The notes beneath the pieces are model-generated. The model worked only from the letters and a program-made list of their open reading frames with translations, made no database searches and was not told the DNA's origin. From Hyphomicrobiales bacterium (GTDB lineage Bacteria; Pseudomonadota; Alphaproteobacteria; Rhizobiales; JAJFHB01), in NCBI GenBank assembly GCA_021775615.1, contig JAJFHL010000182.1, positions 1 to 38,208 on the forward strand: a DNA stretch of 38,208 nucleotides. The letters are read 5' to 3'. The position numbers and the translations under genes were made by a program. Positions within the stretch are counted from its first letter, which is position 1. The number at the start of each line of letters is the position of its first letter. Positions 1 to 38,208 of this stretch are shown one piece after another.

Positions 1-107
1 GATCAGGAAAAGTGGATACCGGTTTTCCGTCCGATCCCGCTCTAAAACATGAGAAGCGATCACGTCTTATCGACTTAGGTGGTTCAACCTAAGTCGATCG
101 TGATCTA
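1..107 (+). repeat. Composite palindromic repeat, copy A (left end cut)
   Basis: This is one of five copies in the window of a roughly 110-bp intergenic element. The first module has the core GGAAAAGTGG...ACCGGTTTTCC closed by an outer stem GATC.../GATCCCGCT; its first bases lie outside the window. The second module is a larger palindrome running from GATCACG to CGTGATC, with inner arms CGACTTAGGT and ACCTAAGTCG around the loop GGTTCA. The other copies are at 20301-20413 and 29094-29204 (reverse) and 21298-21409 and 21410-21522 (forward). Confidence 0.85.
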
Positions 108-210
108 GCCTGCTGCGCGCCCCGGCCTTTCGCTTGCGTCTCGACAAGTCCGTCCGGCGGCGTATCATCACGTTGTGTTGCGGTCCGACCCCGGGCACGC
201 AGGAGAGCTT

Positions 211-960
211 ATGCGCCGGATTGAACCCGAGGACTGGTACCGCATCCGTCATGTGGGTGATGACGTTACCCATGTGGACGAGCCTCACATCGAGGAATTC
301 TATCGCTGCAACATCTGGCACGTGCGCGGCCGCGACCGCGATATGCTGGTCGACAGCGGCATGGGCGTGGTGAGCCTGCGCGAAAATGTACCGCAGGTCA
401 CGGAGAAGCCCTGCCTCGCGGTGGCCAGCCACACCCACTTCGACCACATCGGCTGCCACCACGAATTCACAGAACGGCTGGTGCACAAGGCGGAGGCCGA
501 TCTGCTCGCCGAACCGACCCGGGCCAATACGCTGGCCGACCCCTATGTGACCGACGAGATCTTCACCGCCCTGCCGCCGCAACCCTATCTCTCGGCCGAG
601 TATGCGGTGGCGAAGGCCCCGGCGACCCGGCTGGTCGAAGACGGCGACGTGATCGATCTCGGCGACCGCCATTTCGAGGTGATCCACACGCCGGGACATT
701 CACCTGGCGGCATCGCCTTGTGGGAAGCGGCGACCGGGATCCTGTTTTCCGGCGACATCGTCTATGACGGGCCCCTCATCGAGGACACCTACCACGCCGA
801 TGCGGCCGACTATCTCGCCAGCATGAAACGGCTTTTGGACGTGCCGGTGCGCATTGTCCATGGCGGCCATTTCCCGAGCTACGACCGCGACCGCCACCGG
901 GCCATCATCCGGGCCTGGCTTGACGAGAAAGACGCAGGGGTGAGCGCACCGCAAGGGTGA
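211..960 (+). CDS. MBL-fold metallo-hydrolase
   Basis: A 249-residue soluble metallo-beta-lactamase-fold hydrolase. The metal-binding signature HTHFDH is at residues 74-79, followed by the glyoxalase-II-like motifs HTPGHSPGG, SGDIVYDG and a late HGGHFPSY, so the full set of zinc ligands appears present. ATG 211 is preferred over an in-frame GTG at 175 because AGGAG lies just upstream at 201-205. It sits immediately downstream of repeat copy A and converges on the haem peroxidase gene. The substrate cannot be read from the sequence; glyoxalase II-like thioesterase or lactonase activity is possible. Confidence 0.85.
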   Translation: MRRIEPEDWYRIRHVGDDVTHVDEPHIEEFYRCNIWHVRGRDRDMLVDSGMGVVSLRENVPQVTEKPCLAVASHTHFDHIGCHHEFTERLVHKAEADLLAEPTRANTLADPYVTDEIFTALPPQPYLSAEYAVAKAPATRLVEDGDVIDLGDRHFEVIHTPGHSPGGIALWEAATGILFSGDIVYDGPLIEDTYHADAADYLASMKRLLDVPVRIVHGGHFPSYDRDRHRAIIRAWLDEKDAGVSAPQG

Positions 961-976
961 GATGCGCTCAAACGCG

Positions 977-2461
977 CTACTTTGCCGATGTCACGCGATC
1001 ATCGTCGTAGGAGCACGTCAGATCGCCGCGAACCTTGACCGATGCCCACTCCTCGTCCACGAAGTCGGCCACATGCCCCATGCCGAATGCCTTGCCGTTG
1101 TTGCCGAAACAGGGCTCGAACTCGGGATGATGCCACACCGAACCGGGATCGTTCTTCAACAATCGCATCAGGACCGTCGCCACAATGCGCCCGCCAACCT
1201 GACCGAGCTTGCCTTCCGCCGTTTCCGCCGCCTCCTGCAGGCAGTAGTACCAAAGCGGAATCTTATCGAGACCTGCGTCCCTGGTAGCCTGATCGCGGTC
1301 AATCGGCGTCAGCCCCATTGCGGCCGCGGCCATCTGACCGGAGGCGAGTTCAAATCCGAACCGATCGCGGTAGATGTTGCGATGCGGCAGTGACTTGGCT
1401 TCCGCCGCGGGAATAACGAGGTTCTGGTCGCCCATCACCATCTCGTCCGACACGAAGGGAAGATCGAACACTTCCTCACCGATTTCAGTTCCGATTGGCC
1501 GGGCCATCTGCGGGTCTACCTTGGCGCGATGGATATCGAACATGAAGCGCCAGTCGATATTGAATTGCTTGTCCTTCGGGCCGAAGGCAGGCAGGCCGAA
1601 TTCGTCGCCCTCCTGCTTGAAAAGGCCGACGCGAACATCCTTTGACATCTGATACTTGTTCTGCACCGTAGCGTGCCCGAAACGATAGGCGGCAACAGAG
1701 AACTCAACCGGTATGGGTGCGGTCTTGTCGGTAAAGGGTCTTGGATGCCTGTGGCGCTTCAGGAGCTGCAGAACTTCGTTGCAGACGCCGGGATCGACGA
1801 AGGCCGGCAGAAATTCGTGCAGCACAATCCACTGATAGTGCCAGCGGGTCAGCAGTTTCGCCAGCTGGGCCCTGTCTTCGTGCAGATGCTTGAAGCTCTT
1901 GTAGAGCTTGCCCTTCTTCTGAAGCTGGTTGAAGACAATGTTGTAGAAGCGGATCCACAATCCCTGTATCTGCGACACGATGGCGTTTTCGTCGTTGCGC
2001 GGGTCGCCGATCAGGGCGGTGCCATCGCAGTTCCTTGGCAGATCGAGCGCATTCTGCCTGGTGCCCATCAACAGAAAACCTCTGTGCAGGGCGGAATAGA
2101 GATGCGGGGTGCCGTCCGGCCCGGCGCCGAAAACACAATCAAGGTCGAGGCTGGGCGTGCGGACATTGGTGATCAGCTGGTGCCGGGCGTTACGGCCGAG
2201 TTCCGAGGATACATCGAGCGTGATGTCATGATCGATGAACTGGCCCAGGAAGGTCATGCCGGCGGGCACGTCACCCTGGGTATCGCGGCTCGAGCGCATG
2301 CTGCCCGCCAGTTTGGACAAGAGCTCGCGGGCGCGGTCGAGATCCGCAGGAAGCCTGATCGGATTTCCCGGCAAAACGCGGCCGAACACTGATCCGTCGG
2401 CGTCGCACAAATGCATTTGCAGTTTGTGCATGTTGGTGAGCAGGCCGTGTTTGTGTGTCAT
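977..2461 (-). CDS. Animal-type haem peroxidase family protein
   Basis: A 494-residue member of the animal haem peroxidase (peroxidase-cyclooxygenase) superfamily. The distal haem motif GQFIDHD is at residues 73-79 (candidate distal His78, with Asp79). GDPRNDEN carries the likely catalytic Arg155, and the proximal-haem motif AYRFGHATV has His263. These match the order seen in myeloperoxidase and peroxinectin-like proteins. The start MTHKHGLL is preceded by a GGGGG-type ribosome site; 67 further residues are open upstream but look unlike the family. No signal peptide or membrane segment is obvious from this start, whereas many relatives are secreted. It lies downstream of the 822-residue protein on the same strand. 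The oxidised substrate is unknown. Confidence 0.85.
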   Translation of the reverse strand: MTHKHGLLTNMHKLQMHLCDADGSVFGRVLPGNPIRLPADLDRARELLSKLAGSMRSSRDTQGDVPAGMTFLGQFIDHDITLDVSSELGRNARHQLITNVRTPSLDLDCVFGAGPDGTPHLYSALHRGFLLMGTRQNALDLPRNCDGTALIGDPRNDENAIVSQIQGLWIRFYNIVFNQLQKKGKLYKSFKHLHEDRAQLAKLLTRWHYQWIVLHEFLPAFVDPGVCNEVLQLLKRHRHPRPFTDKTAPIPVEFSVAAYRFGHATVQNKYQMSKDVRVGLFKQEGDEFGLPAFGPKDKQFNIDWRFMFDIHRAKVDPQMARPIGTEIGEEVFDLPFVSDEMVMGDQNLVIPAAEAKSLPHRNIYRDRFGFELASGQMAAAAMGLTPIDRDQATRDAGLDKIPLWYYCLQEAAETAEGKLGQVGGRIVATVLMRLLKNDPGSVWHHPEFEPCFGNNGKAFGMGHVADFVDEEWASVKVRGDLTCSYDDDRVTSAK

Positions 2462-2704
2462 TTTCAACCCCCGTGGTGACAGGGTGCCGGCCGCCGCCCG
2501 CGCGCTCGCGCAAGCCCCGGGCCGGTCCCTATGAAGCGTGAATGAGATGAAGATGCCGGAAGCATCCGCATCTACGAGAGGCAGGCTAGGGCAAGGTCGT
2601 GACGTAATTTTGTCGTCAGTGGACGGATCAAGGGAAAAGTCTTGGCATGGCCGGGGAACCACTCGCGTCCTGCGTGATCTGGATGATTCCGCTGGTGAAG
2701 CGCT

Positions 2705-5173
2705 CTAGTCTTCAAGCCAGATCCGAAGCTCGGCTATTGTTCGAAACCTACCGGCAAGGTAACTCCCCTTTATGCAGATCCTGTCGCTGCGAAAGTGACC
2801 GACCTGAATGCTCTGCGATGGGCGCGGTGACGGCTGTTCGCCCTGCGCCCCGACTTCTTCTCTCCTGCTTTCGTCTTCCAATATGGTCGGCTGCCATTCG
2901 GCAGGCCAGGACAGATAAGCTTCGGATAGATTCTGGACGAGCCGGCGCCACAGGACGATGTCGTTTCGAGATTTCGATCCATCGGTTCGAGACCTCAACT
3001 TGTAAATATGCCCCAAGGTGAATTCCCATCGCACAAAGCCGCTTTGACACGAAATGTGCCCAACAACGTCCTCATCCGCGTAGGCGGCATCAAACCCCGG
3101 ACCGCTGTGGTGGGGTCGCTTGTGATCAAGCTTCGCAGGGAAAGTGGACGCCAATCCATCATCGCGAACGAGGTAGCTGACCTTGGTTGCCTGGCCGGAC
3201 TGAAGGGCGCTCGCCGACGGCGTCATGGTTTCGTTCGTAAGTATTCCCTGAAGCTGAAGGTCCGTTTCAACAGATGTTTCTGGGCCCTGCACAAATGTCC
3301 ATCGATGCGTTCTCTCGTCGGCGGCTGCGCCCTCGCCTTCGAGAGGCACAGCGTCGAACCAACCGGCCGATATGCCTTTTTGTCTCCCCGGTTGCCCGGC
3401 GTCCGCGTCCCAGAGATTCAAGTCCGACTGATATCTCAGGCGGGCATGCCATTTTCCATGTAACCACCCGCCGCAAATGCGGACATGTGCGGGTTCGCAT
3501 CCCGTCCGGCCGGTTTCGGGCCACACAGTGAACACATCAAAAACGAACTCCTTGATCCTGCACCACGTTTCGAAAGACATGACATCGAAAGTGCTGGCCG
3601 CGTGTTTGGCGCGTAGCGCGGCGGAGACGTTCAAATCCACATGCCACTCGGGCGCCAGAATAGCGTTCTTGATTTCGCAAATGGCTTTGACACACAGTTC
3701 ATATCTGAACCCGCCGTCGGAATATTCGAAGACCATCCAGTCATCAGGATTGTCCATGGCGCCGGTCTGGCGCCCCGCAAGATGCTCTGATGCCGATCCA
3801 AGATGCTTCATCTGCTGCCCGGTGAGCGTGTTTAGTACCGTCGCAGCGTCCATATCGATCCGCCAGCAACCGACTTCGCGTATTGCCCTGCCTCGCCTGG
3901 CTACAAAGTCAGGCGGCGTGTCGTCGAATATGGAAGCCTCGAAGCTGGCCTTGCGGCCGGACTCCGATTCCAGATCTGAAAAGAGCGTCATCGTGAGGGT
4001 ATCGATGCTCGCCTTCTTGAAGATACGGACGGGGTAAGAAATCCTGGCGATGCGGGGAAGCGCACGCTGCTCTACGAAACCGGACTCTTCGCGAAGGATC
4101 GGAATTTCCGTTGCTTCGCCGAGCGCGGAAAAGCTGTCGATGACGGCCTCCTGCAGCCTTTGATCGACGGCTGGAGGGATTTCAGTGTTCTGGAACATTC
4201 CGCGCAGAGTGGAATACTTGATCAGCGGAAACTTTCGCGGATCGACTCCATCGCGAACCCTGAAATCCGCCAGCCCCGATGGAGGATATTCTGTCTTAAC
4301 CCGCCAAGTATACGGCATTGAAGACATGTCAAATGGTCCTTGCACCAGAAACTCAGGAACGAGAATTTCGTGGTCGACATATAGAAACAGCCACCTCGAA
4401 AGGCCGGATTCTCCTTTCTCTGCTGCCAGTCTCCTGGGAATCAACGCGCGCCGACCATCGGAGCTGCGAAAGGCGGGCCCCACCGGCGCCGTACCGACCG
4501 TCGGCACGTCCAGAGCAGTCAGAACTTCGGCAATGTCAAAGTCGTGCACCAGCTCAAAAGGCGCTGGCGCCGGCATGTTGAGCGGGGGGATATCCAGCAT
4601 CACCAGATCGTTGAAATTCTGCACATCCACGCTGCCGGGCGCGTTGCCGGAGCGATCGGGTCGCAGAGGTGTAAACACACGATAGAAATCGTCGGACCAG
4701 CGCCCGTTCAACCAGCCACCCTGACAGCCGACCGAACTCGCAGCCTGTCCCGTCTCTCCAGTTTCAGGCCAGCAACCGAAGGCGACTTGCAAAAAATCGT
4801 CGACCCTTCGCCACTGGCCGTATGACAGGTGTTGCTGCTGTGCACCTGTGCGCTGAAACCAGATTCTGGCGGACCGGCCATAATCCATCCGCCACACAAG
4901 GGGCCTGCGCCTGGCGGTGACGCTGTGTGGACGGCGCAGACGTTGCTGCACGAACAGCGGACACTGAAACTGCCGGTCCGCATATTCAAATAGGAGCCAT
5001 CTGCAGTTTGGCAGATCCGGCAGGGCGCCCGAGTCATCGGCGCGCACGTCGGAAACATAACGTATCGACTGGCCCCGACCGCGGTCGTGGATCGCCGGCG
5101 CCGGTGCGGCATCGAACGATAGGCCGGGGCCACCCCGTTCGCCGCTTATGTAATCGGATATTCTGCGCCACAT
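2705..5173 (-). CDS. Large modular protein of unknown function
   Basis: A protein of 822 residues that I do not recognise. It contains divergent internal repeats. A unit at about 57-160 has RWLLFEYADRQF, then WRRVDDFLQVAFGCWPETGETG and GGWLNGRW. A second at about 477-576 has WMVFEYSDGGF, then WCRIKEFVFDVFTVWPETGRTG and GGWLHGKW. A third, weaker unit at 713-760 has VRWEFTLGHIY, then LWRRLVQNLSEAYLSWPAEW. A partial unit lies near 260-290 (RWLFLYVDHEI). No signal peptide, membrane helix or catalytic motif was seen. The repeats suggest tandem beta-rich domains, by inference only. The start ATG has no clear ribosome site. Its only same-strand neighbour downstream is the haem peroxidase, 243 bp away. 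Confidence 0.7.
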   Translation of the reverse strand: MWRRISDYISGERGGPGLSFDAAPAPAIHDRGRGQSIRYVSDVRADDSGALPDLPNCRWLLFEYADRQFQCPLFVQQRLRRPHSVTARRRPLVWRMDYGRSARIWFQRTGAQQQHLSYGQWRRVDDFLQVAFGCWPETGETGQAASSVGCQGGWLNGRWSDDFYRVFTPLRPDRSGNAPGSVDVQNFNDLVMLDIPPLNMPAPAPFELVHDFDIAEVLTALDVPTVGTAPVGPAFRSSDGRRALIPRRLAAEKGESGLSRWLFLYVDHEILVPEFLVQGPFDMSSMPYTWRVKTEYPPSGLADFRVRDGVDPRKFPLIKYSTLRGMFQNTEIPPAVDQRLQEAVIDSFSALGEATEIPILREESGFVEQRALPRIARISYPVRIFKKASIDTLTMTLFSDLESESGRKASFEASIFDDTPPDFVARRGRAIREVGCWRIDMDAATVLNTLTGQQMKHLGSASEHLAGRQTGAMDNPDDWMVFEYSDGGFRYELCVKAICEIKNAILAPEWHVDLNVSAALRAKHAASTFDVMSFETWCRIKEFVFDVFTVWPETGRTGCEPAHVRICGGWLHGKWHARLRYQSDLNLWDADAGQPGRQKGISAGWFDAVPLEGEGAAADERTHRWTFVQGPETSVETDLQLQGILTNETMTPSASALQSGQATKVSYLVRDDGLASTFPAKLDHKRPHHSGPGFDAAYADEDVVGHISCQSGFVRWEFTLGHIYKLRSRTDGSKSRNDIVLWRRLVQNLSEAYLSWPAEWQPTILEDESRREEVGAQGEQPSPRPSQSIQVGHFRSDRICIKGSYLAGRFRTIAELRIWLED

Positions 5174-5250
5174 GTGAGCACGCCATCGCTGTTACACCGG
5201 ATGGATGCGATCATACATTTCAGCACTTAAGATTCCGCAACTTCCGCGTG

Positions 5251-5268
5251 CCCGCGCTCCAGCGCGGG
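5251..5268. terminator. GC-rich hairpin downstream of glycosyltransferase gene
   Basis: CCCGCGCT and AGCGCGGG form an 8-bp perfect inverted repeat about 20 bp past the stop codon of the minus-strand gene ending at 5289. No U-tract follows on either strand, so a terminator role is only suggested by position. Confidence 0.35.
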
Positions 5269-5288
5269 ACTTGCGTTCGCAATGATCA

Positions 5289-5891
5289 TCAGACGTGGAA
5301 AGCCGACGGCGCGCGGCGCCATTCGCGGTAATCGTCGGCAGTATCGACATCGGCCAGTTCGCGCAGCAGCGCCACCCGGCAGTCGTTCAGATTGGCAAGC
5401 GTGTCCCTGAGCGTGTGTTCGCTTGACCAGCGCACACCGGCGAATGGCCTGGGGACGCGTGGGGAGCGCTTGAGGCCAATAAGCCAGTAGCCGCCGTCAG
5501 GGGCCGGGCCGAGCACCGCATCGTGGCTCCCTAGTGCTGTGAATGCGACGGCGATGTCGGATGGCTCGATGCCTGGAATGTCGCTGCCGATGATCACCAC
5601 CGGCCCCGGCGGCAGTCGTTCGAACAGGCGCCCCATGCGGGCGCCGAGATCTCCGGGCCCCTGCGGCACGAGACCGTCGCAAGTGGGCCACACCGGCGAC
5701 CAGACCGACCTGTCCGGCGTGACTCCCAGCAGGGTTCGCCAGCGCGAATCACCGTCGAGGCGGCGCACGGTGCGGGCCAGCATTGAGCGGTAGAAACCGG
5801 TCGCCGCGCCGACGCCGATGGTGCTGGCCAGCCGGGTCTTCACCTGACCCGCAACCGGCGCCTTGACCATGATGACGAGCGTTCGCGTCAC
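5289..5891 (-). CDS. TIGR04282-type glycosyltransferase (DUF2064)
   Basis: A 200-residue protein with a nucleotide-diphospho-sugar transferase-like fold. It begins TRTLVIMVKAPVAGQVKTRL and carries VVIIGSDIPG and GPAPDGGYWLIGL, the hallmark segments of the TIGR04282/DUF2064 family. I place the start at GTG 5891; the 49 residues open upstream overlap the preceding gene and are unlike the family. Its start lies 13 bases after the stop of the TIGR04283-type glycosyltransferase, so the two are very likely one transcript. In many bacteria these families occur side by side and are linked by name to arsenosugar biosynthesis, but no arsenic gene is visible here. The acceptor is unknown. Confidence 0.8.
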   Translation of the reverse strand: MTRTLVIMVKAPVAGQVKTRLASTIGVGAATGFYRSMLARTVRRLDGDSRWRTLLGVTPDRSVWSPVWPTCDGLVPQGPGDLGARMGRLFERLPPGPVVIIGSDIPGIEPSDIAVAFTALGSHDAVLGPAPDGGYWLIGLKRSPRVPRPFAGVRWSSEHTLRDTLANLNDCRVALLRELADVDTADDYREWRRAPSAFHV

Positions 5892-5904
5892 GGAGCGCCG
5901 TGGG

Positions 5905-6609
5905 TCACGCGTTGTAGATGCGCGACAGGACCTGCGGCGGCACCCGCAGATAATAAAGGGTGAGGCAGAATATGTTGCGCGCCGCACGGGCGAAAAATCC
6001 GTCGCGGCTGTAGCGCTCCGCGCTGGTGAGAGCCACATGCCTGAGAAACGTCATGCGGCGGCGGCCGATGCGGCCGACAATATCGACGTCTTCCATCAGC
6101 GGGATCTGGGCATAGCCGCCGACTTCGTCGTAGAGCCGGCGCGACATGATCAGGCCCTGATCACCGTATGGCAAGGCGAAGACGGCGCAACGCACAGCCA
6201 CGGACCGCTCGATCCAGCGCGCCTTCATGCCGGTGGCGTTAAGCTTGAAGCGGAAACATGCGGCGCGCTTGATGTCGCCCTCGGCCATTGCCGCGTCGAT
6301 GAATTCGTGAACCTCGCGCTCCCATCCGGCCTCGAGTTCGGTATCGGCATGCAGGAACAAAAACCAGTCGCCGCGGGCGGCACCGGCGCCTTCAGCCAGT
6401 TGCAGGCCTCGTCCCTTTCGCGCATGGATGACGTTGCAGCCCGCTTCTTCCGCGACGGCCACGGTTTCATCGCTCGAGCCGCCGTCGACAACCACCACGT
6501 CCTTCACCAGGCCCGAAACGGCGCCGGGCACGACGGCTGCGAGGCTGCGGGCCAGGGAGCGGTCCGCATTCAGGGTTGGAATCACGACGCTGAGCATGGG
6601 ACGGCACAT
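5905..6609 (-). CDS. TIGR04283-type family 2 glycosyltransferase
   Basis: A GT2-family transferase of about 234 residues. Near the N-terminus are LSVVIPTLNADRSL and VVVVDGGSSDETV, the nucleotide-sugar-binding face, followed by GDWFLFLHADTEL, where the DxD-like HADT binds metal. PLMEDVDIVGRIGRR is the typical (E)D segment, and a hydrophobic C-terminal part contains FCLTLYYLRVPP. The name arsenosugar biosynthesis glycosyltransferase used for TIGR04283 is not supported by the context here. Starts at 6633, 6609 and 6597 are all in frame; 6609 has a weak AGGCTGG upstream. It is co-directional with the DUF2064-type gene and divergent from the radical SAM gene, with an SOS-like box between them. Confidence 0.8.
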   Translation of the reverse strand: MCRPMLSVVIPTLNADRSLARSLAAVVPGAVSGLVKDVVVVDGGSSDETVAVAEEAGCNVIHARKGRGLQLAEGAGAARGDWFLFLHADTELEAGWEREVHEFIDAAMAEGDIKRAACFRFKLNATGMKARWIERSVAVRCAVFALPYGDQGLIMSRRLYDEVGGYAQIPLMEDVDIVGRIGRRRMTFLRHVALTSAERYSRDGFFARAARNIFCLTLYYLRVPPQVLSRIYNA

Positions 6610-6655
6610 TACCAGCCTGCCATTGAGAAACAAGTGGGCCTCTTTTCACATTTTT

Positions 6656-6670
6656 GTTCTTGTTTTGTTC
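6656..6670 (+). promoter_or_regulatory. Putative LexA (SOS) box, GTTC-N7-GTTC
   Basis: The sequence GTTCTTGTTTTGTTC exactly fits the direct-repeat SOS operator GTTC-N7-GTTC established for alphaproteobacterial LexA. It ends 25 bp before the ATG of the radical SAM gene (6696) and lies 46 bp upstream of the divergent glycosyltransferase start, a good position for repression. Binding is inferred, and no lexA gene is in the window. Confidence 0.65.
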
Positions 6671-6695
6671 GCATTCGTCACCTAAATTCCATGCC

Positions 6696-7832
6696 ATGGA
6701 ACAAAAGCGCGACATGCCCCATTTGCACCCGGATTCACGGGTCGATTTCAGCTCGGAGGAAACACTCGTTCCCGAAGCGTTCCGGCGTGGGCGCGGGGCG
6801 CGCTCCAACCTGTCGGGCCGTTTCGAGACCCTTGCCCGCACGCCCTTTGATGACGGCTGGCAGGGCCTGGAAAGCCTGCCCGCGTTCAAGACGCAGGTGA
6901 CGGTCGAAAAGCCGAAAAAGATCATCACCAGGAACCAGTCGCCGGATATTTCGTTTGACCGCTCGATCAACGCCTATCGCGGATGCGAGCATGGCTGCAG
7001 CTATTGTTTCGCACGGCCGACCCACGCCTATATGGGGCTGTCGCCGGGGCTCGACTTCGAAAGCAAACTGTTCGCCAAGGCGGGCGCGGCGGAATTGCTG
7101 GAGCGCGAGCTCGCCGACCCATCCTATGTGCCGCAAACCATCGCCATGGGCACCAATACGGACCCCTACCAGCCGATCGAGCGGCGTTTTCGCATCACCC
7201 GTTCAGTGCTCGAAGTGCTCGAAAGGTTCGGTCACCCGGTGGGCATTGTCACCAAATCGTCCCTTGTGGTGCGCGACCTCGATATTCTTTCGCGCATGGC
7301 CGAGAAAGGGCTGGTCAAGGTGGCGCTTTCGGTCACCACGCTCGACGCCAAGCTGTCGCGCGCCATGGAACCGCGCGCCAGCACGCCGGAGAAGCGGCTG
7401 AAGGCGCTTGAAATGCTGAGCGCGGCCGGCGTCCCGAGCGCCGTCATGTTCGCACCGATCATCCCTGCCCTCAACGACCAGGAGATGGAAGAGGTGCTGA
7501 AAAGCGCGGCACAGGCCGGCGCGGCGGAAGCGGGATATGTTCTCCTGCGCCTGCCGCTGGAGGTGCGCGACCTGTTCCGGGAATGGCTGATGACCGAGGT
7601 CCCCGACCGGGCGGGACATGTACTCTCGCTGATGCGCTCCATGCGCGACGGCAAGGACTATGACGCCACCTGGGGCCGCCGCATGCGCGGCACCGGCCCC
7701 TATGCCTGGACCATCGGCCGGCGCTTTGAAATCGCCGCCAAGCGCCTCGGCCTCAATAAGATTAAGGCCAAACTCACCACCGAACACTTTTCCCGCGCGC
7801 ATGTGAAAGGCACGCAGATGGAGCTGTTCTGA
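6696..7832 (+). CDS. PA0069-family radical SAM protein (SplB-related)
   Basis: A 378-residue radical SAM protein. The [4Fe-4S] motif GCEHGCSYC gives Cys97, Cys101 and Cys104 (CxxxCxxC), and the protein contains the family-typical ARPTHAYMG, AMGTNTDPYQPIE and VTKSSLVVRDLDIL. This pattern matches the PA0069 group of the SplB/COG1533 superfamily. Relatives include spore photoproduct lyase, but this group has no established reaction that I know of. ATG 6696 was chosen because the 14 residues open before it contain the SOS-like box. The box and the neighbouring DNA-maintenance genes (rnhB, ccrM, mutY) make a role in DNA damage response plausible, as inference. Confidence 0.85.
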   Translation: MEQKRDMPHLHPDSRVDFSSEETLVPEAFRRGRGARSNLSGRFETLARTPFDDGWQGLESLPAFKTQVTVEKPKKIITRNQSPDISFDRSINAYRGCEHGCSYCFARPTHAYMGLSPGLDFESKLFAKAGAAELLERELADPSYVPQTIAMGTNTDPYQPIERRFRITRSVLEVLERFGHPVGIVTKSSLVVRDLDILSRMAEKGLVKVALSVTTLDAKLSRAMEPRASTPEKRLKALEMLSAAGVPSAVMFAPIIPALNDQEMEEVLKSAAQAGAAEAGYVLLRLPLEVRDLFREWLMTEVPDRAGHVLSLMRSMRDGKDYDATWGRRMRGTGPYAWTIGRRFEIAAKRLGLNKIKAKLTTEHFSRAHVKGTQMELF

Positions 7833-7864
7833 GTTTGAGATTGCCGTTCTGCACTGTCTGCCAT

Positions 7865-7970
7865 CCCGGCCTTGAGCCGGGGTCCATGAGCGACACCGCA
7901 AAGGCGTGCCATGTGGCCCCTGGATCCCGGACAGCTCGCTTTGCCGGCGAAATCGAAGATTTCGGGCAAA
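7865..7970. repeat. Multi-hairpin intergenic repeat of alphaproteobacterial type
   Basis: The spacer before rnhB holds CCCGGC-CTTGA-GCCGGG (7865-7881), the motif pair GGGTCCA/TGGATCCC, and a long hairpin at 7940-7970 with stem TTTGCC + CGAAATC, loop GAA and a two-base bulge. The CCGGGGTCCATG...CCTGGATCCCGG pattern resembles a dispersed intergenic element that recurs in many Rhizobiales genomes, judged from memory. Only one copy is visible here. The first hairpin might also end transcription of the radical SAM gene. Confidence 0.6.
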
Positions 7971-8056
7971 CCGACTTCCGGGAAGACAATGGGTAGGTGT
8001 GAGTGAAACGTCTCCTCTGGTTGTAAGCCGCGGGCGGCTGTTTCACACTCCGGCCC

Positions 8057-8680
8057 ATGAGCGATTCGAACGGGCCCGACTTTTCACGGGAACTGGAGGC
8101 GAGAGAAGACGGCCTTTGGCCGGTTGCCGGCGTCGATGAAGCCGGGCGCGGTCCCTGGGCCGGCCCCGTGGTGGCGGCAGCCGTCATTCTGGATCCGGAC
8201 GCCGTACCGGAAGGGCTCAACGATTCCAAGAAACTGACCGCGGCGTCCCGCGACCGGCTCTATGGTGAAATTACCGGCTCGGCCGTGTGCACCTGCATCG
8301 CCGGAACGGTAGACCGCATCGACCGCGACAATATTCTGGCGGCAACATTGTGGGCCATGGCCCAGGCGGTCGACGTGCTGGCCCCTGCCCCGCAACTGGT
8401 CCTGGTCGACGGCAACAAGCTGCCGCCGCTTGCCTGCGCCGCGCGGGCAGTCGTCAAAGGTGATGGCCTGAGCCTCTCCATCGCCGCGGCGTCCATCATC
8501 GCCAAAGTCACCCGCGACCGCATCATGGCCGAGCTCGCCGACCGCCATCCGGGCTACGGCTGGGAACGCAACAAGGGCTATGGCACCCGCGAGCACGCCG
8601 ATGCACTTGCGGAACTTGGACCTACGCCGCATCACAGGCGTTCGTTCAAGCCGATCCGCGAGCTTCTCGCAGAGACTTGA
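8057..8680 (+). CDS. rnhB: Ribonuclease HII
   Basis: A 207-residue RNase HII that cleaves RNA in RNA-DNA hybrids and removes single ribonucleotides misincorporated in DNA. The N-terminal catalytic motif VAGVDEAGRGPWAGPV holds Asp27 and Glu28. The later acidic residues are in LVLVDGN (Asp118) and VTRDRIM (Asp154), and the C-terminal part has the characteristic HPGYGWERNKGYGTREH. Length and motif order are normal for the family. ATG 8057 has no strong ribosome site. It lies between the radical SAM gene and ccrM on the same strand, an order I recall from other alphaproteobacteria. Confidence 0.96.
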   Translation: MSDSNGPDFSRELEAREDGLWPVAGVDEAGRGPWAGPVVAAAVILDPDAVPEGLNDSKKLTAASRDRLYGEITGSAVCTCIAGTVDRIDRDNILAATLWAMAQAVDVLAPAPQLVLVDGNKLPPLACAARAVVKGDGLSLSIAAASIIAKVTRDRIMAELADRHPGYGWERNKGYGTREHADALAELGPTPHHRRSFKPIRELLAET

Positions 8681-8684
8681 GTTT

Positions 8685-8703
8685 ATGGTTAGCGAAACCC
8701 TAA
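8685..8703. promoter_or_regulatory. Possible CtrA-type site upstream of ccrM
   Basis: ATGGTTAG at 8685-8692 is, on the other strand, CTAACCAT, one base off the half-site TTAACCAT reported for CtrA. It overlaps TTAG-N7-CTAA at 8689-8703, an imperfect form of the CtrA box TTAA-N7-TTAA. It lies about 80 bp before the ccrM start. CtrA activates ccrM in Caulobacter; here the match is approximate. Confidence 0.3.
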
Positions 8704-8724
8704 TTTTCCAATAATTTCAATTAA

Positions 8725-9885
<1,161 letters not shown>

Positions 9886-9905
9886 CGGCTTCTCAACTGA
9901 TCCAA

Positions 9906-10790
9906 TTACGCCAGGGCAAACGTTGTGTTCCCTTGAGTGACCGTGCCGGTTACCAGATCGAACCGCATCAGGTCCTCACCGACCACGACGGGCCCGAGAT
10001 AGTCCCGCCGCGCATCGTCGATCAGACCCTGGCGGTCGGCGTCGGGGGGTACGATATGCGTCAGCGCGAGGCATCTCACGTCTGCTTCGTGCGCGACGCG
10101 TCCGACCTCGCTTGAGAGCGTATGATAAGAGGCAACACCCTTTGCCCCTTCCTCGGTCCGGGTGCCGGCCACCGGGCCCGGGCGATGCACGAAGACCTCG
10201 TGAACCAGAAGTTCGGCGCCCTTTGCCGCGTCGATCAGGTTGCCGCAATACCGCGTGTCGCCACTCAGCACCAGCTTGCGGCCGTCCGCCTCGAAGACGA
10301 AGCCGAAAGCAGGCTCGACCGGCCGGTGGTCGACCAGAACCGGCGTCACTTTGATGTCCGCCTCGTCGATCAGGGGGGTCTCATCGCTGAACTCGACCAC
10401 CTCGATGTCGAACGCTCTCACGCTGCTGCGGCGCTCAAACGCGATCCTGAGTTCCCGCTCCGCCCGCCACATATCCATGCAGTCTTCGACGAACTTGGCG
10501 ATCCCCGGCGGACCATAGACCACATGCGCCCGGTCGCGGCTCTGGTGCCAGGAAGTGATGATCAATTGATAGAGGTCGACCAGATGGTCGGAGTGGATGT
10601 GGGTGACGAACAGGGCATCTATTCCGGCGCCGTTCGTGTCGGCGCCGATCAGGCGCTGGGTGACGCCGGAGCCGACGTCGACCAGGAACTGCCGGGCGCC
10701 GGCACGGATCAGGCTGGCCGGGCCGAACCGCTCAGTACTGGCCACCGGGCAGCCGGTGCCGAGCAAAGTGATTGAGAACTCGCCATTCAT
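9906..10790 (-). CDS. MBL-fold hydrolase, RNase Z/arylsulfatase-like
   Basis: A 294-residue metallo-beta-lactamase-fold enzyme with FVTHIHSDHLVDL (metal motif HIHSDH at 64-69), LVLSGDTRYCGNLID and a late LALTHIVPP histidine. It starts SITLLGTGCPVAS and has VDVGSGVTQRL, both typical of the ribonuclease Z / arylsulfatase-like branch. ATG 10790 is preceded by GGTGG; 42 residues open further upstream do not resemble the family. Many annotated relatives are generic MBL-fold metallo-hydrolases, and a specific substrate cannot be assigned. It is convergent with ccrM and divergent from the EamA transporter gene. Confidence 0.8.
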   Translation of the reverse strand: MNGEFSITLLGTGCPVASTERFGPASLIRAGARQFLVDVGSGVTQRLIGADTNGAGIDALFVTHIHSDHLVDLYQLIITSWHQSRDRAHVVYGPPGIAKFVEDCMDMWRAERELRIAFERRSSVRAFDIEVVEFSDETPLIDEADIKVTPVLVDHRPVEPAFGFVFEADGRKLVLSGDTRYCGNLIDAAKGAELLVHEVFVHRPGPVAGTRTEEGAKGVASYHTLSSEVGRVAHEADVRCLALTHIVPPDADRQGLIDDARRDYLGPVVVGEDLMRFDLVTGTVTQGNTTFALA

Positions 10791-10985
10791 GACCGCGCCA
10801 CCGTGGCCGACCCAGGGCGCCCTGCACAAGTACAATCTCATCGTGCGCCTTGAATCGACCTCAAACGACGGCAACGAAAACGCGGCAACCCATCGTTTTC
10901 GCATAATAAATTTCAATCGCCCCAGATCGGGCCCTCGGCTAGTGTTCGCTCACTCATCAACTGTGCCTGGGAACGCCAGCGCTTT

Positions 10986-11897
10986 ATGTCACCAAGCTCG
11001 TATTCCGTCTCGACAAGGGGTTGGCTGCTGATTCTGATCGGCGGCGGCTCATGGGGCATTACGTTTTCGCTGGCGAAAATGGCCACCGGCCTTGGCGCAC
11101 ATCCGCTCGGCCTTTCCATGTGGCAGGGTATCCTCGGCGGCGCCGCGATCCTTGCCTATAACCTTTTCCAAAAGGTGCCTGTCCCTCTGAATCGACCACA
11201 TCTTCTGTTCTACCTGATCTGCGGTCTGCTCGGCACGGCATTGCCCGGCACGATGTTCTTCTACGCCGCCGACCATGTCCCGGCAGGCGTCCTGTCGATC
11301 ATCATCGCGCTTATACCGATGATGTCCTTCATGATCTCGGCATCACTTGGCATCGACCGGATTTCACCGCTGCGGGTGCTCGGTGTGGCCCTCGGCCTGA
11401 TGGCCATCATTTTGATGACGGCACCCGAAACCAGCTTGCCGGAACCAGGCCTTGTTCCCTGGCTCGTGCTCGTGCTGGCGGCCGGACTTTGCTACGCAAT
11501 CGAAAACAATTACATCGCCCTTAAAAAGCCTGCGGCGACCGACTCCGTCACCCTGCTGTGCGGCATGCTGCTCGTGGCGGGACTGGTGCTTGCTCCCATC
11601 GTTGCTGCAACCGGCAGCTTCGTGCCGCTCTCCTCACCGCTGGGAACGATCGAACTCTGTGTCATCGCCATGGCACTCATCAATGTCCTCTCCTACGGCA
11701 TGTTCGTCCACCTGGTGACCATCACGGGCCCTGTCTTCGCCAGCCAGATGTCCTATACGATCACCATTTCCGGCGTGTTCTGGGGCATCGTCATTTTCGA
11801 CGAACAGCATTCGCCGTGGATCTGGGCGGCGCTGGTGTTCATGCTGGCGGGCCTTGCCCTGGTAAAGCCGGTGACCCAAACCGTGCCGGAAGGCTGA
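10986..11897 (+). CDS. DMT-superfamily transporter (EamA domains)
   Basis: A 303-residue integral membrane protein with about ten hydrophobic segments arranged as two EamA halves. The first begins GWLLILIGGGSWGITFSLAKMA and includes MFFYAADHVPAGVLSIIIALIPM, the signature end of the repeat. The second half starts near LVPWLVLVLAAGLCYAIENNYIAL and ends with FASQMSYTITISGVFWGIVIF. It is a drug/metabolite-type exporter whose substrate is unknown. The next gene, a HpcH/HpaI-type lyase, starts only 6 bp after the stop, so the two are probably co-transcribed and the transporter may move a related acid or CoA pathway metabolite; that link is inference. Confidence 0.88.
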   Translation: MSPSSYSVSTRGWLLILIGGGSWGITFSLAKMATGLGAHPLGLSMWQGILGGAAILAYNLFQKVPVPLNRPHLLFYLICGLLGTALPGTMFFYAADHVPAGVLSIIIALIPMMSFMISASLGIDRISPLRVLGVALGLMAIILMTAPETSLPEPGLVPWLVLVLAAGLCYAIENNYIALKKPAATDSVTLLCGMLLVAGLVLAPIVAATGSFVPLSSPLGTIELCVIAMALINVLSYGMFVHLVTITGPVFASQMSYTITISGVFWGIVIFDEQHSPWIWAALVFMLAGLALVKPVTQTVPEG

Positions 11898-11903
11898 TAT
11901 CCG

Positions 11904-12788
11904 ATGACCGACCGCCGCCCCACGCCGCTGTGCCGCTCATGGCTATTCGTCAACGGCGCCGACGAAGAGGCGCTTGCGACCGCACCGCAGAGCGGTGCGG
12001 ACGTGCTGATGCAGGAACTGGAGGACTTTACGCCGCCGAACCTGCGGCCGCAGGCACGCAAGCTGGCGCCTGAGGTGTTTGCCGCCTGGCGCGCCGCCGG
12101 CGCGGTGGTCGGCGTCCGCGTCAACCCGCTGGATGGCGACGGTCTCGACGATCTGGCGGCGGTGATGCGTGGTGCACCCGACATCGTCGCCCTGCCCAAG
12201 GTGGCCGAGCCGGATCACATTGTGGAGCTGGAGCGCGAGGTCGCGCGGCTGGAACGCGAGTACGGCATTGCGGAAGGGGCGACCGAACTCCTGCCCAATG
12301 TGGAACTCGCCCGGGGCCTGGTGCAGACCGGCGACATCGCGCGGGCTTCGCGGCGCACGGCCGCCTGCCTGATGGCCTCGGAGGACATGGCGGCGGATCT
12401 CGGCGCCGAACGCAGCAAGGACGGGCTGGAGCTCGCCTATGCGCGCCAGCGGTTTCTCGTCGAATGTGTTGCGGCAGGCGTCATGGCCATCGACTGCCCC
12501 TACACCTGGGCAGATCTGGACGGCGCCGAGCACGACACGGTGTGGGCGCGCCGCCTCGGCTACAAGGCCAAGAGCGCGGTGGCACACAATCATGCCGGCA
12601 TCATCAACCGCATCCTCACGCCCTCAACCGAAGAAGTGGAGCGGGCCGAAAGGATCGTGGCGGTCTTCGAAGCCGCGCAGGCGCAGGGCCTGGGCCGTGT
12701 CGAACTTGACGGGACGCTGGTCGAAACGCCGATCTACATGACGGCGAAACGGCTGCTGGAGCGGGCGGCGGCGCTCGGCTCCACCTGA
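11904..12788 (+). CDS. HpcH/HpaI-family CoA ester lyase (citE-like)
   Basis: A 294-residue protein of the HpcH/HpaI aldolase / citrate lyase beta superfamily, a TIM barrel acting on acyl-CoA or oxo acids with Mg2+. Visible landmarks are the N-terminal RSWLFVNGADEEAL, DVLMQELEDFTPP, VGVRVNPLDGDG, IVALPKVAEPDHI, LLPNVELARGLV (metal-binding Glu position) and the C-terminal DTVWARRLGYKAKSAVAHNH. The fold is clear; whether the substrate is malyl-CoA, citramalyl-CoA or another cannot be read. ATG 11904 has GGAAGG upstream, in the end of the transporter gene. It ends 10 bp from the convergent mutY gene. Confidence 0.85.
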   Translation: MTDRRPTPLCRSWLFVNGADEEALATAPQSGADVLMQELEDFTPPNLRPQARKLAPEVFAAWRAAGAVVGVRVNPLDGDGLDDLAAVMRGAPDIVALPKVAEPDHIVELEREVARLEREYGIAEGATELLPNVELARGLVQTGDIARASRRTAACLMASEDMAADLGAERSKDGLELAYARQRFLVECVAAGVMAIDCPYTWADLDGAEHDTVWARRLGYKAKSAVAHNHAGIINRILTPSTEEVERAERIVAVFEAAQAQGLGRVELDGTLVETPIYMTAKRLLERAAALGST

Positions 12789-12798
12789 CCCAACCGCT

Positions 12799-13914
12799 CT
12801 ATGAGATGTCTGCCTTCAGAGCATGGGCAACGACCTTTTTCATGATGCTCGGCAGGGCTTCCCCGGAAAGATCGCGGCGCGCCACCCAGCTACCGTCTGC
12901 CGGATCGGCGGTGGCCGGTGCGTCGGCCGCCCAGACCTCAAGCTCCAGGTGAAAATGCGTGAATGTGTGGCGCACCACGCCCGGGCGCCTGCTCCAGAGG
13001 GCCCGCAGCGGCGCGGCCTGCGACGGATCACCGGGCATCCCTCCTTCGGTCCATTCGGTTGACGGCACTTCGGTCATGCCGCCAAGCAGACCCTTTTCCG
13101 GCCTTCGGCGAAGCAGAACCGCACCGTCTTCCCGCTCGACCCAGAAGGCGACGCCGTAGCGGGTCGGCTTCGGTTTCTTTGGCCGCTTGTAGGGCAGAAC
13201 GTCCTGCAAGCCACGCAACCGGCCGGAGCACATATCGGACCACGGGCAGATCAGGCAATTGGCCTTGCGCGGCGCGCAGATCGTGGCGCCGAGATCCATC
13301 ATGGCCTGGGCGAAGTCCCCCGGCCGCGTGCCGGGAACCAGTGTCATGGCGATGGCAGAAATCTCCGGCTTTGCCTCGGGAAGCGGCGTCTCAATGGCGA
13401 ACACGCGCGAAACGACCCGTTCCACGTTTCCGTCCACCGCCGCCTCGCGCCGGCCGAATGCGATCGAAGCGATGGCCGCGGCAGTGTAGGGTCCGATGCC
13501 GGGCAAAGCCACCAGTCGGTCCGCGGTGTCGGGGAAGCGCCCGCCATGGTCGCCCGCCACCGCGCGGGCGCATTTGTGGAGATTGCGGGCGCGGGCGTAA
13601 TAGCCAAGCCCCGCCCAGGCCTTCAGAACATCATCGAGTTCGGCGGCAGCCAGGTCCGCGACCGATGGCCAGGCCGCGGTGAATTTCTCGAAATAGGGTT
13701 TGACCGCCTGCACCGTGGTCTGCTGCAGCATGATCTCGCTGAGCCATACATGGTAGGGATCGGCGAAGGTGCCGGGTGGCGACCGCCACGGCAGAACTCG
13801 GGCATGGCGGTCGTACCAGCCAAGCAGTGCCGACGCCATGGCGCGCGGGTCTTGCTCCGGTTTTCCGGCTGTCCTGCCAACTGTCATTTTTATGGAAGCC
13901 GCATCGCTCGACAT
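12799..13914 (-). CDS. mutY: A/G-specific adenine glycosylase
   Basis: A 371-residue base-excision repair glycosylase that removes adenine mispaired with 8-oxoguanine. WLSEIMLQQT carries the catalytic Glu60. The helix-hairpin-helix LPGIGPYTAAAIASIAFG lies at about 137-154, with the essential Asp161 in VDGNVERV. The [4Fe-4S] cluster motif C-x6-C-x2-C-x5-C uses Cys213, 220, 223 and 229. The C-terminal part (GVAFWVEREDGAVLLRRRPEKGLLGGM) is the NUDIX-like 8-oxoG recognition domain. It is divergent from the DUF721 gene, with 73 bp between starts. The first ATG is taken; ATG 13887 is an alternative. Confidence 0.97.
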   Translation of the reverse strand: MSSDAASIKMTVGRTAGKPEQDPRAMASALLGWYDRHARVLPWRSPPGTFADPYHVWLSEIMLQQTTVQAVKPYFEKFTAAWPSVADLAAAELDDVLKAWAGLGYYARARNLHKCARAVAGDHGGRFPDTADRLVALPGIGPYTAAAIASIAFGRREAAVDGNVERVVSRVFAIETPLPEAKPEISAIAMTLVPGTRPGDFAQAMMDLGATICAPRKANCLICPWSDMCSGRLRGLQDVLPYKRPKKPKPTRYGVAFWVEREDGAVLLRRRPEKGLLGGMTEVPSTEWTEGGMPGDPSQAAPLRALWSRRPGVVRHTFTHFHLELEVWAADAPATADPADGSWVARRDLSGEALPSIMKKVVAHALKADIS

Positions 13915-13987
13915 CTATACTATGGGCCTCGCGGGAACCCGCACCGTTCAGCCGTCATTCAGAGACAATCGCCTACCACATCTGATC

Positions 13988-14485
13988 ATGGTCACGCACC
14001 TGCATAAGCATATCCGCAAAGCGACCCGCAAGGCGTTCGAGCGCTATGGCTTTGCATATGCGGATGTTCTGGCACACTGGCGCGAGATCGTCGGCGCCGA
14101 GACGGCCGAGTTCTGCGCCCCGGAACGCATTCGCTGGCCCCGCATGAACGCCGAGAGCGCGGCAAGCGGCCGGCGCAGGCTCGGTGGCACTCTGGTGATC
14201 AGGGTCACAGACGGGCGCGCCGTTGAGTTGCAGCATGAAACGTCTCGCATAATCGACCGGGTCAACACATATTACGGCTATGGAGCCATCACCGGCATTA
14301 CACTGGTACAGGGCCCATTGCCGGCGCGAACTCCAGCTGCGGCAAAACGCCGGCCGCTCGATGCGGTACAGGAGAATGAACTGAAACAAACGGTCGGCCT
14401 TATCGAGAACGAAGAATTGCGCCAGGCTCTGACCCGATTGGGGCGTGGGGCGCTGGCCCAAAAAACGGCCAAACAAGACGGATAA
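13988..14485 (+). CDS. DUF721 / DciA-like protein
   Basis: A protein of about 165 residues matching the DUF721 (DciA-like) family. The core YADVLAHWREIVGAETAEFCAPERIRWPR is followed by GGTLVIRVTDGRAVELQHETSRIIDRVNTYYGYGAITGITLVQ. DciA proteins interact with and help load the replicative helicase DnaB in bacteria lacking DnaC; alphaproteobacterial members have a DUF721 domain followed by a disordered tail, as here. The start is uncertain: ATG 13988 gives the family core, while ATG 13922 adds 22 residues, and neither has a clear ribosome site. It stands in the order mutY - DUF721 - dsbA-like - smc. Confidence 0.75.
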   Translation: MVTHLHKHIRKATRKAFERYGFAYADVLAHWREIVGAETAEFCAPERIRWPRMNAESAASGRRRLGGTLVIRVTDGRAVELQHETSRIIDRVNTYYGYGAITGITLVQGPLPARTPAAAKRRPLDAVQENELKQTVGLIENEELRQALTRLGRGALAQKTAKQDG

Positions 14486-14562
14486 AAAGCTGTTGGCACA
14501 TCCTTGAGAAACCAACTTCAGTCTTGTCCAACTCAGTCAACATTTAGTAGGTAGGTATCAAT

Positions 14563-15207
14563 ATGAGACTACATCGTCGCACATTTGCACAAGGTTTGGC
14601 GGTCAGCGCGCTCGCAGCGGCGACGCTTGGTGCCGGCTTGGTCGATCGCGCGCATGCCGCAGCGGACGTGGAAGAGCTGATGAAACCGGGCCCGCTCGGG
14701 GAAAAATTCGTCGGCAACGAAGACGCCCCGGTGACGATCATCGAATATGCATCGATGACCTGCCCGCATTGCGCCACCTTCCATCTCCAGACCTACCCCA
14801 AGCTCAAGGAACTGTATCTCGACACTGGCAAGGCGAAGCTGCTGTTCAGGGAGTTTCCGTTTGACGACAGGGCGCTCGCCGCGTTCATGCTGGCGCGGTG
14901 CGCCGCGGACGACAAATATTTTCCCATGATCGATGTTCTTTTCGAGCAACAGGCGGTGTGGGCGAAAAGCAATCAGCCGGCGCAGGAACTCTTCAAGATC
15001 GCCCGCATGGCGGGTTTCACCGAAGAAACCTTCAACGCCTGCCTGGCCAACAAGGAAGTCGCGGCCGGCGTGCACGCGGTCAAGGACCGTGCCGCGCTCG
15101 AATTCGGGGTCCGGTCGACACCGACATTTTTCATCAACGGCGAAGAAGTCTCCGGCGCTCAGTCGATCGAGAGGTTCCAGGAACTGATCGATCCGCTGGT
15201 GAACTGA
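14563..15207 (+). CDS. DsbA-like exported thiol oxidoreductase
   Basis: A 214-residue DsbA-family thioredoxin-fold protein of the periplasm. The active site MTCPHC gives Cys67 and Cys70, and the cis-proline loop is RSTPTFFING. The N-terminus MRLHRRTFAQGLAVSALAAATLG followed by AHAA resembles a twin-arginine or Sec signal peptide; the RRTF motif favours Tat, tentatively. The domain after the active site (VLFEQQAVWAKSNQPAQELFKIARMAG) fits the helical insertion of DsbA/BdbD-type proteins. ATG 14563 is preceded by an AGGTAGG ribosome site. It is 30 bp upstream of smc, probably in one operon. Confidence 0.92.
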   Translation: MRLHRRTFAQGLAVSALAAATLGAGLVDRAHAAADVEELMKPGPLGEKFVGNEDAPVTIIEYASMTCPHCATFHLQTYPKLKELYLDTGKAKLLFREFPFDDRALAAFMLARCAADDKYFPMIDVLFEQQAVWAKSNQPAQELFKIARMAGFTEETFNACLANKEVAAGVHAVKDRAALEFGVRSTPTFFINGEEVSGAQSIERFQELIDPLVN

Positions 15208-15237
15208 GCCGCATAGACGAAGGACAGACAGGCATCC

Positions 15238-18200
15238 ATGCATTTTAACCGGCTGCGCCTTTCAGGCTTCAAGTCCTTCGTCGAACCGACCGAGCTGCAT
15301 ATTGAGCCGGGGCTGACCGGTGTTGTCGGCCCCAACGGCTGCGGCAAGTCGAACCTGCTTGAAGGCCTGCGCTGGGTTATGGGCGAGAGTACATACAAGC
15401 GCATGCGCGCGACCGGCATGGACGACGTGATCTTTTCCGGCAGCGCCGACCGGCCCGAACGCAACATGGCCGAAGTCACCATTGTGCTCGACAATTCGTC
15501 GCGCACCGCGCCGGCGGCCTTCAACGATGCCGACAGCCTGGAGATTTCGCGGCGCATCGAGCGCGAGGCGGGCTCGGCCTACCGCATCAACGGCAAGGAC
15601 GTCCGCGCCAAGGACGTGCAACTCCTGTTTGCCGACGCGTCGACCGGTTCGCGCTCTCCGGCGCTGGTCCGTCAGGGCCAGATCGGCGAGATCGTCAATG
15701 CAAAGCCGCAGGCGCGCCGCCGCATCCTCGAAGAAGCCGCCGGCATCACCGGGCTCTATACGCGGCGCCATGAGGCGGAGCTTCGTCTCAACGGGGCGGA
15801 AACCAATCTTGTGCGCCTCGAGGACGTGGTCGGCCAGTTGGAGGTTCAGCTCGGCAATCTCAAGCGCCAGGCACGCCAGGCGAGCCGCTACAAGAACATC
15901 TCCGGCGACATCCGCAAAGCCGAGGCGAGCCAGCTCTATATTCAGTGGCACGGTGCGGCGGAGGCGCTGGACGAGGCCGAGAAGGGCCTGCGCGAGAGCC
16001 AGCGGGCGCTTGCCGAACACACAAGGCTTTCGGCGGAAGCCGCCCGGTTCCAGGCCGAGGCCTCGGAGAAGATGCCGCCGCTGCGCGAGCAGGAAATGGT
16101 CAAGGCTGCCGTGCTGCAGCGCCTCACGGTCGAGCGCGAAGGCCTTGAAGCGGACGAACGCCGCGCCGAGGAGCGCAAGACCGAACTGGAGAACCGGCTC
16201 AATCAGGTCACCCACGATCTTGAGCGCGAGCGCGAGTTCACCGCCGACACCGAAGGCGTGCTGACACGGCTCGGCTCGGAAGAGGAAGAACTGAAAGCCG
16301 CCGACCTGTCGGAAGAGGATGCGTGCGGCGAGGCCGAGGCCCAGGTGGCGGCCGCCGCCGAAACCCTGCGCCAGGTGGAAAGCCGAAGCGATGAAGCGGC
16401 TGCGGCACTGTCGGCGCTGCAGGCACGCCGCTCCGCCGCCGAGCGCACGGTCGGCGATCTCAGGTCGAGGCTTGCCCGGCTCGAGGCGGAACTCACTTCC
16501 GCCGATGAGCAACTGGCGGTCCTTGCCGAGGCACGCGCTTCATCGGCCGCCATGGAGACGGCGAACGCAAATGCGCAGACCGCGCAGGGTGCCCTGAACG
16601 CGGCCGAGCTTTCCGTCGAGCAGGCCGACGCGGACCACAAGGCCAAGCGTGAAACCGAAGCAACCGCGCGGCAAGCTCATGAGCAGGCCCGCCGTGACGC
16701 GGAGCGCCTCGGCACCGAGGTCAGCACGCTTGAAAAGGTCCTGAGCGTTCAGGACGGCGAGCTGTGGCCTCCCCTGATCGACGCGGTCACGGCGGTCTCC
16801 GGCTATGAATCAGCGCTCGGTGCAGCGCTTGGCGACGATCTCGATGTTCCCGCGGACGAAGCGGCACCGGTTCACTGGCGCACGCTCGATGCTCTGACGG
16901 ATGCGCCCGGATTGCCCGGCAACGCGACGCCTCTGGCGGATCATGTCCAGGCACCGGCCGCCCTCGCGCGGCGCCTTGCCCAGGTCGGCGTTGTCGAACC
17001 CGATCAGGGCAAGACGCTGCAGAGCCAGCTTCGCCCCGGACAAAGGCTGGTTTCGAAAGCCGGCGATCTTTGGCGCTGGGACGGGTTCACCGCCGCCGCC
17101 GATGCCCCGACTGCCGCGGCGCAGCGGCTCGCCGAACGCAACCGCCTGACCGGCCTGCGGATCGAAGCGGATGACGCAGGCGGTCTGGCACAGAAGACCC
17201 GGACGGCATTTGAAGAGGCCCAGTCCGCGGTCCGTCAAAGCGAAGAAACCCTGGCACAGGCGCGCAACGCCTTGCGTGAAGCCAACCGGGCCATGTCGGA
17301 CGCCCGTGACGCACAGGCGTCCCAGGAGCGGGCCGACAGCGAAGCCAATGCGCAGCGCGCGGTTCTGGAAGAGACCCATCGCCGGCTGAGTGACGACATT
17401 GCCCAAATCACAGAAAACCTTGGCACAGCGGAAACCGACCTCGGCGCCCTGCCGATAGACGATGACCTGCAGAAGGAACTCGGCGGTCTGCGCGAACAGG
17501 TCACCACGGAGCGGGCGCACTATTCCGACGTCAAGGCCAGGTTCGACGGGTTCGAGCGCGACGCGCGGCTTCGGACCGACCGGCTGCGTGCCATTTCGGA
17601 AGAACGCGACGCCTGGCGCGAGCGGTCCGAGCGCGCCAGCGCGCAGATTTCCGCTTTGGAAGTACGCTCGCAGGAAGCCAAGTCGGATCTGGAGAAACTC
17701 AACGATCTGCCGCAACAGTGGACCGAAAAGCGCGAGAAGCTGTTCCGCGCCCTCGGCCAGGCGGAAGAAGAGCGCAAGGCGGCAGCCGACGCGTTGGCCG
17801 AAGCGGAGACCCACCTCACGCGCTGCAACGCCCAGGCAAAGGAAGCCGAGACGACCCTGAGCGGCACCCGGGAATCTCATGCCCGCATCGAAGAGCGCCT
17901 GCATGGCTGCCGCGAGCGCCTCGACGACGTGGTCAAGCGCATCGAGGAGCGGCTCGAATGCCAGCCACCGCAGGCGCGCGAGCTTGCCGGCCTGAAGGAA
18001 GACCAGGACCTGCCCGACGCCGAGGCCATCGACAACCGGCTGACACGCCTGCGCGCCGAGCGCGAACGGCTCGGCGGGGTCAACCTGCGGGCCGACGAAG
18101 AAGCCCTCGAAGTGGGCGAACAGCTCGACACCCTGGTGTCGGAGCGCGAAGACCTGATCAAGGCGATCCATCGCCTGCGCCAGGGCATCGCCAGCCTCAA

Positions 18201-18696
18201 CAAGGAGGGCCGCGAGCGCCTGGTGGCAGCGTTCGACAAGGTCAACGAGCATTTCGAACACCTGTTCACGACGCTGTTCGGCGGCGGCAGGGCATCGCTC
18301 GAGTTCATCGAATCCGACGATCCCCTGGAAGCCGGACTTGAAATCAACGCCCGCCCGCCGGGCAAGCGCACTCAAGTGTTGTCGCTACTGTCCGGTGGTG
18401 AGCAGGCCCTGACCGCCATGGCGCTGATCTTTGCTGTGTTCATGACCAATCCGTCGCCGATCTGCGTGCTCGACGAATGCGACGCGCCGCTCGACGACGC
18501 CAATGTGGAGCGCTTCTGCAACCTGCTGCGCGAAATGCAGAGCAGCACCGACACGCGCTTCCTGGTCATCACGCACCATCCCTACACCATGTCGCAGATG
18601 AACCGGCTGTTCGGCGTCACCATGGCCGAGCGCGGCGTCAGCCAGCTTGTGTCGGTCGACCTGGAGACGGCCGAGAGCTTCCGCGAGGCGAGCTGA
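15238..18696 (+). CDS. smc: Chromosome segregation protein SMC
   Basis: An 1152-residue structural maintenance of chromosomes ATPase. The N-terminal head carries Walker A GPNGCGKSN (31-39) after LRLSGFKSFVEP. Two long charged coiled coils flank a hinge at about 500-620 (AVSGYESALGAALGDDLDVPADEAAPVHW). The C-terminal head has the signature LLSGGEQALTAMALIF and Walker B ICVLDECDAPLDDANV. With ScpA and ScpB, which are not in this window, it would organise and segregate the chromosome. ATG 15238 follows an AGG-containing leader, and its stop is 3 bp before the aldo/keto reductase start. Confidence 0.98.
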   Translation: MHFNRLRLSGFKSFVEPTELHIEPGLTGVVGPNGCGKSNLLEGLRWVMGESTYKRMRATGMDDVIFSGSADRPERNMAEVTIVLDNSSRTAPAAFNDADSLEISRRIEREAGSAYRINGKDVRAKDVQLLFADASTGSRSPALVRQGQIGEIVNAKPQARRRILEEAAGITGLYTRRHEAELRLNGAETNLVRLEDVVGQLEVQLGNLKRQARQASRYKNISGDIRKAEASQLYIQWHGAAEALDEAEKGLRESQRALAEHTRLSAEAARFQAEASEKMPPLREQEMVKAAVLQRLTVEREGLEADERRAEERKTELENRLNQVTHDLEREREFTADTEGVLTRLGSEEEELKAADLSEEDACGEAEAQVAAAAETLRQVESRSDEAAAALSALQARRSAAERTVGDLRSRLARLEAELTSADEQLAVLAEARASSAAMETANANAQTAQGALNAAELSVEQADADHKAKRETEATARQAHEQARRDAERLGTEVSTLEKVLSVQDGELWPPLIDAVTAVSGYESALGAALGDDLDVPADEAAPVHWRTLDALTDAPGLPGNATPLADHVQAPAALARRLAQVGVVEPDQGKTLQSQLRPGQRLVSKAGDLWRWDGFTAAADAPTAAAQRLAERNRLTGLRIEADDAGGLAQKTRTAFEEAQSAVRQSEETLAQARNALREANRAMSDARDAQASQERADSEANAQRAVLEETHRRLSDDIAQITENLGTAETDLGALPIDDDLQKELGGLREQVTTERAHYSDVKARFDGFERDARLRTDRLRAISEERDAWRERSERASAQISALEVRSQEAKSDLEKLNDLPQQWTEKREKLFRALGQAEEERKAAADALAEAETHLTRCNAQAKEAETTLSGTRESHARIEERLHGCRERLDDVVKRIEERLECQPPQARELAGLKEDQDLPDAEAIDNRLTRLRAERERLGGVNLRADEEALEVGEQLDTLVSEREDLIKAIHRLRQGIASLNKEGRERLVAAFDKVNEHFEHLFTTLFGGGRASLEFIESDDPLEAGLEINARPPGKRTQVLSLLSGGEQALTAMALIFAVFMTNPSPICVLDECDAPLDDANVERFCNLLREMQSSTDTRFLVITHHPYTMSQMNRLFGVTMAERGVSQLVSVDLETAESFREAS

Positions 18697-18699
18697 CCG

Positions 18700-19524
18700 A
18701 TGCACCGGGTGTCGGCGAACGGAGCGCAGATACCGGCGATCGGCTTCGGCACATGGACCTTGAAAGGCGACGAGTGCGCCCGCCTTGTTGCCCATGCCAT
18801 CGACACCGGCTACCGGCACGTGGACACCGCGGATCTCTATGACAACGAGGAGGCGGTCGGTGAAGGCATCCGCGCCTCCGGCAGCGGCCGCGACGACGTC
18901 TTCCTCACCACCAAGGTGTGGCACACCAACCTCGCCGCGGGCGACTTTCAGCGCTCCGCCGAAAACAGCCTGAAAAAACTCGGCGTCGACAATGTCGATC
19001 TCCTGCTGGTTCACTGGCCCTCCAGGACGGTTCCCCTGGCGGAAACGGTCGGCGCCCTCAACGAGATGAAGGACCGCGGCCTGGCGCGCCATATCGGGGT
19101 ATCGAATTTTCCGGTGCGGCTGGTCGACGAGGCGGCGGGTCTGTCAAAGCATCCTTTGGTCTGCAACCAGGTGGAGTATCATCCGATGCTCAATCAGGAT
19201 GCGGTGATCGCCGCGTGCCGCCGCCATGGCATGGCGGTCGTCTCCTACTGCCCCTTGTGCCGCGACACCGACCTGCTCGCCAGCGAACCGATCACCGGAC
19301 TTGCCTCCAAATACGGGCGCACGGCGGCACAGATCGTGCTGCGCTGGCACGTGCAGCAGAACGGCGTGATCTGCATCCCGCGCACCAAGACCCCGGCGCG
19401 GGTTGCGGAGAACTTCGCGGTCTTCGACTTTGAACTCGGCGACGCGGAGATGACCTCGATCAGCACCCTCGGCGCCCGCGCCTTGCGCATCTGCGACTAC
19501 GAGTTCTCGCCCGAGTGGGACTAA
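18700..19524 (+). CDS. Aldo/keto reductase
   Basis: A 274-residue NAD(P)H-dependent (beta/alpha)8 barrel reductase. The catalytic tetrad is visible as Asp42 and Tyr47 in HVDTADLYDNEEAVG, Lys72 in TTKVW and His105 in LLLVHWPS. The C-terminal cofactor segment is CIPRTKTPARVAENF. It most resembles the 2,5-diketo-D-gluconate reductase-like (DkgA/DkgB) branch, but the substrate is not determined. The start overlaps the smc end region with only 3 bp between stop and start, and a GAGG ribosome site lies inside smc, so it is translationally linked to smc. Its stop is followed 4 bp later by the 266-bp inverted-repeat element. Confidence 0.92.
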   Translation: MHRVSANGAQIPAIGFGTWTLKGDECARLVAHAIDTGYRHVDTADLYDNEEAVGEGIRASGSGRDDVFLTTKVWHTNLAAGDFQRSAENSLKKLGVDNVDLLLVHWPSRTVPLAETVGALNEMKDRGLARHIGVSNFPVRLVDEAAGLSKHPLVCNQVEYHPMLNQDAVIAACRRHGMAVVSYCPLCRDTDLLASEPITGLASKYGRTAAQIVLRWHVQQNGVICIPRTKTPARVAENFAVFDFELGDAEMTSISTLGARALRICDYEFSPEWD

Positions 19525-19528
19525 ACAT

Positions 19529-19794
19529 CTAGACCCTTTCTTCTTCTTACGGAAACGCTTGATGGCGCCAAATCGGCTCGCTCGGCAAGGCGCGGTGCGC
19601 CGTTCGATGCGGTGCATCGGGCAAGCGCCGCAACGCCGCCGACGGGCCGATTTGGCCCACCGAAGGCCAGGTTTTCGCGCCCACTGACCGCGTTACGGCC
19701 CACTCGTGGTCGCCAGACCACGGCGTGAACCGTGCCTTGTCAGCAGACGTGAAAACCCGGTCAAGTGATTCCGTAAGAAGAAGAAAGGGTCTAG
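19529..19794. mobile_element. 266-bp structured element with perfect 26-bp terminal inverted repeats (MITE-like)
   Basis: The sequence at 19529-19554 is exactly repeated in inverse orientation at 19769-19794. Both ends carry CTAG, possibly a duplicated palindromic target, leaving 22-bp terminal repeats starting ACCCTTTC. The interior folds into two further arms. One is CCAAATCGGC/GCCGATTTGG (19568-19577, 19646-19655) enclosing GGCGC-GGT-GCGCC and CGATGC-GGT-GCATCG hairpins. The other pairs 19671-19688 with 19739-19756 (14 of 18 positions), enclosing GTGGTC-GCCA-GACCAC. No open frame of note is inside. It looks like a non-autonomous element or a structured RNA; the convergent flanking genes end at its edges. 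Confidence 0.65.
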
Positions 19795-20102
19795 GTTCTG
19801 TACTCAGCCGAAATCAGCGCCATAATTTCTTCGATCTTCATCGACCGCGGCGCATCTGCACGGCGCATCAGCCGTGCCAGCCGCGGATTGCGGATGCGCT
19901 TGGCGTCACGCCTCAGGTGTGAAATTACCCGTGGCTCGATGCGCGACGGCACACCCTGCAAATCGGCAATGGCATTCAGGAAATTAATCGAATAGACCGA
20001 CCATCCGCAGCTGTAGCGGGTCAGGTCTTCGATGGCGGCGACGCGCAGGGCGTCGAAGTTCCGCTCGACGAAGCGCGGACTGTAGAGGTTCGTATTGGGC
20101 AT
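19791..20102 (-). CDS. Small basic protein of unknown function
   Basis: A protein of about 103 residues beginning MPNTNLYSPRFVERNFDAL, with an amphipathic core (VAAIEDLTRYSCGWSVYSINFLNAIADLQGV) and an Arg-rich second half (RRDAKRIRNPRLARLMRRADAPRS). I do not recognise a family. The start at 20102 is preferred because the 75 residues open upstream look like non-coding sequence, but no good ribosome site is visible at either. The stop codon TAG lies inside the CTAG at the right border of the 266-bp inverted-repeat element, so the C-terminus may have been preserved or changed by its insertion. Confidence 0.5.
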   Translation of the reverse strand: MPNTNLYSPRFVERNFDALRVAAIEDLTRYSCGWSVYSINFLNAIADLQGVPSRIEPRVISHLRRDAKRIRNPRLARLMRRADAPRSMKIEEIMALISAEYRT

Positions 20103-20300
20103 TGGTTTTGTTTCCGAAGCGTTGCATTGCGCACCCGGCCGGGGCCAGGCGCGGCGCCTCGCGGGAACATAGGTACGGTTTCGCATCGGCTGCCGTTCCC
20201 GAAAAAGACGGCGCCGATCGCTTCGCGAGACGAATGGAATAGGCCAATGAAACACCGCAAATGCGGCATTTTTGTACCGGATGGACGTTTGCTGCCCCCA

Positions 20301-20413
20301 GATCACGACCGACTTAGGTTGACTCACCTAAGTCGATAAAACGTGATCGATTCCAATAGTTTAGAGCGGGATCGGACGGAAAACCGGTATCCACCTTTCC
20401 TGATCCCGCTCTA
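20301..20413 (-). repeat. Composite palindromic repeat, copy B (reverse)
   Basis: This is the reverse-orientation copy of the repeat described at 1-107. The palindrome module reads GATCACG...CGACTTAGG, loop TTGACTCA, then CCTAAGTCG...CGTGATC, and the GGATCGGACGGAAAACCGG module follows and ends at GATCCCGCTCTA. Together with 20103-20300 it makes up the spacer between the small unknown gene and the TPR gene. The remainder of that spacer shows no supported gene, only a weak CCGC-AAAT-GCGG hairpin followed by CATTTTT near 20254-20272. Confidence 0.85.
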
Positions 20414-20456
20414 GCAACGGATGCAGGGACTGCGGCCAAACCCCGCTCAACCCGCG

Positions 20457-21236
20457 TCAAAGTGACTGCAGCAGATCCCTGATCTCCTTTGCCTCCACAT
20501 CCGGCACCGGTGCGGCTTCGACCAGTTGCAGGGCCGCCTGGAGGTCAGAGCGCGCCTCATCGGTCCGCTCCGCGGCGATCAGCGCGCGGGCCCGCAGCAC
20601 GAGGTATTCCTTGTCTTCGGGGGCAATGGAGACGGCTTCGGAGAACGCCGTCACCGCCGCATCGTGCTGGCCGTGGGCCATGGCGATGCGGCCGCGTGCC
20701 TCAAGTACACGCTCGGACCCGTCGTCCCAGCCTTCGGCGTCGGTCAGCGCATCTTCCGCCGCGTCGACCTGGCCGAGCTGCACCAGGGAGACGGCGCGCG
20801 CGGCGTGGACATCCGCGGCGTAGATGTCGGGGATGCCGGCATCCTGAACGGCGTCGATCTGAGCGAGCGCTTCCTGCGGGCGCCCCAGGGTCAGCAGCAT
20901 GTCGGCACGCAGGAACAACGTGGACCCGAGATCGAGTTCGAACTCGAGCATCTCGCCCTCATCGTCGGGGTCCTCGATTTCGATATAGAGGGTCATCTCG
21001 CCCTCCGCGCCGAATCCCATTTCAAGCGCCTTGTCCAGGCTGCCGAGAGCGTCTTCGCGGGACCCGAGATAGAACAGACAAAGCGCCCGCCCGAGATGCG
21101 GCGCCGCAAGGTCCGTCGCCTTCGCCATGATACTCTCGAAGGCGGGCAGCAATTCCTTGGCCGTGTGGGCTGACGGATCGCCGAGGATGCCGGCGAACGC
21201 GTCGATCAGTTCAGGGTAGATTGTGTCTTCGGTCAC
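20457..21236 (-). CDS. Tetratricopeptide-repeat protein
   Basis: A 259-residue acidic protein, predicted soluble, made largely of helical TPR-like pairs. LGRALCLFYLGSREDALGSLDKALEMG, LFLRADMLLTLGRPQEALAQIDAVQDAG, HAARAVSLVQLGQVDAAEDALTDAE and RGRIAMAHGQHDAAVTAFSEAVSIAPED show the A-L-Y/A spacing of TPRs; about five units can be seen. There is no signal peptide. TPR proteins act as protein-binding scaffolds and no partner can be named. The start is GTG 21236 with only a weak GGGAC upstream. It is flanked by repeat copies B and C. Confidence 0.78.
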   Translation of the reverse strand: MTEDTIYPELIDAFAGILGDPSAHTAKELLPAFESIMAKATDLAAPHLGRALCLFYLGSREDALGSLDKALEMGFGAEGEMTLYIEIEDPDDEGEMLEFELDLGSTLFLRADMLLTLGRPQEALAQIDAVQDAGIPDIYAADVHAARAVSLVQLGQVDAAEDALTDAEGWDDGSERVLEARGRIAMAHGQHDAAVTAFSEAVSIAPEDKEYLVLRARALIAAERTDEARSDLQAALQLVEAAPVPDVEAKEIRDLLQSL

Positions 21237-21297
21237 TGTTCGTCCCGCCTGTTTGGGCGAGCCTTACCGGAGTTTACCGGATTCGGCCAGTGGCCGG

Positions 21298-21409
21298 AGC
21301 GGGATCAGGAAAAGTGGACACCGGTTTTCCGTCCGATCCCGCTCTAAAATGTAAGAAGCGATCACGTTTCATCGACTTAGGTGGGCCCACTTAATTCGAT
21401 CGTGATCTA
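21298..21409 (+). repeat. Composite palindromic repeat, copy C (tandem, first unit)
   Basis: A full 112-bp copy in the forward orientation: AGCGGGATC...GATCCCGCT (module 1) followed by GATCACG...CGTGATCTA (module 2) with loop GGGCCC. One palindrome arm carries changes (ACTTAATTCG instead of ACCTAAGTCG), so this copy pairs less well. It directly abuts copy D. With copy D it occupies most of the spacer between the TPR gene and the rhodanese gene. Confidence 0.88.
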
Positions 21410-21522
21410 AGCGGGATCAGGGAAAGTGGACACCGGTTTTCCGTCCGATCCTGCTCCAAAATGTTATAGAGCGATCACGTTTTATCGACTTGGGTGGGCC
21501 CACCTAAGTCGATCGTGATCTA
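21410..21522 (+). repeat. Composite palindromic repeat, copy D (tandem, second unit)
   Basis: A full 113-bp copy exactly head to tail with copy C. Its palindrome module has arms CGACTTGGGT/ACCTAAGTCG around GGGCCC. It ends 20 bp before the rhodanese start codon, so the promoter of that gene lies within or upstream of the repeats. Confidence 0.88.
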
Positions 21523-21542
21523 AAGACCGGGAGTGAAATCTG

Positions 21543-21947
21543 ATGGCTCAAAACATCACGATCGGCATCAAGCAGCTCTGCGACGATGCCAACAAGGTGA
21601 TCGAGACCCTGACTGTCGAGCAGGCGATCGAACTTCAAAACGATGACAATGTGGTGATGATCGATATAAGGGATGTCCGGGAGCTGAGCCGGGAAGGGCG
21701 CATTCCGGGTTCTTATCATTGCCCGCGCGGCATGGTCGAGTTCTGGATTGACCCGAACAGTCCCTACCACAAGGACGTCTTTACCCAGGACAAGACATTC
21801 ATATTCCATTGCGCCGGCGGCCTGCGGTCAGCCCTGGCGACCGAGATCGCGCAACGTATGGGCCTCCATCCGGTGTTCAATCTGGCGGGTGGCTACGGCG
21901 CCTGGCGTGACGCCGGCGGTCCGATTGAAGAATACGCCCGCAAATGA
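21543..21947 (+). CDS. Rhodanese-like domain protein
   Basis: A 134-residue single-domain rhodanese. After a short N-terminal helix come VVMIDIRDVRELSREGRIPGSYHCPRGM, the conserved entry to the fold, and FIFHCAGGLRSALAT, whose active-site loop CAGGLRS has the catalytic cysteine that carries persulfide sulfur. GGYGAWRDAGGPI is the typical C-terminal end. It is a sulfurtransferase or sulfur carrier whose partner is not identifiable. ATG 21543 is preceded by GGGAG. The glutathione S-transferase gene starts 21 bp after its stop on the same strand, so the two may be co-transcribed. The gene begins right after the tandem repeats. Confidence 0.9.
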   Translation: MAQNITIGIKQLCDDANKVIETLTVEQAIELQNDDNVVMIDIRDVRELSREGRIPGSYHCPRGMVEFWIDPNSPYHKDVFTQDKTFIFHCAGGLRSALATEIAQRMGLHPVFNLAGGYGAWRDAGGPIEEYARK

Positions 21948-21968
21948 CACCGATTGCGAGACGATGAC

Positions 21969-22631
21969 ATGGCCGACCTGAAACTCATTCTCGGCAACAA
22001 GAACTATTCGTCCTGGTCGTTGCGGCCATGGATCGCCATGCGCCATGCCGGCATCGAGTTCGACGAAGAGGTGGTTCAGCTTGATTTCGACGGGGACGGG
22101 CCGTTCAACGCCCATCTGAAGGACTATTCGCCGGCCGGACGGGTGCCCGTGCTGTTCCACGGAGACACTCCCATCTGGGAGTCCCTGGCGATCCTGGAGT
22201 ATGTCGCAGAGCTCAACCCTGAAAAGGAACTCTGGCCGGCCGACAGACTTGTCCGGGCACAAGCGCGGACCGCGGCAAACGAGATGCATGCGAGCTTCGG
22301 GGCACTGCGGTCGGAACTGCCGATGAACGTCCGGCGCGAACCATCCAAGGTCGACTATTCGCCCTCGGCCCGGAAAGACATCGATCGGGTTCAAGAGATC
22401 TGGAACGATGCGCGTGCCGCGCACGGCGATGGCGGCCCATTCCTGTTTGGCAGCTTTTCCATTGCCGATGCCATGTATGCCCCGGTGGTGAGCCGGCTTG
22501 CCGTCTACGACATCGCATTGGATGGCGCGGCCACCGTCTATATGGAGACGATGCTCGCCCTGCCTGCCTATCAGGAATGGAAGGCAGCGGCAGTGGCCGA
22601 GCCCTGGGTGATTGAAGCCGAAGAGCGATAG
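21969..22631 (+). CDS. Glutathione S-transferase
   Basis: A 220-residue cytosolic glutathione S-transferase-like protein. The thioredoxin-like N-terminal domain contains LILGNKNYSSWSLRPWIAMRHAGIEF, with the likely catalytic Ser of the YSSWSLR loop, and GRVPVLFHGDTPIWESLAILEYVAE, the GSH-binding cis-Pro and ES motif. The helical C-terminal domain has GPFLFGSFSIADAMYAPVVSRL, the N-capping box. ATG 21969 is used; an in-frame TTG at 21954 is the alternative. It follows the rhodanese gene closely, and the shared sulfur chemistry is suggestive only. It converges on the TRAP dctP-like gene, with a hairpin terminator between them. Confidence 0.9.
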   Translation: MADLKLILGNKNYSSWSLRPWIAMRHAGIEFDEEVVQLDFDGDGPFNAHLKDYSPAGRVPVLFHGDTPIWESLAILEYVAELNPEKELWPADRLVRAQARTAANEMHASFGALRSELPMNVRREPSKVDYSPSARKDIDRVQEIWNDARAAHGDGGPFLFGSFSIADAMYAPVVSRLAVYDIALDGAATVYMETMLALPAYQEWKAAAVAEPWVIEAEER

Positions 22632-22648
22632 GCCTTTTTCAATTGAAA

Positions 22649-22677
22649 AGGGCGTTCCGCACCACGCGAAACGCCCT
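22649..22677 (-). terminator. Rho-independent terminator between GST and TRAP binding protein genes
   Basis: A 12-bp stem with one mismatch (AGGGCGTTCCGC / GCGAAACGCCCT) encloses a 5-base loop. On the minus strand it is followed by TTTTCAATTG, so it should end the transcript of the TRAP dctP-like gene; the stem would also act on the plus-strand GST transcript. Confidence 0.75.
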
Positions 22678-22700
22678 CTGAACGACCAGTTCCCGATACT

Positions 22701-23705
22701 CTATTTGCCGAGTACAGTGCGGACCCGTTGAACGAGGGCCTTGCCGTCGATGCCGAGCTTTTCGCAGCGCTCGTACCAGGCGTTGTAAACCGCATCGGTA
22801 TATTCGGGCACGAAGAGGCGCTTGAGTTCGGAGTCAGGCGCCACCCACAACTCCGCTCCTTCGCCTTCCAGGATCTTTTCAACCGAGTTCTGATACTCGT
22901 AGTAGGTGTGAAAACCTTCTTCCTGCAGAGCCCACATTTCGTCCTTGATCAGCTTTTGCAGATCGGCCGGGACCTTCGCCCAGACCTCTTTGTTGGCCAG
23001 GACGGCCCATCCGACGATCGGGCCTGTCTTCCAGTTCTGCAGGTGCTTGGTGACCTGTCCGAAGCCCTGCTGCTGGCCGGCGCAACTTGCCGACATGATA
23101 CCATCGATGAGGCCGCGCTGAAGGGCGGATGAAATCTCGCCCCAGGCAATCGGCGTGGGTTTGGCGCCCAGCGCATTCAGAAGGTGCGCGGACTCTGTGT
23201 TGTTGACCCGGATCTTCTTTCCCTTGAAATCCTCGATCGTCCTGATCGGGGTGGTCGACCACAGGTTCTGCGTACAAAATGCGCCTTCCGCCAGAACCAC
23301 GCTGTTCCAGTTCTCCAGCCAGATCTCAGACAGCATCTGGCCATAGAATGCATCCCAGACGAATTTGTACTCTTCTATGCTCTCAATGAGACCGGGCAGG
23401 TGCGAAAGGCCCATGCGCGGATCGCCGGAACTGAGGTACGGGTGGAGAACCGCGGACATCTGGGCGCGGCCGTCGCGCACAGACGGTGCAAGCTGAGTGC
23501 CCTTCACCAGCGAATTGTTGATGGTGATCTTGGCCCTGCCGTTGGTCGCCTTTTCAATCCGTTCCGGGATCTGGAGCACGGCGCGCGAGTAGGTCGATCC
23601 CGGACCAGGGATCATCACCATGGTGAGATCGACTTCCTGCGCTTGTACGACGGATGCCGCGACCGATACGACAAGGCCGAGACACATTGCCAAAAACGCT
23701 TTCAT
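22701..23705 (-). CDS. TRAP transporter substrate-binding protein (DctP-like)
   Basis: A 334-residue periplasmic solute receptor of a TRAP uptake system. The N-terminus MKAFLAMCLGLVVSVAASVVQAQE is a Sec signal peptide with cleavage likely after AQA. The body contains ENWNSVVLAEGAFCTQNLWSTTPI, IEDFKGKKIRVNNTESAHLLNALGAKPTPIAWGEISSALQRGLIDGIM, the conserved DctP-family ligand-binding core with the Arg that contacts carboxylates. ATG 23705 has an excellent GGAGGAG ribosome site. It is transcribed away from the fused permease gene. The ligand is likely an organic acid but is not identifiable. Confidence 0.93.
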   Translation of the reverse strand: MKAFLAMCLGLVVSVAASVVQAQEVDLTMVMIPGPGSTYSRAVLQIPERIEKATNGRAKITINNSLVKGTQLAPSVRDGRAQMSAVLHPYLSSGDPRMGLSHLPGLIESIEEYKFVWDAFYGQMLSEIWLENWNSVVLAEGAFCTQNLWSTTPIRTIEDFKGKKIRVNNTESAHLLNALGAKPTPIAWGEISSALQRGLIDGIMSASCAGQQQGFGQVTKHLQNWKTGPIVGWAVLANKEVWAKVPADLQKLIKDEMWALQEEGFHTYYEYQNSVEKILEGEGAELWVAPDSELKRLFVPEYTDAVYNAWYERCEKLGIDGKALVQRVRTVLGK

Positions 23706-23778
23706 GATTCTCCTCCTGTTTGAGACAGCCCCCTGATCGCTTCCCCGCGGTTTGCTCTCCACAAACCAGAACATGAAA

Positions 23779-23793
23779 TATTGTATGACAATA
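23779..23793. promoter_or_regulatory. GntR-like operator in the TRAP divergent promoter
   Basis: TATTGTATGACAATA is a perfect 6-bp inverted repeat with a 3-bp spacer, the form recognised by many GntR/FCD regulators. A second, weaker TATCGTATG starts 16 bp further on (23795). The site lies 74 bp upstream of dctP. No regulator gene is adjacent. Confidence 0.55.
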
Positions 23794-23997
23794 ATATCGT
23801 ATGTAAAAGGGCTTTCGAAGCGCCGACGTTCGAGAAACAGTGATTGAACGGGATCGGTCGACGCGACTCGAGTTCAAGTGCGTATTATCAAGCCCGTGTG
23901 GCACGCGCCGGCACCAAGTCCTGACCCTTGGTCGACGAACCAACACGCAGGCAAAACTGGACGAACGTGCATGAAGTCCAATTCGAGGCAGGATGTG

Positions 23998-26028
23998 ATG
24001 CAGACCGGCGACGATGTGGACCATGCGTTCGTTCGATTGGTCGACCGGATCTCGTTTCTATCCGGCATCTTGAGTGCGCTTGCCCTCATCGCGATCGTCT
24101 CGATCATCTGCTACGAGGTGATGTCGCGATCCGTGTTCAATGAGCCAACGGTGTGGGTAACCGAATATGCCACCTATCTGCTGTTGGGCATCGCGTTCAT
24201 GGCACTCGCATATGCGCAGAGGGAGGGCAGCCACATCAGAGTGGAGCTGGTGGTGGGGCAGTTGGCACCGGCGGCGCAGCGCAAGGCCGAACTGCTCACA
24301 CTCTGGGTCGGATTGTTTTTTGTGACCTTTGCCGCCTGGCAGATGGTGTGCTTCAACTTTCAGGAATTTGTGAACGACACGCGCAACTGGGGCCTGCTGG
24401 CCACGCCGCAGTGGATTCCAGAACTCCCCGTTTCTGTTGGTCTTGGCATGTTCGCATTGGCCATTCTGGCCGACATCGCCAAGCTGGGCGGACCACTCAA
24501 CCGGTTCACCGGGTGGACGGTTGCCGGAGCCATGGGCAGCCTGACCGTTGTCCTGATGCTCCTGGGTCCCTATCCCGTACCAATTGCGCAGAGCGGTTTG
24601 GACTGGGGGAGCGTTGCCATCGTCGCGGCCTTTGCCATTGCCATTCCGGCATGGAGCGGTGTGAGAATGCTCGGCGCGTTTGCGGCGGTCATCGTTGCCG
24701 TCGCGCTGGTCTTTTTTCTGGTGCGTGACCTGGGCCTGCTCGCCGTTGGTCTCGGCCTTGTTTTCGGCATGCTGTTTTTTCTGCTGATCGGCGTGCGTAT
24801 TGCCTTGGCGCTGGGGCTGGTCGGTATGCTGGGGTTGTACGTTCTCCTGCCCCAGCCGCAATTGTCGGTTCTGGCCGAGCGTTCATGGAACAGCCTGAAC
24901 ACCTTCACCCTGACCGCCATCCCGATGTTTGTGCTGATGGGCGGGTTGCTGCTGCGCAGCGGCGTGACGACCCAGATGTTCGATGCGCTGTTGCGGTGGT
25001 TCGGTCGCACGCCCGGCGGAATTGCTCATGCCAGCGTCGGGGCCTGCGGAATATTCGCCGCGGTGTCCGGGTCAAGCCTGGCGACCGCGGCAACGATGGG
25101 CGCGGTCGCCTGTCCGGAAATGATCAGGCGCGGCTACAGCCCCCGGCTGACATACGGCGTCATAGCGGCGGGCGGAACACTGGGCATTCTCATCCCGCCC
25201 AGCATCGCCATGATCATCTACGGGACGACGGTCGGCGCCCCGATCACCGATCTGTTCATTGCGGGGATCGTTCCCGGACTTGCCCTGATGGCATCGTTCA
25301 TGGCGGCCATATTCGTATGGTCCCTCGTGATCACCGGATCGGCGCCACGGGGAACGCCCTATACGCTGGGTGAAAAGTTTGCGGCTCTGGTCGGCGTGTT
25401 TCCGTTCATGGCCCTGATCGTTTCCGTGCTGGGGTCGCTTTACCTCGGCATTGCCACTCCCACCGAAGCCGGTGCAATCGGGGTGGCGGTCTCCGTAGTG
25501 CTCTGTGTGCTGCGCGGCAAATTCAGTTGGCGGATGCTCGGGGAAACGGCGCTGGAGACCGTCAAAGTCACGTCGTTCCTGCTTTTGATCGTCGTGGGAG
25601 CGTCCATCCTCTCCTGGGTGTTCGATGCCCTGGAGCTTCCCATCACTCTGGTGGCTGAAGTCCAGGAGGTGGATCTCGCGCCCTGGATGGTGATGGCTCT
25701 GATCGCGCTCATCTATATTTTGCTGGGCATGTTCATCGATCCGATTTCGATGATGTTGATGACGCTGCCGGTCGCCTATCCGCTCGTGATGGCGCTCGGG
25801 TTCGACAAGATCTGGTTCGGCATAGCGCTCGTCATGATGATCGAGGTGGGGATGATCACGCCACCTGTCGGGATCATCCTGTTCGTTTTGCGTGGCATCA
25901 GCGGCGATGTGCCCCTGAAAGAGATCGTGCACGGCGTCATGCCGTTTGTTGCGGTGATCCTGCTCAACGTGGTGCTGATCTATTTTTACCCGGAGATCGT
26001 CACGTGGCTGCCGGGACAAATGAAGTAG
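23998..26028 (+). CDS. Fused TRAP transporter permease (DctQ-DctM)
   Basis: A 676-residue membrane protein joining the small (DctQ) and large (DctM) TRAP permease subunits. The DctQ part (about 1-160) has YEVMSRSVFNEPTVWVTEYATYLLLG and YAQREGSHIRVELV. DctM motifs follow from about 250: RIALALGLVGMLGLYVLLP, GIAHASVGACGIFAAVSGSSLATAATMGAVA, GGTLGILIPPSIAMIIYG, YLGIATPTEAGAIGV and MITPPVGIILFVLRGI. Between them about 90 residues contain extra hydrophobic segments, more than a simple linker. ATG 23998 is preferred (AGGCAGGA upstream); ATG 23971 is in frame. Its partner is the divergent DctP-like protein. Confidence 0.92.
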   Translation: MQTGDDVDHAFVRLVDRISFLSGILSALALIAIVSIICYEVMSRSVFNEPTVWVTEYATYLLLGIAFMALAYAQREGSHIRVELVVGQLAPAAQRKAELLTLWVGLFFVTFAAWQMVCFNFQEFVNDTRNWGLLATPQWIPELPVSVGLGMFALAILADIAKLGGPLNRFTGWTVAGAMGSLTVVLMLLGPYPVPIAQSGLDWGSVAIVAAFAIAIPAWSGVRMLGAFAAVIVAVALVFFLVRDLGLLAVGLGLVFGMLFFLLIGVRIALALGLVGMLGLYVLLPQPQLSVLAERSWNSLNTFTLTAIPMFVLMGGLLLRSGVTTQMFDALLRWFGRTPGGIAHASVGACGIFAAVSGSSLATAATMGAVACPEMIRRGYSPRLTYGVIAAGGTLGILIPPSIAMIIYGTTVGAPITDLFIAGIVPGLALMASFMAAIFVWSLVITGSAPRGTPYTLGEKFAALVGVFPFMALIVSVLGSLYLGIATPTEAGAIGVAVSVVLCVLRGKFSWRMLGETALETVKVTSFLLLIVVGASILSWVFDALELPITLVAEVQEVDLAPWMVMALIALIYILLGMFIDPISMMLMTLPVAYPLVMALGFDKIWFGIALVMMIEVGMITPPVGIILFVLRGISGDVPLKEIVHGVMPFVAVILLNVVLIYFYPEIVTWLPGQMK

Positions 26029-26046
26029 GCGATTGCTGGGTGGGAC

Positions 26047-28089
26047 TTAGATATCCAGGTCGTCGCCGGTGACGAACTCGGCGTTCAGCTGAATGAACTT
26101 GAAACGCTCTTCGGGCTTGTTGCCCATCAACTGGTCTACCGCACGCACCGCGTTCGCCTTCTCGTCCTCGGGAAGTTCGATGCGCAGGAGGCTGCGTGTC
26201 TGGCGGTTCATGGTGGTTTCCTTGAGCTGCGCCGGCATCATTTCACCGAGACCCTTGAAGCGCGATACGTCGATCTTGCCGCGGCCGGTGAACTCGGATT
26301 CCATGAGCTCATCCTTGTGGGCGTCGTCGCGGGCATAGATGGTCTTGCCGCCCTGGGCGATGCGATAGAGCGGCGGCACCGCCAGGTAGAGGTGGCCGTT
26401 CTCGATCAGCTGAGACATCTGGCGCAGGAAAAAGGTGATCAGCAGCGATGCGATATGGGCGCCGTCGACATCCGCGTCGGTCATGATGATGACCTTCTCG
26501 TAGCGAAGGTCGGTATCGCGGTACTGTGCCCCGGTGCCGCAGCCCAGAGCCTGGATGATATCGGCGATCTGCTGGTTCTGAGCGATCTTGGTGCCGGCCG
26601 CCGAGGCGACATTGAGGATCTTGCCGCGCAGGGGCAGGACAGCCTGGGACTTGCGGTCACGTGCCTGTTTGGCTGAGCCGCCGGCCGAATCCCCCTCGAC
26701 GATAAACAGTTCCGAGCCTGCCGCCTGATTTTGCGAGCAGTCCGACAGCTTGCCTGGCAGCCGCAGCTTGCGCACCGCCGTCTTGCGATTGACCTCGCGC
26801 TCCTGGCGCCGGCGCAGGCGGTCTTCGGCGCGGTCGACGATCCATTCGAGCAGCTTGTCCGCCTGGCGCGGGTGGCCGGTCAGCCAGTGGTCGAAATGAT
26901 CGCGCAGGGCGTTCTCGACGATGCGGGATGCCTCCGCCGTGGCGAGTTTCTCTTTTGTCTGGCCCTGGAACTCGGGCTCGCGAATGAACACCGACAGCAT
27001 GATCCCGGCGGATGCCAGGGCATCGTCGGCGGTGATGATCTGCGCGCGCTTGTTGCCGGAGAGTTCGCCATAGGCCTTCAGGCCCCGCGAAAGGGCGGCG
27101 CGGACGCCGGCTTCATGGGTTCCGCCTTCCGCGGTCGGCACCGTATTGCAGTAGGAATTGATGAACCCGTCCTTGCCGCCGAACCAGGCGATGGCCCACT
27201 CGACGGTGCCGTGACCACCGGGCTTGGTGACCTTGCCGGCAAAGAGTTCGTCGGCCACCCGGTCATAGCCTTCAATCGTATCGGACAGGTAGTCCTTCAG
27301 GCCGCCGGGGAAATGCAGCGTTGTCTTTTCTGGGGTCTGGTCGTTGTCGCCGATATGGACCGGGTCGCAGATCCAGCGGATCTCGACGCCGCCGAAGAGA
27401 TAGGCTTTGGAGCGCGCCATACGGTACAGGCGGGCCGGCTTGAAGGCGGCGCCCTTTCCGAAGATCTCCTCGTCGGGCTTGAATTTCAGCCGGGTGCCGC
27501 GGCGGTTGTGGACTTTGCCCAGATCCTCCAGACCGTTTTGCGGCACGCCGCGGGCAAAACACTGGCGATAGAGTTGCTGATTTCGGGCAACTTCGACCTC
27601 GAGCACCTCCGACAGGGCATTGACCACCGAGACACCGACACCGTGCAGGCCGCCGGAGGTCTCATAGACCTTCGAATCGAACTTTCCGCCTGCATGAAGC
27701 GTGGTCATGATGACCTCAAGGGCGGTCTTGTTCTTGAACTTCGGGTGCGGGTCAATCGGGATGCCGCGGCCGTTGTCGGATACGATCAGCCAGCCATCGG
27801 CGTCATACTCGACTTCGATGAAGCTCGCGTGGCCCGCCACGGCCTCATCCATGGAATTGTCGATCACTTCGGCGAAGAGGTGATGCAATGCCTTTTCATC
27901 GGTGCCGCCAACATACATGCCGGGCCGGCGCCGGACCGGTTCGAGCCCCTCGAGAACCTCGATATCGGCTGCGGTATAGCCGTCTTCGGCGGTCGCGTTC
28001 TTGCTACCGCGTTTGGCAACACGCTTCTTGGCGGCGTCTGGGTTCACTTCAGCTTCCAGTTTGTCGAACAGGTCGTGGACGTTGGACAT
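26047..28089 (-). CDS. parE: DNA topoisomerase IV subunit B
   Basis: A 680-residue type IIA topoisomerase ATPase subunit. Bergerat-fold motifs are EVIDNSMDEAVAG, DNGRGIPIDPHPK and GGLHGVGVSVVNALS. The Toprim domain has the catalytic EGDSAGG (FIVEGDSAGGSAKQARDRKSQ) and the metal-binding IIMTDADVDGAHI. The C-terminus ends at the conserved block after RFKGLGEMMPAQLKETTM. The 680-residue length, without the extra GyrB insertion, favours ParE over GyrB; a residual GyrB assignment is possible. ATG 28089 is used. With ParC it decatenates daughter chromosomes. It is convergent with the TRAP permease gene, which ends 18 bp away. Confidence 0.93.
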   Translation of the reverse strand: MSNVHDLFDKLEAEVNPDAAKKRVAKRGSKNATAEDGYTAADIEVLEGLEPVRRRPGMYVGGTDEKALHHLFAEVIDNSMDEAVAGHASFIEVEYDADGWLIVSDNGRGIPIDPHPKFKNKTALEVIMTTLHAGGKFDSKVYETSGGLHGVGVSVVNALSEVLEVEVARNQQLYRQCFARGVPQNGLEDLGKVHNRRGTRLKFKPDEEIFGKGAAFKPARLYRMARSKAYLFGGVEIRWICDPVHIGDNDQTPEKTTLHFPGGLKDYLSDTIEGYDRVADELFAGKVTKPGGHGTVEWAIAWFGGKDGFINSYCNTVPTAEGGTHEAGVRAALSRGLKAYGELSGNKRAQIITADDALASAGIMLSVFIREPEFQGQTKEKLATAEASRIVENALRDHFDHWLTGHPRQADKLLEWIVDRAEDRLRRRQEREVNRKTAVRKLRLPGKLSDCSQNQAAGSELFIVEGDSAGGSAKQARDRKSQAVLPLRGKILNVASAAGTKIAQNQQIADIIQALGCGTGAQYRDTDLRYEKVIIMTDADVDGAHIASLLITFFLRQMSQLIENGHLYLAVPPLYRIAQGGKTIYARDDAHKDELMESEFTGRGKIDVSRFKGLGEMMPAQLKETTMNRQTRSLLRIELPEDEKANAVRAVDQLMGNKPEERFKFIQLNAEFVTGDDLDI

Positions 28090-28274
28090 GTAATGTTTCC
28101 GGCCCGGGGCTGGTCGCCTTATGAAAGGAAAATCAAGGCGAATCAATGGTCAGTATGCCACCGCGCGGGCCGGTGTGCGAGAGGACGGATTGACTCAGAT
28201 GCGGTAATCTTCATCTTTTGCATCGATGTAGCATCTGCTTTTGCCATTGCAATGAGGCGATAGAGGTAATGACG

Positions 28275-28646
28275 ATGAAATTCTTATGGAAACTGGCCAT
28301 TCTGGCGGGAATTTCGATGGTCGTTTCGCCGGCGATCGCACAGGAACTCCCACTCGCCGGTGCGCAGGTCCGTGATGGGCTGAGCGGCAACACGGTTGAA
28401 GGCGTTCAGGGCGGGGTGAACTGGAAGCAGTATTTCAATCCGAGCGGCGCGACGACCTATGTTTCCGGAGGCAGGGCCTCGCCCGGTCGCTGGTCCGTAC
28501 GGGACGACACCCATTGTTCGCAATGGCCGCCATCGGAAAACTGGGATTGCTACGCGTTGACCGGTGAGGGGGATCGCATGACCTTTGTGCCCGAGGCCGG
28601 CGGCGCCAGTTGGCCGGTGCGGGTGATCCCGGGCAAACGTCTGTAG
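28275..28646 (+). CDS. Small exported protein with two cysteines
   Basis: A 123-residue protein with a signal peptide (MKFLWKLAILAGISMVVSPAIAQE, cleavage likely after AIA or IAQ). The mature part contains GLSGNTVEGVQGGVNWKQYFNPSGATTYVSGG and RWSVRDDTHCSQWPPSENWDCYALTGEGD, with Cys residues suggesting one disulfide. It resembles the DUF995-like pattern (G...W.v..d..C..w....C) but I cannot confirm the family. ATG 28275 is preferred (AGAGGT 7 bp upstream); ATG 28269 is also in frame. It is divergent from parE and ends with a strong hairpin terminator. Confidence 0.7.
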   Translation: MKFLWKLAILAGISMVVSPAIAQELPLAGAQVRDGLSGNTVEGVQGGVNWKQYFNPSGATTYVSGGRASPGRWSVRDDTHCSQWPPSENWDCYALTGEGDRMTFVPEAGGASWPVRVIPGKRL

Positions 28647-28683
28647 CGTCGAGCATTTCGTCTCAACAACTCTCAATAGCAAT

Positions 28684-28720
28684 GGCCCCGGGCATCTTTC
28701 AGCTCACGGGGCCTTGTTTT
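28684..28720 (+). terminator. Rho-independent terminator after the small exported protein gene
   Basis: GGCCCCG and CGGGGCC form a 7-bp stem around a 16-base loop, followed by TTGTTTT. It lies 38 bp past the stop codon at 28646. Confidence 0.75.
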
Positions 28721-29093
28721 GGGTTTCCCCGACCTGATGTCAACATCAGGTACTCTTCAGTTTTCCTTTCATAACCATAGCAGTATTCGCTTTTGGGCGA
28801 CCGCAAACGTAACATCGCCATGGTAATGAAATTGTTCTCTGACTTAAGAGTATTTTGTTTGAGCTGTCGCCCTCGGGAAATTACGCCACACTAGAGCTTC
28901 AAGGACGACACGAGTACCTTCGGCGGGGTCATTTTCTTAGACCTCCTCTAAATGTCGTAGCGTCATCTTGGCCCAAGAATCGCGGTTGGTCAATTCAAAC
29001 CTGCCGGCGGTGGACAAGCCGGAGCGCCGTCGATCAATTTCATTGATGCATGCAATCACAAGCTTTGCTTGGTTTTCCGGTCTGCCGCCGTGC
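28721..29093. other. Intergenic stretch without a supported gene
   Basis: About 370 bp lie between the terminator at 28684-28720 and repeat copy E. The DNA is visibly richer in A and T than the genes around it. One 63-codon open frame (28855-29046) lacks a convincing start region or recognisable product. No RNA gene or repeat was seen here. It may be a decayed gene remnant or an unrecognised small RNA locus. Confidence 0.4.
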
Positions 29094-29204
29094 TAGATCA
29101 CGATCGACTTAGGTGACCCCACCTAAGTCGATCGTGATCGATTGCAATATTTTAGAGCGGGATCGGACGGAAAACCGGTATCCACTTTTCCTGATCCCGC
29201 TCTA
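29094..29204 (-). repeat. Composite palindromic repeat, copy E (reverse)
   Basis: A reverse-orientation copy. In this copy the palindrome is tight: GATCACGATCGACTTAGGTG pairs with CACCTAAGTCGATCGTGATC around a short loop. The module 1 core GGACGGAAAACCGG...CTTTTCC follows. It lies 43 bp upstream of the haloacid dehalogenase gene. Confidence 0.85.
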
Positions 29205-29247
29205 CGCAAGCCGACAGCGGACATCACAATTTGAGCGGGCAAGACCG

Positions 29248-29970
29248 ATGAACATCAGTGACTACACGACCCTGACATTCGATTGCTATGGCACGTTGAT
29301 CGACTGGGAAACCGGCATCCATCAGGCATTGGTTCCATGGCTGGAACGCAATGGCGCAAACCTTACGCGCGATGAAGCCCTCGAGCTGTTCGGCCGTGAG
29401 GAGGCCGCCCAGGAGCGCGAAACCCCGGACATGATCTACTCGCAACTGCTGGCACTGGTGATCCGCCGGATGGGCAGTGAACTGGAACTGCCGGTCAGTG
29501 ACGCCGAGGCGGATCTGTTCGGCGCCTCCGTCGAGCACTGGCCGGCCTTTCCGGACTCCGCCGATGCGCTTGCCTACCTGAAGCAGCATTACAAACTGGT
29601 TGTCCTGTCCAACGTCGACCGGGCCAGCTTTGCCCATTCGAATGCCAGGCTTGGTGTCGAATTCGATGCCGTCTATACCGCAGAGGATGTCGGCTCCTAC
29701 AAGCCCGATCCGCGCAACTTTACGTATCTTCTGGAGCATCTCGGCAAACTGGGTGTTGCAAAGGACCAAATCCTGCACACTGCCCAGAGCCTGACCCACG
29801 ACCATGTCCCCGCCGAAGATGCCGGCCTTGCCACCTGCTGGATCGACCGGCGCCACGACAAGCCGGGGTTCGGCGCCACCAAGCCGCCGCCGCGCGAGCC
29901 GCGTATCGATGTCCGCTTCACCAGCATGGGCGCCATGGCCGAAGCGCACCGGGCCGAAACCGGGGCCTGA
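29248..29970 (+). CDS. Haloacid dehalogenase, type II
   Basis: A 240-residue HAD-superfamily hydrolase of the (S)-2-haloacid dehalogenase type. Motif I is TLTFDCYGTLIDWE with nucleophile Asp12, motif II VVLSNVDR with the Ser/Asn pair, motif III SYKPDPRNF with Lys, and motif IV AEDAGLATCWIDRR. The helical cap follows motif I. The FDCYGTLIDWE form of motif I is typical of type II haloacid dehalogenases, but many relatives are phosphatases, so substrate is inferred. ATG 29248 is used; the open frame continues upstream into the repeat copy E. It converges on the PhoX gene, with 6 bp between stops. Confidence 0.88.
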   Translation: MNISDYTTLTFDCYGTLIDWETGIHQALVPWLERNGANLTRDEALELFGREEAAQERETPDMIYSQLLALVIRRMGSELELPVSDAEADLFGASVEHWPAFPDSADALAYLKQHYKLVVLSNVDRASFAHSNARLGVEFDAVYTAEDVGSYKPDPRNFTYLLEHLGKLGVAKDQILHTAQSLTHDHVPAEDAGLATCWIDRRHDKPGFGATKPPPREPRIDVRFTSMGAMAEAHRAETGA

Positions 29971-29976
29971 TGCCCG

Positions 29977-31992
29977 CTACGTCCCGATTTTGCCGCCGCC
30001 GCGTTTGCGGATGGCCAGGACTGCCGGCCGCGGCGGCATCCTCGGGTCGAAATCCGGCCAGCGCGTTGCCGGGTCCTCGAATGTCGACTGGCGTTCGAAG
30101 CCCTTGAAATGGTGTGTGCCGTCGGTGCCGGGGTGTTGTACCGCGACGAACAGGGTCTCGTCATCGGGCGCGAAGCAGGGGCCGCACAGTTCGGCGCCGA
30201 CCGGGCAGCGGAAGAACAGTTTCGAATGGCCGCGCAGTTCGCCTTCCGTCTCGAGCCCGTAAAGACCATCGGCCCTGCCGGTGCGCTTCCAGTTCTTCCC
30301 CTGATCGGTGGCGATCCACAGGCGGCCCTCACCATCCGCGACGCAGTTGTCCGGCGCGGCGAACCATCCCTCGGCGCTGGTCCGTGGGTTCCACAGGGCG
30401 CCGACCCCGGCGATTGAGGGGTTGCCGCACTTGACGAGGATGTCCCACGTGTAGGTTAGAGCCTCATGATCTCCGCCAGGGGGCGTCAGTTCGATGATGT
30501 GGCCGAGCCAGTTGTTGGCGCGCGGGTTGGCGGCATTGATCTGGTCGGTGGTGCGTTTCCTGTTATTGGTCAACATGACGTAGACACGGCCGTTCACAGC
30601 GTTCGGCTGAACGTCTTCGGGCCGGTCCATGGGGGTCGCCCCAAGGACGTCGGCGGCAAGGCGGGCATCGATGACAACGTCGGCCTGGGACTCAAATCCG
30701 TTTTCCGGTGTGAGCGGGCCCTCGCCAAAGCGCAGGGGAAGCCAGGTCATCGTGCCGTCGGCATCGAAACGCGCCACCGACAAGGTGCCCTCGTCAAGCA
30801 GCGTCATGTTGGCGGCTCTGTTGTCGGGTGTGACCGACTGAGACGATACGAACCGGTAGAGATAGTCGAACCGTGCATCGTCTCCCATGTAGATGACCGC
30901 GCGCCCGGCCTTCGACAGCACGCACTCGGCCCCTTCATGGCGAAAGCGGCCGAGTGCGGTGTGCTTGACCGGTGTGGATCCGGGGTCGAAGGGATCGACC
31001 TCGACCACCCAGCCGAAGCGATTGGGCTCGTTCGGCTCGTGGTCGACATTAAAGCGCTTGTGATACCGGCCCCAGTTGTACCAGTTGCCGGGAACGCCGT
31101 AGCGTTCGTAGCTCTTCTGCTGATCGCCTCCGAGACCCTTTCTGAGCCGCCTGCCGTCCTGGTCCTTCCGGTCTGTCCAGAAATAGCCGTGGAAGTTTTC
31201 CTCGGCCATCAGATACGTGCCCCAGGGGGTGATGCCGCCGGCGCAATTGTTCAGTGTACCGATGATACGGCGGCCGGACGGGTCGGCGGACGTCTTGAGG
31301 CGGGAGTGTCCGGCGGCCGGACCGTCGGCGCTCATTTCGGTGGAGACGGGAGTGATCCGGCGATTGAGGCGGCTTGTCAGAACAGGCTGCCAGACACCCG
31401 CGCGCAGTGCGACCTCAATGATGGTGCCGCCATGCGCCGCCATCTCTATGCCCGCCAGTTCTGCGGTCATGCCGGCGAAGTCCTTCACATGCTGGACGCC
31501 GACGCCGGGAAACATCACCTCTTCGTTGGTGAATTCGTGATTGATGCAGAGCAGGGCGCGATTGCCGGTCTCATCAAGGGGCACAAACCCGATGAAGTCA
31601 TTGTTGTAGCCGAATTGCGTAAGCTGACTTTCCATCGATTGGTTGTACGGATTGAATGCGGCGGCGTCCGCGAACACCGGATCGCCCCAGCGCAGGAGAA
31701 CCTGGGCCTCATGGCCTTCAGCGAGATGATGATGCGCATCTGTGCCGCTCGCGGTTTCGGCGAAGCGAAACCGGCTTTCCGGTGCATCCGTGCCATAGGC
31801 CCGCGTGTTTTCGGGCAGTGTGCCGAACAGGGCAGTGGCCGCGGTGACCGCCAGAAGCGACCTGATCGCGGCCCTGCGGCCATAGCGTTGCATCAAAACG
31901 CCGCCGATCGTCGTCTCCAGGTGCGTGTTGAGCGGAATATCATCGAACGCCTCGAACGCCTCTCCTTTGTTTCTTCCGTCGGTGTCACTCAT
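29977..31992 (-). CDS. PhoX-family phosphatase (DUF839)
   Basis: A 671-residue member of the PhoX alkaline phosphatase family, which uses Ca2+/Fe3+. The N-terminal segment LMQRYGRRAAIRSLLAVTAATALFG (33-57) resembles a Tat signal, though it begins later than usual after 30 residues typical of PhoX. Landmarks are LLCINHEFTNEEVMFPG, LNNCAGGITPWGTYLMAEENFHGYFW, HTALGRFRHEGAECVLSKAGRAVIYMGDDARFDYLYRFV, NAVNGRVYVMLTNN and WFAAPDNCVADGEGRLWIATDQG. Periplasmic phosphate scavenging is the usual role. Only a single CTGTCAC-like heptamer (32103-32109) was found upstream, too little for a Pho box. Confidence 0.9.
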   Translation of the reverse strand: MSDTDGRNKGEAFEAFDDIPLNTHLETTIGGVLMQRYGRRAAIRSLLAVTAATALFGTLPENTRAYGTDAPESRFRFAETASGTDAHHHLAEGHEAQVLLRWGDPVFADAAAFNPYNQSMESQLTQFGYNNDFIGFVPLDETGNRALLCINHEFTNEEVMFPGVGVQHVKDFAGMTAELAGIEMAAHGGTIIEVALRAGVWQPVLTSRLNRRITPVSTEMSADGPAAGHSRLKTSADPSGRRIIGTLNNCAGGITPWGTYLMAEENFHGYFWTDRKDQDGRRLRKGLGGDQQKSYERYGVPGNWYNWGRYHKRFNVDHEPNEPNRFGWVVEVDPFDPGSTPVKHTALGRFRHEGAECVLSKAGRAVIYMGDDARFDYLYRFVSSQSVTPDNRAANMTLLDEGTLSVARFDADGTMTWLPLRFGEGPLTPENGFESQADVVIDARLAADVLGATPMDRPEDVQPNAVNGRVYVMLTNNRKRTTDQINAANPRANNWLGHIIELTPPGGDHEALTYTWDILVKCGNPSIAGVGALWNPRTSAEGWFAAPDNCVADGEGRLWIATDQGKNWKRTGRADGLYGLETEGELRGHSKLFFRCPVGAELCGPCFAPDDETLFVAVQHPGTDGTHHFKGFERQSTFEDPATRWPDFDPRMPPRPAVLAIRKRGGGKIGT

Positions 31993-32226
31993 GGATTCTC
32001 ACTGAACCTACGTCTTTGATCCGCAACGGTTTCGTCGCTTTTGAGCTGGTTTGGCCAGCCTGGTGCGGTCTGACCACCATAGCGCGGTGCGTACGAAAAA
32101 GGCGTGACAGTCAAGCAATAAATTTCCATCAACTCGCCCGACATGCCCTAGGCATGCCCCGGGAAATCTACTAAGGTTCAGAGCATATCAAGTGTTTGCG
32201 AGTGTACAGAACTCAACCACGTAGCG

Positions 32227-32823
32227 ATGCCAACAGCCGTTCAGATCACTTCCCTGGAAAGCCCCGCACTCGAGGTGCGCGAGGTGCGCAAGGACGACCT
32301 GCGCGACTTTTCAGCATACATGATGCGGGCGGACTATCAGCAACATCTGGCCAGCCGCTATGCCTCCATGTCGGAGGTGCAGGGGTTTGTCGCGCGGTGC
32401 CTCAGGCGCCAGTCGCTGCCCAATCGCAGGGGCTATTATCTGGCGGCCGAACTCAAGGCGACGCGCCACGTCATCGGTGACGGTTTCGTTGTCATCCATG
32501 GCGGCAAGACGGCCGAGATCGGCTGGGGCCTGCATCCAGACCTGTGGGGCAGGGGCTTTGCGACCGAACTGGCCAGCGCCCTTCTTTGCGTCGGTTTCGA
32601 GAAGCTGAAATGCCAGAAGGTGTGGGCCAAGGCGTTCTCCGAAAACCGGGCTTCCATGCGCGTGATGGAGAAGATCGGCATGTCGCATGACCAGTTGGTG
32701 CGCGACCAGCGGGTGGCACCGGGTGTCTGTGTGGACGTGTCCTACTGGACCATGTCGGCCGACACATATTTCGAAGGCGAGTATGTGATGGGCGAGCATT
32801 GCGGGGACGCGTCCGAGCCCTGA
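32227..32823 (+). CDS. GNAT-family N-acetyltransferase
   Basis: A 198-residue GCN5-related acetyltransferase of the RimJ/RimL type. IGWGLHPDLWGRGFATELASALLCVGFE contains the acetyl-CoA pyrophosphate-binding R/Q-x-x-G-x-A motif (WGRGFATEL). KVWAKAFSENRASMRVMEKIGMSHDQL is the family C-terminal motif, with the Asn-x-x-S segment. The C-terminal tail (about 30 residues) extends beyond the usual fold. The acceptor, small molecule or ribosomal protein, cannot be told. ATG 32227 lacks a strong ribosome site. It is divergent from phoX and converges on the transferase-adenylation fusion. Confidence 0.82.
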   Translation: MPTAVQITSLESPALEVREVRKDDLRDFSAYMMRADYQQHLASRYASMSEVQGFVARCLRRQSLPNRRGYYLAAELKATRHVIGDGFVVIHGGKTAEIGWGLHPDLWGRGFATELASALLCVGFEKLKCQKVWAKAFSENRASMRVMEKIGMSHDQLVRDQRVAPGVCVDVSYWTMSADTYFEGEYVMGEHCGDASEP

Positions 32824-32886
32824 AGTTCCGGGCTCGTCGCAGTCCGTGGTTTCCTCTTTTTAGCAACCTCTGATTAGGTTTCCAGC

Positions 32887-34845
32887 TCAGGCCGCGGCGC
32901 GGTCGGCTGCGTGCGGCGGCAGCATGCGCGGACGCCATGCGGCACCGCTCTCTTGCTCGATCGAGAAGGTCGGGAAGCGGTCGCCGGGCTTCTTGATCGA
33001 GACGATGCGGCCGGTTCTGAGCGCCCATTTGACTGCAAGGTTGGAGGCACACGGACGCCCGCCGACAATCATCACTTCGACCGACGGCAAGTCGGCATCC
33101 ATCACCGCAAGGGTTTCAGGCGCGGTCGACACCACGTTGATGTTCTTGCGGGCGATGAAGGCATCAGCGGTCTCGCGGGCAGTGGCGGCGGCGCCGCTTT
33201 CCAGCACAACCGTGGCACCCGCGCAGAGCATGGCCCAGACCTCTTCCAGCGCGACATCGAATTCCAGGTGAGTGTCCTGGAAGCACCGGTGGTGCGGTTC
33301 GACGCCATAGAGCGCGGCCAGGGAAAAGGCGAACTTGACCGCTTCGGCGTGGCTCACCGTGATGCCTTCGGCTTCGCTGGCGCGATGCGCCTTGAAGGCC
33401 ACATGGCTGATGGCGGTGGACACTTGCTGCGTGTCGGCCCGGTAACCGGCAAATTCGCTGAACGCCGCCTTTGCCGTGTCGACGGCAACCAGCCCATCGC
33501 ATGTCAGGCCTTTCGCGCGTGCGCTCGACGCCAGCACGGCACGGGCGCCGTGATGGGCGATGATGCGCGCAGCGCGTTCCGCGCCGTGCTTCGGATCGAT
33601 CGGAACATAAGATGCGCCGGCCTTCATGATGCCGAGCAGGCTGACGAACAGGTCCGGCGATACGTCCTGGTAGACGGCAACGAAGTCGCCCGGCGTGACG
33701 CCCTGCGCCGCGAGGAAGCCGGCAATTTCGTCGGCGCGGGCGTCGAGCTCGCCATAGCTGACCGGCTCGCCATCGATCTCAAGTGCGATGTGGTCCGCGT
33801 CGTTTTCAGCCTGGGCCTCGACACATTCGTGCAACAGCGCCGGCAGGTCTTCCAGGGAGTAGAGCTCGATGCGCTCGGGGTTCGACATATCGATGATTTG
33901 CATGGCTGTGTTCATGGGTTCGCTCTCGTTTTTTGTGTGCGCTTTGGCGCGGTCGGTTTTGGAGTGTTCGACGACGTAAAGGTTTTTTGCGGACTGGTGC
34001 TCATTGCCGGCCGCGACGCCGAGCAGACAAATGGCGAGCAGGTGCTCAAATTCGAGATACTTGAGGGTCAGAAGTTCGTACTTTTCCGTGTCGGCGCCGT
34101 TTGTGGCGGCTTCGGCCGTGCCCGGCGCGGCGGCTTCAAGGTCGAACTCGATGCTGTCGAAATCGACAAAGAGGCCGAGGCCCAGCGCCTTGGTGTAGGC
34201 TTCCTTCAGGGTCCAGAAGCGGAAGAAGTCGTAATACTGCTCGTCCTGCGCCTTGGCCTTCATGCGCTGCTGCTCGTTCTGGCTCAGGCATTCGATGGGC
34301 AGGTGCTTCAGCTTTGCATTGTCGATCCGCTCCGCGTCGATGCCGACTGTCGTGTTCGGCGCAATCGCGATGACCGAAAAGTCATCCGCGTGGGTGATCG
34401 AGAAGCTGCAATTGGCCTGTTCCGGGCAGATTTGCGGCTTGCCGGACGGCGGTGTGGAAATGCGCCAGTTGTTGCTTTCGATAGCGCCCTGCATGCGGTG
34501 CGAAAGGGCGAACCGCAGCGCGGTGCGCACCGCCGTATAACGAATGCGGTGGTTCTTGTGTTTGATCTTCAGGGCGTGACCACGCTCATCGGCGCTCAGA
34601 ACGTCATGTTCCCGCGCCAGACGGGGCATGGATTCGGTCGGAATGATCCAGATGTCGATTTCAGAAGCATCCGCGCCGTGCTGCATGGTTTCCGAGGCGA
34701 GCTGTCTGAAGCGAAAGCCGCCATGCTCAAGAACTGTGCCCGCACCGGCCCCGTTTGCGGCAATCTCGAAACGAGGTGCTGCGGGGGCTGTGGCGCGCGT
34801 GATCTTCTTGCTTTTACGCAGCCATTTCAGGAAAGGCAGGTTCAT
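32887..34845 (-). CDS. Sfp-type phosphopantetheinyl transferase fused to a degenerate adenylation domain
   Basis: A 652-residue protein in one uninterrupted frame. Residues about 60-285 form an Sfp-type 4'-phosphopantetheinyl transferase: FSITHADDFSVIAI (His152), VGIDAERID (Asp170, Glu172, Mg2+ ligands) and FFRFWTLKEAYTKALGLGL (Glu215, Lys219). After a linker, residues 345-620 resemble the N-terminal part of an NRPS adenylation domain: VSYGELDARADEIAGFL, LLGIMKAGASYVPIDP and LEFDVALEEVWAMLCAGATVVL. The ATP-loop motif (normally YTSGTTGxPKG) reads SHVAFKAHRASEAEGITVSH, and everything after the MIVGG segment (A5-A10) is missing. ATG 34845 has GGAG 9 bp upstream. The carrier protein it modifies is not in view. 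Confidence 0.8.
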   Translation of the reverse strand: MNLPFLKWLRKSKKITRATAPAAPRFEIAANGAGAGTVLEHGGFRFRQLASETMQHGADASEIDIWIIPTESMPRLAREHDVLSADERGHALKIKHKNHRIRYTAVRTALRFALSHRMQGAIESNNWRISTPPSGKPQICPEQANCSFSITHADDFSVIAIAPNTTVGIDAERIDNAKLKHLPIECLSQNEQQRMKAKAQDEQYYDFFRFWTLKEAYTKALGLGLFVDFDSIEFDLEAAAPGTAEAATNGADTEKYELLTLKYLEFEHLLAICLLGVAAGNEHQSAKNLYVVEHSKTDRAKAHTKNESEPMNTAMQIIDMSNPERIELYSLEDLPALLHECVEAQAENDADHIALEIDGEPVSYGELDARADEIAGFLAAQGVTPGDFVAVYQDVSPDLFVSLLGIMKAGASYVPIDPKHGAERAARIIAHHGARAVLASSARAKGLTCDGLVAVDTAKAAFSEFAGYRADTQQVSTAISHVAFKAHRASEAEGITVSHAEAVKFAFSLAALYGVEPHHRCFQDTHLEFDVALEEVWAMLCAGATVVLESGAAATARETADAFIARKNINVVSTAPETLAVMDADLPSVEVMIVGGRPCASNLAVKWALRTGRIVSIKKPGDRFPTFSIEQESGAAWRPRMLPPHAADRAAA

Positions 34846-35157
34846 CTGGTCGATCTCCGGGATGGGCGCATTTCGGTCGCCCCTGTTTGTCTTACAGACT
34901 GGAAATGGGGCCTGTGGCCCGGCATATTTGTGATTCGGATCACACGAACGAAATATTTTCCCGTAATTTCAATTGTTTCAATGGTTTCAGCTGCCCTGAA
35001 ACCTTGAGTTGGCGGGAAATGTCCGGATTTGGGACACAATGCGGCCGGATTTGGTGATGGGGGCGAGGGGGGCAGCGATTGCGTGTAAGGTGCAGGTGGC
35101 GTGTAAGCTATTGTGAAGTATGCATTTTTGTTCCTTCTGGCTTTAGAAGGATAGCCT
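34846..35157. other. Leader region of the transferase fusion gene, rich in short repeats
   Basis: This 312-bp gap holds no supported gene. Besides the CRP-like site it has a perfect hairpin GGTTTCAG-CTGCC-CTGAAACC (34983-35003), two TTTCAAT(T/G)G units in tandem (34967-34984), the decamer CCGGATTTGG twice at 22-bp spacing (35023 and 35045) and GCGTGTAAG twice at 18-bp spacing (35081 and 35099). CCTTCT...AGAAGG lies near the end of the serine hydrolase gene. Confidence 0.6.
34929..34944. promoter_or_regulatory. CRP/FNR-family binding site candidate
   Basis: TGTGATTCGGATCACA is a perfect 6-bp inverted repeat with a 4-bp spacer that matches the TGTGA-N6-TCACA consensus of CRP-type regulators. 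It lies 84 bp upstream of the transferase fusion start. Alphaproteobacterial CRP relatives often prefer somewhat different sites, so the regulator is unknown. Confidence 0.5.
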
Positions 35158-36384
35158 TCAGTACTCTTCCGCCTCTTCAAAGAGTTCCTCGAAGATACGG
35201 CTTTCATCGTGCCAATTGCCGTTTGCAACAAGGATGACGCCAACATCCTCTTCGCGATTGAACCACATTCCGGCACTGGCGCCGTCGTCGGAACCGTCAT
35301 GACCCCAGACGGTCTCGTCATCAAGCAGTACGCTGAACCAAACCAGACCCTGAAACGGGTTCAGTTTGGTCTGGCTCATAAGCATTGTGTCGACGGTATC
35401 GCGCTCCAGGACACGCCTGCCCTCGTATGCGCCGCCCTGCATGTAGGCGATCATGAAATGTGCCAGTTCGACCGGAGATGTGCGCAGCATGCCGTCGGGA
35501 TAGTTGGCCTGGCCATAGTGTTCGAGCGGTGTGAACTTGAACCATGACTTTTCGTAGGGAATTGCGAGCCTGGACAGATCGATGTCGGCCAGACGCCAGG
35601 ATGTGTGGCTCATACCAAGCCGGGAAAAGATCCGATCGCGGCTGTAGACGTCGAACGCGCGGCCGCTGATTTCCTCAACCAGATATCCTGCCAGCGCAAT
35701 GCCCATGTTGGAATAACTCATCATGGTGCCCGGAGCGCTCCTGACAAAATTGTCGCGACGGTTATAATACTCGCCATCCGGGGTCAGATATTCCTCCGTC
35801 AGGCTTGCCAGAGATATCGGCGAGTCCGCCCCGGACGTGGTGAACACGCTAAAGAGATTTGTGTTGTCACGCAGGGAAGCCGTATGGGTCAGTAGCTGCC
35901 GGAACGTGATGGGCGACTCGGGCGCCACCGGGACGCTAACATCGAAGGGAAGGTAGTCATTGATGTTGTCGTCGAGCTCGAACTCTCCGCGCTCGTACAA
36001 CTGCATAAGCGCCGTAGCGGTGACCGTTTTTGAAAGTGAGGCCACCAGGAAGAGGGTTTCGGCGGTTACCGGGACCTCGTCTTCGATGTTGGCCAGTCCA
36101 GCGACCGCTGTGCAGACGATGGCTCCGTCTTTGATGATGACCGCAGACAGGCCCGGCACGCCCTGTCCGTCCAGTTCCGGTGTGAGATCGGTGTCACACT
36201 CCGGATAGTTCATTGCATCGGCACTGTTGAGGGGCGCCATGATATCCGTTGTGAGTTGGAAGGCTACGGCCAGGCCAATGCACAATATGGCAACGGTGAA
36301 GATGGCGGTTGCCCGGCGCCGTGTCCCGTTTGGCCGCTTCTCCGGTGCGCTTTTGCGCTGTTGCAACATCTTGTCTTCGTTCAT
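35158..36384 (-). CDS. Class C beta-lactamase-fold serine hydrolase (paralogue 1)
   Basis: A 408-residue membrane-anchored serine hydrolase of the beta-lactamase/D-Ala-D-Ala carboxypeptidase family (PF00144 type). An N-terminal hydrophobic helix (ATAIFTVAILCIGLAVAFQL, 25-44) anchors or exports the protein. The active site shows SLSK (Ser116, Lys119), YSN (Tyr224, Asn226) and the third motif GHDG (His362 region). It is 45% or so similar by eye to the next gene upstream, sharing NYPDGMLRTS and PITFRQLLTHTAS. Possible roles are esterase or peptidoglycan carboxypeptidase. AGGA lies 8 bp before ATG 36384. No regulator is adjacent. Confidence 0.88.
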   Translation of the reverse strand: MNEDKMLQQRKSAPEKRPNGTRRRATAIFTVAILCIGLAVAFQLTTDIMAPLNSADAMNYPECDTDLTPELDGQGVPGLSAVIIKDGAIVCTAVAGLANIEDEVPVTAETLFLVASLSKTVTATALMQLYERGEFELDDNINDYLPFDVSVPVAPESPITFRQLLTHTASLRDNTNLFSVFTTSGADSPISLASLTEEYLTPDGEYYNRRDNFVRSAPGTMMSYSNMGIALAGYLVEEISGRAFDVYSRDRIFSRLGMSHTSWRLADIDLSRLAIPYEKSWFKFTPLEHYGQANYPDGMLRTSPVELAHFMIAYMQGGAYEGRRVLERDTVDTMLMSQTKLNPFQGLVWFSVLLDDETVWGHDGSDDGASAGMWFNREEDVGVILVANGNWHDESRIFEELFEEAEEY

Positions 36385-36554
36385 GCGGAAATCCTAATGC
36401 CTGCCCAAGTTGTTCCGCTCTGTCCGAAGTGTTTCATTTCCTTTGGGGATCACGGCGCGTGCTGATGACAATATGACCGGCGCTGCGGGGTGATCGCCCA
36501 AGCGATATATAGCGCGGGGCAGTGCTGCGCAAGTGCTGCTCCCAACACCTTCGC

Positions 36555-37820
36555 TCAAAGTCCGTCTGCCTCTTCGAAGAGCTGCTCGAACAGCTTTTCC
36601 TCGCCCTTCCACTCACCATTGGCCATGAGGATTACGCCCTGATTGCGGTTGCGGTCGAACCACATGGTGGCGCTGGCGCCATCGTCCTCGCCGTCATGTC
36701 CCCAGACGGTGCGGCCGTTGATCTTTTCCCTGAACCAGACGAGGCCCTGGGTCTTGTCCAGCCGGGTCTGGGTTTTGAGCATTTCCTCGACAGTGCCGGG
36801 TTGAAGGATCTGCTGGCCGTCATAGCTGCCGCCCTGCATGATGGCGATCAGGAACCGGGCAAGTTCTGAAACGGAGGTCCGCAGCATTCCATCCGGATAG
36901 TTGGGTTCGCCATATTGCTCATAGGCCTTGAATCCCTTTGATGTCCGGTCATAGGGCACGGCGAGTATTGATGCGTCGATGTCGGTCAGCCTCCAGGAAG
37001 TCTCATACATTCCCAGGGGCGAGAAGATGTGGTCACGGCAATAGATGGCGAAGTCGGTGCCGCTGATCACTTCCACCAGGTATCCGGCGAGCGTGATGCC
37101 CATGTTGGAGTATTTATTCTTGGTGCCGGGCGGCGATTTTTCAAAGTTCTTTTTCGGATCATAGAATGATCCGCCCAAAGCCAGATAACCGCTTGTAAGG
37201 CTGCCCAGAGACATCGGCGAATCCGCGCCCATGGTGACCGCCCCATCAATGAATTTGCTGTTGTCGCGGATCGAAGCCGTATGCGTCAGCAACTGGCGGA
37301 AGGTAATCGGCATGCTGTCCTGGCCGGGCAGGGAGATGTCGAAGGGCAGATAGGGATTGATGTCTTCATCGAGTCGCATGGCGCCGCGTTCGTTCAGTTG
37401 CATCAGGGCCGTGGCTGTTACCGTCTTCGATACCGATGCAATGAGGAAGATGGTGTCTTCAGTGACGGGGCGGCCGCGCTCGATGTCGGCCATGCCGACG
37501 CCGGTGGCACAGGCGATCTCGCCATCTTTGACGATGGCAGCCGCTAGGCCGGGCACCTTCATTTTCTTGAGGTACTTGTTCAGGTCAGTGCTGCAGTTGG
37601 GGACAGGTGCAGCGCCGAAAGAGGGGACAATAGCCATAGCAATGGTTCCAACAGGTACGAATGGGGCGCAGACGATGAGTGCTGCAGTTGCCGCGAGGAG
37701 CGCCGCTTTCTTGTGTCGGAGGCGTCCACGCGAGGTGTCCAGTTTTTCCTTTCTCAGCCGTGGCCAGTGGCCGCGCAGAGAAACCCTCACCCGTGTTGCT
37801 GACTTCGCTCGCAAGCCCAC
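36555..37820 (-). CDS. Class C beta-lactamase-fold serine hydrolase (paralogue 2)
   Basis: A 421-residue paralogue of the neighbouring hydrolase, in tandem and 170 bp upstream. It has SVSK (Ser129, Lys132), KYSNMG and GHDGEDDGASA, the three motifs of the fold. The N-terminus is highly basic (RLRKEKLDTSRGRLRHKKAA) before a hydrophobic helix, so it is probably exported or membrane anchored. The start is GTG 37820, supported by an excellent GAGGGAGAG ribosome site 5 bp upstream. The pair appears to come from an old tandem duplication. Its exact substrate is not readable. Confidence 0.87.
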   Translation of the reverse strand: MGLRAKSATRVRVSLRGHWPRLRKEKLDTSRGRLRHKKAALLAATAALIVCAPFVPVGTIAMAIVPSFGAAPVPNCSTDLNKYLKKMKVPGLAAAIVKDGEIACATGVGMADIERGRPVTEDTIFLIASVSKTVTATALMQLNERGAMRLDEDINPYLPFDISLPGQDSMPITFRQLLTHTASIRDNSKFIDGAVTMGADSPMSLGSLTSGYLALGGSFYDPKKNFEKSPPGTKNKYSNMGITLAGYLVEVISGTDFAIYCRDHIFSPLGMYETSWRLTDIDASILAVPYDRTSKGFKAYEQYGEPNYPDGMLRTSVSELARFLIAIMQGGSYDGQQILQPGTVEEMLKTQTRLDKTQGLVWFREKINGRTVWGHDGEDDGASATMWFDRNRNQGVILMANGEWKGEEKLFEQLFEEADGL

Positions 37821-37888
37821 GCAACTCTCCCTCGTTCTGTTAAAAGTCCCGCCGCGCTAAGCTTGGAAAATCCGGCGGCAAAGTCGCC

Positions 37889-37908
37889 CCGAGGGCACGG
37901 GCCCTCGG
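37889..37908. terminator. Hairpin upstream of the serine hydrolase pair
   Basis: CCGAGGGC-ACGG-GCCCTCGG is a perfect 8-bp stem with a 4-base loop, placed about 50 bp past the stop of the minus-strand PLP enzyme gene. There is no U-tract, so termination is only suggested. A shorter palindrome CCGCAAATTGCGG lies at 37937-37949, between the hairpin and that stop. Confidence 0.4.
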
Positions 37909-37961
37909 AGCAGGAGTGTTGGCTCGATATAGTTTGCCGCAAATTGCGGTACAAGTTGGGG

Positions 37962-38208
37962 TTAGGCGGCGACTAGGTCGATGTCCTGCACGCCGGCGCC
38001 TGCCGTGGATGATTCTGAGGCCACAACCAGCAACCTTGAGCTGGAGGTGATGCCGAGATGGAGTTTCACCTGTTCAGCCATGTCGCCGCTGCATGCAGCC
38101 ATCAGGCCGGCGGCGCCCGCCGCGCCGCTCGGGCCGGTGCTGACACCGCAGGCGGCCAGCTCGGTCACTGCGTCGACCGCCCAGTGATCTTCGATGGCGA
38201 GGGCGCAG
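37962..38208 (-). CDS. PLP enzyme C-terminus, diaminopropionate ammonia-lyase-like (partial)
   Basis: The last 81 residues of a gene that continues beyond the right window edge. The tail reads ALAIEDHWAVDAVTELA, then GVSTGPSGAAGAAGLMAA and LGITSSSRLLVVASESST. The STGPSGAAGAAGL segment corresponds to the GESGAxGLxGL block near the C-terminus of PLP-dependent diaminopropionate ammonia-lyases and related threonine-dehydratase-fold (fold type II) enzymes, and VVASESSTAGA matches the following TEG block. The PLP lysine would lie outside the window. An internal GTG at 38168 is not the true start, since the frame is open upstream with coherent family sequence. Confidence 0.55.
   Translation of the reverse strand, partial: CALAIEDHWAVDAVTELAACGVSTGPSGAAGAAGLMAACSGDMAEQVKLHLGITSSSRLLVVASESSTAGAGVQDIDLVAA

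Follow-up and report, generated by a model that had tools for sequence, protein, structure and literature searches.

The window, the whole stretch of 38,208 nucleotides analysed from a contig of a Hyphomicrobiales bacterium, holds an element at 19529-19794 that lies between two convergent genes, an ORF on the + strand at 18700-19524 to the left and an ORF on the - strand at 19791-20327 to the right. Its ends, 19529-19562 and 19761-19794, form an inverted repeat of 34 nt that is 94% complementary, with the outer 26 positions exact, and both borders carry CTAG, the right-hand one forming the TAG stop codon of the - strand ORF. These results bear out the first-pass annotation, which had described ends that are exact inverse copies over 26 bp with CTAG on both sides (confirmed by a complementarity check), an interior with two arms (an RNA fold of the 266 bases has both leaving the end stem) and convergent neighbors. 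Because it is TA that is duplicated, as set out below, the element proper is taken as 19532-19791 (260 bp), the outermost C and G being target sequence. The features of the locus are as follows:

19532..19791, + strand: element proper, 260 bp, first base G and last base C, delimited by the border statistics of 64 copies
19530..19531, no strand: left TA target duplication, within the CTAG at 19529-19532; the outer base varies between copies and the inner G is almost constant
19792..19793, no strand: right TA target duplication, within the CTAG at 19791-19794 and also in the TAG stop of the - strand ORF
19532..19554, + strand: left terminal inverted repeat, the 5' strand of end stem P1, complementary to the right end at 23 of 23 positions
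19769..19791, - strand: right terminal inverted repeat, the 3' strand of end stem P1, placed by complementarity
19559..19663, + strand: arm A, a long interrupted hairpin with conserved motifs GGCAAGGC, CAAG and AACG, from the consensus fold of 44 copies
19665..19762, + strand: arm B, a second hairpin resembling the reverse complement of arm A, from the consensus fold and the comparison of arms

With up to three mismatches allowed, the window contains two occurrences of the 23-base end sequence, and none of 100 shuffles contains any. All six frames of 19532-19791 contain stops, the longest open stretch being 80 codons, and the element thus has no transposase gene of its own. The window gave no Rfam match above the gathering score (the best weak match reached 23.7 bits against 50), a search for tRNA found none, and neither a promoter-like site nor a U-tract terminator-like site was found in 19300-20000. 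The RNA fold has an energy of -172 kcal/mol against -100.2 +/- 5.25 in 200 dinucleotide shuffles, none of which is as stable (z -13.68).

The first-pass annotation had proposed searching the whole genome for further copies with variable flanks, and these are present in number. In the window's own genome (G000), an assembly of 392 contigs and 6.26 Mb, at least 41 rows align with the window copy over at least 176 of 266 positions, a count that is a lower bound with 40 of 129 candidates scored. The end sequence has 78 matches there at up to three mismatches, against none for a reversed control, and the flanks vary from copy to copy.

The borders of these copies are informative about the mode of insertion. 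Copies cut off at contig ends were set aside. After 16 of 80 rows had been left out as truncated, composite, atypical or repeated, 64 copies were aligned and their borders counted; 52 of them fit the form NTAG..CTAN, as is predicted for duplication of TA and unlike a 4-bp duplication. CTAG..CTAG is the most frequent pair (34), followed by CTAG..CTAA (7) and TTAG..CTAG (6), with CTAG..CTAT (2), CTAG..CTAC, ATAG..CTAA and TTAG..CTAA (one each) being rarer. The outermost base varies independently on each side, while the inner G on the left and the inner C on the right are almost always kept. The other 12 copies fit neither border model cleanly, through a damaged TA, misplaced ends or, in L080 only, altered inner bases. 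The borders therefore fit duplication of TA and not of CTAG.

Empty sites in relatives, which the first-pass annotation had expected to contain a single CTAG, were recovered in part. At one locus (L014) the insert is absent from the relatives G002 and G003, where the site lies at a stop codon; a single TA at this empty site is plausible from the alignments, which are inexact at the junction, with a 12-base gap in G003 and four extra bases in G002 close by. As for the window's own site, G001 yielded the left-hand gene alone, which there lacks the element and has other neighbors. IS630 inserts at TA and duplicates it, according to PMC2170065, and the borders and the empty locus together are the signature of an IS630/Tc1-type element.

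Copies often sit at gene ends. Among 53 rows with usable flanks, none was called within an ORF; 25 lie between convergent ORFs, 13 are tandem in the sense and 10 in the antisense orientation, and five lie between divergent ORFs. These are raw counts, read without a genome-wide baseline of gene-pair orientations, from gene calls made by an approximate GC-frame method, and three rows are repeats of others in the set (L066/L244, L062/L168 and L064/L217), two of these pairs having received differing calls. In 23 of the 53 rows an ORF end overlaps the border by 2-3 bases, the stop codon being the element's own CTAG border. Such insertions would be tolerated because a CTAG at a stop codon gives TAG again on both sides. 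The first 19 loci had seemed to favor one orientation, as an RNA function might, but the 53 rows did not bear this out (13 sense, 10 antisense). The title of a study cited in PMC2170065 points to a target preference of IS630 for CTAG.

The fold is kept across copies through paired changes. In the consensus structure of 44 copies, 95.7% of cells pair. Both sides change in 54 of 94 pairs, against 33.5 +/- 2.7 in shuffles, and the covariation score is 0.357 against 0.144 +/- 0.004 when shuffled (reached by none of 500) and at most 0.067 for slid structures; here the 44 copies were hand-chosen from the 64, their relatedness inflates the comparison with shuffles, and the same alignment had supplied the structure, a circumstance that favors it over its slid versions. 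The end stem carries this behavior furthest: in 109 distinct copies it is Watson-Crick paired with its own partner at a mean of 93.9% (lowest 59%), and with the partner of another copy at 65.5%. The same holds within a single genome, where 14 copies of G001 pair at 0.912 with their own and at 0.695 with other copies' partners, and have a median identity of 0.70 in the stem and 0.89 in the arms. Column identity averages 0.863 for paired positions of the arms and 0.843 for unpaired positions of the interior, but 0.788 for the end stem. The ends are the least conserved part of the element, kept mainly by pairing, and end stems differ so much within G001 that it is difficult to see how one fixed end sequence could be recognized. 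Elements of this sort do not usually keep a folded two-armed shape while their sequence changes, and its retention here suggests that the fold matters in its own right. L073 and L215 each bear two different end types.

The two arms share the motifs GGCAAGGC and AACGC in the same order when arm B is read as its reverse complement. In a profile test of arm A against reversed arm B, 13 of 44 copies, which are related to each other, score above 0 bits, compared with 8 of 880 base shuffles, and none of the 44 does so when the arms are compared on the same strand; the consensus alignment of arm A with reversed arm B was reached by 43 of 1000 dinucleotide shuffles. From these comparisons the arms look like inverted relatives of each other. 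One-arm elements of 164-166 bp also occur, retaining arm B (L338-L340) or arm A (L341 and L342), as assigned by alignment scores without shuffles, and their borders are of the same kind as those of full copies, the left border of L341 being CCAG. The window's own genome carries a 165-bp mixed derivative (L124), and six composites (L119, L120, L121, L122, L123 and L131) have 103-105 extra bases after position 61, the common insertion being judged from its first bases rather than from a full alignment. Since the right flanks differ at its six loci, the composite seems to have transposed as a whole. Small inverted repeats are apparently present in the extra bases. Eight shorter stretches read in the same genome comprise half elements, a composite and a short derivative. 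The half elements L127, L128, L130 (at position 501) and L129 have one intact end followed by other sequence, which in L129 is another small repeat; a tRNA-like look of L128 went unconfirmed on checking.

The family extends well beyond this genome. BLAST gives matches in 14 of 61 genomes. A covariance model gives them in 53 of 297 genomes when the order is searched (E<=1e-5) and in 23 of 289 when the class is searched (E<=1e-20), the own genome being included in each of the three counts; the last two are upper figures for true members among the genomes searched, and the filters may lose some. The weakest matches, such as L315-L318, which score similarly on both strands, may be other palindromes of similar shape. 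The interior motif occurs in 97 stretches of the genome collection and in none of the viral collection, no instance was found in plasmids and phages, and the exact end sequence has no match in either collection. Of these records, 80 of the 97 were listed by name. Most of the 80 are metagenome bins of Hyphomicrobiales; one is an isolate (Rhizobiales bacterium IMCC20636, CP018226.1), and the names Kiloniellaceae, Pelagibius and Acidiferrobacterales each belong to a single bin, contamination of bins being possible. Going by sequence matches, the family spans Hyphomicrobiales and reaches other Alphaproteobacteria. In the open-access literature we found no account of it, subscription papers being outside the scope of this search.

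Within this range, each genome has amplified its own copies: of 91 copies, taken from 10 genomes, 87 have their nearest copy in their own genome, whereas shuffling gives 15.6 on average and 28 at most; the 91 were drawn from 109 copies, those left out being from unassigned or single-copy genomes. Arm consensuses of seven genomes are 72-92% identical. Flanking stretches of at least 168 bases that match G001 and G003 are 71-81% identical, and the consensus arms are 92% identical in the comparison with G001 and 85.5% in that with G003; in this small comparison conservation of the element seems to equal or exceed that of the matching flanks.

The likely source of transposase was sought among resident IS630 elements. 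A single DDE_3 match in the window's own genome lies within an element that starts TA-GAGCGGGATC at a CTAG target (the IS630 transposase of this genome is in the region G000:C380:15382-15792), and the IS630 elements of this genome and of G001 begin TA-GAGC at CTAG targets. G001 has a pair of ends, and G049 a single end, similar to this IS630; G003 has a CTAGACCC end near a transposase fragment; and the best IS630 ends found in G042 and G040 differ from the type of the own genome. Only the outermost four or five bases (GAGC, GACCC) are common to the element and the resident IS630. A DDE_3 match was absent from five of ten other element-bearing genomes, one of the five (G002) being 71% complete. 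Neither the 78 end matches in the own genome nor 41 in the complete genome G042, both at up to three mismatches, gave an opposed pair at transposon distance, in a search that used one end variant per genome and that more diverged ends would escape. For eight of ten unpaired or atypical ends in the own genome, no opposite end (at least 13 of 20) was found within 4-9.7 kb downstream; of the remaining two, L142 is a composite copy and L141 has only 230 bases of room. Against the IS630 elements compared, the interior gave no clear match: the one strong hit, in L282, is a neighboring copy of the element, and the best of the others, in an antisense frame, has an E-value of 0.012 across 40 residues. 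The gene groups recurring beside copies were, among those listed, translations of the element itself and widespread gene families.

We consider that the element is probably a non-autonomous, TA-inserting MITE with a maintained shape, probably moved in trans by an IS630/Tc1-type transposase. It is dispersed, duplicates TA, is missing at one locus in two relatives, co-varies, is built from arm modules and has amplified genome by genome. The first-pass annotation had suggested a MITE moved by a related transposase; mobility is upheld by the dispersal, the TA duplication and the empty locus, while the case for the transposase is circumstantial, no autonomous element with matching ends having been found in the searches above. 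In outline, the element would insert into TA, mostly inside CTAG, and duplicate the TA, moving probably by cut and paste with a putative IS630/Tc1-type transposase supplied in trans. Its targets are often a CTAG at a gene's stop codon, where duplication of TA leaves TAG on both sides and keeps both flanking frames closed, which suggests how such elements settle without damage. The unit itself is a shape-conserved module, made of a co-varying end stem of 22-23 bp, one or two inverted related arms and conserved inner motifs, of which the window copy is the two-arm version. The folded form, as a cruciform or single-stranded, may be what is selected, either for mobility or for a role of transcripts from either strand at gene ends.

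MITEs are usually thought to be moved via their conserved end sequences. A more tentative extension of our reading is that this is a class-wide, long-lived family recognized by its shape, with folded DNA or RNA being read by the transposition machinery or the host. Recognition by shape is likewise a possibility we hold with reserve; little beyond the TA-GA(G/C)C tip would be fixed, with the ends at liberty to drift so long as they stay paired. The family makes it testable if a DNA transposon is open to recognition via its folded form, and the isolate IMCC20636 offers a place to try.

The strong co-variation of the helices would also be expected if the element were mainly a structured RNA, regulatory or catalytic, that has turned repetitive, with selection acting on the + strand transcript; we regard this as unlikely. 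The first-pass annotation had set copies elsewhere, as the mark of a mobile element, against compensatory change, as the mark of RNA; this contrast fails, both being true of the element. A transcript of the + strand would account for almost invariant G-U pairs on that strand (columns 33-138, 142-241, 173-214 and 183-203) and for the excess of G-U over A-C in arm A (468:58) and arm B (456:95) when near-invariant pairs are counted, as well as in the minor states of arm A (196:54) and in the shared minor states of that arm (21:8). Yet the end stem has little excess (55:46), the minor states of arm B are reversed (62:95), and the rare states stand at 17:23 in the end stem, 15:22 in arm A and 24:25 in arm B; identical copies were left out of the counts for end stem, arms and minor states. 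As a sign of a strand-specific RNA, the ratio of G-U to A-C thus gave a mixed outcome between stem, arms and classes of state. The mean energies of the two strands are also alike (-158.0 for + and -157.2 for -, the + strand being better in 56 of 109 copies), tandem neighbors show no clear bias between sense and antisense, and the searches described above gave neither an Rfam match above the gathering score nor a promoter-like site. The covariance model also recognizes the reverse strand of many copies. The evidence on strand points both ways, with a strand-specific RNA the less favored reading overall; of the earlier suggestion of a structured RNA, the strong compensatory change in the fold stands, with no strand clearly preferred.

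Imperfect palindromes are known to be corrected by template switching, and the paired changes might be unselected if one arm of a near-palindrome were repeatedly copied onto the other in this way during replication, a process compatible with mobility. Near-perfect pairing while sequence changes freely is in keeping with such copying, as is the small strand bias of the end stem (55 G-U, 46 A-C). We doubt that it is the main cause of the paired changes, for it leaves unexplained that unpaired interior positions are conserved (mean identity 0.843, with 0.788 in the end stem), that most full copies hardly vary in length, that the arms of seven genome consensuses are 72-92% identical and that some copies have two different ends.

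The clustering at gene ends bears on a further proposal, also compatible with mobility, that the element is a putative bidirectional terminator or stabilizer of mRNA 3' ends selected between convergent genes. Both strands fold equally, convergent ORFs flank 25 of 53 rows and divergent ones five, and an ORF end overlaps the border by 2-3 bases in 23 of 53; the same clustering is expected, however, from CTAG targets in stop codons and the purging of harmful insertions. The first-pass annotation's bidirectional transcription end is not borne out in 19300-20000, where no U-tract site was found, other kinds of terminator being possible, and we judge selection for such a function to be rather improbable.

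REPINs are inverted hairpin pairs amplified within genomes, and to our knowledge REPIN/RAYT systems do not duplicate TA. Both they and the element are inverted hairpin pairs with genome-specific amplification, and Y1_Tnp (PF01797) is enriched in element-bearing genomes (8 of 14, against 8 of 47 others); a REPIN-like element moved by a Y1 (RAYT) transposase is nonetheless very improbable in view of the TA duplication, the long terminal repeats and the inconsistency of the Y1 partner, which was not found in the complete, element-rich G042.

Returning to the MITE reading, known small repeats offer close parallels. Our comparison draws on PMC2229807 and PMC2170065; PMC10969869 was used besides these. 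RUP of pneumococcus and Correia/NEMIS of Neisseria are described as small repeats with terminal inverted repeats, 5'-TA-3' termini, target duplication, many copies and stable folded transcripts, all of which recall the element, and IS630-Spn1 is the proposed mover of RUP (PMC2229807). They measure some 100-200 bp, against 260 bp with two inverted arms here, and the repeats other than CIR form an armless stem loop from both ends (PMC2229807). The element further differs from them in an end stem less conserved than the interior and in its spread over the order and beyond, and from RUP with IS630-Spn1 in that no partner bearing the same ends was found in our searches. The CcrM-associated intergenic repeats (CIR) of Caulobacter and Brucella are, like the element, alphaproteobacterial, intergenic, two-armed and conserved between species, but are about 110 bp long with linker-joined arms and are listed without terminal inverted repeats (PMC2229807), where the element has 260 bp and a long end stem; the two are set apart by the description of CIR, not by its sequence. 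With the IS630 family the element has TA target duplication (PMC2170065) and the GAGC tips of resident copies in common, and it differs in being 260 bp without a transposase gene and with an interior lacking clear similarity to the IS630 compared.

Several smaller observations concern repeats around the copies. At L015/L116 (G000:C330:59474-59986) two tandem copies of different subfamilies have one CTAG in common. A short arm A-like copy (L343, L282:2607-2769) has two different end types and starts at the border of the G040 IS630. The joined flanks of copies in the window's own genome include some 60 bases with several matches near contig ends of G001 and G003 (L154-L158), probably another repeat. 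A second type of small repeat in that genome, starting CTAGAGCGGGATCAGGAAAAG or CTAGATCACGATCGACTTAGG, adjoins IS630 and copies of the element, at L132:2028-2141, in L129 near 530-680 and in the right flank of L026.
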